This document shows, one piece after another, positions 1-64,000 of a stretch of DNA of 64,000 bases (position 1 is its first letter; each line of letters begins with the position of its first letter). The notes under the pieces were generated by a model that was not told where the DNA came from, did not search any database, and saw nothing but the letters and a program-made list of their open reading frames with translations. The position numbers and the translations under genes are program-made. The stretch is from Salinibacter altiplanensis (GTDB lineage: Bacteria; Bacteroidota; Rhodothermia; Rhodothermales; Salinibacteraceae): positions 204,789-268,788 of the forward strand of contig NZ_NCQY01000023.1 in the NCBI RefSeq assembly GCF_002894645.1, in the 5' to 3' direction.

Positions 1-1
1 C

Positions 2-433
2 CGCGACCAGCAGGCGACGCTCGCCGAGGACGTGACTCAGCGGCTCGACGACGCGACGCAGTCGGTGGAGGAGGCCGTCTCGGACACCCTCAGCGGCACG
101 CTCGGCCAGCTCGGGGTGGCCAGTCGCAGCGAGGTGCGCGACCTGTCCCGGCGCGTAGGGGAGCTGTCGAAGAAGCTGGACGCCCTCTCGGAGATGCTCA
201 CCGCTCAACAGACGGCCGCAGAGGCCGGCGTCTTTCACGTCGCGCCCACCGACGATGGCTGGCACGTCACGGTCGAGGGGACGGACGACCCTGTGGGGAC
301 ATACGGCACGAAGAAGGAAGCCGTGAGTACCGCCCGCACCACAGCCAAGGAGCAGGCCCCCAGCCAACTCGTCGTCCACAAGCAGGATCGCTCGGTCCAG
401 GAGAGCTTCTCGTACGACACGGCCGACGCGTAG
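2..433 (+). CDS. Phasin-like coiled-coil protein with C-terminal DUF2188 domain (5' partial)
   Basis: The frame is open to the left edge, so the N-terminus is probably outside the window; a GTG at 32 is an internal start candidate only. The visible part begins with an amphipathic helical region rich in Ala, Asp and Leu, including a SRSEVRDLSRRVGELSKKLD heptad stretch like that of poly(hydroxyalkanoate) granule-associated phasins. About 55 residues follow with the DUF2188 pattern: WHVTVEG, a YGTKKEAV turn and a final LVVHKQDRSVQESFSYD. DUF2188 proteins are small and of unknown role. Phasin function is inferred from the coil only. No neighbour supports polyhydroxyalkanoate metabolism in the window. 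Confidence 0.6.
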   Translation, partial: RDQQATLAEDVTQRLDDATQSVEEAVSDTLSGTLGQLGVASRSEVRDLSRRVGELSKKLDALSEMLTAQQTAAEAGVFHVAPTDDGWHVTVEGTDDPVGTYGTKKEAVSTARTTAKEQAPSQLVVHKQDRSVQESFSYDTADA

Positions 434-476
434 TCCTCGGCCTGCCGATCCCACCGGCCCGTCCCGACCGTTCCTC

Positions 477-842
477 ATGCACGCCGGAACCCTCCGCGAC
501 AAGCTGGAGCAGTTCGACGAACAGTGGGCCCCCCGCATCATCGCGGCGGTGAACGACCAGCACGTCAAGCTCGCCAAGCTGGCGGGCCCGTTCGACTGGC
601 ACCACCACGACGGTGCGGACGAGTTTTTTCTCGTGCTCCGTGGACGGCTCGTCATCGAGTTCCGGGACGCGGACGATCGTCGGCTCGACGAGGGCGACTT
701 CTGCGTCGTCCCGAGCGGCACCGACCACCGCCCGGTCGCCCCCGAGGGGGAGGCCCACGTCCTGCTCGTCGAGCCCGCCGGGACCCGCAACACCGGACCG
801 CGCGATACCGACCGCACGGTTGAGGATCCCGAATGGATTTGA
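477..842 (+). CDS. Small single-domain cupin protein
   Basis: A 121-residue protein with both cupin motifs. Motif 1 is the WHHHDGADEFFLVLRG segment, with His residues and a Glu that would bind a divalent metal. Motif 2 is GDFCVVPSGTDHRP, with the second-sheet His. This is the usual length for a stand-alone cupin barrel, probably cytoplasmic. Substrate and reaction cannot be deduced because cupins cover isomerases, dioxygenases and sugar binders. It follows the phasin-like gene by 43 bp and its 3' end slightly precedes a DUF6483-like gene, so the three may be co-transcribed. Confidence 0.8.
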   Translation: MHAGTLRDKLEQFDEQWAPRIIAAVNDQHVKLAKLAGPFDWHHHDGADEFFLVLRGRLVIEFRDADDRRLDEGDFCVVPSGTDHRPVAPEGEAHVLLVEPAGTRNTGPRDTDRTVEDPEWI

Positions 843-940
843 GCCAGCGGCCCGGATTGGCGCGGACTCACGAGACGCACGCCGTCGCGCTTCCGAATCG
901 ACGGCCACATGTTTTTCTTTTCCAGAGTGCCCGCCTCGCC

Positions 941-1414
941 ATGATCCAACAGGACGTGCTAATGCGGCAGATCCGCCAGTTCACGAAGGCCATCGCCACG
1001 CTGCTGGGACAGTCGTCCCGCGAGCAGCCCGACGACCTGTTGCGGGGCATCGACGAGGCCTGCCGCACGCACCTCGACGGGCGGGCCGAGGACCTGCGCA
1101 CGCTTCCGCCGGACGCGCTGCTGGAGCTGTGCCACGACAACGACCGGTTCGTGCCGGACGTGGCCCAGACCCTTGCCCGGGCCCTCCACCGGATGGGGGA
1201 AACCTACGCGTACCGGGACGCCGACGAGAAGGCCGGGGCGAGCTTTGCACGGTCGCTCCTCCTCTACCGCCACCTCCTTCAGGATCCGGACGCACCGGTG
1301 TCGTGGCAGGTGGGCACGACGGTCGCGGCCCTTTCGGAGCGGGTGGAGGCGCTTCCCGTCGACGATGCGACGACGGAGGCACTGAAGGCGTTGCGCAACA
1401 ACGGGACCCCCTAG
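941..1414 (+). CDS. DUF6483-like hypothetical protein
   Basis: A 157-residue, mostly helical acidic protein starting at MIQQDVLMRQIRQF. An in-frame upstream start at 833 would add 36 residues of unlikely composition and overlap the cupin gene, so the ATG at 941 is preferred. The N-terminal helix, followed by an LLRGIDEACRTHLDG region and a C-terminal TPR-like helical repeat (GETYAYRDADEKAGASFARSL), resembles the DUF6483 family of small proteins of unknown function. The family assignment is from memory of its pattern. Its stop codon overlaps the stop of the convergent ABC exporter gene through a shared CTAG. Confidence 0.6.
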   Translation: MIQQDVLMRQIRQFTKAIATLLGQSSREQPDDLLRGIDEACRTHLDGRAEDLRTLPPDALLELCHDNDRFVPDVAQTLARALHRMGETYAYRDADEKAGASFARSLLLYRHLLQDPDAPVSWQVGTTVAALSERVEALPVDDATTEALKALRNNGTP

Positions 1415-3216
1415 CCAATCAGCTCTTCGTCTGCCCCACTCGGCTCGCGAAACTGATACGACGCCAGCCGGCGGTACAGCCCGCCCTCCTGCATCAACTC
1501 CGCGTGCGTGCCGCGCTGCACGATGCGGCCGTCGTCGAGCACGAAGAGGCGGTCGGCGGTCTGGACCGTGGAGAACCGGTGCGCGATGATGAAGGTGGTG
1601 CGCCCCTCCATGAGCCGCTCCAGGGCCTCCTGCACGAGGGCCTCCGAGGCGGAGTCGAGCGACGAGGTGGCCTCATCGAGCAGCAGCAGGCGCGCGTCGC
1701 GCAGCAGGGCCCGGGCGATGGCGACGCGCTGGCGCTGCCCGCCACTCAGCTTCACGCCCCGCTCGCCCACCTCGGCGTCGTACCCCTCGGGCAGGTCCAC
1801 GATGAAGTCGTGCGCGTTGGCGGCGCGGGCCGCCTCGGCCACCGCTTCGTCGGACGCGTCGAGCCGCCCGTAGCGGATGTTCTCCCCAATCGTGGCGTTG
1901 AAGAGGTGCACCTCCTGCGACACGGACGCGATCTGTGCCCGGAGGGACCGCCGCGTGACGCGGCGCAGGTCGTGGTCATCGACGAGGACACGCCCCTCCT
2001 GAGGGTCGTAGAAGCGGGGGATCAGGCTCATGAGGGTCGACTTCCCCGCGCCGCTCGGCCCCACGAGGGCGACCGTCTCGCCCGCCGCCACGTCGAGCGA
2101 GAGGTCCTTGAGCACGGGCTGGCCCTCGTCGTAGGCGAAGGTCACGTCGTCGAGGCGCACACGGCCGTCGATCGGCGGCAGGGCGACGGCGTCCGGGGCG
2201 TCGCGGAGGCGGGGCTCGGTGTCGAGCAGGTCGAACAGGCGCTCCGTGGCGCCCGCGGCGCTGTTGAACGTGGAGTAGAGCTGCGACATGCTGCTCACAC
2301 TGCGCGCGATGTTGAAGGCATAAAACACGAACGCCACGAGGTCGCCCTCCGTGAGCCGCCCGGCCAGCACCTCGATGCCGCCGTACCAGAAGATCGCGAC
2401 AAGGGCCGCGAAGAAGAGCAGTCCCACCGTCGACTCGAACAGGGCCGTGACGACCACACGGTAGCGCGCCGTGCCGAAGAGATCTTCCACCGCTTCGTTG
2501 TAACGGTCCACCTCATACTCGGACCGGGCAAACGCCTTGACGACGCGGACGGACGCGAGGGCCTCCTCTGCCACGGCCGTCGTGTCGGCCAGCCGGTCCT
2601 GAATGTCGCGGGCGAGCGCCCGGATCTTGCGCCCGAAGTAGATCGCAAACCCGGTGACGGCCGGCACGATGAGGAAGATGATGAGGCTGAGGCGCCAGTT
2701 GAGCACCACCATGAGCGCCACCGAGCCCACCAGCGAGAGCGACTGGGTTAGGAAGTTTGGCAGCGCGTCCGTCACCGCGCTCCGCACCGAGCCCACGTCG
2801 TTGGTAAGGCGCGAGGTGAGGTCGCCCGTACGGCGGTCGGTAAAGAACCGCAGGCTCTGCCGGTGGAGGTGCCGGTACACCTTCGTCCGCAGGTCCGCCA
2901 CCACGCGCTCCCCGACCCAGCCCAGCAGGTACTTGCCCCCGAAGGCCGCCGCGGAGCGGGCCAGAAACAGCCCGATGAGCACCAGGGTGAGAAGGTCGAG
3001 CAGGGCCCGATTTTCCTCCTGAAACACCGCGTCCACCAGCTCGCGCAGGCCCAGCGGCACGACGAGCGCCACCGCCGCCCCCACCACGGTAAGCACCACG
3101 GCCCCCGCGAGGCGGACCCGGTAGGGCCATCCGAGCCGGAGGATGCGCCGGAGGGATGTCCACAGCCGCGCAGGACGGAGCGACGAGGCGTCAGACGTAG
3201 AATCAGACTCCGGCAT
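1411..3216 (-). CDS. MsbA-type ABC exporter (fused permease and ATPase)
   Basis: A 601-residue half-transporter. Residues about 1-330 form six transmembrane helices of an ABC exporter type 1 fold and about 340-595 form the nucleotide-binding domain. Visible motifs are Walker A GPSGAGKS (near 395), signature [16 protein letters not shown], Walker B LLLLDEATSSLD, and the H-loop IIAHRFST. It would act as a homodimer in the inner membrane, flipping lipid A-core, phospholipid or a drug-like substrate; MsbA is the nearest well-known example but the substrate is not decidable. The ATG at 3216 gives the usual length; open frame upstream of it is proline/arginine-rich leader sequence and is rejected. 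It is convergent with the DUF6483-like gene. Confidence 0.9.
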   Translation of the reverse strand: MPESDSTSDASSLRPARLWTSLRRILRLGWPYRVRLAGAVVLTVVGAAVALVVPLGLRELVDAVFQEENRALLDLLTLVLIGLFLARSAAAFGGKYLLGWVGERVVADLRTKVYRHLHRQSLRFFTDRRTGDLTSRLTNDVGSVRSAVTDALPNFLTQSLSLVGSVALMVVLNWRLSLIIFLIVPAVTGFAIYFGRKIRALARDIQDRLADTTAVAEEALASVRVVKAFARSEYEVDRYNEAVEDLFGTARYRVVVTALFESTVGLLFFAALVAIFWYGGIEVLAGRLTEGDLVAFVFYAFNIARSVSSMSQLYSTFNSAAGATERLFDLLDTEPRLRDAPDAVALPPIDGRVRLDDVTFAYDEGQPVLKDLSLDVAAGETVALVGPSGAGKSTLMSLIPRFYDPQEGRVLVDDHDLRRVTRRSLRAQIASVSQEVHLFNATIGENIRYGRLDASDEAVAEAARAANAHDFIVDLPEGYDAEVGERGVKLSGGQRQRVAIARALLRDARLLLLDEATSSLDSASEALVQEALERLMEGRTTFIIAHRFSTVQTADRLFVLDDGRIVQRGTHAELMQEGGLYRRLASYQFREPSGADEELIG

Positions 3217-3469
3217 GAGCGGCGGGCGTGGATGGTGGATCGGCTGTTTTCCCCTTTGAATCAACCTTCTGCCCGACAGAAGGGATTCGCGGGGGATGTC
3301 CCCGTTTCGGAAAAAGACGAAACCCCGGGCGTCTGCCCGAGGACTTGGCGTCGCGCCGGCACGGCTTCGCCCCGACGCGCCCCGTTCCGCGCAGAGTCGA
3401 GCGCAACAACCACCGGGCCCGTGTGTGAAAAGGGCAGCCTCGCGTCTTCTGCTCACTGCCACTTTGCCC

Positions 3470-3868
3470 ATGCGCGCTTCTACACTGCTGCTACTGCTTC
3501 TCGGGTCGGCCGGGGCCCTCGCGGCCTGCGCCACCACCGCCGGGCCTCTGTTCGACGACAAGCGTGAGTCGTACGTGCAGGAAAATGACCTGTCGGGCAA
3601 AGACAGCGTGCACGTGAGGGAGGGCCGCATCTACCGGGGCATGCCGATCAACCACGCGCTGGCGGCCCTGGGATCGCCCGCCGGCCAGGACACGACGACG
3701 ACCGACGGCGAGACGCGCGTCGAATACACGTACCGGTCGCGCCCCAACGCTTTCGATCCCGGCAATGTGCCTCGGGCGTACGTCTACGCGGAAGAACAGG
3801 CGGTGGTCGACTGGAGAGGCCTCGACAAGATTCCCCGGTTCGACGCGTACTACGAGGGAGGGATGTGA
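3470..3868 (+). CDS. Small lipoprotein, SmpA/BamE-like shape
   Basis: A 132-residue protein with a short hydrophobic signal ending in a lipobox-like LAAC, so a lipid-anchored envelope protein. The mature part contains REGRIYRGMPINHALAALGSP, reminiscent of the helix-turn that opens SmpA/OmlA (BamE) domains (GMPxxEVxxxLGxP), followed by beta strands with VEYTYRSRP and a conserved-looking aromatic tail. The start at 3470 is chosen because it gives a clean signal peptide; the longer frame from 3296 adds basic low-complexity sequence. BamE-like function is a weak inference. It is divergent from the ABC exporter and convergent with the DUF5686 gene. Confidence 0.65.
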   Translation: MRASTLLLLLLGSAGALAACATTAGPLFDDKRESYVQENDLSGKDSVHVREGRIYRGMPINHALAALGSPAGQDTTTTDGETRVEYTYRSRPNAFDPGNVPRAYVYAEEQAVVDWRGLDKIPRFDAYYEGGM

Positions 3869-3875
3869 TCCCGGC

Positions 3876-6425
3876 CTACAAAAATCGCAGCACGCTCACG
3901 CCGAGACTGAGCCCCTCCGCGTCGAGCCGCTTCGTCAGGTCGAGACGAAGAGAATCGTAGAGCAGGCCGTTGACCGACAGCCCAATCTCGTGGTGGGACC
4001 CGTCCGCCTGCCGAACCGCGACGCCGCGCCGGCGGAGGCGCTGCTCGGTGTCGTCGTCGATCCAGGCGCGCCCGTGGCCGCCGTGCACGATGAGTTCGAT
4101 GTCCTGCTCGACCGGCGCCTGCCACCCGAGGAGCTCGAAGGGCACCGTGCGGACGTTGTGCTCCCAGAACAGGGCCGCGTGGTGCTCGCCCTGGTACGGG
4201 CGGTCGTCAAGCGTACGGAGCGCGCCGAACGGCGTGTAGGGCTGCGGGCTCGCCTCCACCACCCCGAAGCGCTGCAGGGGCGGGTCCCCGAACGAGGCCC
4301 CCGCGTCGACCCGGAGGTCCAGCGTGTTGGGACGAACGCGGCGCTGGAAGAATGTCTCAAAGCGGGCATCGGCCACCGCCTCCACCCGCGTGAAGTCGAA
4401 GTCGCTCGCCGCCACGTCCGGGTCGCTGTGCTCGACGGTCACCTCGACGCGAGTGATCGGGAATACGCCCAGCAGCCCGCCGTCACCGAGCGTGGCCGTG
4501 AGCGCCCCCGACCGCAGCCAGCCGTCGTCGACCGACGGGTTCGCCGGCTGCGTCACAGACCGGCCGAAGGCATTGTAGTCCGTGGCCTTGCGGACGGAGA
4601 AGTGTCGCTCATTCCGAACTTGGAGCGTGAGGTCCAGCGCAGGATCCGAAATCGTCTGCCGGATGGACACGCGGAGCCGCTCGTTTCCGAAGTAATCGAA
4701 GTAGTCCGGCGCCCCCGCGAGCGTCCAGAGGCTGTTCGAGAGGCGCGCCCAGACGGATCCCATGCGGGCCCGGGCCCGGTAGCGCGGCGCGACGCCGTAG
4801 TGGTAGCGGGCGGACAGGTCCGTGTCGTCCGCCAGCGGCAGGGTGGCCTCGCCCCCGTACGACCACTGCGTGGATCCCGATGGCCCGGTGTTGTAGCCCC
4901 CCTGCCCCGTGACAGCGAGCGGCCCGACCCCGAAGTTGAGCCGGAGGCCAAAGTGTCCCCCCTCCACGCGGTTGTAGCGGAGAATCGGGAATCCTCCCTC
5001 AAAGTCGACGAACGAAGAGCTCCCAGAATCTTCCCCCGCGGCGTCCGTCGTATCGGACGCGGCCGTCTCGTCCGCGTCGCTGCCCCCAAGGCTCAATCCA
5101 TCCTCCTCAACGAGACCGAGGTCCTGGAGCCATCCGTAGAGCCCGCCCGGATCGAACGCATCCTGCACCGTGTCGGTGCTGTCGATCTGCTCGTATGCCG
5201 TCTGCTCGTCCTGCGAGTATGGCACGAACGGGCCGCCCCCCAACGAGTCGGGCTGGGCGTTGGAGAGGGACTGAATGCCCACCGTGCTATCGGCGCGCAT
5301 CGCAATCTCGTCGGTCTCGCCGTCAGCGTCATAGAGCGAATCGGGAAGCGGCACGTTGATCTGATAGTCGCTCAGGCGGCTGACCTGACGAATACGGATG
5401 TCGGAGAGCGAAAAGAGCGCGGAAAACTGCACGTCTAGGTCGCGCCGAGCCCGAAAGTCGACGGGCAGCCAGTACGGCCCGCCGAAGTTGGAGAATTGCT
5501 GCTCGAAGGTGATATTGACCTCTTTCAGCACCCGCGACGTGCTCAGCGAAGTCGTGGGGCGGAGCCGTGCCTCCAGCAGGGCATAGGTGCTGTCGAGCAC
5601 CGTCACCGTCCCCCGGAACGTGGACGAGAGGCGGTTGTCCGGCTCCACCCGGATGAGAAACGCCCGCCGCCCGTCGATGGCACGCGTCGTGTCGAGCGTA
5701 AAGTCGTAGTCGTCGAGCGCGTCGGGGTGAGTGACGCCGATCATCCGGTTTCCGAAGACCTCGACGTTGTCGCGGTACAGGTTGCGGACCGTCGCGGCGG
5801 CCGGGAGGGCCCCGTCGGCGAGGTTTTGAAGGTTGGCCGTGCCGCGCTGGGAGCGCACCACCTCACGAGTCCCCCGCTCCGCGTCCCAGAACGCGGTAGT
5901 CTGGCTCTCGGCAATGGCCGCGATCGTGGTGTCGCTGGCCAGCGCGAAGCGGTTGTAGGCCTGCACCGAGTAGCTCTTCAGCTCCGGCCACCACTCCTGC
6001 TTGCGCTCGATCACGCGCCGCATGATCGTCTCGCCGGGATTTCCGGACCCGGTGACCGTCACCTCGTCCATCTGGACGGTCGACGGCGCCAGGCGAAATA
6101 CCTGGCGGGACTCCGTATCGGCCGTGATTCGGCGCCGGACGGACTCGTAGCCGACGTAGCGCACGACGACGGTGACCGGCAGGCTGTCAAGCGTCAGGGT
6201 GTACCGGCCGTCCGCGTTCGTAATGGTGCCCTCGTACGTGTCCGCGATCCGGAGATTGGCCTGTGGGAGAGGGGCCTGCGTGTCCGCGTCGACCACTCGC
6301 CCGCTCAGGGTGAGGGCCGTCGGGGCTCGTGTGTCCTGTGCGTGCGCCGGCGCGACGACGATCGAAAGCAGGAGGACAGAAAACAGAGCGGCCCAGAGGG
6401 GACGGGAAGAGCTGGGAGGGGACAT
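3876..6425 (-). CDS. DUF5686 outer-membrane protein with carboxypeptidase-like regulatory domain
   Basis: An 849-residue protein. A signal peptide (residues about 1-29, ending AHAQ) is followed by a CarboxypepD_reg-like beta-sandwich (LTLSGRVVDADTQAPLPQANL, about 38-120) and then a large beta-strand-rich region typical of DUF5686. It ends in Leu-Phe-Leu type residues (SVLRFL), a common final strand in outer-membrane barrels. An acidic Ser/Asp-rich loop near 440-470 looks disordered and surface exposed. The family is common in Bacteroidota and its function is unknown. It lies 63 bp downstream of the ATPase of the efflux operon and may be the last gene of that transcript. Confidence 0.85.
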   Translation of the reverse strand: MSPPSSSRPLWAALFSVLLLSIVVAPAHAQDTRAPTALTLSGRVVDADTQAPLPQANLRIADTYEGTITNADGRYTLTLDSLPVTVVVRYVGYESVRRRITADTESRQVFRLAPSTVQMDEVTVTGSGNPGETIMRRVIERKQEWWPELKSYSVQAYNRFALASDTTIAAIAESQTTAFWDAERGTREVVRSQRGTANLQNLADGALPAAATVRNLYRDNVEVFGNRMIGVTHPDALDDYDFTLDTTRAIDGRRAFLIRVEPDNRLSSTFRGTVTVLDSTYALLEARLRPTTSLSTSRVLKEVNITFEQQFSNFGGPYWLPVDFRARRDLDVQFSALFSLSDIRIRQVSRLSDYQINVPLPDSLYDADGETDEIAMRADSTVGIQSLSNAQPDSLGGGPFVPYSQDEQTAYEQIDSTDTVQDAFDPGGLYGWLQDLGLVEEDGLSLGGSDADETAASDTTDAAGEDSGSSSFVDFEGGFPILRYNRVEGGHFGLRLNFGVGPLAVTGQGGYNTGPSGSTQWSYGGEATLPLADDTDLSARYHYGVAPRYRARARMGSVWARLSNSLWTLAGAPDYFDYFGNERLRVSIRQTISDPALDLTLQVRNERHFSVRKATDYNAFGRSVTQPANPSVDDGWLRSGALTATLGDGGLLGVFPITRVEVTVEHSDPDVAASDFDFTRVEAVADARFETFFQRRVRPNTLDLRVDAGASFGDPPLQRFGVVEASPQPYTPFGALRTLDDRPYQGEHHAALFWEHNVRTVPFELLGWQAPVEQDIELIVHGGHGRAWIDDDTEQRLRRRGVAVRQADGSHHEIGLSVNGLLYDSLRLDLTKRLDAEGLSLGVSVLRFL

Positions 6426-6488
6426 GCCAGGACCAATCGATCGTTTACAGAGACTCCATCCGGCCGGAATGCAGATGATTCGCCGTGC

Positions 6489-7253
6489 CTACCCGATTGA
6501 GATATCTGCGCTCGCCAGCACCGGTTCCTCCACGGTCTCTTCTCGCTCCAGCTTTCCGTCCCGGAGGTGGATAACGCGCCGGGCATGGTGGGCGATGACC
6601 TCCTCGTGGGTGACCAGCAGAATGGTGTTGCCCTGCCGGTGAAGGCCTTCCAGGAGCTCCATGATTTCGTCCCCCGTCTCCGTGTCGAGGTTGCCGGTCG
6701 GCTCGTCGGCCAGCAGGAGCGACGGGCGGTTGACGAGGGCACGGGCCGTGGCCACGCGCTGGCGCTGTCCCCCGGACAGCTCATTGGGGCGGTGGTCGAG
6801 CCGGTCGCCGAGCCCCACGCTGCGAAGCGCCTCGGCCGCCCGCTCGCGCCGATCGCGCTTCGACATGCCGGCGTAGATGAGTGGCAACTCGGCGTTGCGC
6901 AGACAGTTGACGCGGGGCAGCAGGTTGAACGTCTGGAAGACAAACCCGATCTCGTGGTTGCGAATCTCCGCGAGCTCATCGTCGGAGAAGGTGCTCACGT
7001 CTTCCCCCCGCAGGTGATAGGTCCCGCTGGTGGGTGTGTCGAGGCAGCCGAGCATGTTCATGAACGTCGACTTGCCGGAGCCGGACGGCCCCATGACGGC
7101 CACGTAGTCGCCCTCTTCGATTGAGAGCGTGACCCCGTCGAGCGCCCACACCTCTTGGGTGCCCATCATGTACTGCTTCTTCAGGTCGGTCACTTCGATG
7201 AGGGCCCGGTCTGGCGCACGGGTCGGAGCCCCATTGGTGGCGAGTGCTTCCAT
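6489..7253 (-). CDS. MacB/LolD-type ABC transporter ATP-binding protein
   Basis: A 254-residue cytoplasmic ATPase. It has Walker [14 protein letters not shown]-loop [10 protein letters not shown], signature [16 protein letters not shown], Walker [12 protein letters not shown] and the switch His in VTHEE. The DEPTGNLD pattern and the long C-terminal stretch ([10 protein letters not shown]) are typical of the MacB/LolD/FtsE group. It is encoded directly after an adaptor, a TolC and two permeases, so it should power that tripartite efflux machine. An N-terminal extension of about 20 residues precedes the domain ([13 protein letters not shown]). Lipoprotein versus drug or siderophore export cannot be separated from sequence alone. 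Confidence 0.93.
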
Positions 7254-7378
7254 GGCGGTTTCTGGTGTGCTTTGAGCAAAACGGGTTGTGAGGAGGCCAC
7301 TTGTTGGCCCCCGTCCCTGGCGAACACGGAGGGACGGACGGGGCGGTTCGTGGCCTCGCTCTCGTCTGCCGCTCCCTC

Positions 7379-8743
7379 CTACTGGGTCATGGCAATGGTT
7401 TCGCCCGATTGACCTCCTTCTTCACCGGTTCGGATCTTCATGCCCGGCTCCAGATTGCGGCTAATGGCGCTGTACGGCCCGGTGATGACCGTCTCTCCGC
7501 CCTCCAGCCCCGCCTTGATCTCCATGTAGGTGTCGTCGGCGACGCCGGTGTTGACTTCTACCATGCGGGCCGAGTCGCCCTCCGCCACGAACACGACCCG
7601 GCGCAGGTCCTCCGCCGCCTCGCCGTCCTGCCCAGCCGTATCGGCCGGGGCCCCGGAGCGAGCCTCGGCGAAGTCGCGCACCGTCACGGCCTGGATGGGC
7701 ACCGCCACCGCGTCTTCGGCGGTCTCGGTGTAGATGTCGACCGCGCCGCTCATGCCGGGACGGAGGACCGGCGAGCCCCCACCCGTCGGAGGGACTTCGG
7801 GGCGCGCAATGGCTCCCTGCTCTCCGCTCGTAAGGCCAGTATTGGGGTTGTTCAACACGCGGATCGTGACGGGGAAATTGGTCACCTCGTTCTGACTCCC
7901 TTCGTTCTGAATGCGGGCCGAGTTGGCAATTTCCGTGACGGCCCCCTGAAAGGAGCGGTCGGGATGCGCATCGAACTCGATGGTCGCCGAGTCCCGCGAC
8001 GCGACGTTCACCACGTCGCTCTCGTTGACGTCCACCTCCAGCTCCATCTGCCCGAGCCGCGACACCCGCATCATCTCGGTGCCGGCCCGCTGTTGAGTGC
8101 CCACCACGCGCTCGCCCTCCTCCACTTCCAGCCGTGTGATCGTGCCGGCCATCGGGGCGTAGATGCGCGTCTTCTGGAGCTGCTCACGGGCATCCTGCAG
8201 GTCGGCCTGCGTACTCTCGACCCGGAAGCGGGCAGCCTCCAGCTGGGCCACGGCCTGCTCGTACGTGGACTCAGCCTCCTCGAAGTCGCTCGCCGGGACC
8301 ACTTCTTTCTCGTACAGTTCCTTCTGTCGATCGTAGGTGCGGCGCGCCTGCACCGAGTCGGCCCGGCGCTGGGCGAGGGTTGCCTTCGCCTCCGACACCC
8401 CCGCCTGCGCCCGCTCCACACTCGCGCGGTAGTCCTCCGCCTCGAGTCGAGCCAGCAGGTCGCCCTGCTCCACCACGTCGCCCTCCTGTACCGGCAGCTC
8501 CACGATCTCCCCCGGCACGTCGGGACTGATCTCGACCTCGACCTCGGGCTGGGCCCGGCCGAAGGCGGTCACCACCTGGGTGATGGTGCGGCGCTCGGCC
8601 TGCTCCGCCTCCACCGAGAGGCCGCGCTCCCCACCGCCGAACCATCCCAGCTGCCACCCGAGCCCGCCGGCAACGAAAAGAACGAGGAGCAGGCCGCCGC
8701 CTGCGTACAACATGCGATTCGAGGTGCTCTTCGAGGAGGCCAT
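7379..8743 (-). CDS. Periplasmic adaptor (membrane fusion) protein, HlyD/MacA type
   Basis: A 454-residue protein with one N-terminal membrane anchor (about residues 12-32, [17 protein letters not shown]). It shows the lipoyl half-motif [23 protein letters not shown], a long coiled-coil hairpin (about 110-200, with the [21 protein letters not shown] repeat), the returning lipoyl half ([18 protein letters not shown]) and beta-barrel domains. It ends in a flexible acidic tail. It should bridge the two MacB-like permeases and the TolC channel encoded next to it. Inserted loops rich in Gly/Glu after about residue 310 are larger than in E. coli MacA. It lies 125 bp before the ATPase gene and 51 bp after TolC. 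Confidence 0.9.
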
Positions 8744-8794
8744 GGCGAAGGAATCTGGGGTCTGTGGAGAGATACGACGAGAACGGGGGACGGC

Positions 8795-10219
8795 CTACTG
8801 GTCCGCCGGGGCGCCCAGGAGGGGCGCAGACGGCGAAAGCCGGCCAACGTTGTAGTCAATCCGCTTCTGCTGAAAGAAGAGTTCGTATCGGGCCCGCACC
8901 TGCTGACTGGCCGCGTCGACGTAGTCGCGCAGGGCGTTCTGCAGCTCTACGATGTCGGCGGACCCGAGCCTATATCGTTCTTGGGCGGCCGTACGGGCCC
9001 GCTCGGCGGCCCGGAGGCGCTTATCGGCGGCCTCCAGCTGCTGCGTCGCATTCTGGTAGTCGAGGTACGACTGCCGCACCTGCAGGGCGATTTCCTGGCG
9101 CTGGTCCTCGAGCGCGTACTCGGCGTTCTGGGCCTGCACCTGGGCCTGCTCCACTTGATTGCTGCGCTGGAGGCGATTGAAGATGGGAATGCTGAGTGAC
9201 AGCGAGACGCCGCCGCCCCGGTTCACGTCGAGCTGGTTGGTGAAGTCGTCGCTCACACCCCCTCCCACTCCCCGGCTCGACCAGTCCGTTCCGTAGTTGC
9301 CCCCCAGCGACAAGCTGGGGTAGTAGGCGGACCGCGCGGACCGAATGCCCTGCTCGGCCGCCCGCCGCTCGGCCTCCGCCACGCGCAGGTCCAGGCGGTT
9401 CTGGAACGCCTCGTCGATCAGGGCAGACAGCTCATACTGGGTGGGCTCCGGGGGGGCCTCCTCCAGGCCGGGCACCTGAAAGTCATAGGCCGCCCGGGGA
9501 TTGAGCTGAAGGGTCTGGATCAGCTGCGTCTGGCTCACCTCCCGCTCTCGCTTTCCTTGTAGGAGCTGCTGCTCGGCGTCGGCCAGGTCGGCCTCCGCGG
9601 TGTACAGGTCCGAGGTGGGTCGCGAGCCGGCCTCTACAAACTCCTCAATCTGACGCAGGCGCTTGCGCTGCGCTTCGACCTGCTCCCGCCGCACCCGCAC
9701 GATCTCGCGACTCTCCACCAGGGAAATGAACTGGTCCATCACGGTGAACACCACCTCCCGCTGCGTGCGCTTCAGGTTCGTCTGGTCCGCCCCGGCCCGC
9801 TCGCGGGCCTCTCGGAGGGAGGCTACGTTCTCAAACCCGTTGAAGAGCGTGACGCTCGACCGACCGCTCAGGTTGAAGAAGTCGGTCGACTGTGTCGTGA
9901 AGTCGCCGGTGACCTGGCTGAAGTTGCGTCCTACCCGCCGCGAGATGTCCGAGTTGATGCTCAAGTCCGGCGCGAAGTCCATCCACTCGGACTGCACCTG
10001 CACGTTCGACTGCCGGGCCTGCGCCTGTGCCCGCTTGATGTTGGTGTTTTGGTCGAGGGCGGTGCGCACCGCCTCGTCGAACGCAATCTGGGTGGTGTCC
10101 TGGGATGGCTGTGCGGTCGCCGGGGCCGTCCCGAACGTCAGGAGCACGGCGAGAAGGGCCAGTCCCGTCGCAACGGGACGGAGGAAAGAGAAGCGTTGCA
10201 TGAGCGTGGTGGAGAACAT
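8795..10219 (-). CDS. TolC-family outer-membrane efflux protein
   Basis: A 474-residue protein with a signal peptide (LALLAVLLTFGTAPATAQ) and two outer-membrane efflux repeats of long coiled coils: IAFDEAVRTALDQNTNIKRAQAQARQ at the start of the first and the RLDLRVAEAERRAAEQGI segment at the start of the second. Each repeat is followed by beta strands. It would form the trimeric exit duct for the adaptor and permeases encoded beside it. The ATG at 10219 is used; an ATG six codons later at 10201 is equally plausible and gives a cleaner signal peptide. An in-frame extension to 10351 would overlap the permease gene. Confidence 0.9.
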   Translation of the reverse strand: MFSTTLMQRFSFLRPVATGLALLAVLLTFGTAPATAQPSQDTTQIAFDEAVRTALDQNTNIKRAQAQARQSNVQVQSEWMDFAPDLSINSDISRRVGRNFSQVTGDFTTQSTDFFNLSGRSSVTLFNGFENVASLREARERAGADQTNLKRTQREVVFTVMDQFISLVESREIVRVRREQVEAQRKRLRQIEEFVEAGSRPTSDLYTAEADLADAEQQLLQGKREREVSQTQLIQTLQLNPRAAYDFQVPGLEEAPPEPTQYELSALIDEAFQNRLDLRVAEAERRAAEQGIRSARSAYYPSLSLGGNYGTDWSSRGVGGGVSDDFTNQLDVNRGGGVSLSLSIPIFNRLQRSNQVEQAQVQAQNAEYALEDQRQEIALQVRQSYLDYQNATQQLEAADKRLRAAERARTAAQERYRLGSADIVELQNALRDYVDAASQQVRARYELFFQQKRIDYNVGRLSPSAPLLGAPADQ

Positions 10220-10250
10220 GAGGAGAACACGAATGACCGGGGCCGGCACG

Positions 10251-11471
10251 CTACTCGTACCGAAGAGACTCGATGGGGTCCAGGCGGGCGGCCTTGTAGG
10301 CCGGATAGCCGCCGAAGACGATGGCCAGCAGAGTGACGCCCCCCACGGCAATGCCCGCCCACATCCACGGGAAGGAGGGACGGATGTCCCAGTAGAGGGC
10401 CGCTAGGTTGCCGCCCAGCCCCCCGAGCACGATGCCGATCAGGCCGCCGATCTGGCACAGGACGATGGCCTCCAGCAGAAACTGGCCCAGGATGTTGCGC
10501 CACTTGGCGCCCACGGCCTTGCGGATGCCAATCTCCTTTGTCCGCTCGGTCACGGAGACGAGCATAATGTTCATGATGCCCACCCCGGCGGCCAGCAGCG
10601 AGATGAGCCCCACGAGCGCCCCGCCCGTCGTGAGGGTGCTCGTAAATTCCCCGAAGGTGCTGCGGAGAAAGTCGCTCGATTCGATGTTGAAGGTGCTCGG
10701 GGCCCCGGGTGCCACCTGCCGAATGACCCGCAGCTGGCTTCGCACCTCGTCCTCGGCGGCCGAGAGCCGGGAGGACGCGGCGGCCCGGACGCGCGTGTCG
10801 TCCATGCTACGGCCCCCACTTCCGTACGCCCCAAAAAGGTGGGTGAGAGGGGCGTACACTCGCGTGTTCGGGCTCCGGAAGAGCCCCGCCTTCTCGGCCA
10901 GAACCCCTACCACCTTTAGCCGCACCCGCCCAATCCGGACCTGTTGGCCGAGCGGACTGGTGGCCGGGAAGAGCACATCGGCCACCTCCGCCCCGAGAAG
11001 GGCCACCGGGCGGCCGCTCTGCACATCCTGTTCCACGAAGGGCCGCCCCGCCTGCATCTCGTAGCCGAAGTTGGCGAGAAACGACTCGTCGGTGCCGTAG
11101 AGCGACACGTTTGGGTTCGTCTCCTGCCGGTCCGACTGTGCCTTCACGCCCCCGTCGAACCGCTCGCTCACACTGATCGTCAGGTCGGTGCCCACCCGCT
11201 CTTTGAGGCGCAGGACCTGGTCGTGCGTGATGGGGGGATGGTACCGCCCGGGCCCGTCGCCGCCGCCGTAGTCGTACCGTTCTACCGAAACGGTGGATGC
11301 CCCAAGGCCCTGAATCGAGCTCTTGAAGTACTGGTCGATCACGTCCACGGCCGTCACGGCGGCGATCACCGCAAAGACCCCGATGACGATGCCGAGCAGG
11401 GTGAGGGCGGAGCGCAATTTGTTGGCCCGGAGCGCCTGAAGCGCCTCCCGGATGGTCTCGAATCCGTTCAT
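10251..11471 (-). CDS. MacB-like ABC transporter permease (second of the pair)
   Basis: A 406-residue permease with the MacB/FtsX layout: one N-terminal helix (LTLLGIVIGVFAVIAAVTAV), a large MacB periplasmic domain (about 45-270), then three C-terminal helices including MNIMLVSVTERTKEIGIRKA and the final LDPIESLRYE signature. The ATG at 11471 gives the standard MNGFETIREALQAL start; an upstream ATG at 11501 adds ten residues. It is 31 bp upstream of tolC and is only partly similar to the permease encoded just before it, so the pair probably forms a heterodimer. The substrate is unknown. Confidence 0.9.
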   Translation of the reverse strand: MNGFETIREALQALRANKLRSALTLLGIVIGVFAVIAAVTAVDVIDQYFKSSIQGLGASTVSVERYDYGGGDGPGRYHPPITHDQVLRLKERVGTDLTISVSERFDGGVKAQSDRQETNPNVSLYGTDESFLANFGYEMQAGRPFVEQDVQSGRPVALLGAEVADVLFPATSPLGQQVRIGRVRLKVVGVLAEKAGLFRSPNTRVYAPLTHLFGAYGSGGRSMDDTRVRAAASSRLSAAEDEVRSQLRVIRQVAPGAPSTFNIESSDFLRSTFGEFTSTLTTGGALVGLISLLAAGVGIMNIMLVSVTERTKEIGIRKAVGAKWRNILGQFLLEAIVLCQIGGLIGIVLGGLGGNLAALYWDIRPSFPWMWAGIAVGGVTLLAIVFGGYPAYKAARLDPIESLRYE

Positions 11472-11624
11472 GAGAACAGCAGTCTCGTTCGGAAAGTGCA
11501 AAGGCCCTACGCTACGCGGTCTGTTCGTGCCGCACCACGAGCCCGCTCCGTGTCGGCACCGAGGGAGAGCGAGAGATCGGCATGGGCTTCTGTGAGGGGT
11601 GAGCTTTGCAGAAAGAACGTGCAG

Positions 11625-12869
11625 CTACTCGTACCGGAGGGCGTCGATGGGATCGGCCGTGGCGGCCTGCCAGGCCGGCGCGATGCCGAACAGAATGCCC
11701 ACCCCGACGCAGATGCCGAAGGCGAGCCCCACCGTCTGGGCGGGCAGAGACGCGGTCAGCCCCAGTGCACTCACCCCCATCGCCCCGAGGGCCGAGAGCC
11801 CGAGCCCGAGGACGCCCCCGATCAGACACACGATGACCGCCTCGACGAGAAACTGAAACAGGATGGTGCGGCGTTTGGCCCCCACTGCCTTGCGGATGCC
11901 GATTTCTTTCGTCCGCTCACGCACCGACACGAACATGATGTTCATCACACCGATGCCCCCCACCACCAGGGCAAGGCCCGTCAAGAACAGCCCCACCCCG
12001 TAAATTGCGATCCGGACGCTCGCGAAGCTGTCCATGACCTGCTGCTGGTCGTTGATCGCAAAATTATTTTCTTCCCCCGGCCCCACCCCCCGAACCGTTC
12101 GCACAATGCCCGTAAGCTCCTCCTCGGCCCGGTTCATCAGGGCCGAGCTCTCTACCTTCGCCATGACGGTGACCCCGTCCTGGCGGCTGACGCCGAACAC
12201 CTTGTCGTAGGTACGAAACGGCATCAAAATGCGCTCGTCCGGCGAGCCGGGCCCCCCAAACATGCTCTCGCCCTTTTCCGTCTGCACCCCAATCACTGTA
12301 CAGGGGACGCCCCCCATCTTGAGTTCTTTTCCGAGCGGCGTGACCGCCGGAAAGAGCTCCTCGGCGACGGTGGCCCCGATGACGCAGACCTGTCGCCCCG
12401 CCCGCTCTTCAGACCGGGTGTAGAATCGCCCCCGGCGGAGCTCCACGTTGCGGATGCGCCCGTACTGGGGCGGCGAGCCCATGATTTCGGCCTCGACCTC
12501 TTGTCCGCGGTAGGTTGTCTGCCGGTCCGTGTCGATCATCGGCGCCGCCGTCTCGGCGAAGCGCGAGCGCTCCTGGATGGTCTGGGCCAGAGCCGGCTGA
12601 ATGGCCGGGCGATTGCGAAGACGCCACCACTCGCGGTCGGTGTTCTGGCCCCACGGAAACTGATCGACGTACAGCACGTCCGTCCCGAGCTGCGAGAGGG
12701 CCTTCTCGAACTCCTGATCCAACCCGTTGATGACGGTCGCCATCAGCGTCACCGCCGCAATGCCAATGATGACCCCCAATGTGGTAAGCGTCGACCGCAT
12801 CTTGTTGGCCCAGATGGCCTGTCCAGCAATGCGGATCCCCTCCACGACTTCGAAGACAAAACGGCGCAT
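11625..12869 (-). CDS. MacB-like ABC transporter permease (first of the pair)
   Basis: A 414-residue permease with the same architecture as its neighbour: N-terminal helix LTTLGVIIGIAAVTLMATVI, MacB periplasmic domain, and a C-terminal three-helix FtsX domain with GGIGVMNIMFVSVRERTKEI and closing ADPIDALRYE. The periplasmic domain differs clearly from the second permease, which argues for two specialised subunits, not a recent duplication. It starts the five-gene efflux cluster (permease, permease, TolC, adaptor, ATPase), all on the minus strand with short gaps. Confidence 0.9.
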   Translation of the reverse strand: MRRFVFEVVEGIRIAGQAIWANKMRSTLTTLGVIIGIAAVTLMATVINGLDQEFEKALSQLGTDVLYVDQFPWGQNTDREWWRLRNRPAIQPALAQTIQERSRFAETAAPMIDTDRQTTYRGQEVEAEIMGSPPQYGRIRNVELRRGRFYTRSEERAGRQVCVIGATVAEELFPAVTPLGKELKMGGVPCTVIGVQTEKGESMFGGPGSPDERILMPFRTYDKVFGVSRQDGVTVMAKVESSALMNRAEEELTGIVRTVRGVGPGEENNFAINDQQQVMDSFASVRIAIYGVGLFLTGLALVVGGIGVMNIMFVSVRERTKEIGIRKAVGAKRRTILFQFLVEAVIVCLIGGVLGLGLSALGAMGVSALGLTASLPAQTVGLAFGICVGVGILFGIAPAWQAATADPIDALRYE

Positions 12870-13029
12870 GGACTCTCACGAGCGTTCAACAGACACGAAA
12901 TGGGAGCGTCCTTCCCCCTCGGCGGGCCGCTCCGCTGGAACCGGAGATCAGCCCATGGGGGCACAGGCTGCGGGCCTTCTTCAAGGTGCGCATACATTCC
13001 AACACCAGTAGGCCCTGCGTGATGCCGCC

Positions 13030-14211
13030 CTATCGACGAATTGCCCGGTTCGCCCGACGAATCGAAGCCACCGACCCACGAGCGGTCGGCACGTCGCGGT
13101 CTGCCTGGATCGTCTGCCGGAACTGCTCGCGGCCCACCGTGAGCTGCGCGTGCACGACCGGGCCGTCTCGCTCGATGCTCGCATCATCGAGCAGGCCCCG
13201 CAGGCCGTTGGCGTCCGGGGCGTCTCCGGACAGCCGGACCGCCGCCATCACCCCCTTCGACACGTCGACGACATTGGAGGCACTGGTCTCGTCCCGCATC
13301 GTGAGGTAGGCCTCCCCCTCTACGGATTCGGGGCTCAGGGTCACCGAGACGGCCTGCTCGCGCACCTGGCGCCGCAGTCGTTCGAACCGACTGTCGTCCG
13401 GGGCCTCGACCTCAAACGCCGGCGGGTCGTCAAGCCCCAACATGCGGTCAGCCCACGCGCCGAGCATCCGCTTCAGCCCGGCCCCGTTGGGAGCAGGGGC
13501 CGTCGCGGTGTCGCCTCGTTCCCCCACGGAGTCGCGAAGCGCGGTCTGCAGGACGTCGCGCCCCACGAGCCACGCGGTACTGCCGTGGCCCACCCGCTCC
13601 ACGAGCGTCATGTAGGGATCGTTGCCGCGAAGGCCGGGGGCCTCGTCTTGGTGCCGATCCACCATGGCTTCAACGCGCCCGGCCTCCGGCGCCACGGCAA
13701 TTACCCCGTCCCGCACAAACCCCAGCGTGAGGGTGTCGGGGGCGGCGGCGTCCGACGGCGTTCCGGCAACGAGGTGATAGACGGGCACCTCCCCGTAGGT
13801 CGTCGTGTAGCCGGCCTCCGGGACCCGGTCCAGGTACCGGTCCATCTGGGCCGGGGTCAAGTCCGCAAACACCACCGCGCTGAACGATTGGGCGCGCCCT
13901 CCGGTCCCGTACACCGCCTTCAGGTCCGCCTCCGGCTTCATGCCCGTCGCGTCCAGGAAGGTGCCCAGGCGGGTGCCCTCTGCTCTCCGGAGTTGTTCGC
14001 GCAGGCCCATGTCCGTCCACGCCCCAAGCTGCCCCGTCATCGTTTCCAAGTCAACCATGCCGGCAAAACGAGGCGTCTCCGGGAGCAGGGCCGTCGCCTG
14101 CCGCGTTTGCGTAGGGACGCGGTCGGTGAGACTCATGTAGGGCTCGCAGCCGGCAAGCCCCACGGCAACGACGACAAGAAGGCCCCAGAGCGGTGGGCGG
14201 CGAGCAGACAT
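13030..14211 (-). CDS. Predicted lipoprotein of unknown function
   Basis: A 393-residue protein with a signal peptide ending in the lipobox LAGC, so probably lipid-anchored in the envelope. The mature protein has alternating helices and strands with repeated hydrophobic patterns (FSAVVFADLTPAQMDRYL, GFVRDGVIAVAPEAGRVEAMV). Overall it looks like a substrate-free scaffold similar in style to DUF3352-like proteins, but I do not recognise a family. Many Asp/Glu residues fit a halophile. It is encoded 160 bp upstream of the efflux operon on the same strand and might be its first gene. A second in-frame start at 14235 would add eight residues before the signal peptide. Confidence 0.7.
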   Translation of the reverse strand: MSARRPPLWGLLVVVAVGLAGCEPYMSLTDRVPTQTRQATALLPETPRFAGMVDLETMTGQLGAWTDMGLREQLRRAEGTRLGTFLDATGMKPEADLKAVYGTGGRAQSFSAVVFADLTPAQMDRYLDRVPEAGYTTTYGEVPVYHLVAGTPSDAAAPDTLTLGFVRDGVIAVAPEAGRVEAMVDRHQDEAPGLRGNDPYMTLVERVGHGSTAWLVGRDVLQTALRDSVGERGDTATAPAPNGAGLKRMLGAWADRMLGLDDPPAFEVEAPDDSRFERLRRQVREQAVSVTLSPESVEGEAYLTMRDETSASNVVDVSKGVMAAVRLSGDAPDANGLRGLLDDASIERDGPVVHAQLTVGREQFRQTIQADRDVPTARGSVASIRRANRAIRR

Positions 14212-14467
14212 GGCGACACGGATTGGTCGGGACACAAGAACGGCACGGCGCAGCGGAGCGTCGTGTTGGGTGCCGGTCCCGTACGTGCCGTGGCCCGCCG
14301 TGATGCCGGGCGTGCGACGGACCGGCCACGCGACGCGACGAATGCCCGAGCAGCGGAGATGGATGGGGCCGCTGCTCGCGTGTTCTCTTCAGCTTCTGGC
14401 CCAGACGGCCATGCATCCGCGCCGTCCTCGCTCGCCCAAGACGCAGACCGAGCCCCAGAAGGCAGTA

Positions 14468-14902
14468 CTACGTCATGGTGATGTGTTTCTGCAGACGGTC
14501 GTCCGAGATGGAAAGCTGCCCCTCCTCGTTTACCTTCTCGTACAGCGCTTCGGAGCACACGCGGGTGCTCATCTCTTCGCACCAGCAGGCAAACTCGTAC
14601 CCCACGGCCCCGTGGTCGTCGCCAAAGGCCTCAAACTTGGCCGTCCGCAGGCTCTCTTCGGGGGACGTGCCGACGCCCCAGACGATGCCAGTCGTTCCGT
14701 CGAACGTCACCCAGTGGGCAGGCGTGGCGACGCGCTCGAACTTCTCAAGCTTCCCCCCCACGGCGGAGTCGTCGCGTTCGACCTCCCGAAACCCTGCGTT
14801 GGAGGAACTCCAGACGAGGTCCTTGGGGGCGATCCGGCCCTCTGTTTTTTCGACGTACCCGTCGGGAAAGCGGTCGGGGTGTGTAGCGTGGGGATCAGCC
14901 AT
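14468..14902 (-). CDS. Hypothetical soluble protein, 144 aa
   Basis: An acidic protein without a signal peptide or membrane segment. Features are a central beta-rich block (AHWVTFDGTTGIVWGVGTS) and a helical C-terminus that holds two Cys (EFACWCEEMSTRVCSEALY, three Cys in all), which could bind metal but follow no motif I recognise. The frame is well used and codon composition matches the neighbours, so I take it as a real gene. It lies 256 bp upstream of the predicted lipoprotein on the same strand. No function is proposed. Confidence 0.55.
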   Translation of the reverse strand: MADPHATHPDRFPDGYVEKTEGRIAPKDLVWSSSNAGFREVERDDSAVGGKLEKFERVATPAHWVTFDGTTGIVWGVGTSPEESLRTAKFEAFGDDHGAVGYEFACWCEEMSTRVCSEALYEKVNEEGQLSISDDRLQKHITMT

Positions 14903-15081
14903 GACGTGTGCCTTTGACCGGAGCGGAACGGAATGCGGTGCGATCGATCACCACAGGCTTGTGCCCAGGCAAAGTCCGCACTGCCGGCTCTCGCGGATGG
15001 TTCACCCCACATCTCCGTTCTACGCCCAAGCGGGCTCTTTCCACGACTTCGTTACGTGGGCAGCTGGCCCCCAGGGCCTCC

Positions 15082-15498
15082 TCAGCCCCCCGCTAGGAAC
15101 TCGCGTTCCAGATCGCGGAGTTCACCGAGCACCGCTTCTCGGTCGCCTGCGTCCTCCAGATCGACCGTGCGGAGGTTCGTCGAGGCCGTATGCACATCGA
15201 GGGCCGTTCCGTTTTCCCCCGTCACGATGAGCCCGAGCCGCAGGGGCGACTTAGCGTCGGCGGGCGACTGGGCCTGTCGCACCCGCATCTCGCGGCGGGC
15301 ATCGTCGAGGGCCCGGAAAAGCCGCCGCGCCTCGGCGCCGTGCACCGAGGTCGGCAGGGCCGTGTCCGTCAGATCAAGGGGAGATCGGTCCGCCCCGTGC
15401 ACGGGGTGAGAGGAGCGGTGTCCGACCACGGCGAGGTGAGCGTTCATGGCGTTGCGGATGAGGCAAGCGTTGGGGGGAGCACTGACGGTCGCTTTCAT
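15082..15498 (-). CDS. Hypothetical protein translationally coupled to the LytTR regulator
   Basis: A 138-residue protein of unknown family. Its ATG follows the stop codon of the LytTR gene immediately (TAG then ATG), which strongly suggests translational coupling. A shorter start at 15447 (MNAHLAVVGH) is possible. The C-terminal half is the best-ordered part: a helix with RRLFRALDDARREMR, a strand block LRLGLIVTGENGTALDV and a final acidic helix GDREAVLGELRDLEREFL. There is no signal peptide. Its place in the operon suggests a role with the two-component system, but nothing in the sequence shows what it does. Confidence 0.6.
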   Translation of the reverse strand: MKATVSAPPNACLIRNAMNAHLAVVGHRSSHPVHGADRSPLDLTDTALPTSVHGAEARRLFRALDDARREMRVRQAQSPADAKSPLRLGLIVTGENGTALDVHTASTNLRTVDLEDAGDREAVLGELRDLEREFLAGG

Positions 15499-16266
15499 CT
15501 AGCCCGTGGCGTCGAGCAGCGCGTCGATGTTGTCGCTGTAGCCCCGGCTCGTCTTCAGGGGCGTGCCGCTCGCCATGCGAAGCTGGTAGGTGCCATGGTC
15601 GAGGGGGCGCAGCTCATCGATGTGCTCCACGTTGACGATGTAGGAGCGATGCACGCGCAGGAACCGATCGGCGTCAAGCTGCTCCTCGAGCTTCTTCATC
15701 GTCTTCCGGACCAGATGGGCGTCGTCGCCGTCGTGCAGAGCCACGTAGTCGCCCTCCGACTCGATCCACTGTACGTCCTCGGCGTCCACGAAGTAGATGC
15801 GATCTCGACTCCGCACCGTGAAGCGTTCGATGCTGGTCTCCTCGTCCGCGTACTCCCGGAGCATCCCCCGAAGCTGTTGGTTGAGGGTGTCCGCTTCCGT
15901 CTGGCGGAGCTGTTGACGGGCCCGTTCCATCGCTTCCTGGAAGCGGGCCTCCTCGATCGGCTTAAGCAAATAGTCGAGCGCGTGGGCCTCGAAGGCCTCC
16001 AGCGCATACTGGTCGTAGGCCGTCACGAAGATGGTGAGCGGCATCGCTTCCACCCCCACCTCGCGCACGACCTCCAGCCCGCTCATTTCGGGCATCTGCA
16101 CATCGAGAAACACGAGGGCGGGCTCCTGCGCCTTGATCTGACGCACCGCCTCGTCCCCGTCGGTGGCCTCCCCGACGATGGTCACATTATCGAGGGGCTC
16201 CACAAGCTGCCGCACCCCGGTGCGGGCGAGCGGCTCGTCGTCGACGATGAGGGCGCGAATGGGCAT
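15499..16266 (-). CDS. LytTR-family response regulator
   Basis: A 255-residue regulator. A receiver domain (about 1-120) has the acidic pair in ALIVDDEPLARTG, the phospho-accepting Asp in VFLDVQMPEMSG and the conserved Lys in LLKPIEE. A LytTR DNA-binding domain follows (about 150-250: IYFVDAEDVQWIESEGDY and FLRVHRSYIVNVEHI). It should bind direct repeats as a dimer after phosphorylation by the histidine kinase encoded 82 bp upstream. The ATG at 16266 is taken because it opens the receiver domain exactly; the longer frame is proline/arginine-rich. Target genes cannot be read from the sequence. Confidence 0.93.
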   Translation of the reverse strand: MPIRALIVDDEPLARTGVRQLVEPLDNVTIVGEATDGDEAVRQIKAQEPALVFLDVQMPEMSGLEVVREVGVEAMPLTIFVTAYDQYALEAFEAHALDYLLKPIEEARFQEAMERARQQLRQTEADTLNQQLRGMLREYADEETSIERFTVRSRDRIYFVDAEDVQWIESEGDYVALHDGDDAHLVRKTMKKLEEQLDADRFLRVHRSYIVNVEHIDELRPLDHGTYQLRMASGTPLKTSRGYSDNIDALLDATG

Positions 16267-16348
16267 ACGTCTATGTGATGCGGGCGTGGGTGCGCAAGTG
16301 CGTGTGGGGAAGGGCACGTCGGCCGGCCCCGCGTGTGCCGACCTGCGC

Positions 16349-17626
16349 TCACGGCTGCACACTTGGGGCCGACGCCGCGGGGGCCTCTCGCTGCGTCGGC
16401 GAGGGGGACAGTGCATCGCGGGGGCTGCACGGAATCCGAATCGTCACGCGTGCCCCGCCCTCCGCAGCGGGTCCGAGCTCAAGGGCGTGCGCTTCGCCGT
16501 AAAGCGTGTCGAGCCGACGCTTCGTGGTGGAGAGGCCCACCCCTTCGCTCTCCTCCAAGAGGGTTTCGGGGGCCTCCGAGAAGCCCGGGCCGCTGTCGGC
16601 CACGGCGAGCTCGACGCCCTTCTGGTCGTGGGACGAGGCCGGACGGGCAATCACGCGCACCGTCCCGGGCTCGGCGTGGGGAGCGATCCCGTGTCGAACA
16701 GCGTTCTCCACGAGGGGCTGGAGCAGCAGGTAGGGCACCGCCACCTCGCTGACGGCCGGGTCGACGTCAATTTCGGTCCGCAGGCGGTCCTCGAACCGAA
16801 TCTCCTCGATCTCAAGGTAGCGCTCCACCAGGTCAATCTCTTCCCGTAGTGGCACCGTCTGGACGTCCGCCCCCTGAAAGGTGGCCCGCAGCATGTCGCT
16901 CAACAGGCGAAGCGTACGGCCGGCCTTTGCCGTTTCGCCGCCCCGCACCAGAACCGTGATTGCGTTCAGGGTGTTAAACAGAAAGTGTGGGTTCACCTGC
17001 ATGCGCAGCGCCTGCAGCTGGGCCTGAGCCAGTTCGGCCTGCAGCGCCTGGGTCCGGGCTTCCTGCTGCCGGGAGCGCACGAAGTGCTCGTACGTGAAGC
17101 ATAGTGCCGCCACGATGAAGTACGTGAAGTAGTCGGCAATGAAGCGCCGCACGAGAAAGACGGCGAGCCGCCATCCGCCGAGGCCGTAGGGGTCGACTGC
17201 CCGAAAGTCGAACGACGTCGTGAAGTTGGGATAGATGCCCTCGCGGGTGAGGGTGGCGACGGCGAAGATGCCGCGCTCGACGGCCACATGGACGACGGCG
17301 ATGCCCCCTCCAATCGCCAGCATCGCACCCACACCGTGCTTCAGCCCGGCGCGCACGTCGGCCCAGCGGAAAAGCGCGAGCACGACGGGCAGGAGCAGGG
17401 CCCAGAGGTGCAGTCGTGTCCACAGCCCCACGGCGAACGTGAAGAAGGCAAACGGCACGCGGCCCCACAACTGCTGGCCGGGGGTCGCCCGGAACCATTC
17501 GACGAGCCACGGCCCGGTCCCTTCGATGAGCAGGAGGGCGCCCAACAGGGCCGCGGTGCCGTACTGCAGGTAGCGCCGCGTGAGCCGGCGAAGGGCAGAC
17601 AACTCCGGGGTGGCCGGCACGGCCAT
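16349..17626 (-). CDS. LytS-type sensor histidine kinase
   Basis: A 425-residue membrane kinase. The N-terminal half holds about four or five transmembrane helices without a large sensor domain. The His_kinase block has the phospho-acceptor in LRMQVNPHFLFNTLNAI, and the ATPase part shows the N-box VENAVRHGI, G1 DSGPGF and GVGLSTTKRRL. It pairs with the downstream LytTR regulator in the usual order. The ATG at 17626 is chosen because further upstream the frame runs into the tRNA-Ser gene. Acting signals are unknown; kinases of this type often sense membrane or cell-wall state. Confidence 0.92.
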   Translation of the reverse strand: MAVPATPELSALRRLTRRYLQYGTAALLGALLLIEGTGPWLVEWFRATPGQQLWGRVPFAFFTFAVGLWTRLHLWALLLPVVLALFRWADVRAGLKHGVGAMLAIGGGIAVVHVAVERGIFAVATLTREGIYPNFTTSFDFRAVDPYGLGGWRLAVFLVRRFIADYFTYFIVAALCFTYEHFVRSRQQEARTQALQAELAQAQLQALRMQVNPHFLFNTLNAITVLVRGGETAKAGRTLRLLSDMLRATFQGADVQTVPLREEIDLVERYLEIEEIRFEDRLRTEIDVDPAVSEVAVPYLLLQPLVENAVRHGIAPHAEPGTVRVIARPASSHDQKGVELAVADSGPGFSEAPETLLEESEGVGLSTTKRRLDTLYGEAHALELGPAAEGGARVTIRIPCSPRDALSPSPTQREAPAASAPSVQP

Positions 17627-17736
17627 GGCGGATTCCGGCGGGTGAGCGGCGTCGGGGACAGGTCTGGGGGCCGGGCGTGCTTCTACGTGGCCCGGCGTTT
17701 GCAAAAGAGGGTCCTCGACAGATGCGGACTGAGGGG

Positions 17737-17823
17737 CGGAGGGGGAGGGATTCGAACCCCCGGGGCCTCGCGGCCCGCCGGTTTTCAAGACCGGTGCATT
17801 CGACCAGGCTCTGCCACCCCTCC
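17737..17823 (-). tRNA. tRNA-Ser (UGA anticodon)
   Basis: On the minus strand the acceptor stem GGAGGGG pairs with CCCCTCC. The anticodon stem CGGTC/GACCG style arm holds a CUUGAAA loop giving anticodon UGA, and the T-loop GGTTCGAATCC is intact. A long variable arm, typical of serine tRNAs, explains the 87-nt length. The discriminator base is G, as required for seryl-tRNA synthetase recognition. CCA is not encoded. It lies upstream of the LytS kinase gene on the same strand. Confidence 0.95.
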
Positions 17824-17962
17824 GAGGGGACTTATTGCTCTGGCCATTCTTTCACACAGGCCGTGGGGGACGGTTTCAACGGGGGATTGAATTGGGCATA
17901 GGGACAGGAGGCATCGTGTAGGGACCGGGGGCTGGGCATCGCGCAGCGGGCCCTGCTGCCTG

Positions 17963-19507
17963 CTACTCAAGCCGCAGGAGCCACGCCCCGGACGGTAGGT
18001 CGTCCGACCGCTCCACGAGCACGCGTTGGGCCGCCGCGTCCTCCCCAAACGGCCCGATCACCACTCGATGCCGCCGGGCGCCCTGCTCGGTCTCGGCCGT
18101 CACCATCTCCACCCGCAGGGGACCGGGGAACTGTTCTCGGTACCGACGGGCCACGGCCGTCGCCTGCCCCTCCGCACTCATGGAGGCAACGACAATGCCC
18201 CATCGCTCTTGTGGGGGCGCCTCGGCCGAGGACCCGGTCGGCGTGGGAGGCGTCGTCGACGAATCCGTGGGACTCGGCCCCGCCGCCGAGGCGCTCGTGT
18301 CCCGCTCGGCCGGCCGGGCCACCCGGACGTCGATTGTCCGATTGTCCGTCCCGCCCCGGTTGGAAACGCGGAGCCGGGCGGCGTACGTGCCCGGGGTGTC
18401 GTAGGTGTGTACAGGAGAAGCGCCCGTGGCCGTTGCCCCATCCCCAAACCGCCACTCGTACGCAAGCGAATCGCTCCCCGTAACCGCCGCACGGAACCGC
18501 ACCGGGGCCCCCGCCGCAACCGATGCCGGCACGGCGCGGGCCGAGACGATCCGGGCCGGATCTGGGGGCCGCTCAGCCACAACGGCGATGGAGTCGCCGG
18601 CCGATCCAGCCTTGTTGCGCGCGGTGAACGAGACGACGTAGCGCCCGGGACGATCGAAGGAGTGCGTGGCCGTTCGTCCCGTCGCGGCCTCGCCGTCGCC
18701 AAAGTCCCACTGGGCGTCGAGGGGGCGGTCGGCGTCCTCTTCGTTGACGGTCGCCACGAACGTCACCGTCGTGTCGGTCGGCACAGTGGCCGGCCCGTCC
18801 ACCTGAAGGATTCGCGGAGGGGTCGGCGTCGTGAAGTGGACCTTCAGCCCGATCCCAAGAAGCTGACCGGTCACATCGAACCGATTCTCGCCACCGGCCC
18901 CGTCCACGGCATCGTCGGGAACGGTCAGGTTGATCCGCGACTCGACGTAGAGCGAGGCCGCCCGTCCCAGCTGAATGTCCACACCGCCCCCCACCGAGGG
19001 ACCGGCGCCGATGCGCGTCGGGGGACGGTCCCCCCCGAGCGTGGCATGCACCCCAAGGTCCACGTACGGGGCCACCGTCCCACCGGCAAACGTGTACCGC
19101 CCCAGAAGCCGCGGCGTGTAGCGGTACGCATCCGAAATGCCTTCAACCTCGGGGTAGACCTCCACCGGATAGTTTCCGCCCTGGAGCCCAACCCCCAGGG
19201 CCCACGCCGGAGAAAACTGATACCCGATCTCGCCGACGAACACGACGGGGGGACCGGTCCCCCGCGAAAATTTCCCTCCCCCAAACGGGTGCGCCGGGCG
19301 CCACGACGACAGGTCGCTCGCAAAGTCGGAGAGCCCGCCCCCGAGCCTGCCGTAAAATTTCCCGTCGGCCCGCGGGGACTGGGCCTGCACGGACGGGACC
19401 GTGACGCCGGCCATCACCCCCGCCAGAAGAAGCGTCCGTCCCACAAGCTGGAGAATCTTGCGCGCACGACGGGGCGCACAACGAAAGACACGACGAGGAA
19501 CAGGCAT
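17963..19507 (-). CDS. Outer-membrane beta-barrel / PKD / SPOR fusion protein
   Basis: A 514-residue envelope protein. After a signal peptide (ending VQAQ) comes a porin-like barrel region (about 45-250; GKFYGRLGGGLSDFASDL, LGVGLQGGNYPVEVY, ASLYVESRINLTV). Two PKD-type Ig-like domains follow, each with the WDFGDGE/YEWRFGDG and YDTPGTYAARLRVSN signature, then a Ser/Thr/Pro-rich linker. The last 75 or so residues form a SPOR domain (RWGIVVASMSAEGQATAVA and HRVVIGPFGEDAAAQRVL). SPOR domains bind glycan strands lacking stem peptides, so the protein may link the outer membrane to septal peptidoglycan. The start at 19507 was chosen for its signal peptide; it is monocistronic. Confidence 0.8.
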   Translation of the reverse strand: MPVPRRVFRCAPRRARKILQLVGRTLLLAGVMAGVTVPSVQAQSPRADGKFYGRLGGGLSDFASDLSSWRPAHPFGGGKFSRGTGPPVVFVGEIGYQFSPAWALGVGLQGGNYPVEVYPEVEGISDAYRYTPRLLGRYTFAGGTVAPYVDLGVHATLGGDRPPTRIGAGPSVGGGVDIQLGRAASLYVESRINLTVPDDAVDGAGGENRFDVTGQLLGIGLKVHFTTPTPPRILQVDGPATVPTDTTVTFVATVNEEDADRPLDAQWDFGDGEAATGRTATHSFDRPGRYVVSFTARNKAGSAGDSIAVVAERPPDPARIVSARAVPASVAAGAPVRFRAAVTGSDSLAYEWRFGDGATATGASPVHTYDTPGTYAARLRVSNRGGTDNRTIDVRVARPAERDTSASAAGPSPTDSSTTPPTPTGSSAEAPPQERWGIVVASMSAEGQATAVARRYREQFPGPLRVEMVTAETEQGARRHRVVIGPFGEDAAAQRVLVERSDDLPSGAWLLRLE

Positions 19508-19969
19508 GGAGACGACGCGGGGACCAATGGACCGAACGCACGTGCAATTGGAGCGCCCCAAACGATTGCCCCCGTCCCCGCATGCTCCCTCTCGGGGTCT
19601 CGGCGGCCTCTTGTTGGGCGACAGGGAAAGCCGCAAAGATCTTGCCTTCTCTCTTGCCAACGGGCAGGTGCCGGCAGTCCACAGTGGGGCAACCGGTTGC
19701 ACGGGTCCATCTTTACGCCTTTCGCTTCGGCCCGAGTGCATGCCCAAAAGTTGATAATTTACGTTCCGTCTGGACAGATTATCACTCGTATCGACTCTTA
19801 TTTACTATTACCTCAATGTTATTTAGGTATTGCCTAATTTTAAATGATATTGGGTGATAATATTATTCTTTGTGGCAGTACACGAAAGTGTTCTAATCAT
19901 CACAAATGGGTCCGTCTTCGTCCATTCCTTAGGGAGAGCGTATTGCACTCATTCGACTTCGCCTCTTCT
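19508..19969. other. AT-rich divergent intergenic region upstream of susC
   Basis: The 462 bp between the PKD/SPOR gene (minus) and susC (plus) hold no credible gene. The part from about 19750 to 19930 is strikingly AT-rich against a genome near two-thirds GC, with TTATTTACTATTACC and TAATATTATTC tracts, and would fit the promoter and leader of the SusC/SusD operon. No clear inverted repeat or riboswitch was found. The part nearer the PKD/SPOR start is normal GC. Confidence 0.5.
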
Positions 19970-22900
19970 ATGCTACGGTATTCTGTGCTGCTTCTGGGCC
20001 TCCTGCTCAGTGCACTCTGCCTCGTCCCCACCAGCAACGCGCAGGACCCTGCCACCATCCGCGGGGTCATTACGGACTCCACTGGTGCTCCCCTGCCGGG
20101 TGCCAACGTGCGCGTTGAAGGGACGCAAACCGGCGTCTCGGCCGACGCAGACGGGGTCTACGAACTCGCCACGGTTCGTCCCGGTCGCCGAACGATCATC
20201 TTTTCGTTCGTCGGGTTCGAGAACACGTCCCGCACCCTTGAACTCTCCGCCGGCGAAACCCGGACGCTCGACATTGCTCTGGGGGCCGGGACGGTCGGGC
20301 TGGACGATGTCGTGGTGACCGCCCTTGGGGTCGACCGCGAGGAGCGCTCCCTCGGCTACTCCGTGGAGCGGGTCTCGGGAAGCGACGTGGCGGAGGCGCC
20401 GGAGCCGAACGTCATGAGCAATTTGTCCGGGAAGGTCACCGGCCTGGACGTGACCGGCGGATCGGGTGGCCTGGCCAGCACCCCGCGCGTCACCATTCGC
20501 GGAGAGTCCTCCCTGTCTGGGTCCAACCGGCCCCTCATCGTCGTGAACGGCGTTCCGATCGACAATACGCCCAACACGCAGGGCTCCGACGCGCAGACCA
20601 CGCAGGTGGACTTCGGCAACGGCCTCAGCCAAATCAACGCCCAGAACATCGCGGAGATGAGCGTGCTGAAGGGCCCGAGTGCTGCGGCCCTGTATGGCTC
20701 GCGCGCGGCCGACGGGGTCATCCTCATCGAGACGAAGGACGGCTCGGAGACGGACGGGATTGGGGCGACGGTTCGCACCAGCGTGACGGCCAGCCGCCCG
20801 CTCCAACTGCCGGACTACCAGAACGAGTACAGCTACGGGAATGGGGGCGATTTCGCCTACGTCGACGGCACGAATGCCCCCGGCTGGAACTGGGGCGTCC
20901 GCATGGACGAGGGCGTCGAGCGGCCGCAGTGGCAGGGACCCCGCACCGAGAACGGCGAACTGACCCCAACTGAGGTAACCTCCGCGCCCGACAAGGTCCG
21001 CAACTTCTTCGATACCGGCACCAACGTCAGCACAGACGTGGCTGTGCGGGGTGGGGGCGAGAACAGCTCGTTCCGGGCCTCCTTCTCTCGGAGCGACCGG
21101 ACCGGCATCGTCCCGAATACCAACCTCGACCGCACCAGCACGTCCCTGTCGGCGAGCTACGACATCAGCGACGCCCTCACCGTCGACGCCAACGCCAACT
21201 ACGCGAACACCGCGAGCGACAATCTTCCCAGCTCGGGGTACGGATCGGAGTCGATCATGTACTACTTCACGTGGGGCGCCCGCCACGTGCAGACTGACCT
21301 GCTGGAAGACTACTGGCAGGAGGGCCAGGAGGGCACCCAACAGGCGCACTACGACCTCAACTGGACGAACAATCCCTACTTCCAGGTCAACGAAAACACC
21401 AACGGCCTGGACCGGGACCGCCTGTACGGAGGCGTCTCTGCTCAGTACGAGTTTACCGACAACCTGAACCTCCGCGCCCGCACGGGCCTCGACTACAGCA
21501 ACCAGGGCACGAAGCAGCGCAAGGCGTTCAGCTCGATCACCGCCCCGAACGGATGGCTGCAGGAGGTAGACCGGACGTTTACGGAGTGGAATTCCAATCT
21601 CCTGCTCAACTACACCCGCGAGGCCGGCGGCTTCACGTTCGAGCCCTCGGTGGGAGCCAACTTCATGCGGCAGACTCAGCGCAACGTGCAGCTGACGGCC
21701 CAGGCCCTGAGTGTCCCCGATGTCTACAACATCGGAAACGCCCGCTCCAACGTGCAGGCCGACGAGCGGGATGCGACGCAGGAAATCCTTGGGGTGTTCG
21801 CCTCCGGGACAGTGAGCTACCAGGACCTGCTCTTCCTCGATCTCACTGGTCGCAACGACTGGTCAAGCACGCTGCCGCTGGGCAATAATTCCTACTTCTA
21901 TCCGTCGGCCTCCCTCAGCGTGATCGTGTCGGACCTCGTGGAGGTGCCGGAGTCTCTCCCCCTCTCGTTCGCGAAGCTGCGGGCGAGCTGGGCCCAGGTC
22001 GGGAACGACACCGATCCGTTTCGCCTCACCAACACATATACCTTCGGAGAGGCGTGGGGCAGCACCCAGACGGTAGTGTCGGAGGCCGATTTGGCCAACG
22101 CTGACCTACAGCCGGAAATCACGTCCTCCTACGAGGTCGGCACCAACCTTCGATTCTACGACGGCCGTGCCCAGCTCGACGTCACCTACTACCGGAGCAC
22201 CACGCGCGACCAGATTCTGAGCGTCCCGCTCGCCCAGTCAACCGGGTTCAACAGCCGCCTCGTCAACGCCGGAGAGATTCGCAACACCGGGGTGGAAACC
22301 CGCCTCCAGCTGAGCCCCATTCAGAACTGGGGCGGCTTCGGATGGGACGTGTCCCTGAACTGGACGCGCAATCGCAGCACGGTCGTGGAGCTGGCAGACG
22401 GCATCGATACCTTCGTGCTTGGGGAGGGGCCCTTCGGGGGCTCCGCACAAGCCCGGGAGGGCGGCCGGATGGGCGACATGTACGGCCGCGTCTTCGACCG
22501 GGTCGACGACCCCAACAGCCCGCACACCGGAGAAATCATCTACGAAGACGGCCTGCCCCAGCTCACCGACGATGTCGAGAAGGTAGGCAACTACAACCAC
22601 GACTGGCAGGGCGGCATCGGCAGTACCCTCAGCTACGACAACCTGCAGCTGAACGTCCTCTTCGACGTCCGAAAAGGCGGGCTCCTCTACTCCAACACCC
22701 ACGCCACCGGCATCGAGGGCGGCTCGCTGGAGGGCACTACCCGCGCTCGCAACGAGACAGTGGTGGGCGACGGGGTGGTCCAGAACGACGACGGGACGTT
22801 CTCCGAAAACACCCAGGAGGCCCGCTACGTCACCTGGCTCCGCACCTACTACGACCGCCCCAACGTCGAGTCCAACTCCTTCGACGCCACCTACGTGAAG

Positions 22901-23131
22901 CTGCGGGAGCTGTCCCTCCGGTACAACTTCACCGCCGACTGGCTCGCACGAGCCGGGGTACAAAACGTGGGCGTGTCCGTGACGGGGCGCAACCTGTTCC
23001 TCTGGACCGACGTGCCGCACGTCGACCCCGAGACGACGATCTCGGGCGGGAACGGACAGGTTCCGGGCTTCGAGGTTCAGCAGATTCCCTCCACCCGGTC
23101 CTTCGGTATGAACCTGCAACTCGACTTCTAA
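19970..23131 (+). CDS. SusC/RagA-family TonB-dependent outer-membrane transporter
   Basis: A 1053-residue protein. Signal peptide (about 1-22), a CarboxypepD_reg-like N-terminal domain (ATIRGVITDSTGAPLPGANV), a plug with IRGESSLSGSNRPLIVVNGV, and the SusC family hallmark around SVLKGPSAAALYGSRAADG. A 22-strand barrel follows, ending in NLQLDF with terminal Phe as expected for the outer-membrane assembly machinery. Together with the SusD lipoprotein downstream it should import a bulky ligand using the proton motive force via TonB. The start at 19970 gives the signal peptide; the in-frame extension to 19844 lies in AT-rich leader. The substrate is unknown. Confidence 0.95.
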   Translation: MLRYSVLLLGLLLSALCLVPTSNAQDPATIRGVITDSTGAPLPGANVRVEGTQTGVSADADGVYELATVRPGRRTIIFSFVGFENTSRTLELSAGETRTLDIALGAGTVGLDDVVVTALGVDREERSLGYSVERVSGSDVAEAPEPNVMSNLSGKVTGLDVTGGSGGLASTPRVTIRGESSLSGSNRPLIVVNGVPIDNTPNTQGSDAQTTQVDFGNGLSQINAQNIAEMSVLKGPSAAALYGSRAADGVILIETKDGSETDGIGATVRTSVTASRPLQLPDYQNEYSYGNGGDFAYVDGTNAPGWNWGVRMDEGVERPQWQGPRTENGELTPTEVTSAPDKVRNFFDTGTNVSTDVAVRGGGENSSFRASFSRSDRTGIVPNTNLDRTSTSLSASYDISDALTVDANANYANTASDNLPSSGYGSESIMYYFTWGARHVQTDLLEDYWQEGQEGTQQAHYDLNWTNNPYFQVNENTNGLDRDRLYGGVSAQYEFTDNLNLRARTGLDYSNQGTKQRKAFSSITAPNGWLQEVDRTFTEWNSNLLLNYTREAGGFTFEPSVGANFMRQTQRNVQLTAQALSVPDVYNIGNARSNVQADERDATQEILGVFASGTVSYQDLLFLDLTGRNDWSSTLPLGNNSYFYPSASLSVIVSDLVEVPESLPLSFAKLRASWAQVGNDTDPFRLTNTYTFGEAWGSTQTVVSEADLANADLQPEITSSYEVGTNLRFYDGRAQLDVTYYRSTTRDQILSVPLAQSTGFNSRLVNAGEIRNTGVETRLQLSPIQNWGGFGWDVSLNWTRNRSTVVELADGIDTFVLGEGPFGGSAQAREGGRMGDMYGRVFDRVDDPNSPHTGEIIYEDGLPQLTDDVEKVGNYNHDWQGGIGSTLSYDNLQLNVLFDVRKGGLLYSNTHATGIEGGSLEGTTRARNETVVGDGVVQNDDGTFSENTQEARYVTWLRTYYDRPNVESNSFDATYVKLRELSLRYNFTADWLARAGVQNVGVSVTGRNLFLWTDVPHVDPETTISGGNGQVPGFEVQQIPSTRSFGMNLQLDF

Positions 23132-23186
23132 CCCCCCGGTTGCCTGCAGTCTCTCCCCACAGCCTCTCAATGTCGTACACGCTTCC

Positions 23187-24704
23187 ATGCGATCCTTCCC
23201 CCGTTCTTTTCCTCTACGCGTCCCTTCTCTTTTCACCCTCCTCGCGGTGCTCACCGTGGCCGTGGCCAGTACGGGCTGCGACAGCCGATTCGAAGATGTC
23301 AATGACAATCCGAACGAGCCGGAAGAGGTGACCCCCAACCTCCTGCTTCCGAACATCATTCGGAGCTCGGTCAACACCTCCGTGAACACGGCCCATACCA
23401 CCGGCAACCTGGTGCTTCAGTACACCGCCAAGGTCTCGTTTGCCACCGAGATCGACCGGTACAATTGGGCGGGCGTCGGCTACTGGCAGCCCCTGTACGA
23501 CGACCTCCGAAATGTGGAGGACATGATCCGAATCGCTCAGGAGCGGGACCAGCCCCAGTACGAGGGGGCTGGGCTCGTGCTCAAGTCCTGGATTTTCTCG
23601 ATGCTGACCAATGCGTACGGGGACGTGCCCTACTCCGAGTCGGTGGCGGTGCAGGAGGGCATCGAGACCCCGGCCTACGACCGCCAGGAGGCCATCTACC
23701 GGGGCATGCTCGCCGACCTGCGGCGGGCCAACGACCTACTCACGCCGGGCAGCGGGGCCATTCAGGGCGACGTTCTGTACGAGGGCGACATTGCGAAGTG
23801 GAAGAAGCTCGCCAACTCCCTGCGGCTGCGCCTCCTAATGCGGCTCTCCGAGAAAGACATCACGCTCGACCTGGACGGGAGCGACGTGAGCGTATCCGAG
23901 GCCTTCCAGTCCATCACGAGCGCCCCGGACACAGCGCCCGTCTTCACGTCCAACGACGACAACGCGGCACTGGAGTACCTCGACTCACGCCCGAACGAGT
24001 GGCCCCGGCATACGTCGCGGATTGGTACCTTCCGGACCTTCAAGCTGAGCGAGACGCTCACCGATACCCTGACGCACTTCGACGACCCGCGTCTGTCGGT
24101 CTTCGGCGACCCGACCGCCGCCTCCGTCGAAGACGGATCCCCCGAGTTTGTGGGTGTGCCGAATGGATTGACCGACGACGCCTCCGACAGCTTTAACGGG
24201 GGGCGCGACTTCCAGTCTGGTCTCAACTTCACCCGGTACTTTGATGAGCCGGACGCTGCGAAGGGCCTCATCATGACCTACGCGGAGGTCCTGTTCCTGA
24301 AGGCCGAGGCGGCCGAGCGGGGCTGGATTTCGGCGGACGCCGAGACGCACTACCGAGACGCCGTCGAGGCGTCGTTTGAGCAGTACGGCCAGTCGACGCC
24401 GTCCGGATACTTCGGACAACCGGGCGTGTCGTATCCGACCAGCAACCAGACGCAGGCCCTGGAGCGGATCGGGACCCAGAAGTGGATCGCGCTCTTCTAC
24501 ACCGGCCTGGAGGGGTGGTTCAACTGGCGCCGCACCGGCATTCCGGACATCGATCCGTCCGTCGACAACGTCAACGGCGACCAAATTCCGGTCCGGTTCC
24601 GCTACCCCGAAAGCGAGCAGTCGCTGAACGCCGACAACTACGAGGCGGCCGTCGAACGCCAGGGGGCCGACGACATCAACACCGAGATGTGGCTTCTTGA
24701 GTAG
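23187..24704 (+). CDS. SusD/RagB-family lipoprotein (SusD-like subfamily)
   Basis: A 505-residue surface lipoprotein with a signal peptide and lipobox STGCDSRF. The DSRFEDVNDNPNEPEEVTPNLLLPNI start and TPR-like helices are typical of the SusD-like_2 type. It should cap the SusC barrel (gene 55 bp upstream) and bind the ligand at the cell surface. The tail contains LNADNYEAAVERQG and a final Trp-Leu motif. The partner gene order, susC-susD, is the standard one. Confidence 0.92.
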   Translation: MRSFPRSFPLRVPSLFTLLAVLTVAVASTGCDSRFEDVNDNPNEPEEVTPNLLLPNIIRSSVNTSVNTAHTTGNLVLQYTAKVSFATEIDRYNWAGVGYWQPLYDDLRNVEDMIRIAQERDQPQYEGAGLVLKSWIFSMLTNAYGDVPYSESVAVQEGIETPAYDRQEAIYRGMLADLRRANDLLTPGSGAIQGDVLYEGDIAKWKKLANSLRLRLLMRLSEKDITLDLDGSDVSVSEAFQSITSAPDTAPVFTSNDDNAALEYLDSRPNEWPRHTSRIGTFRTFKLSETLTDTLTHFDDPRLSVFGDPTAASVEDGSPEFVGVPNGLTDDASDSFNGGRDFQSGLNFTRYFDEPDAAKGLIMTYAEVLFLKAEAAERGWISADAETHYRDAVEASFEQYGQSTPSGYFGQPGVSYPTSNQTQALERIGTQKWIALFYTGLEGWFNWRRTGIPDIDPSVDNVNGDQIPVRFRYPESEQSLNADNYEAAVERQGADDINTEMWLLE

Positions 24705-24747
24705 CACTCACGTCCTCGGTGCTTTCTATTCCTGATCTACTGGCTCC

Positions 24748-25698
24748 ATGCTTTCGGCTCGCCCATCTCGGCTTGGTTTCGTTCTCGTGCTCCTCACAGT
24801 CTTCGCGGTCTCCTCACTGGGAGCGGCGGGGGCCTGGGCCCAAGAGACCCCCGCTCCTCAGCGCGACCGGCCGGACTCGCTGACGCTGATGACGTACAAC
24901 GTGCTCTACGCCACCCCGGACACCGGCACCATCCGGGCGATCGACGCGGCCGACCCGGACATCGTGGCCCTACAGGAGATTAGCGAGCCTCGGCTCCGCC
25001 ACATCGCCGACGCGCTCGATTACTACTTCCACCACAGCGACGAGCACGAGGCGAATGAGGAGGACACGGGACTCCTCAGTCGGTATCCCATCTCTCGCCC
25101 CACGCGGTACGGGGCCGTGCTATACCTGACGGTCGACGATCCCGTCCACATCGCCAACGTCCACCTGAGCCCCTACCCCTACGAGCCCTACGCCCTCCGG
25201 GACGAAGAGATGACCCCGGAGGAAGCAGTGGCCCAGGCTGAAGAGACCCGAGCCCCCGAGATCCGGCCCGTGCTCGACGCACTGACAGAATCCATGCAGG
25301 CGGACGTGCCGACGTTCTTGATGGGAGACTTCAACGAGCCCTCGCACCTCGACTGGACGCCCGCGGCCGCCGAGGCCGGCCTTCATCTTGGCGTGGAGGC
25401 CCCATGGCCGACCTCCCGGATGGTGAGCCAACGCGGCTTTCGGGACGCGTTCCGTGTAGTGCATCCGGATGAGGTGGAGCACCCCGGGTACACCTGGACG
25501 ACCCTCACCGGAGACTCAGACGAGGTCCATGACCGCATCGACTTCATCTACGTAGCGGGTGAAGCGGCTACTGTTGACACCACATACACGGTTGGTCTGC
25601 GGGAGACGTCCCCGACGGATCTCTCGGTTCCGGGCTACCCTTCGGACCATCGAGGCGTCGTTACAACCGTGTCGCTGGACGCTTCGTCCGATCAGTGA
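24748..25698 (+). CDS. Secreted endonuclease/exonuclease/phosphatase (EEP) family protein
   Basis: A 316-residue protein with a signal peptide (ending GAWAQ). EEP-fold catalytic motifs are present: LMTYNVLYA, DIVALQEI (metal-binding Glu), MGDFNEPSH (Asp-Asn), HDRIDFIYV and YPSDHRGVV (general-base His). Such enzymes cleave phosphodiester bonds in nucleic acids, inositol phosphates or sphingomyelin. It follows susD by 43 bp, so the operon may take up a phosphorylated or phosphodiester-containing substrate after extracellular cleavage. That link is inference from gene order. Confidence 0.85.
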   Translation: MLSARPSRLGFVLVLLTVFAVSSLGAAGAWAQETPAPQRDRPDSLTLMTYNVLYATPDTGTIRAIDAADPDIVALQEISEPRLRHIADALDYYFHHSDEHEANEEDTGLLSRYPISRPTRYGAVLYLTVDDPVHIANVHLSPYPYEPYALRDEEMTPEEAVAQAEETRAPEIRPVLDALTESMQADVPTFLMGDFNEPSHLDWTPAAAEAGLHLGVEAPWPTSRMVSQRGFRDAFRVVHPDEVEHPGYTWTTLTGDSDEVHDRIDFIYVAGEAATVDTTYTVGLRETSPTDLSVPGYPSDHRGVVTTVSLDASSDQ

Positions 25699-25772
25699 TT
25701 CCCGACGGCTTCGTTTGGCGGGCGGTCCGCTTGCCACGGCCTTCGTTCCCATCAGACGCGACACGAGGCCAC

Positions 25773-25877
25773 CTAGACCACGAGAATCGCCGCAATGAGC
25801 ACCGCGGAGACTGCGACGAGCATGAAGTCGTCAAAGTTGGAGGCGTCGTGGAGGCGATTTTCGTGAGAGTGGGTCAT
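25773..25877 (-). CDS. Possible 34-aa single-pass membrane microprotein
   Basis: A very short frame starting MTHSHENRLHDASNFDDF, followed by a clean hydrophobic helix (FMLVAVSAVLIAAILVV) that runs to the stop. The sharp boundary between a polar acidic head and a 16-residue hydrophobic end is unlikely by chance. It is flanked by non-coding DNA. Its role is unknown; single-pass microproteins often act on membrane complexes. It could still be a chance frame because no homologue can be checked here. Confidence 0.4.
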   Translation of the reverse strand: MTHSHENRLHDASNFDDFMLVAVSAVLIAAILVV

Positions 25878-26403
25878 GGCGTGCGATGCCTGATGGGTTC
25901 GGTCACGACAACGAATGGGCGAGCGAGGCACGCGGGGACGTCCCGCGACCAGTTCCCGCCTCCTCGCGTGGATCGGACCGGACCTGCCCCCCGATGGATT
26001 CGGCCTCTCCGACGAACCGGGGGATCTGTGCGACGAGCGAAATGGCCCAGGCGACGAATCACTCCGGCCCTCGATGGGGGACGCCACGCACGATTCTGTC
26101 AGTCCCTTTCCGCCCGCCCGTCGACGCTCCACGAGCAGTTCGCTCGTGTGAACTGCCGTAGTTCAGACTGCAAGAAGCTGGCGTGTTGATTTTCCCCCGC
26201 GAGAGGGGTGCCTTCCCAGCCCTGTTGGGAAAGATCCGAGGACACTCGGACGGGAGGCGACTCGTGGAGATCAACGGCCCGACTGGGACATTTGACACCA
26301 GTGGGGCCACCAAAGAGACGCGGGGACGATGCACAACGGTGGGCGGCATCGGGGGGCCTCCCTCCTCGATGGATGAGCCGGCCCGGGAGCACTGCGACAG
26401 TGC
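25878..26403. other. Intergenic region with no clear gene
   Basis: About 525 bp between the microprotein candidate and the acidic 142-aa gene. Frames on both strands are rich in Arg, Pro and Ser and show no family. There are several small perfect hairpins, for example TTCCCA/TGGGAA around 26210-26235 and CCGAGGACACTCGG at 26238-26251. The second could form a stem in RNA. I see no T-run or promoter and call nothing more. Confidence 0.35.
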
Positions 26404-26832
26404 CTATGCCTCTATCTCCTCTCCGTCGAGTATGTCAACCGGACGCACATCCCAGAGAAGCATCGTCTCAATGTCAACGTAGTCTTCCTCTACCGCCTCC
26501 TCTTCGTCGCCGTAGTCGTCGACGAACTTGTAATCCCCGTAGGTGGATCGCTGAAAAGGCGGGAGGCGATGCCACTCCGTGCCCTCCCGATCGACGAAGT
26601 GGTCCGGGAACGGGCTTTCGACCTCGTAGCTGGGATGGTAGGAATGGTAGGTCTTGCGCGCCTCGTGGATGGCAGCGCGGCGGGCCCCGGCCTTCGTTCG
26701 GCTTTCTCCCTCCACACTAAACGGAGAAATTTCGATCTTGGCCGTGATGAAGCCGTCGTCGTTCTCGTAGTAGGTCGGCCGCATCACTTCAAAGTCACTC
26801 GGCTCGGGATATGCACTACTTTCGTCGGCCAT
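26404..26832 (-). CDS. Acidic hypothetical protein, 142 aa
   Basis: A very acidic soluble protein with no Cys. It contains a GFITAKIEISPFSVEGESRT strand block followed by a basic-helical RRAAIHEARKTYHSYHPSY segment, then FVDREGTEWHRLPPF and a C-terminal run rich in Asp and Glu. The ATG at 26832 is preferred over 26907 because the extra residues are low-complexity. I recognise no domain. The neighbours give no hint. Confidence 0.6.
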   Translation of the reverse strand: MADESSAYPEPSDFEVMRPTYYENDDGFITAKIEISPFSVEGESRTKAGARRAAIHEARKTYHSYHPSYEVESPFPDHFVDREGTEWHRLPPFQRSTYGDYKFVDDYGDEEEAVEEDYVDIETMLLWDVRPVDILDGEEIEA

Positions 26833-27480
26833 GGGAAGGGGACGGGTCCAGATGAGGGGTGCGTGTGACGGCGGCCTCGTAGAGTTGCCGCTGACTATCA
26901 TTTTCAATACGACCGCCTTCTAGAGAGGATTCCGGGGGAGTCGAGGCCGTCGCTGCTCTCGTTCAGAATTCGCACAAGTCGTCCGGGGGCGCCTCCCCAC
27001 TCACGACCCTGCCGGGGCTGACAAAGACTACGCGCCCCAACCCCCCAGTGACCTGTGGACGGCAATGTGGATAACTTTTCCCCGCGGTCTTCCGCGTACC
27101 AGAACGAGAACAATAACGGATTTTAATCACGGAGTGTACCCCGAAAATCCCGTTTTTGCGCCGACAAGATAGGTTCCGTTATTTATAAAAGTGGGGCCCG
27201 TTCGTGGACGCGTTGTGGACAACAAAGCCTCCCTGGCACGGCGACCGCTCTGGGGAGGATCCAGGCACCGTCCGGACAGTCACTGAGTCTGTCGTCAACG
27301 GCCCACCGCGTTCGCCTCTTCTCCAATTCGTGCGTGGGCTCTTTTGTGTCGGCGACGATCTGTCGTCTCTCAAGCATCGGACGTTATGCCTGCGCCGTTT
27401 CACCTGTCTATGGCATCCGCCCCTGGCATCGATGCCGAGGGTGGAAGGCTCATCCCCTACCATCGCACACTGATCCTGCC
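26833..27480. other. Intergenic region with a DnaA box and AT-rich stretch
   Basis: The 648 bp have no credible gene. A perfect minus-orientation DnaA box, TGTGGATAA, lies at 27066-27074, and a one-mismatch copy TGTGGACAA at 27214-27222. Between them is an unusually AT-rich tract (about 27100-27190; TAACGGATTTTAATCACG and CGTTATTTATAAAAG). It may be a DnaA-binding regulatory site or promoter for the downstream three-gene module. It is far weaker than the origin candidate near 45 kb. Confidence 0.45.
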
Positions 27481-28107
27481 ATGTCCGCACCTCGATCAGT
27501 CCTTTTGTTGGGGGCGCTCTTTCTGTCCGTCACGCCCGGGTACGCCCAATCCCCCGTCTCCGATTCCGTCACCCTCTCGGCCGAATCGGTTCGTGCCCTG
27601 CAGACGACGCTCTCCGACGCCCGGGGCATGCTCGACACTCGAACTCGCCCCGCGGCGTCGGGGAAAACCCCGTCCGCACGCAGCGGGATGGACCGCAGTC
27701 GGGTCGTCAATGTGCTCTTTTTGGTGCTCGCTCTCTCCCTCGTGTTCGAGTCGGCCATGTCTGTGCTCTTCGACTGGCGGCTCTTTATTCGCTACTGCGA
27801 GGGGCGTGGCGTGAAGACCCCATTCATCATCGCCGTCGCCTTTCTGGTGTTTCTAAACTACGACCTCGACATCGTCGCTGAGCTTCTGAGGGGCTTTCCG
27901 GAGATTCGGGCGCAGAACATTGGGAGCCCGACCCTCCCGGGACAGATTCTCACAGCTCTCCTCATCGCGGGGGGAAGCGGAGGGGTCTTTCGAATTTTTG
28001 CTCGTCTCGGCATTCGGAGTCCGGAGGAGCGGGATCGGAAGGCCCGTAAAGAGCGAGCCTCGATGAAGGAGAGTTCGGAGGAGTCGTCCCCCGACACAGA
28101 CTCGTAA
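27481..28107 (+). CDS. Membrane protein of an unrecognised three-gene module
   Basis: A 208-residue protein. It has a signal-like N-terminus (LLLGALFLSVTPGYAQ), a Ser/Thr-rich disordered stretch, then three membrane segments: VVNVLFLVLALSLVFESAM (about 79-97), TPFIIAVAFLVFLNYDLD and ILTALLIAGGSGGVFRIFA. The charged cytoplasmic tail is Lys/Glu-rich. The start at 27481 is used because the longer frame from 27334 adds non-hydrophobic leader. It lies 26 bp before a lipoprotein gene and is likely co-transcribed. No family recognised. Confidence 0.65.
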   Translation: MSAPRSVLLLGALFLSVTPGYAQSPVSDSVTLSAESVRALQTTLSDARGMLDTRTRPAASGKTPSARSGMDRSRVVNVLFLVLALSLVFESAMSVLFDWRLFIRYCEGRGVKTPFIIAVAFLVFLNYDLDIVAELLRGFPEIRAQNIGSPTLPGQILTALLIAGGSGGVFRIFARLGIRSPEERDRKARKERASMKESSEESSPDTDS

Positions 28108-28133
28108 CACGTTGCCTCACCCCTTCGGTACTC

Positions 28134-28622
28134 ATGCCACATCCTGCGTTTTGTCCGCGGCACCGCCCCGTGGCACTCGTCCCTCTCGCAGAAAGGACTG
28201 CGCTCTTGGGACTTCTGCTGCTGGCCGCCGCGGCCTGCAGACCCACCATCTCCGAATTCAACGCCCGAGCGTACGAGCAGGCCACCTCGCTAAAGGTGGA
28301 AGCGCTGGCCCTGATGGACGAGGCCACCATGCCCCACGCGGAGCACGCCGACGCTGTTCAACACCTGACAACCGAGTTGGAGAAGGCCCACGAGTTCGCG
28401 AAGGGACGCCCCGATAACGAGATTTCAGCCCGGCAGTGGCGCATCCTCACCGATCCGGAGCGGGACCTTTTGGGAGGATTCTTGGCCGACTGGGAGGAGC
28501 AGTCCTCGTTTTCGGCGGCCTTCGTCGAAGAGAAGAAGATCCAGGTTGCCCGCGCCTTCGACACGATCATCGAGCTGGAGAGCGGAAAGAAACCCCCCGA
28601 CGAGGTCCGCGACAGCCCGTAG
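28134..28622 (+). CDS. Small lipoprotein of the three-gene module
   Basis: A 162-residue protein with a late signal helix (ALLGLLLLAAAAC) ending in a lipobox-like AAAC, so the mature protein starts near residue 35. The mature part is an alpha-helical, acidic rod: EFNARAYEQATSLKVEALAL and HADAVQHLTTELEKAHEFAK. The long basic leader before the hydrophobic helix is odd. Lipid modification is inferred. It follows the three-helix membrane protein by 26 bp and precedes a helical protein, as part of one presumed transcript. Confidence 0.6.
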   Translation: MPHPAFCPRHRPVALVPLAERTALLGLLLLAAAACRPTISEFNARAYEQATSLKVEALALMDEATMPHAEHADAVQHLTTELEKAHEFAKGRPDNEISARQWRILTDPERDLLGGFLADWEEQSSFSAAFVEEKKIQVARAFDTIIELESGKKPPDEVRDSP

Positions 28623-28681
28623 TGCAGGCCCGCATCCCACGTCCCTTCCGGCCTCCTTTCACCAATCCCGCCCCTGGACTG

Positions 28682-29008
28682 ATGCCCAACGTTGACGCGT
28701 TTTTTGACGCCCTCAGAGACGAAATCACAGACCTGGCCGAGACGCACCGACAGGAAATGCAGGAAGCTGCCCTCGAGGATGGCGAAGCGTTCCTGAACCA
28801 GACGCGGGACGACCTGGAACGATGGAGTCGCTTGCTGGAGCAGGGAGAGCTCTCCCAAGAGGAGTTTGAATCGCTCGTTCGGGGCCAGAAGGACCTGGTC
28901 GAGATGGAAGCCCTCAAACAAGCCGGGCTCGCCGCCGTCCGGGCCGAGCAGTTTCGGGACGCGTTGATCAACCGAATTGTCGGCACCGCCGGTCGGATTC
29001 TTCTGTAG
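28682..29008 (+). CDS. Small alpha-helical protein of the three-gene module
   Basis: A 108-residue acidic helical protein beginning MPNVDAFFDALRDEI. The sequence consists of amphipathic helices (LAETHRQEMQEAALEDGE and FLNQTRDDLERWSRLLEQ) and ends in a hydrophobic turn (NRIVGTAGRILL). There is no signal peptide or clear membrane helix. The ATG at 28682 is chosen because upstream frame is proline-rich. It sits 59 bp after the lipoprotein gene; the trio (membrane protein, lipoprotein, helical protein) suggests an envelope complex of unknown role. Confidence 0.6.
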   Translation: MPNVDAFFDALRDEITDLAETHRQEMQEAALEDGEAFLNQTRDDLERWSRLLEQGELSQEEFESLVRGQKDLVEMEALKQAGLAAVRAEQFRDALINRIVGTAGRILL

Positions 29009-29454
29009 GCACCACCGGCCTCCTTCGTCGGCCCCCCCTACGTGAACCGTCCAGAGCCGGTGTGCCGACACGACTTTTTTCTTCACCGCGGGACAGTCAG
29101 TCGCCCAACACAGAAGCGACCGGATGAGAAGGGGCCCACTCGGCAGAATTGCAGAACGGAGCGCCCTGAGAAACGGCCCTACAGTTGAAAACGCCTGTCC
29201 TGAGCGGGACCAGCAGAGACGTTCTTGATGACTGGGGGAATGTCTCATCTCGCAAAACCTGCTTTGGGGAGCAATTACCCTCAGAGATACAGCTCTGTAA
29301 CAGTCTGGTCCTTCTCAAAGTTGGTCGCTCGAACAATTTTCGACACCAGGGTTTGTAGATTGTGCCCATGGGGGTCGAACGTGCGTCGAAGAAGCCGTAT
29401 CGTTGTGTTTCCTGCCCGGTCCCCTCGCCCTTTTTTGAAAAAGCCCTTCCATTC
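29009..29454. other. Intergenic region upstream of the VOC dioxygenase
   Basis: The 446 bp hold no gene I can support. A TTTTTTCTTC tract at about 29075 could be the end of termination for the upstream module, but no strong hairpin precedes it. A small inverted repeat CAGAG-AT-ACAGCTCTG lies near 29283-29298. The part before 29455 reads like a leader. No riboswitch class is recognised. Confidence 0.35.
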
Positions 29455-30423
29455 ATGAGCGATCCAGTCTCCGGCATTCACCATGTTACCGCCTACGCCC
29501 ACGATCCACAAGAGAACCTTGACTTCTACACAGGCGTCCTGGGACTTCGTCTCGTCAAGCAGACGGTCCTGTTCAACAACCCCTCGGAGGCATTTCAGGG
29601 GCCGACAATGTACCACTTCTACTATGCTGACGGGACGGGGACGCCCGGCACCGTTCTGACCTTCAAGCCGCATCACAGCATCCAGAAAGGGCAGGTAGGA
29701 CGGGGACAGGCCACCGCCACGGCCTTTACCATTCCGGAAGGGGCCGTAGACTACTGGGTCGATCGGCTAGAGGCGGCCGACGAGGCCACCCTGTATCCCG
29801 TGACGGAGCGCTTCGGGCGGACCGTGATCCAGTTTCAAGACCACGACGATCAGCCCCTTGAGCTTATCACGGGAACGTCCGACATTGAGCCGTGGGCCGA
29901 TGGGCCCGTGCCCGCCGAGCACGCGACACGCGGGTTCCACGGCGTGACCATTCACCCTCACAATGGCCAACTGACCGCGGATGTCCTCGAGCTGATGGGG
30001 TACGAGCAGGTCGACCACGAGCCGACGCCCCAGAACGGCGACTGGACTCGTTTCCGGGTCCCCGGCCCCGACCACGCCCAATTCATTGACCTCTACAACG
30101 AACCCAACATGCACGAGGGACGGTGGGGGTACGGCACGGTCCACCACGTTGCGTTTCGGGTATCGGACGACGAGCATCAGCGGGCCGTCCGCCAGCGGCT
30201 TCGAAGCGCCGGCCACGACGTTACGACAATGAAGGATCGCAATTACTTCCACTCCCTCTACTTCCGCGAGCCGAACGGCGTCAACTTCGAGATCGCAACG
30301 GACCCGCCCGGCTTCCTCCACGACGAGTCCATTGATGAGCTCGGCACGACGCTGATGCTGCCGCCCTTCCTCCAGGACCGGCGTGAGGAGGTGGAAGCAC
30401 AGCTCGCCGACATTTCGGTGTAG
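29455..30423 (+). CDS. Ring-cleaving dioxygenase, VOC family (MhqO-like)
   Basis: A 322-residue cytosolic enzyme with two vicinal-oxygen-chelate domains. Domain one begins IHHVTAYAHDPQENLDFY; domain two begins FHGVTIHPHNGQLTADVL and contains VHHVAFRV. Three metal ligands (His, His, Glu) are suggested by GIHHVT, TVHHVAFR and the NGVNFEIAT segment. MhqO-like members open quinol or catechol rings and are often part of quinone stress responses. The ATG at 29455 opens the domain; the in-frame extension to 29362 is not conserved in shape. It ends 35 bp before a strong terminator. Confidence 0.85.
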   Translation: MSDPVSGIHHVTAYAHDPQENLDFYTGVLGLRLVKQTVLFNNPSEAFQGPTMYHFYYADGTGTPGTVLTFKPHHSIQKGQVGRGQATATAFTIPEGAVDYWVDRLEAADEATLYPVTERFGRTVIQFQDHDDQPLELITGTSDIEPWADGPVPAEHATRGFHGVTIHPHNGQLTADVLELMGYEQVDHEPTPQNGDWTRFRVPGPDHAQFIDLYNEPNMHEGRWGYGTVHHVAFRVSDDEHQRAVRQRLRSAGHDVTTMKDRNYFHSLYFREPNGVNFEIATDPPGFLHDESIDELGTTLMLPPFLQDRREEVEAQLADISV

Positions 30424-30458
30424 CGATCTTTCGTCCCGGCGCCTCTTCCCCGACGACT

Positions 30459-30505
30459 GCGCCCGCGGCCTCGACCAGCGTTGAGGCCACGGGCGCTTTT
30501 GTTTT
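30459..30505 (+). terminator. Rho-independent terminator after the VOC dioxygenase
   Basis: The stem GCGCCCG pairs with CGGGCGC and an inner stem GGCCTC with GAGGCC, separated by one mismatch. A short loop joins them and TTTTGTTTT follows directly. It ends the dioxygenase transcript and separates it from the next gene. Confidence 0.85.
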
Positions 30506-30657
30506 GGGTGATTTGCTTCTAGGCGACGGGCCGGAGGGACCTTTCCCCCAAAACATCGTGGCGCCGCCCCAATTCAACCGGGGCGCGTGCTCGTTTTTCG
30601 CGGAAGTGGTCCGGAACGAGACGTCGCTTGTGCTCCCCCCAATTTCTCTGCCCCACA

Positions 30658-30924
30658 ATGGAAGACATGGAAGGCCCCACACCGGAGTTTATCGCGGCCA
30701 CCTCGATTGCGCAGCTGACACCGCTTCTCTTCGACGCGGCCGAGGACGTGGACAAGCTCGGTGAGCAGCCCGAACATGTGGCCGTGGCCGAAGAGACCGT
30801 CCGCGCGTTCCTGGAGGGCAAAGCCCCCGATCTCGACCGGTCGGTGGCCACAGTGACGCGCCTGGAGGATGGGGTGGAGATTGAGTACGAAGGGCGCACC
30901 GTCACCATCACGTACGACGAGTAG
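30658..30924 (+). CDS. Hypothetical small acidic protein, 88 aa
   Basis: An acidic soluble protein starting MEDMEGPTPEF. It has an N-terminal helix pair (IAQLTPLLFDAAEDVDKLG and VAVAEETVRAFLEG) and a C-terminal beta hairpin (ATVTRLEDGVEIEYEGRTV). It resembles a small halophile-type domain, but I do not recognise a family. The start at 30658 avoids the Cys-rich extension starting at 30628. It is monocistronic. Confidence 0.55.
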   Translation: MEDMEGPTPEFIAATSIAQLTPLLFDAAEDVDKLGEQPEHVAVAEETVRAFLEGKAPDLDRSVATVTRLEDGVEIEYEGRTVTITYDE

Positions 30925-31008
30925 CGTTCGGTAGAATCGTCGCTGCGACGGTGGAGCAGCACAAGGGGCAGCGGCTCGGTCGGGGCGGAAGCCCCCCTGA
31001 TCGACGCC

Positions 31009-31389
31009 CTATGCTTCTCGCGTCTCGACCGTCCCGATGGTGTACCCTTCGATCTCACTCGTACGGAACCGGAAGACGGAGCCCCCAAGGTTGATGGCCT
31101 CGGCGCCGGTCATGACCTCCTGCACGGACACGTGTACGAACGTGCCGTCGTCGGACGTCCCCACCTCGTCGAGCATGGCAGAGATCGAGTCGCCCATCGC
31201 CTGCACGGCCTCGTCGTCCTCGGCCTGCTCCTGCGCCATGTCCACCATCCGGGCGGTGTCCGCCTCGAAGGTGTCTCGCGCCACGACATGCCCGGTGACC
31301 ATGTTTCCGCTCACCACTAGGGTAACCGGACAGGCGGCCTGTTCTTGTGTTGCCTTCTTGCTGAGTGCTTCGATGCCTGGATCGCTCAT
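31009..31389 (-). CDS. GvpU-like small protein
   Basis: A 126-residue protein starting with ATG at 31389 (an upstream TTG at 31392 is less likely). Its pattern resembles the gas-vesicle accessory protein GvpU: a helix, then CPVTLVVSGNMVTGHVVARD strands, a central acidic helix, then FVHVSVQEVM and a final RFRTSEIEGYTIGTVE strand pair. GvpU family membership is recalled from pattern only. No other gas-vesicle genes are in the window, so if the family is right its role here is unclear. Confidence 0.45.
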   Translation of the reverse strand: MSDPGIEALSKKATQEQAACPVTLVVSGNMVTGHVVARDTFEADTARMVDMAQEQAEDDEAVQAMGDSISAMLDEVGTSDDGTFVHVSVQEVMTGAEAINLGGSVFRFRTSEIEGYTIGTVETREA

Positions 31390-31749
31390 CAAACCGTCGA
31401 GTCTACTCGAAAGATGTGTGCAAACCCGGCACTAAATGCCGAGAACTGTGCATTTTAATGTATGGGTGCGCCGGGGACGACGACAACTCGCCCCGGACGA
31501 TCTCATGTTGAATATTTTCCCTCGACGAGGCCCGTGGGGCGGGCGGCACCGGGCCCTCTCGGTTCTTGACGTTGCCACAGGCGATGATTATCGTTCGTAC
31601 GCCCAAATTGGCTCAGGATCGTCCAGTGGCGTGCGTGTCAGCCCGCAGCCGGTCCGTTCCGTTGAGGACAGTGCGACAATGCCAGCACCCGCTGGGACAA
31701 TGGAGAACGACACTTGACCATCGTTCCCCAGGACCTCTCAGGCTTCTTT

Positions 31750-31784
31750 CAGGGAACGGGTTTCAGAAAACGGGCCCTGTTTTT
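31750..31784 (+). terminator. Possible attenuator hairpin in the dnaA leader
   Basis: CAGGG (31750-31754) pairs with CCCTG (31775-31779), with an inner GTTT/AAAC pairing, and TTTTT follows. It has terminator shape but there is no gene upstream on the plus strand, so if functional it would attenuate transcription into dnaA. Confidence 0.4.
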
Positions 31785-31810
31785 GTAGGCGCCCTACGGA
31801 GTCGCAGTCC

Positions 31811-31833
31811 GTAGACAATCCAGTAGACAATCC
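31811..31833 (+). repeat. Tandem direct repeat GTAGACAATCC in the dnaA leader
   Basis: GTAGACAATCC occurs at 31811-31821 and again at 31823-31833, separated by one base. Adjacent direct repeats spaced one helical turn apart are typical of a dimeric regulator site. The protein that binds is unknown. Confidence 0.5.
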
Positions 31834-31872
31834 GCCAGACAGGGGTTGAGCACCCGTCTCGATTTCCGTCTC

Positions 31873-32022
31873 GAGGCCCCGCCCGGAAGCGATGGCCCGC
31901 ACATCGCCTCCGGGCCCGGGCGGTCGTCCCACGTGTAGCCCGCGGCCGTGAGCCGATTTTCGGCTCCTCGATGCTCGCCCCCATCCGATCCAAAATCAAC
32001 GCAGGTTCTTCGTCTCCCACGT
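31873..32022. repeat. Hairpin element, copy B (dnaA leader)
   Basis: About 150 nt that align with 44481-44627 from GAGGCCCC through to CCCACGT, with only small gaps. The core is a 13-bp stem at 31882-31894 and 31902-31914 closed by a 7-nt loop, with one internal A.C pair at 31888/31908. On the minus strand this pair reads U.G, so an RNA from that strand has an unbroken stem. It could be a structured RNA or a decayed dispersed repeat. The gene on the minus strand downstream is the GvpU-like gene. Confidence 0.6.
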
Positions 32023-32112
32023 GTCTCACGGGCCCCGGAAGAACCGCCTTTCGCCTCCGTCCCCAATCATCCTGGCGAGCCTTCCTGCTCGTGAGATTGA
32101 CCCTGGCCTGGC

Positions 32113-33693
32113 ATGGATCAGTCCGCCGACCACGCCTGGAATGAATGTCTCGACATCATTCGGGACAACGTGAGCCGTCAGAGCTTCACGACCTGGTTTG
32201 AGCCACTGGAGGCTCAGTCTCTGGAGGAGGCGGACGACCTGCACAAGCTGACGGTTCAGCTCCCGAGCCAGTTTTACTACGAGTGGATCGAGGAGCACTA
32301 CTTCTCTCTGCTCCGGAAGACCGTCACGCGGGTGCTCGGCCCCCACGGCCGCCTGTTCTACGACGTGGTGATTGAGCAGGACGACCCGGAGGCCTCCGAG
32401 CAGAGGGGGGCCTCCATGCAGCTGCCTGCACGCCCCTCCGGCCCGGACCCGCCTCAGGAATCATCGGACGCGTCCACGGAACCGTCCGGGTCCCCGGAGG
32501 CGTCTGCCCCGCCCCCGACGCCTTCCTCCTCCTCGACCACTCCGCCCGGAGACAAGCCCCGCCCCGACGACACACAGTCGGAGCCCGCAGGAGAGGAAGA
32601 CAAAAGCGCCCCTCCGGTCCAGAACCCGTTTGCCATTCCCGGCCTCAAGGACACCGCGGTCGACAGCCAACTCAACGACAGCTACACGTTTGACCGCTTC
32701 ATCAAGGGAGCATGCAACCGCCTGGCCCGCAGCGCTGCCCGCTCCATCGCCACCGATCCCGGCGAGACGAGCTTTAACCCGTTTCTCGTCTACGGCGGTG
32801 TGGGGCTTGGCAAGACTCATCTCATTCAGGCCATCGGGAATCATGTCGCGGGGCACAGCCCCTCCAAGACCGTCTTCTACGTCTCCAGTGAGCGGTTCAC
32901 CACCGAGTTTGTCCAGTCGATCCAGGAAAACCAGATTGGCGAATTTTCGACGTTCTACCGTCAAGTCGACGTGCTGATCGTCGACGACGTACAGTTTTTC
33001 GGCGGCAAGGAAAAGACCCAGGAGGAGTTCTTTCACATTTTCAACGCCCTCCGGCAGGCAGGGAACCAGATTGTGCTGTCGGCCGACCGGCCGCCACGCG
33101 AGATCGACGGCCTCGAGGAACGCCTGCTGTCCCGGTTTCAGTGGGGCCTTTCCGCCGACCTGAAGCCTCCAGGACTGGACACCCGCATCTCCATTCTTCG
33201 CCGAAAGGCCGAGGATGACGGAATCGACCTCGACGACGAGGTCGTGGAGTTGATCGCCCGGAGCATCGAAAGCAACATCCGTGAGCTCGAAGGGGCGCTG
33301 ATCCGTCTCCTTGCCCACGCCACCCTCCACCAGCTCGACATTACCCTCGACCTTGCCGAGGAGGTGCTCCACGACCTCTTTCAGGAGCAGGAGGCCCTCC
33401 TCACAGTCGATGACATTCAACGCATCGTCTGCGGGCACCTTGGCGTCTCACAGGAAAAGATGCGGGGCAAGACCCGAAAGCGAGACATCGTCCGCGCCCG
33501 ACAGATCGCGATGTACTTTACCAAGAAGCACACCCAGCACTCCCTGAAAGACATCGGCCTCCACTTCGGCGGGCGGGACCACTCGACCGTTATCCACGCC
33601 AACAACGCGGTGGAGGACCGGATGGCCGACGACGAGTCGTTCCGGGAGACAGTAGATGCAATCGGGCACAAGCTCGAACGCCACGGCCGGTAG
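32113..33693 (+). CDS. dnaA: Chromosomal replication initiator protein DnaA
   Basis: A 526-residue initiator. Domain I (about 1-85, DHAWNECLDIIRDNVSRQSF) recruits the helicase. A long Pro/Ser-rich acidic domain II (about 95-185) is disordered and larger than in E. coli. The AAA+ core (about 190-410) has Walker A GGVGLGKTH near 228-236 and Walker B LIVDDVQFF near 286-294, and sensor II SNIRELEGAL. Domain IV ends with the DNA-binding signature GGRDHSTVIHA near 486-496. It should bind the boxes near 45 kb and open the duplex. dnaN is 129 bp downstream. The long Pro/Ser linker fits a halophile but is not rare. Confidence 0.97.
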   Translation: MDQSADHAWNECLDIIRDNVSRQSFTTWFEPLEAQSLEEADDLHKLTVQLPSQFYYEWIEEHYFSLLRKTVTRVLGPHGRLFYDVVIEQDDPEASEQRGASMQLPARPSGPDPPQESSDASTEPSGSPEASAPPPTPSSSSTTPPGDKPRPDDTQSEPAGEEDKSAPPVQNPFAIPGLKDTAVDSQLNDSYTFDRFIKGACNRLARSAARSIATDPGETSFNPFLVYGGVGLGKTHLIQAIGNHVAGHSPSKTVFYVSSERFTTEFVQSIQENQIGEFSTFYRQVDVLIVDDVQFFGGKEKTQEEFFHIFNALRQAGNQIVLSADRPPREIDGLEERLLSRFQWGLSADLKPPGLDTRISILRRKAEDDGIDLDDEVVELIARSIESNIRELEGALIRLLAHATLHQLDITLDLAEEVLHDLFQEQEALLTVDDIQRIVCGHLGVSQEKMRGKTRKRDIVRARQIAMYFTKKHTQHSLKDIGLHFGGRDHSTVIHANNAVEDRMADDESFRETVDAIGHKLERHGR

Positions 33694-33751
33694 GCGGCGT
33701 CGAGGCCTCGTGAGGCTGAATCTTCCACCGCCCCCTCCCGTACAGGTGGTA

Positions 33752-33767
33752 GATGCATTCATGCATC
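33752..33767. promoter_or_regulatory. Palindromic operator-like site upstream of dnaN
   Basis: GATGCAT is followed by TC and then ATGCATC, a perfect 7-bp inverted repeat with a 2-nt spacer. It sits 56 bp before the dnaN start, in the dnaA-dnaN gap, where a promoter is expected. The binding protein is unknown. Confidence 0.45.
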
Positions 33768-33822
33768 CGTCTATTTCAGCGAAAATCCCCCGACACCTCC
33801 TTTCCGCAACGCGCCGATACCC

Positions 33823-34956
33823 ATGAAATTTACCGCCTCCAGTGCCGACCTTCTCGAGGCGCTCAACACCGTCAAGGGCGCCGTTCCGTCGAAGAGCACA
33901 ATGCCCATTCTGGAGTGCATTCTCTTTGAACGGGACGGGGACACGTTGCGTCTGAGCGCCACCGACCTCGAAATCTCAATCATCCAGGCCGTGCCCGTCC
34001 AGTTCGAAAAGAACGGCACGCCGGAGAGCACCCCCATCGCGGTGCCGGCCCAGCGGCTGATTGACACCCTGCGTGCGTTGCCGGACATGCCCATCGAGTT
34101 CGCGGCGGACAGCGACTTCGAGATTCGGATGGACACCGATCAGGGCCACTACAAAATGGTGGGCCACGACGGATCGGACTATCCGGAACTGCCGGAGCTC
34201 GAGGAGCAGCACGAGATCAACGTAGAAGGAGGGCTTCTGGGCCGCTCCATCGACAAGACGGCATTTGCCGTGAGTCAGGATGCCCTGCGCCCCGCCATGA
34301 TGGGCGTGTACTTTCAGGTCAGCGAGGAAGAAACCTCCGTGGTGGCGACCGATGGACACCGGCTCGTGCAGCTCACCCTGCCGGAGCTTCGGGCCGACAC
34401 GTCCGCCGACTTCATCGTGCCGGAGAAGGCCACCAAGCTGGCCGGACGCATCGTGGAGGACGACGAAATCTGCACCGTCCGGGTGGACGAGAGCCACGTG
34501 AGCTTCGAATTCGGCGATTCCCGTGTGCTGGCCCGCCTGATCGACGAGACGTATCCCAACTACCAGTCCGTCATTCCGGACGGGAACGACCGCAGCCTGG
34601 TCGTGAACCGTGAGGACATGCTCAACGCCGTCAAGCGCGTGGGGCTGTACTCATCCAGCATGACAAATCAGATTCGGCTCGACATCACGGCTGATACCGT
34701 TACAATCTCGGCGGAGGACGTGGAGCGCTCCAGCGAGGCCGAGGAGACCATCCACTGCGACTACGACAACGAGCCGATGGAGATCGGATTCAACTCAGAG
34801 TACCTTACCGAGGTGCTCGGCAACGTGGGGTGCGACGAAGTGGTCTTCGAGCTCAGCTCCCCGAACCGGGCCGGCATCGTCCTGCCCCGCGAGGAGACCG
34901 ACGAGGAAGACATCCTCATGCTCATCATGCCGGTGATGCTCAACACCTATGCCTAA
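33823..34956 (+). CDS. dnaN: DNA polymerase III beta subunit (sliding clamp)
   Basis: A 377-residue protein of usual clamp length with three repeated beta-clamp domains. It starts MKFTASSADLLEALNTVKGAV and ends with the conserved LIMPVMLNTYA tail. Conserved segments include LRLSATDLEISI, VATDGHRLVQL and FNSEYLTEVLGNV. It forms the dimeric ring that tethers the replicative polymerase. It lies downstream of dnaA; recF does not follow, unlike the E. coli order. Confidence 0.97.
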   Translation: MKFTASSADLLEALNTVKGAVPSKSTMPILECILFERDGDTLRLSATDLEISIIQAVPVQFEKNGTPESTPIAVPAQRLIDTLRALPDMPIEFAADSDFEIRMDTDQGHYKMVGHDGSDYPELPELEEQHEINVEGGLLGRSIDKTAFAVSQDALRPAMMGVYFQVSEEETSVVATDGHRLVQLTLPELRADTSADFIVPEKATKLAGRIVEDDEICTVRVDESHVSFEFGDSRVLARLIDETYPNYQSVIPDGNDRSLVVNREDMLNAVKRVGLYSSSMTNQIRLDITADTVTISAEDVERSSEAEETIHCDYDNEPMEIGFNSEYLTEVLGNVGCDEVVFELSSPNRAGIVLPREETDEEDILMLIMPVMLNTYA

Positions 34957-35001
34957 CGTCACACAGTGAGGGCTCTCGTCGAGGCCCGTGTCCGGGTGAG
35001 C

Positions 35002-35031
35002 ACCAGCGTGCGGCGCTGGTCCCCAGTGGGG
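35002..35031. terminator. Tandem hairpins between convergent dnaN and membrane TPR gene
   Basis: ACCAGCG pairs with CGCTGGT (35002-35020), and CCCC pairs with GGGG (35021-35031). They lie in the gap between two convergent genes. No T-run follows on either strand, so a Rho-dependent or bidirectional stop is only suggested. Confidence 0.35.
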
Positions 35032-35048
35032 TTCAGTGAGAAAAGGCC

Positions 35049-36044
35049 CTATGACTTAGCGCCGCTATACTCCCGCTGAAGGGCCTTCAGGATTTCGTGT
35101 GCCTCCTGTGTCTGCCGACCCTCTCGCTGTACGACCGTCTTGAAATGCGTTCGCGCGGCCTCGACGTTTCTCTGTGCGAGGGCAATCTTCCCAAGATAAA
35201 AGTGCGCCTCCAGGGCGAGGAACGAGTTGGGCTCCGTCTCTTCGAGAACATGCCCGAGACGCTGCTGGGCCTGCCCCAGTCGGTCGGTATTGTACCGGGC
35301 AAACAGCCCCAACGTGGAGATGCGTGCGTCCTCTAGAATGGAGAGTGCCTCCAGGTAGTGCTCGTCCGCAACCGACGAGGCCTCCGGCGGGGCACTGCGC
35401 ATCCTCGCGCTGGCGTAGTTGTCGGCGACCTGCTCACTGACCTCCACCGCCGCGAGCCGGTCCAAGGTCGACTGTGTCGTGAGACTGATTCCGTACAGGC
35501 CTCCGTACAGCCCCACGAGGATCACCGCAACGGCTACGCCCCGTGGCACGAGCCAGGGAAGCCCCTCGAACACATCCCACCAGGAACCGGTCGGGAGCGA
35601 TGACGTCCCGTGGTCGGAGCCAGCAGCATCGCGCGCCGCCGGATCCAGCGTTTCCTGCGCCGCAAGCTCATGCTCCGTGAGCGCCTCGAAGTGGGAGACC
35701 GGATCGACGGCCGCCTCTGCCTCTCGCAACCGGCGCTCCGCCGCTTCCACCTCGCGCCGGAGCTCATCGTCCTCTTGAATGCGTGCCTCAAGCCGTCCGA
35801 AGGCCTTCTGCACTCGGGCCGACATGTCCTCGTCGTGCTCCAGGTAACGCACCATTACGTAGGTTGCCAGAAGGGTGTCGGAGGGAAGGCCCGCACTCAC
35901 GTTTGCCGAAAGTCCCTCCACCGACCGAACGTCCCTGAGCAGCGAGGCCCACTCCGGGTTTTGTTCCACGTATGCCTCGATGTCCTGCTGGGTCTCTTGA
36001 GGAAGATGGGGGTACGAAAGGATCTGCTTTTCGATGTCATCCAT
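35049..36044 (-). CDS. Single-pass membrane protein with cytosolic coil and C-terminal TPR (probable anti-sigma partner)
   Basis: A 331-residue protein. The N-terminal domain (about 1-75, IEKQILSYPHLPQETQQDIE) resembles the cytosolic zf-HC2-free anti-sigma region of Bacteroidota. A coiled coil follows at about 80-115, then a transmembrane helix at 168-187 (PRGVAVAVILVGLYGGLYGI) and three TPR-like helices near 220-320. It is encoded 244 bp downstream of a sigma-factor gene on the same strand. This suggests membrane-held control of that sigma factor; this is inference from order and topology. The gap has an AT-rich tract (36245-36285) with TAAATTTG on the minus strand, a possible Bacteroidota promoter element. 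Confidence 0.65.
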   Translation of the reverse strand: MDDIEKQILSYPHLPQETQQDIEAYVEQNPEWASLLRDVRSVEGLSANVSAGLPSDTLLATYVMVRYLEHDEDMSARVQKAFGRLEARIQEDDELRREVEAAERRLREAEAAVDPVSHFEALTEHELAAQETLDPAARDAAGSDHGTSSLPTGSWWDVFEGLPWLVPRGVAVAVILVGLYGGLYGISLTTQSTLDRLAAVEVSEQVADNYASARMRSAPPEASSVADEHYLEALSILEDARISTLGLFARYNTDRLGQAQQRLGHVLEETEPNSFLALEAHFYLGKIALAQRNVEAARTHFKTVVQREGRQTQEAHEILKALQREYSGAKS

Positions 36045-36288
36045 GAGCGGTACGCTACACGACTGCACGCAAGAAGAAATCCACCAGTGCTCCCAAGAAG
36101 TCCCGAAATGAACAGGTCTCTTCCTGTCGGGACGACGAGAACGTTGATTCTGGACGGCCACAAGCCGGTACGGCCCAGGTCACCCCCTTCGGGAGATAGG
36201 GCGAAGGAAAGACGGATGCGAAGGGATTCAGAAAGACATGTCGAACCCAAATTTATAACTACATAAACTAAAATTTGACATTTCTCAC

Positions 36289-36924
36289 TTATAAACCACC
36301 GCGGTTTGCGTATTCGCGGAGGCGATCGTCGGTGCGAAGCTGCTTCATGGCCTTGTGCTTGTACGTTCGAACCGTTGCCACAGGCTTTCCAACGGCTTCG
36401 CTGATCTCTTCAAACTCCCGGTCCTCCAGAAAATAGAGCCGGGCCGGCTCCTGCAAATAAGCGGGGAGTCGCTCGATGGCTTCCACGAACGCCTCATGCA
36501 CGAAGCCAACTTCCGCGACGGTGTTCGTCGTCCCGGCGGTCAGGACGGCCCGATCCGTGTCGTCAATCGACTCGGAAAACTGGTTGCGACGAGTGTAGTT
36601 GAGAAGCGTGTTCTTACACACCACACTCACCCAGTTCGCATATCGGCCGGCGTTCCGGACCCCATCACGGTTCTTCTGCACCTTGCGATAGGCCCGCGTG
36701 GTCAGCTCGTCGGCGTCGGACGGATTGTCGAAGGTGCCCCTGGCCGACTTTGCCAGGAAGTACCGACAGACGTAGCAGTACGTCCAAAGGTCCGCGAGGC
36801 GCTTGGCGTCTGGGTCTTCCTCTTCCTTCCACTGCCGAAAGGCATCGTTCGCAGCCCCGGTGTCGTCTACCGAGAACGGCAGACGATCAGTCACGGTTTG
36901 GAGTTCGGAGGCGGACGCAGGCAT
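36289..36924 (-). CDS. Sigma-70 family (ECF-like) RNA polymerase sigma factor
   Basis: A 211-residue protein. Region 2 is partly recognisable (FDNPSDADELTTRAYRKVQK, ANWVSVVCKNTLLNYTRR). Region 4 is clear: LPAYLQEPARLYFLEDREFE then EEISEAVGKPVATVRTYKHK, a helix-turn-helix. The start at 36924 matches the sequence MPASASEL; a longer frame to 36990 is not supported. It should direct polymerase to a small regulon, probably under control of the membrane protein encoded downstream. An N-terminal extension of about 60 residues before region 2 is larger than in classical ECF factors. Confidence 0.8.
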   Translation of the reverse strand: MPASASELQTVTDRLPFSVDDTGAANDAFRQWKEEEDPDAKRLADLWTYCYVCRYFLAKSARGTFDNPSDADELTTRAYRKVQKNRDGVRNAGRYANWVSVVCKNTLLNYTRRNQFSESIDDTDRAVLTAGTTNTVAEVGFVHEAFVEAIERLPAYLQEPARLYFLEDREFEEISEAVGKPVATVRTYKHKAMKQLRTDDRLREYANRGGL

Positions 36925-37251
36925 GGGGACATTCCGTACGCAAAAGAGGCCGCACCAGGTTGGGACTAGATATTTTTGTAATTCCCCCAACGCACAGGAG
37001 TATAAGAATCAAAGCAGCGGACGTCAACGTGCGGCTTTCTTCTCTTTCCCTCTCGGTTTTGCACCTTGGAGGCGGATTTCGCGGGCCCGGGAGGCACGCG
37101 TCTTTGCTTGCCTGGTCCCCCCTGAGACGGCACGGTCGCCCCAAGGACGAGCCTCATGGACACGGCGCATTCGGTAGAGGGGCCCTGCAACCTTTCGGCA
37201 CCGCCCCTGGTTTAGAGGACCCGAGACTCCCTAGACCCTCTTCCCTGTCCC
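36925..37251. other. Divergent intergenic region between sigma factor and SCO1
   Basis: About 327 bp without a credible gene. Near 36970-37010 a moderately AT-rich stretch (TATTTTTGTAATTCC and GAGTATAAGAATC) probably contains the sigma-gene promoter. No inverted repeats or riboswitch are apparent. Confidence 0.35.
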
Positions 37252-38163
37252 ATGCCCAACACGCGTCTCGCACAGCCGAGCGGACGGTTTTTCCATTTCT
37301 CTTGGCTCGAACTGGCAATGGCACTTGCCTTGTTCTGGAGCGGGGCCTTTGCCTCGGCCGCCCACGCCCAGCGGGCCGGCCACACCCCGGAACAGATTGA
37401 AGGGGTGGGGGTGGACCAGAAGCTCGGCGCGACGATTCCGAAGGACCTCTCGTTTCGGAACGAGCAGGGGGAGCCGGTCCGCCTCAGTCAGTATCTCGAC
37501 GGGTCGACGCCCGTGATGTTGACCCTCAACTACCACGAGTGTCCCCAGTTATGCCGCATTCAGCTGCAGAAATTTGCCAAGTCGCTAGGCGGCATGTCGT
37601 GGACGGCCGGCGACGAGTTTGAAGTGCTGACCGTCGACATCAGCCCCCATGAGGGTCCCGAGATCGCCCGCAAGGCCCAGGCACGCTACGCCGCCTCCCT
37701 GGACCACCCGGAAGAGACGGTCGACGGCTGGCACTTCCTGACCGGCAACCAAGCGGAAATTCGCACGCTTGCCGACTCAGTGGGCTTCCGCTACCAACCT
37801 CTTCCGGAGAAAGAACATCAGTTTGCCCACCCTGCGACAATCATCTTCCTGAGTGGCGACGGAGCTGTCACCCGCTACTTTACCACTCTCGCCCCTGCCT
37901 CCGGCGATCTGCGAACAGCTCTGGTTGAGGCGTCCGACGGCACGGTGGGCAGCATTGCCGACAAGGCCTTCCTGGCCTGTGCACGGTTCAATCCAGACTC
38001 GAATTCGTACTCCGCAAGTGCGTTCACGCTCATGCAGTACGGCAGCGCCCTCATGGCGGTCGTGATGGGGGCCGCGCTGTTCGTGTTCTGGCGCCGCGAG
38101 AACAAACAGCTGGAGGCCGCGCAGGAGGACGGGCTCAACGCGATGATTGGGGAGCAGGCGTGA
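37252..38163 (+). CDS. SCO1/SenC-family thioredoxin-fold copper protein
   Basis: A 303-residue membrane-attached protein. An N-terminal signal or anchor (WLELAMALALFWSGAFASAA) and a C-terminal helix (QYGSALMAVVMGAALFVFW) flank a thioredoxin fold. The two copper-binding cysteines are in NYHECPQLC, and the third ligand is expected at the His in EHQFAHPATI. SCO proteins deliver copper to cytochrome oxidase subunit II or act as thiol-disulfide reductases. No cox gene is in the window. The C-terminal anchor is unlike mitochondrial SCO1 but is seen in some bacterial members. Confidence 0.85.
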   Translation: MPNTRLAQPSGRFFHFSWLELAMALALFWSGAFASAAHAQRAGHTPEQIEGVGVDQKLGATIPKDLSFRNEQGEPVRLSQYLDGSTPVMLTLNYHECPQLCRIQLQKFAKSLGGMSWTAGDEFEVLTVDISPHEGPEIARKAQARYAASLDHPEETVDGWHFLTGNQAEIRTLADSVGFRYQPLPEKEHQFAHPATIIFLSGDGAVTRYFTTLAPASGDLRTALVEASDGTVGSIADKAFLACARFNPDSNSYSASAFTLMQYGSALMAVVMGAALFVFWRRENKQLEAAQEDGLNAMIGEQA

Positions 38164-38220
38164 CAGTCCTGCCCCGCACCCAGGGGAGCGCGCAGTGCCG
38201 CCTTTCCCCGGGCCGTTCGG

Positions 38221-39135
38221 CTACTCGTCCTCCTCCCGGTCGGCAAGTCCCGTCATTGCCCGACTGACCGTCCAGAGACGTGCCTCAGCCTTTTCGTCGT
38301 AGGCCTCGGGAGAGGGGTTGACGACCTCGGTCTCCTTGAAGTATTGCCCCGTTACGCCCTCTATCTCGGGTGAGGCCGCAAGGTGCACGACGCTACGGGC
38401 CCCTTCCTCCGGGCGCTTGTACAGCCAGGAGAAGAGGCGGGCGACCCAGGAAATCCATCCGGAGCCCCGCCAGATGTTGGTGTTGACGATCCCGGGGTGC
38501 ACCGCATTCGCAACCACGCCCTCGTCCTGAAGACGACGAGACAACTCGTGGGTGAAGAGGATGTTGGCGAGTTTCGACTGGGCGTAGGCCTGCAGGGGGT
38601 TGTAGCCGGTCTCCGCGTTGAGGTCATCGAAGTTCATGCTGGCGCCCCGATGGGCCTCGGAGCTGATGGTGACGATGCGGGCCTCTCCGGCCCGTCCGGC
38701 GGTCTCACGGACACGGGGCAGCACGAGATGGGTGAGCAGGAAGGGGGCGAGGTGATTGACGGCAAACGTGGTCTCAATGCCGTCGATCGTCTCCTCCCGG
38801 GCTTCGAGGAAGACACCCGCGTTGTTCACGAGTACGTCGAGCCGATTGTAGTCGGCCCGGAGCGTCTCACCGAGGTGATAGACCTCCTCCTGAACGCCGA
38901 GGTCCGCAATGCAAAGGTCGATCGTGTCTTCGCGGCTGGGGTGGGCCGTGCGGGCCGCGGCCCGAATTTCGGCCTGGGCCTCTCGTCCACGCCCCTCATC
39001 CCGGCACACCATCACCACTCGTGCCCCCAGGCGCGCGAGCTCGGCGGCCGTGGCCCGGCCGATGCCCGAGTTGGCCCCCGTCACCACGCACACCATGCCG
39101 CTCATGTCTTTCAGGTCAGATCGCGGGTTCTCCAT
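38221..39135 (-). CDS. Short-chain dehydrogenase/reductase (retinol dehydrogenase-like)
   Basis: A 304-residue Rossmann-fold oxidoreductase. The NAD(P) motif is VVTGANSGIGRATA, the NNAG motif is LVNNAGVFLEAREE, and the catalytic Ser and Tyr-Lys are in ITISSEAHRGA and YAQSKLANILFTH. The layout resembles retinol dehydrogenase or protochlorophyllide reductase-like SDRs. The substrate is not decidable. It is convergent with the SCO1 gene (stops 58 bp apart). Confidence 0.88.
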   Translation of the reverse strand: MENPRSDLKDMSGMVCVVTGANSGIGRATAAELARLGARVVMVCRDEGRGREAQAEIRAAARTAHPSREDTIDLCIADLGVQEEVYHLGETLRADYNRLDVLVNNAGVFLEAREETIDGIETTFAVNHLAPFLLTHLVLPRVRETAGRAGEARIVTISSEAHRGASMNFDDLNAETGYNPLQAYAQSKLANILFTHELSRRLQDEGVVANAVHPGIVNTNIWRGSGWISWVARLFSWLYKRPEEGARSVVHLAASPEIEGVTGQYFKETEVVNPSPEAYDEKAEARLWTVSRAMTGLADREEDE

Positions 39136-39228
39136 GGCCCCTGGTACGTTCGATGCGTGGGTCCCCGGTGGAGGGGTGAATCCGATACGGCCGTGTGGAT
39201 GAACGCCTCCTAGCTCCCCGAACGCTCG

Positions 39229-39921
39229 TCACACCTTCAGGGTAAGCGCGTTCCGCAGGGCCTCCACGTTTTTCGTCACGGACTGCTCACCGCCGAACAC
39301 GGCGCTTCCAGAAACCAGCACATCGGCCCCAGCCCGCACAAGCTCCATTGCGTTGTCCGGGGTCACCCCTCCATCCACCTCCAGGTACGCACTGGACCCA
39401 AGGGCGTTGAGCTGGCGACGCGCCCGCTGAACCTTTGCCGTCGACTCCGGAATGAAACTTTGCCCACTGAAGCCCGGATTGACCGACATGACGAGCACAA
39501 GGTCGACGAAGGGCAAAATGTCTTCGAGGTGCCCCAGGGGCGTGGCCGGATTGAGCGCAACCCCCACCTTGCACCCCGCCGCCCGAATTTTTTGGGCCAC
39601 CCGGTGCAGGTGCGTACAGGCCTCCGCGTGCACGGTGAGCATGTCCGCCCCGGCCTCGGCGAACGTATCGACGTACTGCTGCGGCTCTTCGATCATGAGG
39701 TGCACATCGAGCCATGCGTCGTGCTCGTCGGCCACGGGCCGAAGGGCCTGGACCACGTTGGGACCAATGGTCATGTTGGGGACAAAGTGGCCATCCATCA
39801 CGTCAACGTGGAGCCAGCCGGGACCGGCCCCGAGCACTTCGTCGGCGCAGGCGGTGAATCGGCCCGGGTCGGCGGCAATAATGGAGGGGGCGAGTGTCGG
39901 CATTGTGGGGGAGGCGGGCAT
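39229..39921 (-). CDS. rpe: Ribulose-phosphate 3-epimerase
   Basis: A 230-residue TIM-barrel enzyme of the pentose phosphate pathway interconverting ribulose-5-phosphate and xylulose-5-phosphate. Conserved parts are TLAPSIIAADPGRF, GPGWLHVDVMDGHFVPN (metal-binding His and Asp), ALNPATPL, VLVMSVNPGFSGQSFI and EVDGGVTPDNA. The start at 39921 is used; a second ATG at 39903 would give the more canonical MPTLAPSII. No genes of related pathways are adjacent. Confidence 0.95.
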   Translation of the reverse strand: MPASPTMPTLAPSIIAADPGRFTACADEVLGAGPGWLHVDVMDGHFVPNMTIGPNVVQALRPVADEHDAWLDVHLMIEEPQQYVDTFAEAGADMLTVHAEACTHLHRVAQKIRAAGCKVGVALNPATPLGHLEDILPFVDLVLVMSVNPGFSGQSFIPESTAKVQRARRQLNALGSSAYLEVDGGVTPDNAMELVRAGADVLVSGSAVFGGEQSVTKNVEALRNALTLKV

Positions 39922-40074
39922 GGAGAGAGAGCGCAGTCAGCAGCAGAAAACGGCAACGACACTTTTAGAATAAAGGGTGCGCTCGGGTGAAGAAAAAGAA
40001 GAACCGCAATCTTTCGGTGAAAGGCACCACCAGAGCGTCCGTAGTCCAGGCCTTTTTCCTCCGCAGCCGTCTTT

Positions 40075-40103
40075 TTTCTCCCTTATCGGAGAAACATTTT
40101 TTT
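40075..40103 (+). terminator. Terminator-like hairpin in the csoR leader
   Basis: TTTCTCC (40075-40081) pairs with GGAGAAA (40088-40094) around a six-base loop, then CA and TTTTTTT (40097-40103). On the plus strand it precedes the csoR start by about 107 bp with no gene upstream in that direction, so it could be an attenuator of csoR. It may instead terminate nothing. Confidence 0.4.
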
Positions 40104-40209
40104 CTACGGCAAAGTAGGGGCAAGGGTAGGTGGCATTTCTCGTAGGCTACTGTCCGAGGCCCGCGGAGTGCTCTCGTCCCGACTGTTCCGTCTATCTCTC
40201 TCCGCTCCC

Positions 40210-40488
40210 ATGCCGGTTCGCGACGCCGACCGTGACGACATCACCGATCGTCTTAGCCGTATCGAGGGCCAGATCCGAGGCCTGAAGCGAATGGTCGAGG
40301 ACGATCGCTACTGCGGCGACCTTCTTGACCAAATCCATTCGGTACAGCAGGCCCTCAAGTCCGTGGGGCGCGCCATTACCCGAAACCACTTGGAGACGTG
40401 TGTGACCGACGCGATCCGGTCGGGCGATGACCAGGCCGCTCAGGAGAGCTACGATGAGATCATGGGACTGCTCGAAAAGGAGCTGTAG
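40210..40488 (+). CDS. csoR: CsoR-family copper-sensing repressor
   Basis: A 92-residue all-helical DUF156 regulator. The Cu(I) ligand triad Cys-His-Cys is present: Cys35 (DDRYCGDLLDQI), His60 and Cys64 (RNHLETCV). Other CsoR signatures are DRLSRIEGQIRGLKRMVEDD and VQQALKSVG. Copper binding would relieve repression of a copper export gene. No CopA or CopZ gene is in the window, so the target lies elsewhere or is the next gene. A terminator-like hairpin lies in its leader. Confidence 0.9.
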   Translation: MPVRDADRDDITDRLSRIEGQIRGLKRMVEDDRYCGDLLDQIHSVQQALKSVGRAITRNHLETCVTDAIRSGDDQAAQESYDEIMGLLEKEL

Positions 40489-40535
40489 CCGACCGGCTCC
40501 GAGAACTCTCGTCGCCATGCCCCCTAGCGATCCGG

Positions 40536-41150
40536 ATGATGGAGGAGCTTCTTGCCGACCGCACGTCCCCGGAAGACGAGCCACCCTCCGAGGAAAAGCG
40601 GTCGGTCCACGTCAAGTTCAAGCTCAGCAAGGCTGCTACCGAGGCAAAAGAGGAATTGGCCACCCACTGGGGCGTGTCGGAGAAAGCCGGGGCGGAGATG
40701 GTGGCTCGGCTTGCCGTGTCGTTTCTCGAAGAGGAGGACGAGGACACCCGACGCCGGTTCGTCGAGAAGGCGCAGGACCAGCCTCGCCCGCTCAGGCGAG
40801 AGACCCACGTGGTGGGCCGTGCCACGAAGTCCCTTCTGGAAGCGACGGCGAGCGATCTCAACTTGACCCGAGACCAGTGCTTTGATGCGTGCCTTCGCCT
40901 CGCACACACCATCGTGCAATTCCTCCAGGACGATCAGCTCGAGCGCCACGAGGCCCTCGTCTCTGAGCTGCGCACCCTTCTCGGCCGGGCCAGAACAATC
41001 GAGACGACGCTTCAGGAAGAGACGACCGATATTGATCCGCTGAGCCCAGCCGTTACCACAGTTCGACGCTACATTGAGGCGATCGTGGACGACATTGAAG
41101 ACGAGCTGGCGCACGGACGCCCGCTCGACCGCACCCACGAGTTTGTGTAG
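40536..41150 (+). CDS. Tandem ribbon-helix-helix-like protein after csoR
   Basis: A 204-residue acidic protein of unknown function starting MMEELLAD. Two stretches look alike: VHVKFKLSKAATEAKEELAT to VSFLEEEDED (about 24-70) and HVVGRATKSLLEATASDLNL to IVQFLQDDQLE (about 90-135). Each has a beta strand then two helices, as in ribbon-helix-helix DNA-binding folds. A helical C-terminal region follows. The gene lies 47 bp after csoR and may be co-transcribed. The link to copper is untested. Confidence 0.5.
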   Translation: MMEELLADRTSPEDEPPSEEKRSVHVKFKLSKAATEAKEELATHWGVSEKAGAEMVARLAVSFLEEEDEDTRRRFVEKAQDQPRPLRRETHVVGRATKSLLEATASDLNLTRDQCFDACLRLAHTIVQFLQDDQLERHEALVSELRTLLGRARTIETTLQEETTDIDPLSPAVTTVRRYIEAIVDDIEDELAHGRPLDRTHEFV

Positions 41151-41224
41151 TCGACGATGTCGGGCATGCCCCTGTTCGTCGTTGGGGGTCCCTGCACGAT
41201 GTCGCGTCGCCGCAGGCCCCTGAC

Positions 41225-42313
41225 TCAGTTCTCCTCGTGTCTCGTTTTTCCGAGAAGGGGCGTCAGGCCCGGATACACAGTGTCTCTCTCCACCCGGCGT
41301 GGGGCAAACTCGTCCGTTCGCGTGGCAACGAAGCGAAGCAGCCGCCGCTCGGCATTGGTGCCCGTTGCCACTTCGTCCCCCGCAACCACGTCGCGAATCC
41401 GTCGGTGAATCGCGGCCGCCCGTTCTCGGAGCGCTCGGAGGGCGTCTCGGCCGGCCCGGGGCGTCCACGTCCCGTCCACATGGTCGGCCACCGACGATTC
41501 CGCGGCGGCGCTCCCCCGCCAAAACACAGGCTTCAGGAAGATGCGCGGCTCGGGATGATGCCGAATGCGCCTCAGAAGCCGGTAGGCGCCCTTCTCTCCT
41601 CCCCGTAGGAGAAACGCACCGGCTCGTTGGGCACGGGATCCAGCTAGATGCTGGATCCCCACAGACGTCGTGCTCCCGTCCGAACGACCGCTCACCCAGA
41701 GAAACGACGGTGCCGGACGGGCGGGAAATACAATCGTCGGGAACGACTTTTCGTCCGCACCTGTCTGGTCGGGAGAGGCGTGCCGGACTCGCCGCCTGTA
41801 GAATGCTCGACGGAACGCCCGTGCACGATCTTCGGCCCCCTCTTTCAGCTCGCCGGATCGATCCGGCTCGTCCGTGACGCTTCCATCGGACGCCGACCCG
41901 TTCTTGCGTTCTGTTTCTGCCTCCGACGGAGCGGGACGGGGCCCTGGCGCCCCAGCGGAGTTCTCTTCGGACATCCCCTCCACGGGGGTTTGATCTCTGG
42001 TTTGTTGATCGGCCCGGCCGTTTCCGATTTCACCTCCGGCCGTCCGGAACGCAGTGAGTGTTTCCTCAACCCACGTCTCAACTGCCCCCGCTTCACTCTT
42101 CTGAACCAGTTCTGGGCCCTGCTCCTCATGATTGACGGCCGATGGAGGCCGACCCAATGCCGAGCCCTGTTGTTGTGCCTCGCCCTGTCGTTGCAGATGG
42201 GATGTGTGCCTCTCCCGACGCCCAATCGCCTTCCGATACGCACCAAGGACAAGCTCCGGCGAGGGCATTTGGGAGACCGGTCTCGGGTCGTTGTGAAATG
42301 AAGCGTCGGCCAT
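41225..42313 (-). CDS. Large hypothetical protein, 362 aa
   Basis: The protein has a low-complexity middle rich in Glu, Pro and Ala and a more ordered C-terminal 180 residues. The latter holds FRRAFYRRRVRHASPDQTG, SFLWVSGRSDGSTTSVGI, LRRIRHHPEPRIFLKPVFW, HVDGTWTPRAGRDALRALRE and a final RLLRFVATRTDEFAPRRVER with YPGLTPLL. The last block faintly recalls the TackOD1 output domain, but this is from pattern memory. No signal peptide or membrane helix. There is no good neighbour to suggest a role. It could be a bacteriophage remnant or an unusual signalling protein. Confidence 0.45.
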   Translation of the reverse strand: MADASFHNDPRPVSQMPSPELVLGAYRKAIGRRERHTSHLQRQGEAQQQGSALGRPPSAVNHEEQGPELVQKSEAGAVETWVEETLTAFRTAGGEIGNGRADQQTRDQTPVEGMSEENSAGAPGPRPAPSEAETERKNGSASDGSVTDEPDRSGELKEGAEDRARAFRRAFYRRRVRHASPDQTGADEKSFPTIVFPARPAPSFLWVSGRSDGSTTSVGIQHLAGSRAQRAGAFLLRGGEKGAYRLLRRIRHHPEPRIFLKPVFWRGSAAAESSVADHVDGTWTPRAGRDALRALRERAAAIHRRIRDVVAGDEVATGTNAERRLLRFVATRTDEFAPRRVERDTVYPGLTPLLGKTRHEEN

Positions 42314-42583
42314 GGCGGTGGTTCTGGAGGTGGTGGTGCGTCCGGCAATTCAGAGCAGCGTATCGCCGAACAGCGTCTCCCCCCAGAGGTTCATTCAGGG
42401 CACCTGGAGCGTTGGTCCCTTTCACAGAAGTGCGGAGAGCAGGCCTTCGCCCCGCGGGCCGAGCCGAGCGGGCTCCCGGGCTTGACAATATTTTCAGGGG
42501 GATTGCTCACCACGGGGAACTGTTTGGCGCCTGCACTGTCTCACTCGGTACGACATTTCGCGGGGATTCCCCGCACCGACAAA

Positions 42584-42680
42584 GGGCAAGTCCCGCACGG
42601 CCAGCTCCCTCTGAACCCCGTCAGGGCCGGAAGGCAGCAGCGGTAGGAGGTCGCAGCGGCGCGCTGCGGGTCGCTTGCCC
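42584..42680 (+). ncRNA. ffs: Signal recognition particle RNA (bacterial small type, 4.5S)
   Basis: The universally conserved SRP core is present: GTCAGGGCCGGAAGGCAGCA, with the symmetric and asymmetric loops that bind Ffh. The ends GGGCAAG and CTTGCCC pair to close a roughly 97-nt rod. A T-rich tract follows. SRP RNA works with Ffh to deliver membrane proteins to SecYEG, and yajC follows 140 bp downstream. No Alu domain is present. Confidence 0.95.
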
Positions 42681-42690
42681 TTTTTCTTTT
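42674..42690 (+). terminator. Terminator of the SRP RNA
   Basis: The closing CTTGCCC arm of the SRP RNA is followed at once by TTTTTCTTTT, so the RNA's own terminal stem serves as an intrinsic terminator. Confidence 0.7.
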
Positions 42691-42820
42691 GCCGTAGCCT
42701 CCCCCCGGTTCCTCTGAACCGGCCTCCCCCCGTCCCGTTTACCGAAGGAGTGGATCGTTTCTGTCCCTTTCATGGGAACGCCGCTCTCTTCCCGACCTCT
42801 GATCTTCGAACACACCCACC

Positions 42821-43156
42821 ATGCTCTCCTCCCCTCTCTCCGCCCTTGATCCGATTCTTCTCGTCGGGCAATCTGGCAGTGGCAGCGGCGGCATCGTCGG
42901 CCTGCTGTTTCCTCTCGTTCTGATCATCGGCGTCTTCTACTTCTTCATCTACCGCCCCCAGCAGAAACGTGAAGAGGAGCATCAGGAAATGGTGGACACC
43001 CTGGAGCAGGGCGACAAGATCGTGACTGTGGGCGGCATCCACGGCACCATCCAGAAGATCGATGAGGACAGCGTCCTGGCACAGGTCAATAGCAAGGGCA
43101 CGCGGCTTCGTTTCAACAAGGACTCCATCGCGAGCCTCACCGGCGACGAGGAGTAG
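42821..43156 (+). CDS. yajC: Preprotein translocase accessory subunit YajC
   Basis: A 111-residue protein with a single membrane helix (LLFPLVLIIGVFYFFIYRPQQK) followed by the family hallmark FIYRPQQKREEEHQEMV and the GDKIVTVGGIHGTI domain. It associates with SecDF in the inner membrane. The N-terminal extension before the helix is a little longer than in E. coli. It follows the SRP RNA, so the two protein-targeting genes are next to each other. Confidence 0.95.
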   Translation: MLSSPLSALDPILLVGQSGSGSGGIVGLLFPLVLIIGVFYFFIYRPQQKREEEHQEMVDTLEQGDKIVTVGGIHGTIQKIDEDSVLAQVNSKGTRLRFNKDSIASLTGDEE

Positions 43157-43210
43157 GCGTTCCTCTTCACATTCCCTCGGGACTGCACCAAACAGGTCTG
43201 TTTTGCCCCC

Positions 43211-44458
43211 ATGAGTCCTTCCTCACACTCCTCTTCTTCGTCCTCGGAAACGCCCTTCGACGCCATTGAGGACGCGCTCGCGGCCATCCGAGACGGCGGA
43301 CTTGCGATTGTTGTAGACGATGAGGACCGCGAAAATGAGGGGGACTTCATTGGGGCGGCCGAGGCAATGACGCCCGACCTCGTAAACTTCATGACGAAGG
43401 AGGGCCGCGGCCTCCTGTGCACGGCCATCCCTCCCGAGCGGGCCGACGAACTGGATCTCGACCTGATGGTCGACGCCAACTCGTCGCTCTACAGCACCCC
43501 CTTCACCGTTTCGGTCGACTACCGACAGGGCACGAGCACCGGAATCTCGGCGGCGGACCGCGCAAAGACAATTTGTGCCCTGGCGGATCCGGATGCCTCC
43601 CCGTACGACTTCGTCCGCCCCGGACACGTCTTTCCCCTTCGTGCCCGCACGGGGGGCGTGCTCCGCCGCGCAGGGCACACCGAAGCCGCCGTGGACCTCG
43701 CCCGCCTTGCCGGCCTGGAACCAGCCGGCGCCCTCGTCGAAATCATGAACGAAGACGGGAGCATGGCCCGCGTTCCGCAACTCCGCGAGCGTGCCGAGGC
43801 CCTGGACATGCCGTTCATTACCATCCAGGACCTCATCGCCTACCGCATGCAAAACGAACGGCTCATCGAGCGGGAGGCAGAGGTGACTCTGAACACCGCG
43901 TTCGGGACCTTTCGAGTGATCGCCTACCAGGAGACGCTCACTGGCGACGTGCACCTGGCCCTGTTAAAGGGCGACTGGGCCGAAGATGAGCCCGTCCTCG
44001 TCCGTGTGCACTCGCAGAATGTACTGGGCGATGCGCTAGCGGCACGGCGCGAATCGTACAGCGAGCAACTGGCCGAGGCACTCCTCCAGGTGGCGCACGA
44101 AGGCACGGGGGCCATTCTCTACATGATGCAGAGCAACCACGGCCAGGGCCTCCTCTCGAAGCTCAAAGACCTGGAGCGTCATCAGAATCAGGACGACGGA
44201 GGCCCCGCAGACGTATCGCTCGAAATGGATCACCGCGACTACGGCATCGGGTGTCAGATCCTCCGGGACCTCGGCATCCGAAAGCTCCGGCTGCTCACAA
44301 ACAACCCTCGCAAGCGGATTGGGCTGGCCGGATACGGCCTCGACCTCGTCGAGCAGACCCCCATTGAGTTGCCCACAGAGGCTCAAGACCACCTGTCCAC
44401 CGTCGCGGCCGACCGGCTCACACCACTTCTGATGGAGCTTATCGATCCCGGCGTTTAG
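43211..44458 (+). CDS. RibBA-like protein: intact DHBP synthase domain, degenerate GTP cyclohydrolase II domain
   Basis: A 415-residue protein. The N-terminal 3,4-dihydroxy-2-butanone 4-phosphate synthase domain (about 1-205) is intact: [45 protein letters not shown]. The C-terminal domain has the cyclohydrolase II fold, but the region [20 protein letters not shown] replaces the zinc-binding Cys-x-x-...-Cys-x-Cys with Asn, Glu and Tyr, and [11 protein letters not shown] replaces the catalytic GRGIGL. It therefore probably makes only the four-carbon riboflavin precursor, like the RibBX type. A true GTP cyclohydrolase II must be elsewhere. Confidence 0.85.
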
Positions 44459-44480
44459 AACCTGTTTCAATGCGTGCCTT

Positions 44481-44627
44481 GAGGTCCCAACCGGAGGCAA
44501 TGACCGGCACATCGCCTCCGGCTTCAAGCGGTCGTGCCGCGGTGCCCCTCGACCATGGGTCGACCCGGTCCCTCGGTGCCCTCCCCATCTGATTCGAGCC
44601 CAAGACAGATTCTTGGTCCTGGGACGT
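44481..44627. repeat. Hairpin element, copy A (between ribBX and the origin)
   Basis: About 147 nt that align with the dnaA-leader element. The core is a 12-bp stem at 44491-44502 and 44510-44521 with a 7-nt loop, with one A.C pair at 44499/44513. As in copy B, this pair is G.U on the minus strand. It begins 22 bp after the ribBX stop codon. Either a structured RNA or a dispersed repeat is possible; no other copy is seen in the window. Confidence 0.6.
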
Positions 44628-44667
44628 TCCCCCTTCGTTCGTGCCTCCGGCCCAGCCTCCCTTCCGT

Positions 44668-44832
44668 ATGTCAAGCTCCCAGATCTTTCAGGCCATCTAC
44701 GCGCTCATCGCCATCTTCAGCGCGTCGCTCACAGTGATCCGCCTGCAGGCCGGAGACTGGATGGCCGCATTATGGCCCGCCCTCATTGCCGGCTTCTGTA
44801 TCTATCGTCTCTTTACGGTGTCAGGGGACTAA
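44668..44832 (+). CDS. Small two-helix membrane protein, 54 aa
   Basis: MSSSQIFQAIYALIAI begins a first helix that runs to LTVIRLQAG, and AALWPALIAGFCIYRLF is a second. There is no known family. The ATG at 44668 is chosen over a GTG at 44641. It sits between the hairpin element and the origin candidate, and codon use fits a real gene. Function unknown. Confidence 0.5.
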   Translation: MSSSQIFQAIYALIAIFSASLTVIRLQAGDWMAALWPALIAGFCIYRLFTVSGD

Positions 44833-44889
44833 TCCCTTCCAGCAAATCGTCCTCGGCAGGGTGGTCCTTCCCCTATGCGTCTGAGAATG

Positions 44890-45310
44890 CCCTTTATCCA
44901 CAAGATTGTGGATAACTCGTGGATAAGTGGGGGATAACGTCTGGATAATCTGTGCACGAGAATTGAGATTCTGTCGCCCGTGCATAACTGCCCCGGATAT
45001 CCACACCGGTCCCCACCTTGTGCACACTGTGGACGAGTGTTCATAACTAGGCCCGTGAGATCCCCCATTCTCTCGTGGATTACTGTGGACACGTGGAAAA
45101 CTACGCCTTCACCGGCCTTCAGCGCCGTGTACCGGCTTTCAGTAGCCGTCCGTTTGTGGATAACCTCGTGAATGACTGGGGAGACTATCCACATCCCAGC
45201 GGCACGGATGTGGGCAACTCAGTTATCCACATTTCCACACGCCTAACAACAACAACCACATCTTTTAAAAAATCCCAAGTGCTTTATTCATACTAGGGAG
45301 TGTGGATAAC
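44890..45310. other. oriC: Probable chromosomal replication origin (oriC)
   Basis: Five perfect DnaA boxes are present: TTATCCACA at 44894-44902 and 45223-45231 (plus), and TGTGGATAA at 44907-44915, 45155-45163 and 45301-45309 (minus). One-mismatch boxes lie at 44918-44926, 44940-44948, 44997-45005 and 45185-45193, with further weaker ones. An AT-rich tract at 45259-45294 (CATCTTTTAAAAAATCC) would be the unwinding element. No other part of the window has comparable density. It sits between a small membrane protein and comEC, about 11.2 kb after dnaA. Confidence 0.82.
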
Positions 45311-45481
45311 TTGACGCTCAGGCAGCGCCCGACCAGGAGAGGCCACATGTCAGGAGGTTCTTCTCTGGAAAACTGATACACGGTTTTGTATCGGTTGAGT
45401 CTGAAGGATATTCCCATTTAGGAATAAGTAAGGTGTCTAGTGACACCGGCACGAAAGCCCCTGAACGAGAAGATTTATATC

Positions 45482-47953
45482 CTACTTCCACCGTGCTTGC
45501 CATACTTCCTTTCCGTCTGTGCGAATCCACACTGCACCCTTTTTGCTAATGCTGTGTACTTGCTCTGATCGCTCTTGCCACCTGCGAATCACCTTTTCAC
45601 TGGGCATATCATATTGAGTGCTTCTACCTGTACTTACCACCGCATGCGTTCGCTCTGGATCGCCCACTAAGTGCACGAACTCTGGGTGGCTACTGGTCTC
45701 GGATCCGTGATGCGGAACCTTTACTACGTGTCCTCCCAGATTCTCTCCGTATGTTCGAACCAGGTCTTGTTCGGCGAGCCTTTCAATGTCTCCAGGGAGA
45801 AGAACATCCACACGTCCATACTGGACACGAAGCACGACAGAAGCATCATTTTCTCCCCCAAAGTTGTCATGGGCAGGCGGACTAAGGACCCTTGCCCGAA
45901 CGGATGCCCCCAGCCGAAGTGTGTCTCCCCGCCGGGCGGCCTGATGAGGAATGTCCTCTTGATCGAGAAGACGACGCGTTTCATCGTACAACTCGGTGTC
46001 CACCGGGTACCCATTGTGCACCAGGCGACCCACCTGCACTTCTCTCAAGAGAGTCGGGACTCCCCCTAAGTGATCCTGGTCGGAATGAGAGACAACAACG
46101 AGGTCCAGTCGTTGGATGCCTTGTTGCTCCAGAAAGGGAAGGACCGTGAACTCTGCGGCCGCCCCACTCGGGGATCGTGGCCCCGTGTCAACAAGTACGT
46201 GCCGCCCTGAGGGCGTTTTGAGAAGGGCAGCGTCTCCCTGTCCCACGTCGAAGAACACGAGGTCGAGGGTGGGCCTTGCTCCGGGTCCAACCACAGATCC
46301 CCAGACAGCCACGGTTAGGAAAAGAGAGCTCGCAATTACCCAGCGCCACCGGAGACGGGGGCGTGGCCACTGTGCGATGGCGACCAGTCCGGCCCCAAGG
46401 GCCCCTAGCTTCCAGAAATCCGGGGTTGACATTCGGATTCCTGCCCAAGAAAACCAGTCGGCTCCGTACCGGGACGTGGCAAGAAGCCCCTGCAGAAACA
46501 GATCCGCTGCACTTCCGAAGGAGGCCGCCGCCGCGGTCCACAGGCCCCCCATGGTGACGGTTACAATTGCGGACGTAAGGGCCAGTCCCGTGCACGGAAT
46601 CCCAATCATGTTCAGGAACAGGCCGGCAGCGGACACCCACCCAAAGTGGTAGAGAAGAACGGGAGCGGTTCCCAAGATGGCAGCCGCCGAGGCCGTACCG
46701 GTCGAGACAAGCCAGTCCAGAGACGCAGAATTCCGATACCGCTCCGGCACCCCCTCACGAAATCGAGGATTGAGGGCCACGATGCCCGCCACTGCCGCCA
46801 TCGATAACTGAAACCCGGCGTCAAACAACATGGGAGGTCGCACCGCAAGCAGCACCAGGGCCGCACTCCCAAGTGTGTTCAGTGGATGAGCCGACCGCTG
46901 AAAAAAGATGCCTCCGATAAACAGGGTTGCCATGACCACAGCCCGAACGACCGACGGCCGCCCTCCCGTCAACAGCATGTAGATGATCAAGACGAAGACC
47001 GTAACCACGGCCCGCACAACCTCCACCGTGCGCCACCGCAACCGAAAGCGCATCAGGAATGGGCGGAGCAGCGTATAGAGCACCATGCCCACCAGGAAGA
47101 CGTGCAGGCCCGACACGGCGAGGAGGTGCATGAGTCCGGTTTTTGCGAAGCGATCTCGCTGGGCATCGGTAATGCGGCTCCGGTCCCCCAGCAGCAGTGC
47201 CCGGAGCACGGCGCGCCCCTCCCCACTTGGCACGTACCGGGCGATCTGCCGACGGATGTGCCCGCGGACCGAAACGAGCGCATCTTGCAGTGCCCCACGC
47301 CGATTTCCCAAAACGATGACATGGTCGGGCGCATCGACGTACAGAGTGCAGCAAATGCCCCGTCGGGACAAGTAGGCACTGTAGTCAAACCCCCCCGGAT
47401 TGCGACGCCCCGAGGGACGTCGCAAAGACCCGTGGAGCCGAACCATGTCTCCCTGATGGAGTTTTGGGAAAGACGGAGCCGCGTTGGCCCAGGGAGACGG
47501 CTTCAGGGTCGCCCGAACCTGCCCGTCTACGGCGGCTGTGTCGCGGGGGCCGAAGAGGGTGTCGGTCTCCAAGACAAATCGCGTGGCCTCCTCGGTCTGT
47601 TGAGGAGCGTTCGTGATGGCTCCCTGCACACTCACCGCGTTCCGGCTTTTCTCAGCTGCGGGAGCGAGGCCTCGGGGGGAGCGGGCCTCGTAGGCGGCAT
47701 GGCGGGCCCCGCCGGCAGCACACATGACCAGCATGACGGCAAAGGTACGGCCGAGAGGGGCAAGGGTGACAAGCCGGGTCCGGTCCCACCACTGCATCCC
47801 TACGAACAGCGCGAGCCCACCCCCAACGCCACCAAGCCAGAGAAAGAAAGAGGCCGCAACGAGCCTCGACGCCCCCACAATTCCAAGTGCGAAGGCCCCC
47901 GCCACACAGAGGGCCGGATACGCACTCCATTGAATCGACGAGTCGGAACGCAT
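45482..47953 (-). CDS. comEC: ComEC/Rec2-family DNA-uptake channel protein
   Basis: An 823-residue membrane protein of usual ComEC length. The N-terminal part has membrane helices, an OB-like region (RATLKPSPWANAAPSFPKLH) and the Competence core (about 230-500: MHLLAVSGLHVFLVGMVLYT, LTGGRPSVVRAVVMATLF). A C-terminal metallo-beta-lactamase domain follows, with DVGQGDAALLKTPSGRHVLV, SHSDQDHLGGV and KVPHHGSETS. It should carry single-stranded DNA across the inner membrane in transformation. The start at 47953 is taken; 47965 would add four residues. GC content falls sharply in the 3' third, next to the origin. Confidence 0.92.
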   Translation of the reverse strand: MRSDSSIQWSAYPALCVAGAFALGIVGASRLVAASFFLWLGGVGGGLALFVGMQWWDRTRLVTLAPLGRTFAVMLVMCAAGGARHAAYEARSPRGLAPAAEKSRNAVSVQGAITNAPQQTEEATRFVLETDTLFGPRDTAAVDGQVRATLKPSPWANAAPSFPKLHQGDMVRLHGSLRRPSGRRNPGGFDYSAYLSRRGICCTLYVDAPDHVIVLGNRRGALQDALVSVRGHIRRQIARYVPSGEGRAVLRALLLGDRSRITDAQRDRFAKTGLMHLLAVSGLHVFLVGMVLYTLLRPFLMRFRLRWRTVEVVRAVVTVFVLIIYMLLTGGRPSVVRAVVMATLFIGGIFFQRSAHPLNTLGSAALVLLAVRPPMLFDAGFQLSMAAVAGIVALNPRFREGVPERYRNSASLDWLVSTGTASAAAILGTAPVLLYHFGWVSAAGLFLNMIGIPCTGLALTSAIVTVTMGGLWTAAAASFGSAADLFLQGLLATSRYGADWFSWAGIRMSTPDFWKLGALGAGLVAIAQWPRPRLRWRWVIASSLFLTVAVWGSVVGPGARPTLDLVFFDVGQGDAALLKTPSGRHVLVDTGPRSPSGAAAEFTVLPFLEQQGIQRLDLVVVSHSDQDHLGGVPTLLREVQVGRLVHNGYPVDTELYDETRRLLDQEDIPHQAARRGDTLRLGASVRARVLSPPAHDNFGGENDASVVLRVQYGRVDVLLPGDIERLAEQDLVRTYGENLGGHVVKVPHHGSETSSHPEFVHLVGDPERTHAVVSTGRSTQYDMPSEKVIRRWQERSEQVHSISKKGAVWIRTDGKEVWQARWK

Positions 47954-48169
47954 GAAGCGGGACACTACCGTCCAGGAGAAGCGGGCTCGAAAGACACATT
48001 GCTCCCGGAGGGCCTAACATTTTCTCACGGCACGGCAAAAGCGACCCTAAATCCAAAATTGAGGGAATCCAGGTACAGGCCCGAACCTGCCTTCGCCGCA
48101 GAAAATAAAAGCTGTCTCCGCACAACTGCGGCTTCCCCACCCCCCCTATCTTCCGGACGGTCCTTCGCC

Positions 48170-48652
48170 ATGAGTTCCCGACGCAACGCCCGTGAGCAGG
48201 TTATGAAGGCGCTCTACGCGAATGAACAGACCGAAGGGGACGCCGATCAGGCCGTGCATGCCCTCGTGCAGGTGCCACTTAGCGACGATCCCCCGACCCG
48301 GGATTTTGCCGAGCGCCTCTTCCAAGAGACCCTGGATGCGATGGAGGTGGCCGACGGGATCATCGAAAAGCACACGGACAATTGGGAGATTGACCGCATT
48401 GCGGCCATCGACCGGTGCCTGCTCCGGATGGCGACCACAGAACTTCTGGAGTTTGAAGAGGTCCCGCCGAAGGTATCGGTCGACGAAGCGATTGAGATTG
48501 CCAAGCGGTACAGCACGCCCCGAAGCGGGACGTTTGTCAATGGGGTGATCGACGCCGTCCTGCTCGACCTCCACGACCAGAAGCGGCTCAACAAAACCGG
48601 CCGTGGCCTCATCGGGATGGACACCATTCAGGAGCGGGCCGACTCGTTGTAG
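48170..48652 (+). CDS. nusB: Transcription antitermination factor NusB
   Basis: A 160-residue all-helical protein. It starts SSRRNAREQVMKALYANEQT and has DFAERLFQETLDAMEVADGI, WEIDRIAAIDRCLLRMATTE and the conserved DEAIEIAKRYSTPRSGTFVNG. NusB binds boxA with S10 to promote rRNA antitermination. The ATG at 48170 is chosen because the longer frame runs antisense to comEC. It is divergent from comEC by 216 bp. Confidence 0.95.
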   Translation: MSSRRNAREQVMKALYANEQTEGDADQAVHALVQVPLSDDPPTRDFAERLFQETLDAMEVADGIIEKHTDNWEIDRIAAIDRCLLRMATTELLEFEEVPPKVSVDEAIEIAKRYSTPRSGTFVNGVIDAVLLDLHDQKRLNKTGRGLIGMDTIQERADSL

Positions 48653-48708
48653 GTCCCAGCCGTCGGCCGAGTCGACTTTTCTCTTCCCCTCACTGCAGAG
48701 CACACGCG

Positions 48709-49371
48709 ATGGGACTTATAGCCGTCGGCGACATCCACGGATGCCTTGCGTCCCTCAACGCCCTCCTGGATCGGCTGAGTCCCTCCCCGGACGATCATCT
48801 CCTGTTTGTCGGGGACTACATCGACCGAGGCCCTGACTCAAAAGGAGTGATCGACCGGCTGCTGGACCTGCGTGAGGAGGTTCCCTGTACATTTTTGCGG
48901 GGGAACCACGAGGCGATGATGATCGAGTACCTCGACGCCGGGGCCTTTAGCCTCTGGCGCATGAACGGGGGCGTCTCGACGCTCCAGAACTACCTCAAGG
49001 GCGACAGCTCGGAGGTTCACATTCCGGCCGCGCACGCCGAGTTCGTCCGCGACACGAAGCTCTACCACGAGACGGACGACTTCCTGTTCGTCCACGCCGG
49101 GCTGCGCCCCGACCTCACGGTGGAGGAGAACCTCCAGCAGCCCGACGAAGAAGTGCTGTTGTGGGAGCGTGGGCACCTGGAGGCCTCCGGGCTGGCCTGG
49201 GAAAAACCGGTGGTGTGCGGCCACACGCCCCAGCCGGACCCCATCAGTCACGAGAAGCTGATTCTGATCGACACCGGCTGCGTCTACCACATAAAGCCCG
49301 GCCTGGGGCGCCTTACGGCGGTGCGTCTCCCGGAACGGGAATTTGTCGACGTGCCCTACGCCGACGGGTGA
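48709..49371 (+). CDS. Calcineurin-like serine/threonine phosphatase (PrpA/ApaH type)
   Basis: A 220-residue metallophosphoesterase with the five motifs of the PPP family: GDIHGCL, GDYIDRGPDSKGV, LRGNHEAMM, VHAGLRPD and GHTPQP. Size and motifs match bacterial PrpA-like protein phosphatases or the diadenosine tetraphosphatase group. It lies 56 bp after nusB on the same strand. The true substrate cannot be told. Confidence 0.85.
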   Translation: MGLIAVGDIHGCLASLNALLDRLSPSPDDHLLFVGDYIDRGPDSKGVIDRLLDLREEVPCTFLRGNHEAMMIEYLDAGAFSLWRMNGGVSTLQNYLKGDSSEVHIPAAHAEFVRDTKLYHETDDFLFVHAGLRPDLTVEENLQQPDEEVLLWERGHLEASGLAWEKPVVCGHTPQPDPISHEKLILIDTGCVYHIKPGLGRLTAVRLPEREFVDVPYADG

Positions 49372-49456
49372 GCCTGCGCTGGACTGGACGCAGGAACACA
49401 CCTGTCGGACGCGCAATTCACCCCGGTCGCATTCACCTCCAGGTCCCCACCCTCCA

Positions 49457-50551
49457 ATGTCGCTCCAGTGTGGCCTCGTCGGCCTCCCCAACGTGGGCAA
49501 GTCCACCATCTTCAACGCGCTGAGCAGCGCCGGCGCCGAGGCCGACAACTATCCGTTTTGTACGGTTGATCCCAACGTGGGCGTCGTGCCGGTGCCCGAC
49601 GAACGGCTCCCGCGCGTCGCCGAGCTGGCCGGGTCGCCGGAGACGGTTCCTACCAGCATCGAGTTTGTCGACATCGCCGGGCTCGTGGAGGGGGCGGCCG
49701 AGGGCGAAGGATTGGGCAACCAGTTCCTTGCTCAGATTCGAGAGGTGGATGCGATCATTCACGTCGTGCGCTGCTTCGAGGATGAGGAGGTGGCCCATGT
49801 TGCGGGCTCGGTGGATCCGGTGCGGGACGTAGAGGTGATTAACACGGAGCTGCTGCTGAAAGACCTGGAGACGGTCGAGAAGCGCCTCGAAAAGGTGAAG
49901 ACGGCCGCGAACAAGGGCGACCCGGACGCCGCCGAGGAACTGGAGGTGTTCGAGCGGCTCCACGACCACCTGAGTGGTGGGGAGTGGGCCCGCTCGTTCG
50001 AGGTTGGGGAGCCCGCGCGTCCACTCGTCGACGAGCTGTTTTTGGTGACCGACAAGCCGGTTCTGTACGTCGCAAACGTGGGGGAGGAGGCCCTTCCCGA
50101 CGGCAACGCGTACGTCGATCGGCTCCGGGCCATCGCCCACGATGAGAACACCGGGGTCGTGGTCACGTCGGCGGAGCTGGAGGCCCAGCTGACCACGCTT
50201 GACCCGGAGGAGCGTCAGCTGTTCCTGGAGGATGCGGGGCTGCGCCGAGCCGGTCTTGAGCGCCTCATCCATACCGCGTACGACGTGCTCGATCTCATCA
50301 CCTTCTTTACGGCCGATGAGAAGGGGGCCTACGCCTGGGCCATCGAGGCGGGGACCGAAGCCCCACAGGCCGCCGGCGAGGTCCACAGCGACTTCGAACA
50401 GGGATTCATCAAGGCCGAAACGATCCCCTTCTCGGACTTCGACGAGGCCGGTTCCGAGGCTGCCGCCCGCGAGGCGGGGCTCATTCGCACCGAGGGAAAG
50501 GACTACGTGGTGGAGGACGGGGACGTGATGGAGTTTCGGTTCAACGTGTAG
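49457..50551 (+). CDS. ychF: Obg-like ATPase YchF
   Basis: A 364-residue cytosolic ATPase. It starts SLQCGLVGLPNVGKSTIFNA, has the conserved DNYPFCTVDPNVGVVPVPD switch and a helical hairpin (LLLKDLETVEKRLEKVKTAA), and ends in the TGS domain (FIKAETIPFSDF, EGKDYVVEDGDVM). YchF prefers ATP to GTP and binds ribosomes in stress responses. The ATG at 49457 matches the canonical start. It follows the phosphatase by 86 bp. Confidence 0.95.
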   Translation: MSLQCGLVGLPNVGKSTIFNALSSAGAEADNYPFCTVDPNVGVVPVPDERLPRVAELAGSPETVPTSIEFVDIAGLVEGAAEGEGLGNQFLAQIREVDAIIHVVRCFEDEEVAHVAGSVDPVRDVEVINTELLLKDLETVEKRLEKVKTAANKGDPDAAEELEVFERLHDHLSGGEWARSFEVGEPARPLVDELFLVTDKPVLYVANVGEEALPDGNAYVDRLRAIAHDENTGVVVTSAELEAQLTTLDPEERQLFLEDAGLRRAGLERLIHTAYDVLDLITFFTADEKGAYAWAIEAGTEAPQAAGEVHSDFEQGFIKAETIPFSDFDEAGSEAAAREAGLIRTEGKDYVVEDGDVMEFRFNV

Positions 50552-50689
50552 TCCCCCGAAAGCCCCCGTCGTGTACGGGCCGACTGTCTCACGGCCCTGT
50601 CCCCTACTCCGCAAGAAGTCGGGGCTGCACCTCTGCGTCCTGCCCTGTATATTGCCCCTGTTCTATCTTTCCAAGCCACGTTTTCCAGC

Positions 50690-51541
50690 ATGACGCGCGG
50701 TTCCGCTTCGCTGATCGCTACGTTTCTGATGGGCGGCCTGCTCTGGGCCGGCTGCTCGTCGGACTCGACCCCCGGTTCGGAGTCCGTCGTGTCCCCAACC
50801 GATACCATTGCGCCCAAGACGCGGGCCGACTCGGTGGCCTACCGGCTTCTCCAGGCCCACGGCATGGACGCATGGGCGTCGTCGCCGTATCTCCGGTTTA
50901 ACTTCGGCATCGAGACGCCGGGCGGTGCGCAGACGATTGCGCGGCACCTCTGGAACCGAAACACGGGCGAGTACCGGATCGAGTGGTCTGCCGGGCCGGA
51001 TTCCTCCTACGTGGCGCTCGTCAACGTTCGGGACCAGCACGACGGCCGCCTGGGCGGAACGGCCTATCTGAACGGAGATGAGCTAACGGGAGCGGCGGGG
51101 GAAAGCGCCCGCGAAGAGGCCTACGGGCGGTTCGTGAACGACACGTACTGGCTGCTGGCCCCGCTGAAGGCCTTCGATTCGGGGGTGAACCGCAGCTACC
51201 TGCCAGATTCCTCCACCGCCGAGCACGATGTTCTCCGGCTGACCTTCAACGATGTCGGGCGCACGCCGGGCGACCAGTACTGGCTGTACGTGTCAACCGA
51301 GACGGGACGACTCGACCGGTGGGCCTATCACCTCCAGGGGATGCCCGAAGACGCGCCGCCTCAGTTCTACGACTGGACGCAGTACCGGGAGCTGCCGTCG
51401 TCCGGTGGAACCGTCCGCCTTGCGTCTCGGAAGGCGGCCGTTGGGGCGGATCAGGCGCTCCTCACCAATCAGTTGGCGCTTCCCGAATCGCCGCCGGAGG
51501 GGGCGTTCTCGACGCCCAAACCGATGCTCGGAAGCGAGTGA
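50690..51541 (+). CDS. Predicted lipoprotein, DUF6503-like
   Basis: A 283-residue protein with a signal peptide and lipobox WAGCSSD. The mature part has RADSVAYRLLQAHGMDAWAS and YLRFNFGIETPG, then repeated beta strands (GEYRIEWSAG, LRLTFNDVG, DQYWLYVST), like the half-barrel folds of LolA-type lipoprotein binders and DUF6503. The family call is from pattern only. It is followed 72 bp later by a LolC-like permease, which suggests a lipoprotein-handling pair. The start has a TATAT tract about 45 bp upstream. Confidence 0.6.
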   Translation: MTRGSASLIATFLMGGLLWAGCSSDSTPGSESVVSPTDTIAPKTRADSVAYRLLQAHGMDAWASSPYLRFNFGIETPGGAQTIARHLWNRNTGEYRIEWSAGPDSSYVALVNVRDQHDGRLGGTAYLNGDELTGAAGESAREEAYGRFVNDTYWLLAPLKAFDSGVNRSYLPDSSTAEHDVLRLTFNDVGRTPGDQYWLYVSTETGRLDRWAYHLQGMPEDAPPQFYDWTQYRELPSSGGTVRLASRKAAVGADQALLTNQLALPESPPEGAFSTPKPMLGSE

Positions 51542-51612
51542 TCTCGTTTCCTCGGGGCGGCGGCGCCCTGGGGGCCGTTCCGCGCTGACCGACGGACGAT
51601 AGACGACCCACC

Positions 51613-52872
51613 GTGGACTACCGGTTTCAAATCGCTCGGCGCTACCTGGCCAGCCGACGGGAGGTGTCGCTCATCTCGATCATCACCGGCATCTCGACGA
51701 TGGGCGTCGCCCTTGGGGTTGCGTCGCTCATCGTCGTGCTCTCCGTGATGAACGGGTTCTACGACGTTGTGCGGGATCTCCTCGTGTCGCTCGACCCCCA
51801 CGTCCGGGTCGTGAGCGCGGAGGGACAAGGGGTTGCCAATGCCGACTCGCTCCTCCGTGTCGCCCGTGAGACCCGACACGTGACGGCGGCGGCGCCCTAC
51901 GTGGAGGGGAAAGCCCTGCTCATGAGCGACAACGCGGACGACGCCCATCGGGTGGTCCGTGTTCGGGGCGTCGAGGCGTCCATGATGGAGGCTGCGGCCC
52001 CGACGATGGCCATGGGGCGCTTCGATCTGAGCCGGAACGCGGACGAGGGGCCGGGAATCGTCCTGAATCAGCGGCTTGGGCAGCGGGCGGGGCTCATGCC
52101 GGCCGGGCGAACGCAGTCGGCCAGTGCGGTGGGGCTGCTGTCGGCCCCGGCTGTCGAGCGCACCCTCACCAACATTTTTGGGAGCCCGCCGGTGCGGCGC
52201 TTCGACGTACGGGGGCTGTTCCAGTCGCAGGGGGCCTCAGAGGGCCAGCGTGTCTTCGTGTCGCTGGAGGAGGCGCAGCAGTTGTTTCGCACAGAGGACC
52301 GGGTGACGGGGATCGAGCTCCGCCTCGACAATCTGGAACGGGCGGCGGGCGTGAAGACGGCCCTGCAGCAAAAACTCGGGACCGACCGGTACACCGTACA
52401 GACGTGGTACGACCTTCAGCGGTCGCTCTACGACGTGATGCAGTTGGAGAAATGGGGGGCGTCGGCCATTCTCGGGCTCATTGTCATCGTAGCGGCCTTC
52501 AACATCGTCGGGTCTCTCACGATGGTGGTTATCGAGAAGCGGTCCGATGTGGGGGCGCTCCAGGCCATGGGGGTTTCACGAGGGAACGTGCGCCGCATTT
52601 TTCTGCTTGAAGGGGCCCTCATCGGCGCGCTTGGAACGGGCCTCGGGCTCGTCCTGGGGCTCGGGCTCGCCTTTCTGCAGCAGTACTCCGGAATTGTGCC
52701 GGTGGCCCAGGCCGAATCGTTTCTCATCGATGCCTATCCGGTGTCGGTGCAGGCCCTCGATGTGGTGCTTATTGCGGTTGTCTCATTTGGGCTTTGTGTG
52801 CTGGCCGCCCTGTACCCGGCCGCCCGAGCGGCCGCGATCAAACCGGCCCGGGCCGTGCACCTGGACAGCTGA
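51613..52872 (+). CDS. LolC/LolE-like ABC transporter permease
   Basis: A 419-residue inner-membrane permease starting with GTG. Four membrane helices are present: the first at IITGISTMGVALGVASLIVV, then a large periplasmic domain, and three helices at the C-terminus (SAILGLIVIVAAFNIVGSLT, LEGALIGALGTGLGLVLGLG and the ALDVVLIAVVSFGLCVLAA segment). The N-terminal YRFQIARRYLASRR and MVVIEKRSDVGALQAMG are LolC/E hallmarks. It should sort lipoproteins to the outer membrane together with LolD, which is not adjacent. The ATPase at 6.5-7.2 kb is not an obvious partner. Confidence 0.88.
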   Translation: MDYRFQIARRYLASRREVSLISIITGISTMGVALGVASLIVVLSVMNGFYDVVRDLLVSLDPHVRVVSAEGQGVANADSLLRVARETRHVTAAAPYVEGKALLMSDNADDAHRVVRVRGVEASMMEAAAPTMAMGRFDLSRNADEGPGIVLNQRLGQRAGLMPAGRTQSASAVGLLSAPAVERTLTNIFGSPPVRRFDVRGLFQSQGASEGQRVFVSLEEAQQLFRTEDRVTGIELRLDNLERAAGVKTALQQKLGTDRYTVQTWYDLQRSLYDVMQLEKWGASAILGLIVIVAAFNIVGSLTMVVIEKRSDVGALQAMGVSRGNVRRIFLLEGALIGALGTGLGLVLGLGLAFLQQYSGIVPVAQAESFLIDAYPVSVQALDVVLIAVVSFGLCVLAALYPAARAAAIKPARAVHLDS

Positions 52873-52983
52873 GCCCACAGTCGTCGACCGACACCGGACC
52901 TGAGGCCCTCTCGGGCCCATTGAAACATCTTGCCGAACTCCTCGATCAGGCGTCGCCTTCCGTTTCGTCCTGCCCCCCGTCCC

Positions 52984-53805
52984 ATGACCAACGACGCGTT
53001 CGACCTGATTGGCCTTCCGGACCGTCCCGAAAAGCCGCGGGAACGAGGCCTCACGCACATGCTGGACAAGGGGCTGTCGGCCCGGGAGGTCGAAAATGTT
53101 CTCAACGGGGCCGCCCACATCATCGATGTCGCCAAGCTCGGGTGGGGGACGGCCGCCGTCACGAAGAACCTGGAGACGAAGCTGGATGTCTATCGGGAGG
53201 CCGGCATTCCCTTCTTTTTCGGGGGCACGCTCTTCGAGGCGTACTTTCTTCGGGACCAGATCGACGAGTACCGCCGTCTTCTGGACGACCTGGGCGTGCA
53301 CCACGTCGAGATTTCTGCCGGGGCCGTCTCGATGGCGCACGAGGACAAGCTTGACTTCATTGAGCTCTTCGCGAAGGACTTTACGGTCGTGAGTGAGGTG
53401 GGCTCCAAAGACTCCAGCGATGTGATGGCTCCGTACCGGTGGGTCGAGTTCATGCAGGCGGAGCTGAAGGCCGGAAGCTGGAAGGTAACCGCCGAGTCGC
53501 GGGAGGCTGGGACCGCCGGGCTCTTCCGTCCGAACGGGGAGGTGCGAACAGGCCTCGTCGATGAACTCCTGTCCCGGGTCGACCCCCACGACATCATCTT
53601 TGAGGCCCCAAACAAGAAGCAGCAGGTATGGCTCATTAAGCACGAAGGCGCGAACGTGAACCTCGGCAACATTCATCCGGAGGAGGTCGTCCCGCTCGAA
53701 ACGCTGCGTCTGGGCCTGCGGGGGGATACCCTCTTCGAATTCCTGACACCGGGGATTACGCCGCACCTCCCTGGCGGAACCCCCTCGGGGGACGGGCATT
53801 CCTGA
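52984..53805 (+). CDS. comA: Phosphosulfolactate synthase (ComA family)
   Basis: A 273-residue TIM-barrel enzyme. The family hallmark VAKLGWGTAAV is present, with GIPFFFGGTLFEAYF, GVHHVEISAGAVSM, VVSEVGSKD and the C-terminal NLGNIHPEEVVPLETLRLGL. It adds sulfite to phosphoenolpyruvate, giving phosphosulfolactate, the first step to sulfolactate, coenzyme M or cysteate. This organism's lineage makes sulfonolipids, so a supply of C3 sulfonate is plausible. The ATG at 52984 is chosen; the earlier in-frame start at 52930 adds no conserved residues. No comB or comC is adjacent. Confidence 0.88.
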   Translation: MTNDAFDLIGLPDRPEKPRERGLTHMLDKGLSAREVENVLNGAAHIIDVAKLGWGTAAVTKNLETKLDVYREAGIPFFFGGTLFEAYFLRDQIDEYRRLLDDLGVHHVEISAGAVSMAHEDKLDFIELFAKDFTVVSEVGSKDSSDVMAPYRWVEFMQAELKAGSWKVTAESREAGTAGLFRPNGEVRTGLVDELLSRVDPHDIIFEAPNKKQQVWLIKHEGANVNLGNIHPEEVVPLETLRLGLRGDTLFEFLTPGITPHLPGGTPSGDGHS

Positions 53806-53996
53806 GCAGGCGTGGAATCAGTCCTCAAGGCAATGGGGAGACGGAACGACACGACGAAATTGCTGCGTCTTCACGAACAAAGTCCTGTGGTCCCGCCTTC
53901 AAGATCGTCGGTCTGATGCACACAAGCCGTACAGTGGTTTGTGTTGTTTTGAGACGACGACACGTCATAGCCCCAAATTGCCCCAAGAGATGCGTT

Positions 53997-54233
53997 ATGG
54001 CTCGCAAAGATGACATCACAGGGGAGGGTCCGGTGACCGGCAACAGCGTCTCCGACTCCAACCAAAAGACCAACCGCCGCTTCAAGCGCAACCTGCACGA
54101 GAAGCGGTTCTACATTCCTGCCCAGGACCGTCACGTGAAGCTGAAGGTGTCTTCGAAGACCCTGAAGACGATCAACAAAAAGGGCATTCAGGCGGTGTTG
54201 AAAGAAGCCCGCAAGCAGGGCTACGACGTGTAG
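53997..54233 (+). CDS. rpmB: 50S ribosomal protein L28
   Basis: A 78-residue protein. It has the NSVSDSNQKTNRRFKRNLHE signature and ends LKTINKKGIQAVLKEARKQ. The ATG at 53997 is taken; the region upstream is the leader. It is basic, unlike most neighbours, as expected for an RNA binder. It starts the rpmB-rpmG-DUF4295 run that precedes three tRNA genes. Confidence 0.95.
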   Translation: MARKDDITGEGPVTGNSVSDSNQKTNRRFKRNLHEKRFYIPAQDRHVKLKVSSKTLKTINKKGIQAVLKEARKQGYDV

Positions 54234-54309
54234 GTCGAGCCTTTTTTGCTGGATGCACCCCGTGGTGGCTCCAACCCGTAGCTAACCCCCCTACTCAACC
54301 CACAGTCCG

Positions 54310-54474
54310 ATGGCCACAGGCGATCGCGTTCAGGTCATACTCGAGTGCACGGAGGAACCGGGAACGTCGCGCTACCACACGACGAAAAACCGGAAGAATA
54401 CCTCCGACCGGCTCGAGCTCAAGAAGTACAATCCTGTCCTCCAGAAACATACCCTTCACCGAGAGAAGAAATAA
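54310..54474 (+). CDS. rpmG: 50S ribosomal protein L33
   Basis: A 54-residue protein reading [18 protein letters not shown], then [20 protein letters not shown] and a Lys-rich tail. It lacks the CxxC pairs of the zinc-binding type, so it is the Cys-minus L33. It lies between rpmB and the DUF4295 gene, three bases before the next ATG. Confidence 0.93.
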
Positions 54475-54477
54475 GCC

Positions 54478-54627
54478 ATGGCAGACCAGAGTACACCGGC
54501 TTCGCGCAAGATGGCGAAGCTCATCGTTGCTGAAGAAAAGGAAGACGGCAACTACGGCTTCCGTGAAAAGATTATTCCCCTCGACGATGTCGAGGAGGAG
54601 CTTGAGGAGGCTAAGAAGCTAACCTAG
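54478..54627 (+). CDS. DUF4295 protein (ribosome-associated, Bacteroidota type)
   Basis: A 49-residue protein starting MADQSTPASRKMAKLIVAEE with GNYGFREKIIPLDDVEEELE following. It matches the DUF4295 family, which is found almost only in Bacteroidota and nearly always directly after rpmG. A ribosomal role is inferred from this. It begins three bases after the rpmG stop. Confidence 0.85.
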   Translation: MADQSTPASRKMAKLIVAEEKEDGNYGFREKIIPLDDVEEELEEAKKLT

Positions 54628-54646
54628 ATTGGCTTCCATTGTCACC

Positions 54647-54720
54647 CGGGGCGTGGCGCAGTCTGGCAGCGCACCTGCTTTGGGGGCAGGTGGTCGCCGG
54701 TTCGAATCCGGCCGCCCCGA
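54647..54720 (+). tRNA. tRNA-Pro (UGG anticodon)
   Basis: A 74-nt cloverleaf: acceptor CGGGGCG/CGCCCCG, anticodon arm CCTGC with loop TTTGGGG giving UGG, T-loop GGTTCGAATCC. A is the discriminator base. No CCA is encoded. It lies 19 bp after the DUF4295 stop, in a cluster with two other tRNAs. Confidence 0.95.
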
Positions 54721-54772
54721 CCGATTTACGCCCAACATCTGGGGGCGCCTCGCCCCTCTGGAGCCTCGACCT

Positions 54773-54846
54773 GCGCCCGTAGCTCAGTTGGATAGAGCAG
54801 CGGACTTCTAATCCGCAGGCCGCAGGTTCGAATCCTGCCGGGCGTA
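54773..54846 (+). tRNA. tRNA-Arg (UCU anticodon)
   Basis: A 74-nt cloverleaf: acceptor GCGCCCG/CGGGCGT (one G.U), D-arm AGCTCAGTTGGATAGAGC, anticodon arm CGGAC/ATCCG type with loop CTTCTAA (anticodon TCT), and T-arm GCAGGTTCGAATCCTGC. The discriminator is A. It is second in the Pro-Arg-Cys cluster. Confidence 0.95.
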
Positions 54847-54937
54847 CACTCCGGACCGCCGTTTCCGCCCCGAAGGAGAGGAACTCAGTCCGGAATCTTT
54901 TCATTTACAGCGCAGAAGCACATCTTGAGTGACCCTT

Positions 54938-55008
54938 GGTGACGTGGCCGAGTGGTCAGGCAGAGGCCTGCAAAGCCTCCTACGGCGGTTCGAATCCGCC
55001 CGTCACCT
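54938..55008 (+). tRNA. tRNA-Cys (GCA anticodon)
   Basis: A 71-nt cloverleaf: acceptor GGTGACG/CGTCACC, anticodon loop CTGCAAA (anticodon GCA), T-arm GGCGGTTCGAATCCGCC. The discriminator is U, which cysteinyl-tRNA synthetase requires. It ends the cluster and faces the convergent dnaB gene. Confidence 0.95.
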
Positions 55009-55177
55009 CTACCACCTCTACTGCGAGCGCCCCTGGGCCCGGCCCGGCGGGCGCTCTTTGTTATGCGCCCTCCCGCGAAATTCCTTCGCGCGGATATGAG
55101 GGCGGCCCCCCGTCCGTGGACACCGGGAAGAGACGAGGCAGCGACGAGGGACATCTGCTCGCCCATCGGGCGGGAGA

Positions 55178-56773
55178 CTAGAACGGCGCGTCGTCCTCAA
55201 ACGAATTGCCGCCGCCCCCGCTAGCGTTTCCGTCGGAGGGCGGCATCGGGGCCGAGCCGTCGCCCTGGGGCGGGCCGCCTCCGGAATTGTCGTACTGCGT
55301 GGTGAGGGGCTCGAAGCGGGCGTACTGGTCGACGAACGCCAGCTCGACGGAGCCGATGGGGCCGTTGCGCTGCTTGCCCACGATAATCTCGGCGATGCCC
55401 TCGGTGGAGTTGCCCTGCTCGTCGACGGTGATGCCGTAGCGCTCGGCCCGGTAGATGAACGACACCACGTCGGCGTCCTGCTCGATCGAGCCCGACTCTC
55501 TCAGGTCCGAGAGCTGGGGCCGCTTGTCGCCGCCCCGATTTTCAACGGCACGGTTGAGCTGAGAGAGGGCGATGACGGGGATGTCGAGCTCTTTGGCCAA
55601 CCCCTTGAGCGAGCGAGAGATGTGGGCGATCTCCTGCTCGCGGTTGGCCCCGCTGCGCAGGTTGGCGCCGGAGGCCTGCATGAGCTGCAGGTAGTCGACC
55701 ACCACGAGCCCGAGGTCGTGCTCCGCCTTCAGGCGACGGCACTTGGCCCGGAGCTCCAGTACGCTGAGCCCTGGCGTGTCGTCAATGTAGATGTCCGCGT
55801 CGCTAAGGGCCCCGGCCGCCCGGGCCAGGTGCTGCCAATCGTCATCCTTCATCCGCCCTGTGCGGGCCCGGTGGGCGTCCACGCGGGCCTCGGAGGTAAG
55901 CATGCGCTGTGCGAGCTGCTGCGCGCCCATCTCCAGCGAAAAGATTGCCACGCCCGTCGAGCGCTCCGGGTGCGTGGCGGCGTTCTGGGCAGACGCGAGC
56001 GCAAATGCCGTCTTGCCCATGGAGGGCCGGGCCGCAATAATGATAAGGTCGGAGTCCTGCCAGCCGCTCGTAAGGTCGTCGAGCTTGGGAAAGCCGCTGG
56101 GCACGCCGGTGATGCCGCCGTCCTGGCCGTGGATGGTCTCGAGGCGCTCCAGGGTGTCCTTCACCACCTCGTTCATCGGGGCGGCAGCCTTGCGGAGCTG
56201 GTTGTCCGAGATCTGAAAGATCTTGCTCTCCGCCTCGTCGAGCAGTTCAAAGGCGTCGGCCCCCGAGTCGTAGGCCTTCTGGACGACCGATGTCATCGTC
56301 TCGATCATCTTGCGGAGCAGCGACTTCTCCGCGATGATGCGGGAGTGGTACTCCACGTTCGCGGCGGAGGCGACCTGCGTGGTAAGCTCGGTCAGGTAGT
56401 AGGCGCCCCCAATCTCGTCGAGCGTGTCGCGGCGGCGCAGCTCTTCGGTGAGGGTGACGAGGTCGACCGGGTTTCCCCGTTCGAAGAGGTCCTGAATGGA
56501 GGCGTAGATGCTCTGGTGCTTGTTTTCGTAGAAGGCATCCGACGGAAGAATCTCAATGGCCTGCGGGATGGCCTCTCGTTCGATCAGCATGGCGCCGAGG
56601 ACGGACCTTTCTACGTCGACGGCCTGCGGAGGCACGCGGCCCGACTGCTCGTGGACCGCCTGGGCCTGCTCCCGCTGCTGCTGACCCGCGCCGCCCCGCA
56701 TCTTTTCGAGAGGATAGGACGATCGGGACGACTCGTCGATGTTGAACCGTTGGGAGTCGTCGCTTTCAGCCAT
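55178..56773 (-). CDS. dnaB: Replicative DNA helicase DnaB
   Basis: A 531-residue hexameric helicase. The N-terminal domain starts PPQAVDVERSVLGAMLIERE, and the RecA core has Walker A ARPSMGKTAFALAS near 247-255, the Walker B-like LGLVVVDYLQLMQ, and the helicase motif REQEIAHISRSLKGLAKEL. No intein is present. After the core comes a tail of about 45 residues rich in Gly, Pro and Ser that ends GNSFEDDAPF, very like the C-terminal tip of SSB. Such a tail is absent from E. coli DnaB. Confidence 0.96.
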   Translation of the reverse strand: MAESDDSQRFNIDESSRSSYPLEKMRGGAGQQQREQAQAVHEQSGRVPPQAVDVERSVLGAMLIEREAIPQAIEILPSDAFYENKHQSIYASIQDLFERGNPVDLVTLTEELRRRDTLDEIGGAYYLTELTTQVASAANVEYHSRIIAEKSLLRKMIETMTSVVQKAYDSGADAFELLDEAESKIFQISDNQLRKAAAPMNEVVKDTLERLETIHGQDGGITGVPSGFPKLDDLTSGWQDSDLIIIAARPSMGKTAFALASAQNAATHPERSTGVAIFSLEMGAQQLAQRMLTSEARVDAHRARTGRMKDDDWQHLARAAGALSDADIYIDDTPGLSVLELRAKCRRLKAEHDLGLVVVDYLQLMQASGANLRSGANREQEIAHISRSLKGLAKELDIPVIALSQLNRAVENRGGDKRPQLSDLRESGSIEQDADVVSFIYRAERYGITVDEQGNSTEGIAEIIVGKQRNGPIGSVELAFVDQYARFEPLTTQYDNSGGGPPQGDGSAPMPPSDGNASGGGGNSFEDDAPF

Positions 56774-56867
56774 GAACGGAAGGGATAAGACTTGAGAAGA
56801 GGAACGGCTCGTCCGCTCGTGGGGAGCCGGGGACAGCCCCTGGGCAAAAGGACCGGAGCGGGGGCGG

Positions 56868-57716
56868 TCAGGTTTCGTCCCTCAGCTGATCGTAGCGGGT
56901 GCGGAGCAGTTTGACGTCCTCCCAGGTCGGCCGCTTCCACTGCGAGTTACGCAGGAGGGCGGCCGGGTGGTAGGTTGCCATCAGGGGAATGCCGTAGAAG
57001 TCGTGTTCCTGATCTCGCAGGTTGGAGAGGGAGGAGCTCCGGTCCAAAAGCGTGTTGCCGGCCACCTTGCCCACGGTGAGAATAATCGCCGGACGAATCA
57101 GCGCGATCTGCTTGTAGAGCACTGGCAGGTGCGCGTCGACCTCCTCCGATTTCGGGTTGCGATTGCGGGGCGGGCGGCTCTTCAAGATGTTCGTAATGTA
57201 GACGTCCTCCCGCTCAAAGTTGATTGCGTCGAGGATTTTGTCGAGGAGCTGCCCGGCCCGGCCGACGAACGGCTCGCCCTCCTCGTCCTCGTTGCGGCCG
57301 GGGGCCTCTCCGATGATGACGAGGTCGGCCTCGGGGTCGCCGACGCCGAACACGGGATTCTCGCGGTCCTCGTCGATCGGCACGAGAATGTTGTCGGCGA
57401 GATATTGCTCCACCGCTTCCAGTGCGTCGGCGTCTTTGTACGGGGCATCGTCGGGGATGAGCGCCTCGATGCGCTCTGAGGGAGGGAGCGAGGGGTCTTC
57501 GGCAGGGTCTACCTGATTGCCGAACAGGTCGTAGTTGGGCATGTCAGTGTCGGGGGCAGCGTCGTCGAGGGCAGTGCGTGAAGGGGAGGGGGAGTCGGCC
57601 GGGGAGGTGGGCGAAGACGACGAGGCCTCGTCCGCAGGGGGAAGGGGAAGAAGATCCCCGTGCAGCGCGCGCTCGTGCTCGACGATGGCCCGCAGCTTGC
57701 GGAGGAGGTCTCGCAT
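56868..57716 (-). CDS. Uracil-DNA glycosylase, family 4 type, without cysteines
   Basis: A 282-residue protein. The family 4 core is clear: [20 protein letters not shown] (motif 1), [31 protein letters not shown] and [16 protein letters not shown] (motif 2). An N-terminal Ser/Pro-rich region of about 100 residues precedes it. The four Fe-S cysteines of this family are missing, including KSRPP in place of KCRPP, and the whole protein has no Cys. It should remove uracil from DNA, but its stability without the cluster is an open question. Between coaBC and dnaB on the same strand. Confidence 0.85.
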
Positions 57717-57743
57717 CGAGAGGGAGGGAGAGTGGAAAACAGG

Positions 57744-58994
57744 CTATGCGCTGTTCTTCTCACGGGCGGGTTGCACCCGGTCGAGCAGGATTTCGGCCAC
57801 CTCAGCCTTCGGCATGCGGGGAAGATCCTCGGACGCCCCGTCGGCCCGGAGGAGTGTGACCCGGTTCGTGGAGGAGCCGAAGCCGGCCCCGTCCTCTGTT
57901 GGGTCGTTCACGACAATCCAGTCGAGGTTCTTTTCCTCCAGTTTGTGCCGGGCGTGTTCGAGGGCATCGTCGGTCTCCAGGGCGAAGCCCACGAGCACCT
58001 GCCCCGTCCGTTTGTGAGCCCCGAGGGTTTTCAGAATATCGGGGGTCCGGCGGAGGGGCAAGACAAGATCCTCGTCTGTCTTCTTGCGCTTGGAGCCCGA
58101 CGGATCGGCCGGGGTGTAATCGGCCACCGCAGCGGCCATGAATACGTAGTCGGCGTCTGCGCGCCGGGCCTGCACAGCGTCGTTCATCTCTTCCGCCGTC
58201 TGTACGGCAGTGACCTCGACGTTCGGGGGGGGAGACAGAGAGGTCGGCCCCGTTACGAGTGTCACCGACGCGCCTCGCTCCGCCGCCGCCGCGGCCACGG
58301 CGTAGCCCATTGTTCCCGTCGACGGGTTTGTGAGGACGCGGGCCGGATCGATGGGCTCCCGGGTGGGACCGGCCGTCACGAGCACGGTGTGGCCGGCGAG
58401 GGGCATGTCCTGGGCTTTCCCGCTTGCCTTCGTCTCTGCCATCAGATCGGCCACGCGTTGGAGGATGTCTCCGGGCTCGGGCATCCGTCCTTGTCCCACG
58501 AGGCCGCTCGCGAGTTCGCCGTGGGCGGCGGGCATCACCTCGTACCCAATCTTCCGGAGGCGATCCAGGTTGTCCTGAGTCGCGGGGTGCTGGTACATGT
58601 CCCGGTCCATGGCCGGGCACACCAGGAGCGGGCAGCGGGCCGAAAGGGCCGTAGCCGTCAGCATCGAGTCGCAAAACCCGTGGGCCAGCTTGGCAACCGT
58701 CTGGGCCGTGGCCGGGGCGACGACGAAGAGGTCGGCCCACTGCCCCAGGGTCACGTGCTTGGTCCACGACCCCTCCTCGTTCTCCGGAAAGATGTCTGTC
58801 AAGACCTCCTGCTCAGAGAGCGTTCCGAGCGTGAGTGGGGTTACGAAACGCTCGGCATCTGGGGTCATGAGCACTTGCACCTCGGCCCCGGCCTTCTTCA
58901 GTCGCCGCACGAGCGATGCCGCCTTGTACGCGGCAATGCTGCCCGTCACCCCCAGCACGACGTGTCGTCCGGACAGGTCAGGAGGGGGGGGCAT
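57744..58994 (-). CDS. coaBC: Bifunctional phosphopantothenoylcysteine decarboxylase / phosphopantothenate-cysteine ligase
   Basis: A 416-residue coenzyme A enzyme. The N-terminal flavin decarboxylase has GVTGSIAAYKAASLVRRLKK and the active-site PAMDRDMYQHPATQ; the position of the usual ACGD Cys is ELASGLVGQGRM, without Cys. The C-terminal ligase has VLVTAGPTREPIDPARVLTN and the conserved AAAVADYTPADP. It makes 4'-phosphopantetheine in two steps. The start at 58994 is chosen over 59030 for its sequence. It lies 27 bp upstream of the UDG gene. Confidence 0.93.
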   Translation of the reverse strand: MPPPPDLSGRHVVLGVTGSIAAYKAASLVRRLKKAGAEVQVLMTPDAERFVTPLTLGTLSEQEVLTDIFPENEEGSWTKHVTLGQWADLFVVAPATAQTVAKLAHGFCDSMLTATALSARCPLLVCPAMDRDMYQHPATQDNLDRLRKIGYEVMPAAHGELASGLVGQGRMPEPGDILQRVADLMAETKASGKAQDMPLAGHTVLVTAGPTREPIDPARVLTNPSTGTMGYAVAAAAAERGASVTLVTGPTSLSPPPNVEVTAVQTAEEMNDAVQARRADADYVFMAAAVADYTPADPSGSKRKKTDEDLVLPLRRTPDILKTLGAHKRTGQVLVGFALETDDALEHARHKLEEKNLDWIVVNDPTEDGAGFGSSTNRVTLLRADGASEDLPRMPKAEVAEILLDRVQPAREKNSA

Positions 58995-59136
58995 CGGGAA
59001 AAGAGAGGCGACGAAAGAGCAAGAATCCAATCAGGGGCCCACTTCGGGCATTCGTGGGGACGGGGCGCCCCACCGCTGGTTTGGAGGGGCGCCTGCGCAG
59101 GAAAGGGCCCACCCGGGCCGCGCAGACACCCGCGGA

Positions 59137-59430
59137 CTACTCGTCGTCGGGCTTCCGGTAATAAATCTTGTCCCCGAGAAACTCATCAATGGCGACTTCC
59201 GTCGGCTCCGGTTCCTTCTCGTATTCGAGGGAAACCTTCTCCTGCTCTTCTTGCATGCGGGCGTCTTCCATCTCTGGGCCGAAGCCCTCGAAGTAAGACA
59301 GCTTGTCGTCCAACTCCGAGCGCGTGTCGGAGGCCACCTGTCGCGACCGCTTTGACAAAACGGCGACGGTCTCGTAGAGGTTGCCGGTCTTCTCAGCCAG
59401 CTCGTCCAGGTTTAACGTTTCGATTGCCAT
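59137..59430 (-). CDS. rpoZ: RNA polymerase omega subunit
   Basis: A 97-residue protein that starts MAIETLNLDELAEKTGNLYE and has the KRSRQVASDTRSELDDKL segment, typical of Bacteroidota omega. The C-terminus is acidic and includes AIDEFLGDKIYYRKP. It helps assemble RNA polymerase and may take part in ppGpp response. It lies between gmk and coaBC, the usual order. Confidence 0.9.
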   Translation of the reverse strand: MAIETLNLDELAEKTGNLYETVAVLSKRSRQVASDTRSELDDKLSYFEGFGPEMEDARMQEEQEKVSLEYEKEPEPTEVAIDEFLGDKIYYRKPDDE

Positions 59431-59497
59431 GATAGAACGGGGCTACTTCGAAAGAAGGTGAGGGACCGCCGGTGGAATGCCGGTACTGTACCCATCG

Positions 59498-60064
59498 TCA
59501 CGAGTTCAGAAACTGACGAATTTGGGTGAGGGTTTCCTCGACCGCGGTGTCAAGATCATCATTCACGACCACCGCATCGCAGTCGTCGGCCCTGGCCATC
59601 TCCTGCTCGACCCGGTCGAGGCGATCCTGAAGGGATTCGCGGTCTTCGGTGCCCCGCCCTTCGAGCCGGCGTTGCAGCTCGTCGAGTGAGGGGGGCGCCA
59701 CAAACAGGATGAGGACATCGTTCCCGAAAATGCGCTTGACGTTGAGGGCCCCCTTGACGTCAATGTCGAGCAGTACAGGCCCGTCGGCGGCCTGATCTTC
59801 GACCTCCGATCGGAGCGTGCCGTAAAATTGATCGGGATACACCTCCTCGTATTCGAGCAGGTCGCCGGCGTCGATCCGTGCGCGAAATTCCTCGGGGGAG
59901 AGGAAGTGGTAGTCCTCGCCGTCGGTCTCGTTGGGGCGGGAGGCACGTGTCGTGGCCGACACGGAAAACTGCATTTCTGGCATTGCTCCCAGCACCCGAT
60001 GGGCGATGGTGGTTTTGCCGGCGCCGCTCGGGGCTGTGAGAACGACGATGTTACGGTCGGGCAT
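59498..60064 (-). CDS. gmk: Guanylate kinase
   Basis: A 188-residue enzyme that converts GMP to GDP. The P-loop is TAPSGAGKTTIAHR near residue 10, the GMP-binding segment is FSVSATTRASRPNETDGEDY, and the lid contains QRRLEGRGTEDRESLQDRL. It sits between yicC and rpoZ on the same strand, the standard order. Confidence 0.96.
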   Translation of the reverse strand: MPDRNIVVLTAPSGAGKTTIAHRVLGAMPEMQFSVSATTRASRPNETDGEDYHFLSPEEFRARIDAGDLLEYEEVYPDQFYGTLRSEVEDQAADGPVLLDIDVKGALNVKRIFGNDVLILFVAPPSLDELQRRLEGRGTEDRESLQDRLDRVEQEMARADDCDAVVVNDDLDTAVEETLTQIRQFLNS

Positions 60065-60162
60065 GGTGGGAAACGTTGAGGGTTGGAGGGTTGAAAGAGG
60101 CTAGGATCAGCCGATCGATACCGACCCTCCGGCCTTTCAACGCTGGGCCTTCAACCCGGGTG

Positions 60163-61047
60163 CTATTCAACATTGCGAATCTGCTCCTTAATCTTTTCGA
60201 TCTCCTCCTTCATCTCCACTGCCTGCCGCGAGATGGCCTCGTCGTCGGCCTTGGCGCCGATTGTATTCGCCTCGCGGTGGATCTCCTGGGTGATGAATTT
60301 GAGCTTCCGACCCGACGGCTCGTCGGCATCGAGGGCCTCCCGAAACATCTTGAGATGGGAGTGGAGGCGGACGCACTCTTCGGTCACGTCGAGCTTGTCG
60401 GCGAGAAGGGCAATTTCGGTTTCGAGGCGGTCGGGATCGAGGTGCTCATCGTCGAGCAGCCCGTGCAGACGCTCACGGAGCTGCGCCTGGCGCTCCTCGA
60501 CGCGGGCAGGGGCCCGTGCCTCGATGGCGTCGAGATGATCGTCGATGGCACGGGTGCGCTCCTCCAGGTCCTCGCGCAGCGCGTTGCCCTCTTCGTGCCG
60601 CATGGCCTGGAGGTCGTCGATGGCGGCGTCGAGGGCCTGTGTCACGGCCGGCCAGGCGCGCTGGATTTTGGCCGCCTCCCGTTCTTCCTCCCCGGCAAAG
60701 ATGTCGTCGAACTCCATCAGGTGATCGAGCCGGACTGGGGCCTCGATCTCGGCCGCCGCGGCGAGCTTCTCCAGGCGCTGCTTGCGGTGCATCGCCGCGT
60801 CGGCGTCCACCTCGACCGGCAGGGGGGCCGAGCCGCTGAGCTCGGCGGAGACGTTGACGTCGAACTGGCCCCGCTCGAATGCCTCCTTCATCCGCATCCG
60901 CACGTTCGACTCCGCCTCGGGAAGCGGGTCGGGGAGGTGGACGAAAATGTTGAGGTGGCGCTTGTTCGTCGACTGAATTTCGACGGTCGCCGAGGCGCCC
61001 TTGGTGCTGGCGCGGCCGCGCCCGAAGCCCGTCATGCTGCGAACCAT
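60163..61047 (-). CDS. yicC: YicC-family protein (endoribonuclease-like)
   Basis: A 294-residue protein that starts MVRSMTGFGRG (the family hallmark) and has STNKRHLNIFVHLPDPL and a C-terminal DUF1732 domain with SGRKLKFITQEIHREANTIG. Some YicC proteins cleave small RNAs. The start at 61047 is used; an ATG at 61065 adds six residues. A long acidic coiled middle (about 125-210) is typical. It heads the yicC-gmk-rpoZ-coaBC-UDG-dnaB run. Confidence 0.92.
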   Translation of the reverse strand: MVRSMTGFGRGRASTKGASATVEIQSTNKRHLNIFVHLPDPLPEAESNVRMRMKEAFERGQFDVNVSAELSGSAPLPVEVDADAAMHRKQRLEKLAAAAEIEAPVRLDHLMEFDDIFAGEEEREAAKIQRAWPAVTQALDAAIDDLQAMRHEEGNALREDLEERTRAIDDHLDAIEARAPARVEERQAQLRERLHGLLDDEHLDPDRLETEIALLADKLDVTEECVRLHSHLKMFREALDADEPSGRKLKFITQEIHREANTIGAKADDEAISRQAVEMKEEIEKIKEQIRNVE

Positions 61048-61170
61048 AAAAGAGAGACGGAGCAAGTGGAAAGCGTGAGTGAGAGGGCCTCATTTTCGAA
61101 ATCCCGCCTTCCGGGCGGAAGGCGGGCACTGCGGGGGCGTTCGGGACGGAATGCGCCGCGGGACAAACGG

Positions 61171-61259
61171 CGGAGGGGGAGGGATTCGAACCCTCGGTAC
61201 CGTGGAAACGGCACACTCGCTTTCCAGGCGAGCACCTTCGACCACTCGGTCACCCCTCC
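61171..61259 (-). tRNA. tRNA-Ser (GGA anticodon)
   Basis: The minus-strand cloverleaf has acceptor GGAGGGG/CCCCTCC, an anticodon loop CTGGAAA (anticodon GGA), a long variable arm (typical of Ser) and the T-arm GGGTTCGAATCCC. It spans 89 nt with a G discriminator. It lies upstream of yicC and downstream of frr on the same strand. Its ends are nearly identical in sequence to those of tRNA-Ser(UGA) at 17.8 kb. Confidence 0.95.
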
Positions 61260-61312
61260 AAGGTGGCGGGACGGGAGAGACAGCTCCTCCCAGAGATTCG
61301 GACTCGGTCTTG

Positions 61313-61882
61313 TCAGACATCCATGATCTGTTCCGTTTTCTGCTCCAGAAGCCCCTCCACGCGCCCGGTGTACGTATCGGTGATCTCCTGAAGATCTTCC
61401 TCCGCGCCGTAGAGCACGTCCTCGGAGAAGTTCGCCTCCTCGACGGCGCTCTGGATCTCGTTTTTGGCATCGCGCCGGATGTTGCGGATCGAGATCTTCG
61501 TTTCCTCCGCTCGCTCTCGGCTCGTTTCCACAAGCTCTTTGCGGCGCTCCTCGGAGAGGGGCGGGATGGGGATGCGGATCTTTTCACCGCTGTTGTTTGG
61601 GTTCAGGCCCAGGTCGGCCTTCATGATGCCCCGTTCGATGTTCTCGATCGCGCTGCGGTCGAACGGCTGCACAATGATGAGGTCGGGCTGCGGGGCGCTC
61701 ACGCTGGCCACCTGTTCCAGGGGCGTCTGGGAGCCGTAGTACTCCACCGTCACGTTTTCGAGCATGGCCGGGGAGGCGCGTCCGGCACGAATCGTGCGCA
61801 GCTCCGAGCGCAAGTACGACACGGACTCCTCCATCTCCTCGTCGGCCTCGTCCAGGATGTCCTGAATGGGGTCGTCGGGCAT
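61313..61882 (-). CDS. frr: Ribosome recycling factor
   Basis: A 189-residue protein. It starts MPDDPIQDILDEADEEMEES and has LRTIRAGRASPAMLENVTVE, VQPFDRSAIENIERGI, NNSGEKIRIPIPPLSEERRK and the C-terminal helical tail ending EQKTEQIMDV. With EF-G it splits post-termination ribosomes. The ATG at 61882 is chosen; the frame upstream overlaps pyrH. It lies 49 bp after pyrH on the minus strand. Confidence 0.96.
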   Translation of the reverse strand: MPDDPIQDILDEADEEMEESVSYLRSELRTIRAGRASPAMLENVTVEYYGSQTPLEQVASVSAPQPDLIIVQPFDRSAIENIERGIMKADLGLNPNNSGEKIRIPIPPLSEERRKELVETSRERAEETKISIRNIRRDAKNEIQSAVEEANFSEDVLYGAEEDLQEITDTYTGRVEGLLEQKTEQIMDV

Positions 61883-61931
61883 GGGCGAGAGGGAAATTTG
61901 GTGAGTAAGAGCGTGGCGCGGACGGCCGTCG

Positions 61932-62711
61932 TCACGCCGGCACGCGTTCGGTGTCGGCCTTGGCTTCGTCCCAATGCACGTGGGTCCCCACGGTTTCTCC
62001 GGCGAGGAGGCGTCGCAGGTTGTCCGACGTGCCCATGTTGAACACAATGATGGGCATTTTCGACTCCTGGCAGAGCGTGAGGGCGGTCATGTCCATGACG
62101 CGCAGGTCGCGGTCGATGACCTCCCGGCCGTGAATCTCTTCGAAGCGCTCGGCGGAGGGGTCTTCCTCGGGGTCCGCCGTAAAGATGCCGTCCACCCGAG
62201 TCCCCTTCAAAATGACGTCGGCGTCGATCTCAAGCCCTCGGAGGGCCGCGGCGGTGTCGGTGGTGAAGTACGGATTGCCGGTGCCGGCCCCGAAGATGAC
62301 GACCCGTCCCTTCTCGAGGTGACGGATGGCGCGGCGGCGGATGAACGGCTCCGCAATCTCCTCCATCTTGATGCTCGACTGCAGACGCGTGACGAGGTCG
62401 ACCTGCTCGAAGGCATCCTGGAGTGCCATGCCGTTGATCATGGTGGCCAGCATGCCCATGTAGTCGGCGTGCGCCCGCGTCATGCCCTCCATGGCGTGCT
62501 CAACCCCCCGAAAAATGTTGCCGCCCCCAATGACGACGGCCACCTCGGCCCCGGCCTCGACGGCCGTTTTTACCTCGCTTGCGTAGGTGCGGAGCACCGT
62601 CTCGTCGATGCCGAACTCCCGCTCCCCCAACAGGGCCTGTCCACTGAGCTTCAGCAGCACACGCTGGTATTGGAGGGACGAGTCTGATCCGTTGTCGGAG
62701 GAAGCACTCAT
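61932..62711 (-). CDS. pyrH: UMP kinase
   Basis: A 259-residue amino-acid-kinase-fold enzyme that phosphorylates [53 protein letters not shown] and [15 protein letters not shown] are conserved. The start at 62711 is chosen because the extended frame lacks conserved residues. It sits between tsf and frr, as in most bacteria. A Ser/Asn-rich start of about 15 residues precedes the domain. Confidence 0.96.
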
Positions 62712-62895
62712 AGAAGGATGCACCGCTGGGTGCGCGTTCAGGTTGACTGTGCGGGCGTCCGGCCGGTCCCGTTCTTTTTTGGGAGAAAATGGAGCCGTGT
62801 GCGCGCCGGTCAGACAGGACGGACGGCTCCGCACGGCCCGCGAGAGGGGCGAGGGGCGTTCCACGCGACGCCGACAGGACGCAGGATGCCCGCGC

Positions 62896-63726
62896 CTAAT
62901 CGCCGAGGGCGTAGCGCGTGAAGCGGGCCACTGAGAGGTCGGCGTCGTTGAGCATCTCCTTCACCGAGACCGACGAGTCTTTCACGAAGGCCTGCTCCAT
63001 CAACACGTGGTCTTCGAAGAAGCGTTCGAGCTTGCCCTCCACGATGTTGTCGATGACATGCTCGGGCTTGCCCTCATTGACGGCTGCCTCGTGGGCGACC
63101 TCTCGCTCTTCCTCTTTGACCTCCTCGGGCACTTCGTCCCGGGTGACGGCGATTGGCTCCAGGGCCGCCACCTGCATCGCGACGTCGCGGCCGGTTTCCT
63201 CCGCCTCTCCGTCGCCGTGCACCTCCACGAGCACGCCAAGCTTCGAGCCCGGGTGGACGTACGAGATGACCTCGCCGTCCTTGCTTTCGAGCACGTCGAA
63301 GCGACGGATCGTGAGCTTCTCGCCGATGCGGCCGGTGAGGGCAACCAGCTCATCCTCGACGGTCACGTCGTCCTCGTAGGAAAGGCCCTTCAGTTCCTCT
63401 AGGTCGTTGGGCTTCTCCTGCAGTACCTGCTCCGCCACCGTGTGGGTGAACGACTGAAAGTCATCGTTGCGGGCGACGAAGTCGGTCTCGCAGTTGATCT
63501 CGATGATGGCACCGGCACGGCCGGTGTCGGACACGGCCGTCGCCACGAGGCCCTCGTCGGCCTCCACCGCGGCACGGTCGGAGGCGACCTCCTGGCCCTT
63601 CTTGCGAAGCAGGCTGACGGCCTCGTCGAAGTCGCCGTCGGTCTCCTGCAGGGCATCCTTGCAGTCCATCATGCCGACGCCCGTGGCGTCGCGCAACTCT
63701 TTTACCTGTTTGGCAGAAACGCTCAT
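62896..63726 (-). CDS. tsf: Elongation factor Ts
   Basis: A 276-residue protein. The UBA-like start is [20 protein letters not shown], followed by [20 protein letters not shown] and the core [20 protein letters not shown]. The C-terminal dimerisation region contains [20 protein letters not shown]. It exchanges nucleotide on EF-Tu. It is 185 bp upstream of pyrH and 60 bp after rpsB. Confidence 0.96.
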
Positions 63727-63785
63727 GTCTCGTCGGTTGGGGAGGGATCGGGTGAAACGGACAGCACAGGACAGGGGCATTGGCC

Positions 63786-64000
63786 CTACGCGGCTGCCTT
63801 CTTCTTCTCTTCCTTCTGCATGCGGCGCTCGTGCAGGCCCTCCTGAACGGCGTCCGTGAGGGTGGACGTCACCAGCTCGATCGAGCTCAGCGCGTCGTCG
63901 TTGACCGGGATCGGGTAGTCGATGTTCTTCGGGTTCCCGTTGGTGTCCACCATCGCGATGGTCGGGATGCCGAGGTTGTTGGCCTCGCTCACCGCAATGT
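63786..64000 (-). CDS. rpsB: 30S ribosomal protein S2, C-terminal part (5' partial)
   Basis: The last 70 or so residues of S2 at the right edge of the window; the frame stays open to the edge. [40 protein letters not shown] and a basic tail [13 protein letters not shown] match the C-terminus. It starts the rpsB-tsf-pyrH-frr cluster. Confidence 0.93.

What the first reader, a model, noticed from the sequence alone, without database searches (positions are those of the whole stretch)
44890..45310. Probable replication origin lies about 11 kb from dnaA, beside comEC
Five perfect DnaA boxes and at least four one-mismatch boxes lie within 420 bp, in both orientations, with an AT-rich tract at the comEC side. 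The dnaA leader and the dnaA-dnaN gap have no perfect box. In many bacteria oriC adjoins dnaA, but here it sits between a small membrane protein and comEC. The boxes are seen directly; origin function is inferred.
Basis: partly seen in the sequence, partly recalled or inferred. Interest (0 to 1): 0.68.

Follow-up and report, generated by a model that had tools for sequence, protein, structure and literature searches.

The report
Replication origin beside comEC, not dnaA
This stretch is very probably where the bacterium starts copying its chromosome; in its relatives the start site stays beside the comEC gene while the initiator gene dnaA wanders, and its DNA-opening motif carries an unusual base change.

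Summary
In detail: five perfect and four one-mismatch DnaA boxes lie in 416 bp, and only 11 perfect boxes exist in the 3.59-Mb genome. I judge it the chromosomal origin (oriC).

The GC-skew minimum lies 4.2 kb from the cluster on the window's contig. In congener G009 it lies 4.7 kb from the orthologous cluster although dnaA is about 150 kb away. The cluster flanks comEC in 22 of 23 family members examined. A tandem-box plus DnaA-trio unwinding core lies within 1.5 kb of comEC in 15 of the 25 order members with a pattern hit. So the comEC link is lineage-wide and dnaA is what moves. Skew in three other families does not mark the site cleanly.

Two features look new. In this genus and four other family members the in-frame trios are 3'-GTT/ATT, not 3'-GAT: the central adenine, important in B. 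subtilis (PMC10721633), has become thymine. A GRTAY-N8-RTAYC palindrome tracks the origin, even where the origin is 68 kb from comEC. Origin function itself is inferred, not tested.

The parts
44833..45481 (.). intergenic region holding the proposed oriC, between a 54-codon ORF (44668-44832) and the 3' end of comEC
   Evidence: AT 49%
44894..44902 (+). perfect DnaA box
44907..44915 (-). perfect DnaA box
44918..44926 (-). DnaA box, 1 mismatch (TTATCCACG)
44940..44948 (-). DnaA box, 1 mismatch (TTATCCAGA)
44997..45005 (+). DnaA box, 1 mismatch (ATATCCACA)
45155..45163 (-). perfect DnaA box
45185..45193 (+). DnaA box, 1 mismatch (CTATCCACA)
45223..45239 (+). tandem co-oriented boxes TTATCCACA + TTTCCACA that anchor the unwinding core
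   Evidence: conserved in the family and order
45240..45243 (+). GC-rich spacer CGCC
45244..45258 (+). trio array TAA CAA CAA CAA CCA; on the complementary (trio) strand 3'-ATT-GTT-GTT-GTT-GGT, central bases T,T,T,T,G instead of A
   Evidence: compared with CTA-type (3'-GAT) arrays of relatives
45260..45273 (+). AT-rich tract ATCTTTTAAAAAAT, candidate unwinding element
   Evidence: conserved in the genus
45301..45309 (-). perfect inverted DnaA box closing the unwinding core on the comEC side
45371..45396 (.). palindrome AACTGATAC-N8-GTATCGGTT (GRTAY-N8-RTAYC), best match of its profile in contig C19
45409..45426 (.). inverted repeat TATTCC-N6-GGAATA, recognisable in most genus members
45482..47965 (-). 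comEC, the gene that neighbours the origin across the family and much of the order
32113..33693 (+). dnaA (initiator), 11.2 kb from the cluster, no box in its leader
33823..34956 (+). dnaN

Best explanation
The region 44894-45426 is the chromosomal replication origin. DnaA binds the cluster of boxes. From the tandem boxes at 45223-45239 a DnaA filament extends into the adjacent trio-like array and the AT-rich tract at 45244-45273, opens the duplex there and lets the helicase load; an inverted box at 45301 bounds the opened part. dnaA is not part of the locus: in this order the origin is mostly tied to comEC, and dnaA lies at variable distance. Shown: boxes, core, conservation, skew, parS distance. 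Inferred: DnaA binding, melting site, firing.
For: Box cluster far above chance and unique in the genome for perfect boxes. GC-skew minimum at window 49554 within C19; G003 minimum 17420 with cluster at 12671-13086 and dnaA at 2-1573; G009 minimum 2539911 with cluster from 2544646 and dnaA at 2391320-2392903, the skew falling straight past dnaA. Whole-chromosome sampling of G003 shows just two sign changes, one between 0 and 0.18 Mb and one between 1.80 and 1.95 Mb. parS-like cluster 46-52 kb away in G003 and 54-62 kb in G010. Cluster beside comEC in 22 of 23 family members examined, 12 of 12 in the genus. Tandem boxes + spacer + trio array in frame; CTACTAC-type core within 1.5 kb of comEC in 15 of the 25 genomes with a hit out of 60 searched. 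0 of 30 dnaA leaders had a convincing box+trio core (one weak hit, G021).
Against: No replication data. The skew minimum is offset 4-5 kb towards comEC in all three congeners, and fitted breakpoints lie 3-19 kb off. In G033, G037 and G047 the skew minimum is 120, 100 and 66 kb from the candidate core. G023 (62% complete) has no cluster beside comEC. The trio array does not meet the published central-A rule (PMC8287927).
Confidence: 0.93

Rival explanations
1. The cluster is a DnaA-titrating or DnaA-regulating site (like E. coli datA or DARS) and the origin is elsewhere, e.g. at dnaA.
For: Other conserved DnaA-box elements without an unwinding core do exist in these genomes. Several relatives carry boxes in the dnaA leader (G014, G016, G018, G021, G022).
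Against: Skew in G009 excludes dnaA by about 148 kb. This cluster has the densest boxes plus tandem boxes, array and AT tract; dnaA leaders lack such a core.
Confidence: 0.04
2. The boxes serve transcription control of comEC or of the small ORF upstream.
For: They abut both genes.
Against: They lie at the 3' ends of both genes, not at a promoter. comEC of five genomes in families f7, f10 and f12 has no cluster in the 0.8 kb next to its 3' end (L015, L019, L021, L023, L030), and in G037 the core with its palindrome sits 68 kb from comEC.
Confidence: 0.01
3. A remnant plasmid or mobile-element origin inserted beside comEC.
For: Box clusters also occur in plasmid origins (general knowledge).
Against: Orthologous position and sequence across 12 genus members and most of the family, and agreement with chromosomal skew and parS.
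Confidence: 0.01

Closest known systems
E. coli-type oriC placed away from dnaA
   Same: A single DnaA-box cluster with an AT-rich side, tens of kb or less from dnaA (recalled for E. coli)
   Different: Neighbour gene is comEC; no IHF/Fis sites or GATC array were looked for
Basal unwinding system (BUS) of B. subtilis oriC (PMC6669920 title and abstract start; PMC8287927 and PMC10721633 passages)
   Same: Tandem co-oriented boxes, short GC-rich spacer, in-frame triplet array, AT-rich DNA
   Different: In this genus the triplet array has T, not A, at the centre of trios 1-4
datA / DARS sites of E. coli (recalled; PMC4585315 abstract start only)
   Same: Clusters of DnaA boxes
   Different: Skew, parS distance and an unwinding-type core mark this one as an origin

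Membership tests
bacterial chromosomal oriC | cluster of DnaA boxes above chance | tested here: met
bacterial chromosomal oriC | lies at the GC-skew minimum | tested here: met
   within 5 kb in 3 of 3 congeners; not met in 3 of 3 genomes of other families
bacterial chromosomal oriC | near the parS cluster | tested here: met
   46-71 kb in G003, G010, G015; on another contig (C11) in the window's genome
bacterial chromosomal oriC | conserved position and sequence in relatives | tested here: met
bacterial chromosomal oriC | replication starts there in growing cells | not testable with these tools
   needs marker-frequency data
BUS (DnaA-box + DnaA-trio) | DnaA box(es) followed within 16 bp by a triplet array | tested here: met
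   spacer 12 bp from the upstream box
BUS (DnaA-box + DnaA-trio) | at least three trios with central A (3'-NAN-5') | tested here: not met
   central bases T,T,T,T,G in the window; rule from PMC8287927 passages
BUS (DnaA-box + DnaA-trio) | DnaA residues that contact the trio (B. subtilis N187, I190, I193, R202, E228; PMC10721633) | tested here: inconclusive
   counterparts T264, V267, I270, S279, E305; T at the N187 position also occurs in CTA-type relatives
E. coli datA/DARS | acts on DnaA nucleotide state | not testable with these tools
   none

The most novel reading that the evidence does not exclude
In the Salinibacter-like lineage the unwinding core has changed its code: the central adenine of each DnaA-trio, which B. 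subtilis DnaA captures, became thymine while boxes, spacing and reading frame stayed. Either DnaA here reads another base, or the filament now enters from the inverted box at 45301 and binds the other strand, whose array is made only of A and C. A companion palindrome (GRTAY-N8-RTAYC), found only near the origin, would be the site of an unknown initiation regulator.
Probability: 0.3. Interest if true: 0.72.

Novelty: new variant of a known kind. Interest (0 to 1): 0.5.

Why it matters
Genome records and tools often set the start of a chromosome at dnaA; in this order that would misplace the origin by 10 to 230 kb. The species series from CTA-type through mixed to CAA-type arrays gives a natural test of how DnaA picks the strand and bases it captures when it opens an origin. 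The origin-tracking palindrome points to an undescribed origin-binding factor.

Tried and rejected
It was useful only in that L192 has the contig length of G058:C1 and is titled Rhodothermales bacterium, and L191 has the length of G022:C250 and is titled Bacteroidetes bacterium GSL.Bin3.

Co-change of DnaA contact residues with trio type was looked for and not found. An RNA hairpin or comEC terminator reading of the palindrome was dropped because the palindrome also occurs 96 bp from the G037 core, which is 68 kb from comEC, and because its two halves vary without strict pairing (judged by eye). parS in the window: none with up to 3 mismatches.

Skew in G033, G037 and G047 was meant as further support and did not give it. 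Literature: searches found no paper in the held open library that describes an origin in Salinibacter or links comEC with oriC; DoriC itself could not be queried, and the terms sought (Salinibacter, comEC and others) do not occur in its 2018 paper.

Full report
SETTING. The window is G000:C19:204789-268788 of a 3,586,011-bp draft in 30 contigs. One genus relative, G003, has a main contig of 3,551,823 bp, which I recall as the size of Salinibacter ruber DSM 13855; the name comes from no call. I use g1 for the window's genus and f1 for its family, as labelled.

OBSERVATION. Five perfect and four one-mismatch DnaA boxes in both orientations lie at 44894-45309. Perfect boxes number 11 in the whole genome and 5 are here; the probability bound is 4e-13. 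The dnaA leader has none. Genes were confirmed by NCBIfam and Pfam.

IS IT THE ORIGIN? Sampled 20-kb stretches of G003 show positive GC skew in the 10 stretches from 0.18 to 1.80 Mb and negative skew in the 9 from 1.95 to 3.39 Mb, and in the first stretch. Fine profiles put the minimum at window 49554 for C19 and at 17420 for G003, 4.2 and 4.3 kb past the cluster on the side away from dnaA. The best discriminator is G009 of the same genus, where dnaA (2391320-2392903) and the comEC cluster (2544646-2545047) are about 150 kb apart: cumulative skew falls past dnaA and turns at 2539911. In all three the minimum is shifted 4-5 kb towards comEC, also where the map is inverted, so a local gene effect is likely; fitted breakpoints are coarser, at window 41962, G003 18676 and G009 2525500. 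parS-like sites cluster 46-52 kb from the site in G003, 54-62 kb in G010 and 71 kb in G015.

RESULTS AGAINST. In G033 (f8) the minimum is at 1034510 and the candidate core at 1154650, with a second dip near 1180 kb; in G037 (f12) the minimum is 2494744 and the core 2394121; in G047 (f10) the minimum is 299345 and the core 233466. dnaA is not at the minimum in any of them either (171 kb off in G037, 137 kb in G047, 109 kb in G033). Recent inversions could explain this, but I did not test that. G023 (f1, 62% complete) has no cluster beside comEC.

CONSERVATION. ComEC was found in 55 of 60 relatives. A cluster of at least 5 boxes with up to one mismatch lies beside its 3' end in 22 of 23 f1 members examined: 21 of 22 and G014. 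Within the genus this is 12 of 12; G002 had no comEC match. G024 adds a further case. Outside f1 clusters lie beside comEC in G033 and in G036, G043 and G053. dnaA is 10-13 kb away in the same layout in G003, G004, G005, G010, G014, G015 and G021, but about 25 kb away beyond the other end of comEC in G008, about 150 kb in G009 and about 230 kb in G033. Thus the origin follows comEC, not dnaA.

THE CORE. Aligned origins share TTATCCACA-TTTCCACA-CGCC, then an array of triplets and an AT-rich tract, then an inverted TGTGGATAA. This has the build of the B. subtilis basal unwinding system: tandem boxes, spacer of at most 16 bp, trios of consensus 3'-GAT-5' (passages of PMC8287927). A search for TCCACA-N2-6-CTACTAC in 60 order members hit 25 genomes; in 15 of them the hit is within 1.5 kb of comEC, in G057 6 kb, in G037 68 kb, and in the rest on other contigs. 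Six of those remaining hits (G001, G029, G051, G052, G053, G055) have 0-2 boxes around them and look like chance; G035 and G056 have 6 and 3. The reversed-pattern control hit about as often over whole genomes, so the nearness to comEC, not the number of hits, is the evidence.

THE TRIO CHANGE. In frame with the boxes, the first three trios have central A in 15 parsed origins of the CTA type, the first two in G026, G020 and G030, and the first one only in the mixed G015 (G015 read by eye). In the genus and in G013, G016, G018 and G022 the first three trios have central T, and trio 4 too except in G016 and G022: 14 parsed, and G005 and G018 read by eye, 16 in all. The CTA group was partly gathered by searching for CTACTAC, so its uniformity is not independent evidence; the f1 members were gathered by comEC alone. 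On a ComEC tree of 26 rows the T type needs 2 changes (shuffled mean 8.2), so it is a lineage trait of few events. In B. subtilis, replacing the central A by T or G slowed strand separation in vitro and T or G in trios 1-3 supported slower growth and less initiation than C (passages of PMC10721633). A perfect inverted box about 57 bp into the core is present in 12 of 14 parsed T-type origins but in 1 of 18 parsed A-type ones. That pattern is what a strand switch would leave, but the events are few and related. DnaA contact residues do not separate the types.

THE PALINDROME. RRTAY-N8-RTAYY occurs within 700 bp in 23 of 26 comEC flanks with a box cluster and 1 of 23 without (3.5% in shuffles); the three misses are G036, G043 and G053. 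The pattern was drawn from some of these sequences, so this is partly circular. A profile that leaves the window's own site out still scores that site 27.3, against 13.6 for the next site in C19; one of five shuffles reached 19.1. It is also 96 bp from the G037 core, 68 kb from comEC, and next to the cores of G048, G045 and G032. It was not seen near the cores of G035, G056, G047, G046, G030 and G039. I read it as a protein-binding site of the origin; the protein is unknown.

MECHANISM. Shown by sequence: boxes, core, conservation, skew, parS. Inferred: DnaA assembles on the boxes, loads onto the core and opens 45244-45273 for helicase entry. Which strand it grips in this genus is open.

VERDICT. 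oriC, confidence 0.93. Placement away from dnaA is a known kind of arrangement; the comEC link across the order, the central-T trios and the palindrome are the new parts. None of the searches listed in Tried and rejected found them described, within an open-licence library only.

Noticed in passing
27066-27222 (window, - strand); G000:C19:56939-57094: A second kind of conserved DnaA-box element: two co-oriented boxes about 147 bp apart flanking an inverted repeat ATAACGGA...TCYGTTATTGT. In G000, G003, G004, G009 and G010 there are two such copies, one of them 17-21 kb from oriC; it could be a DnaA-regulating (datA/DARS-like) site.
   Followed up: partly
26404-26907 (- strand): Small acidic protein of unknown family, conserved next to the proximal paired-box element in many of the relatives examined.
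   Followed up: partly
L093:8304-9989 (G000:C29); G003:C1:1718062-1719720: A second full-length DnaA (about 43-50% identical to the first) in the 13 genomes of the genus; in G003 it lies near the terminus side of the chromosome. Within f1 it occurs in all lineages with central-T trios and, apart from a 39% paralogue in G024, not in the others.
   Followed up: partly
45409-45426: A second inverted repeat TATTCC-N6-GGAATA next to the origin palindrome, kept in most genus members.
   Followed up: no
42577-42684: Small SRP RNA gene, Rfam RF04183.
   Followed up: no
G037:C1:2323613-2328859: In G037 comEC directly follows dnaA and dnaN, while the candidate origin core lies 68 kb away from comEC at 2394121.
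   Followed up: partly
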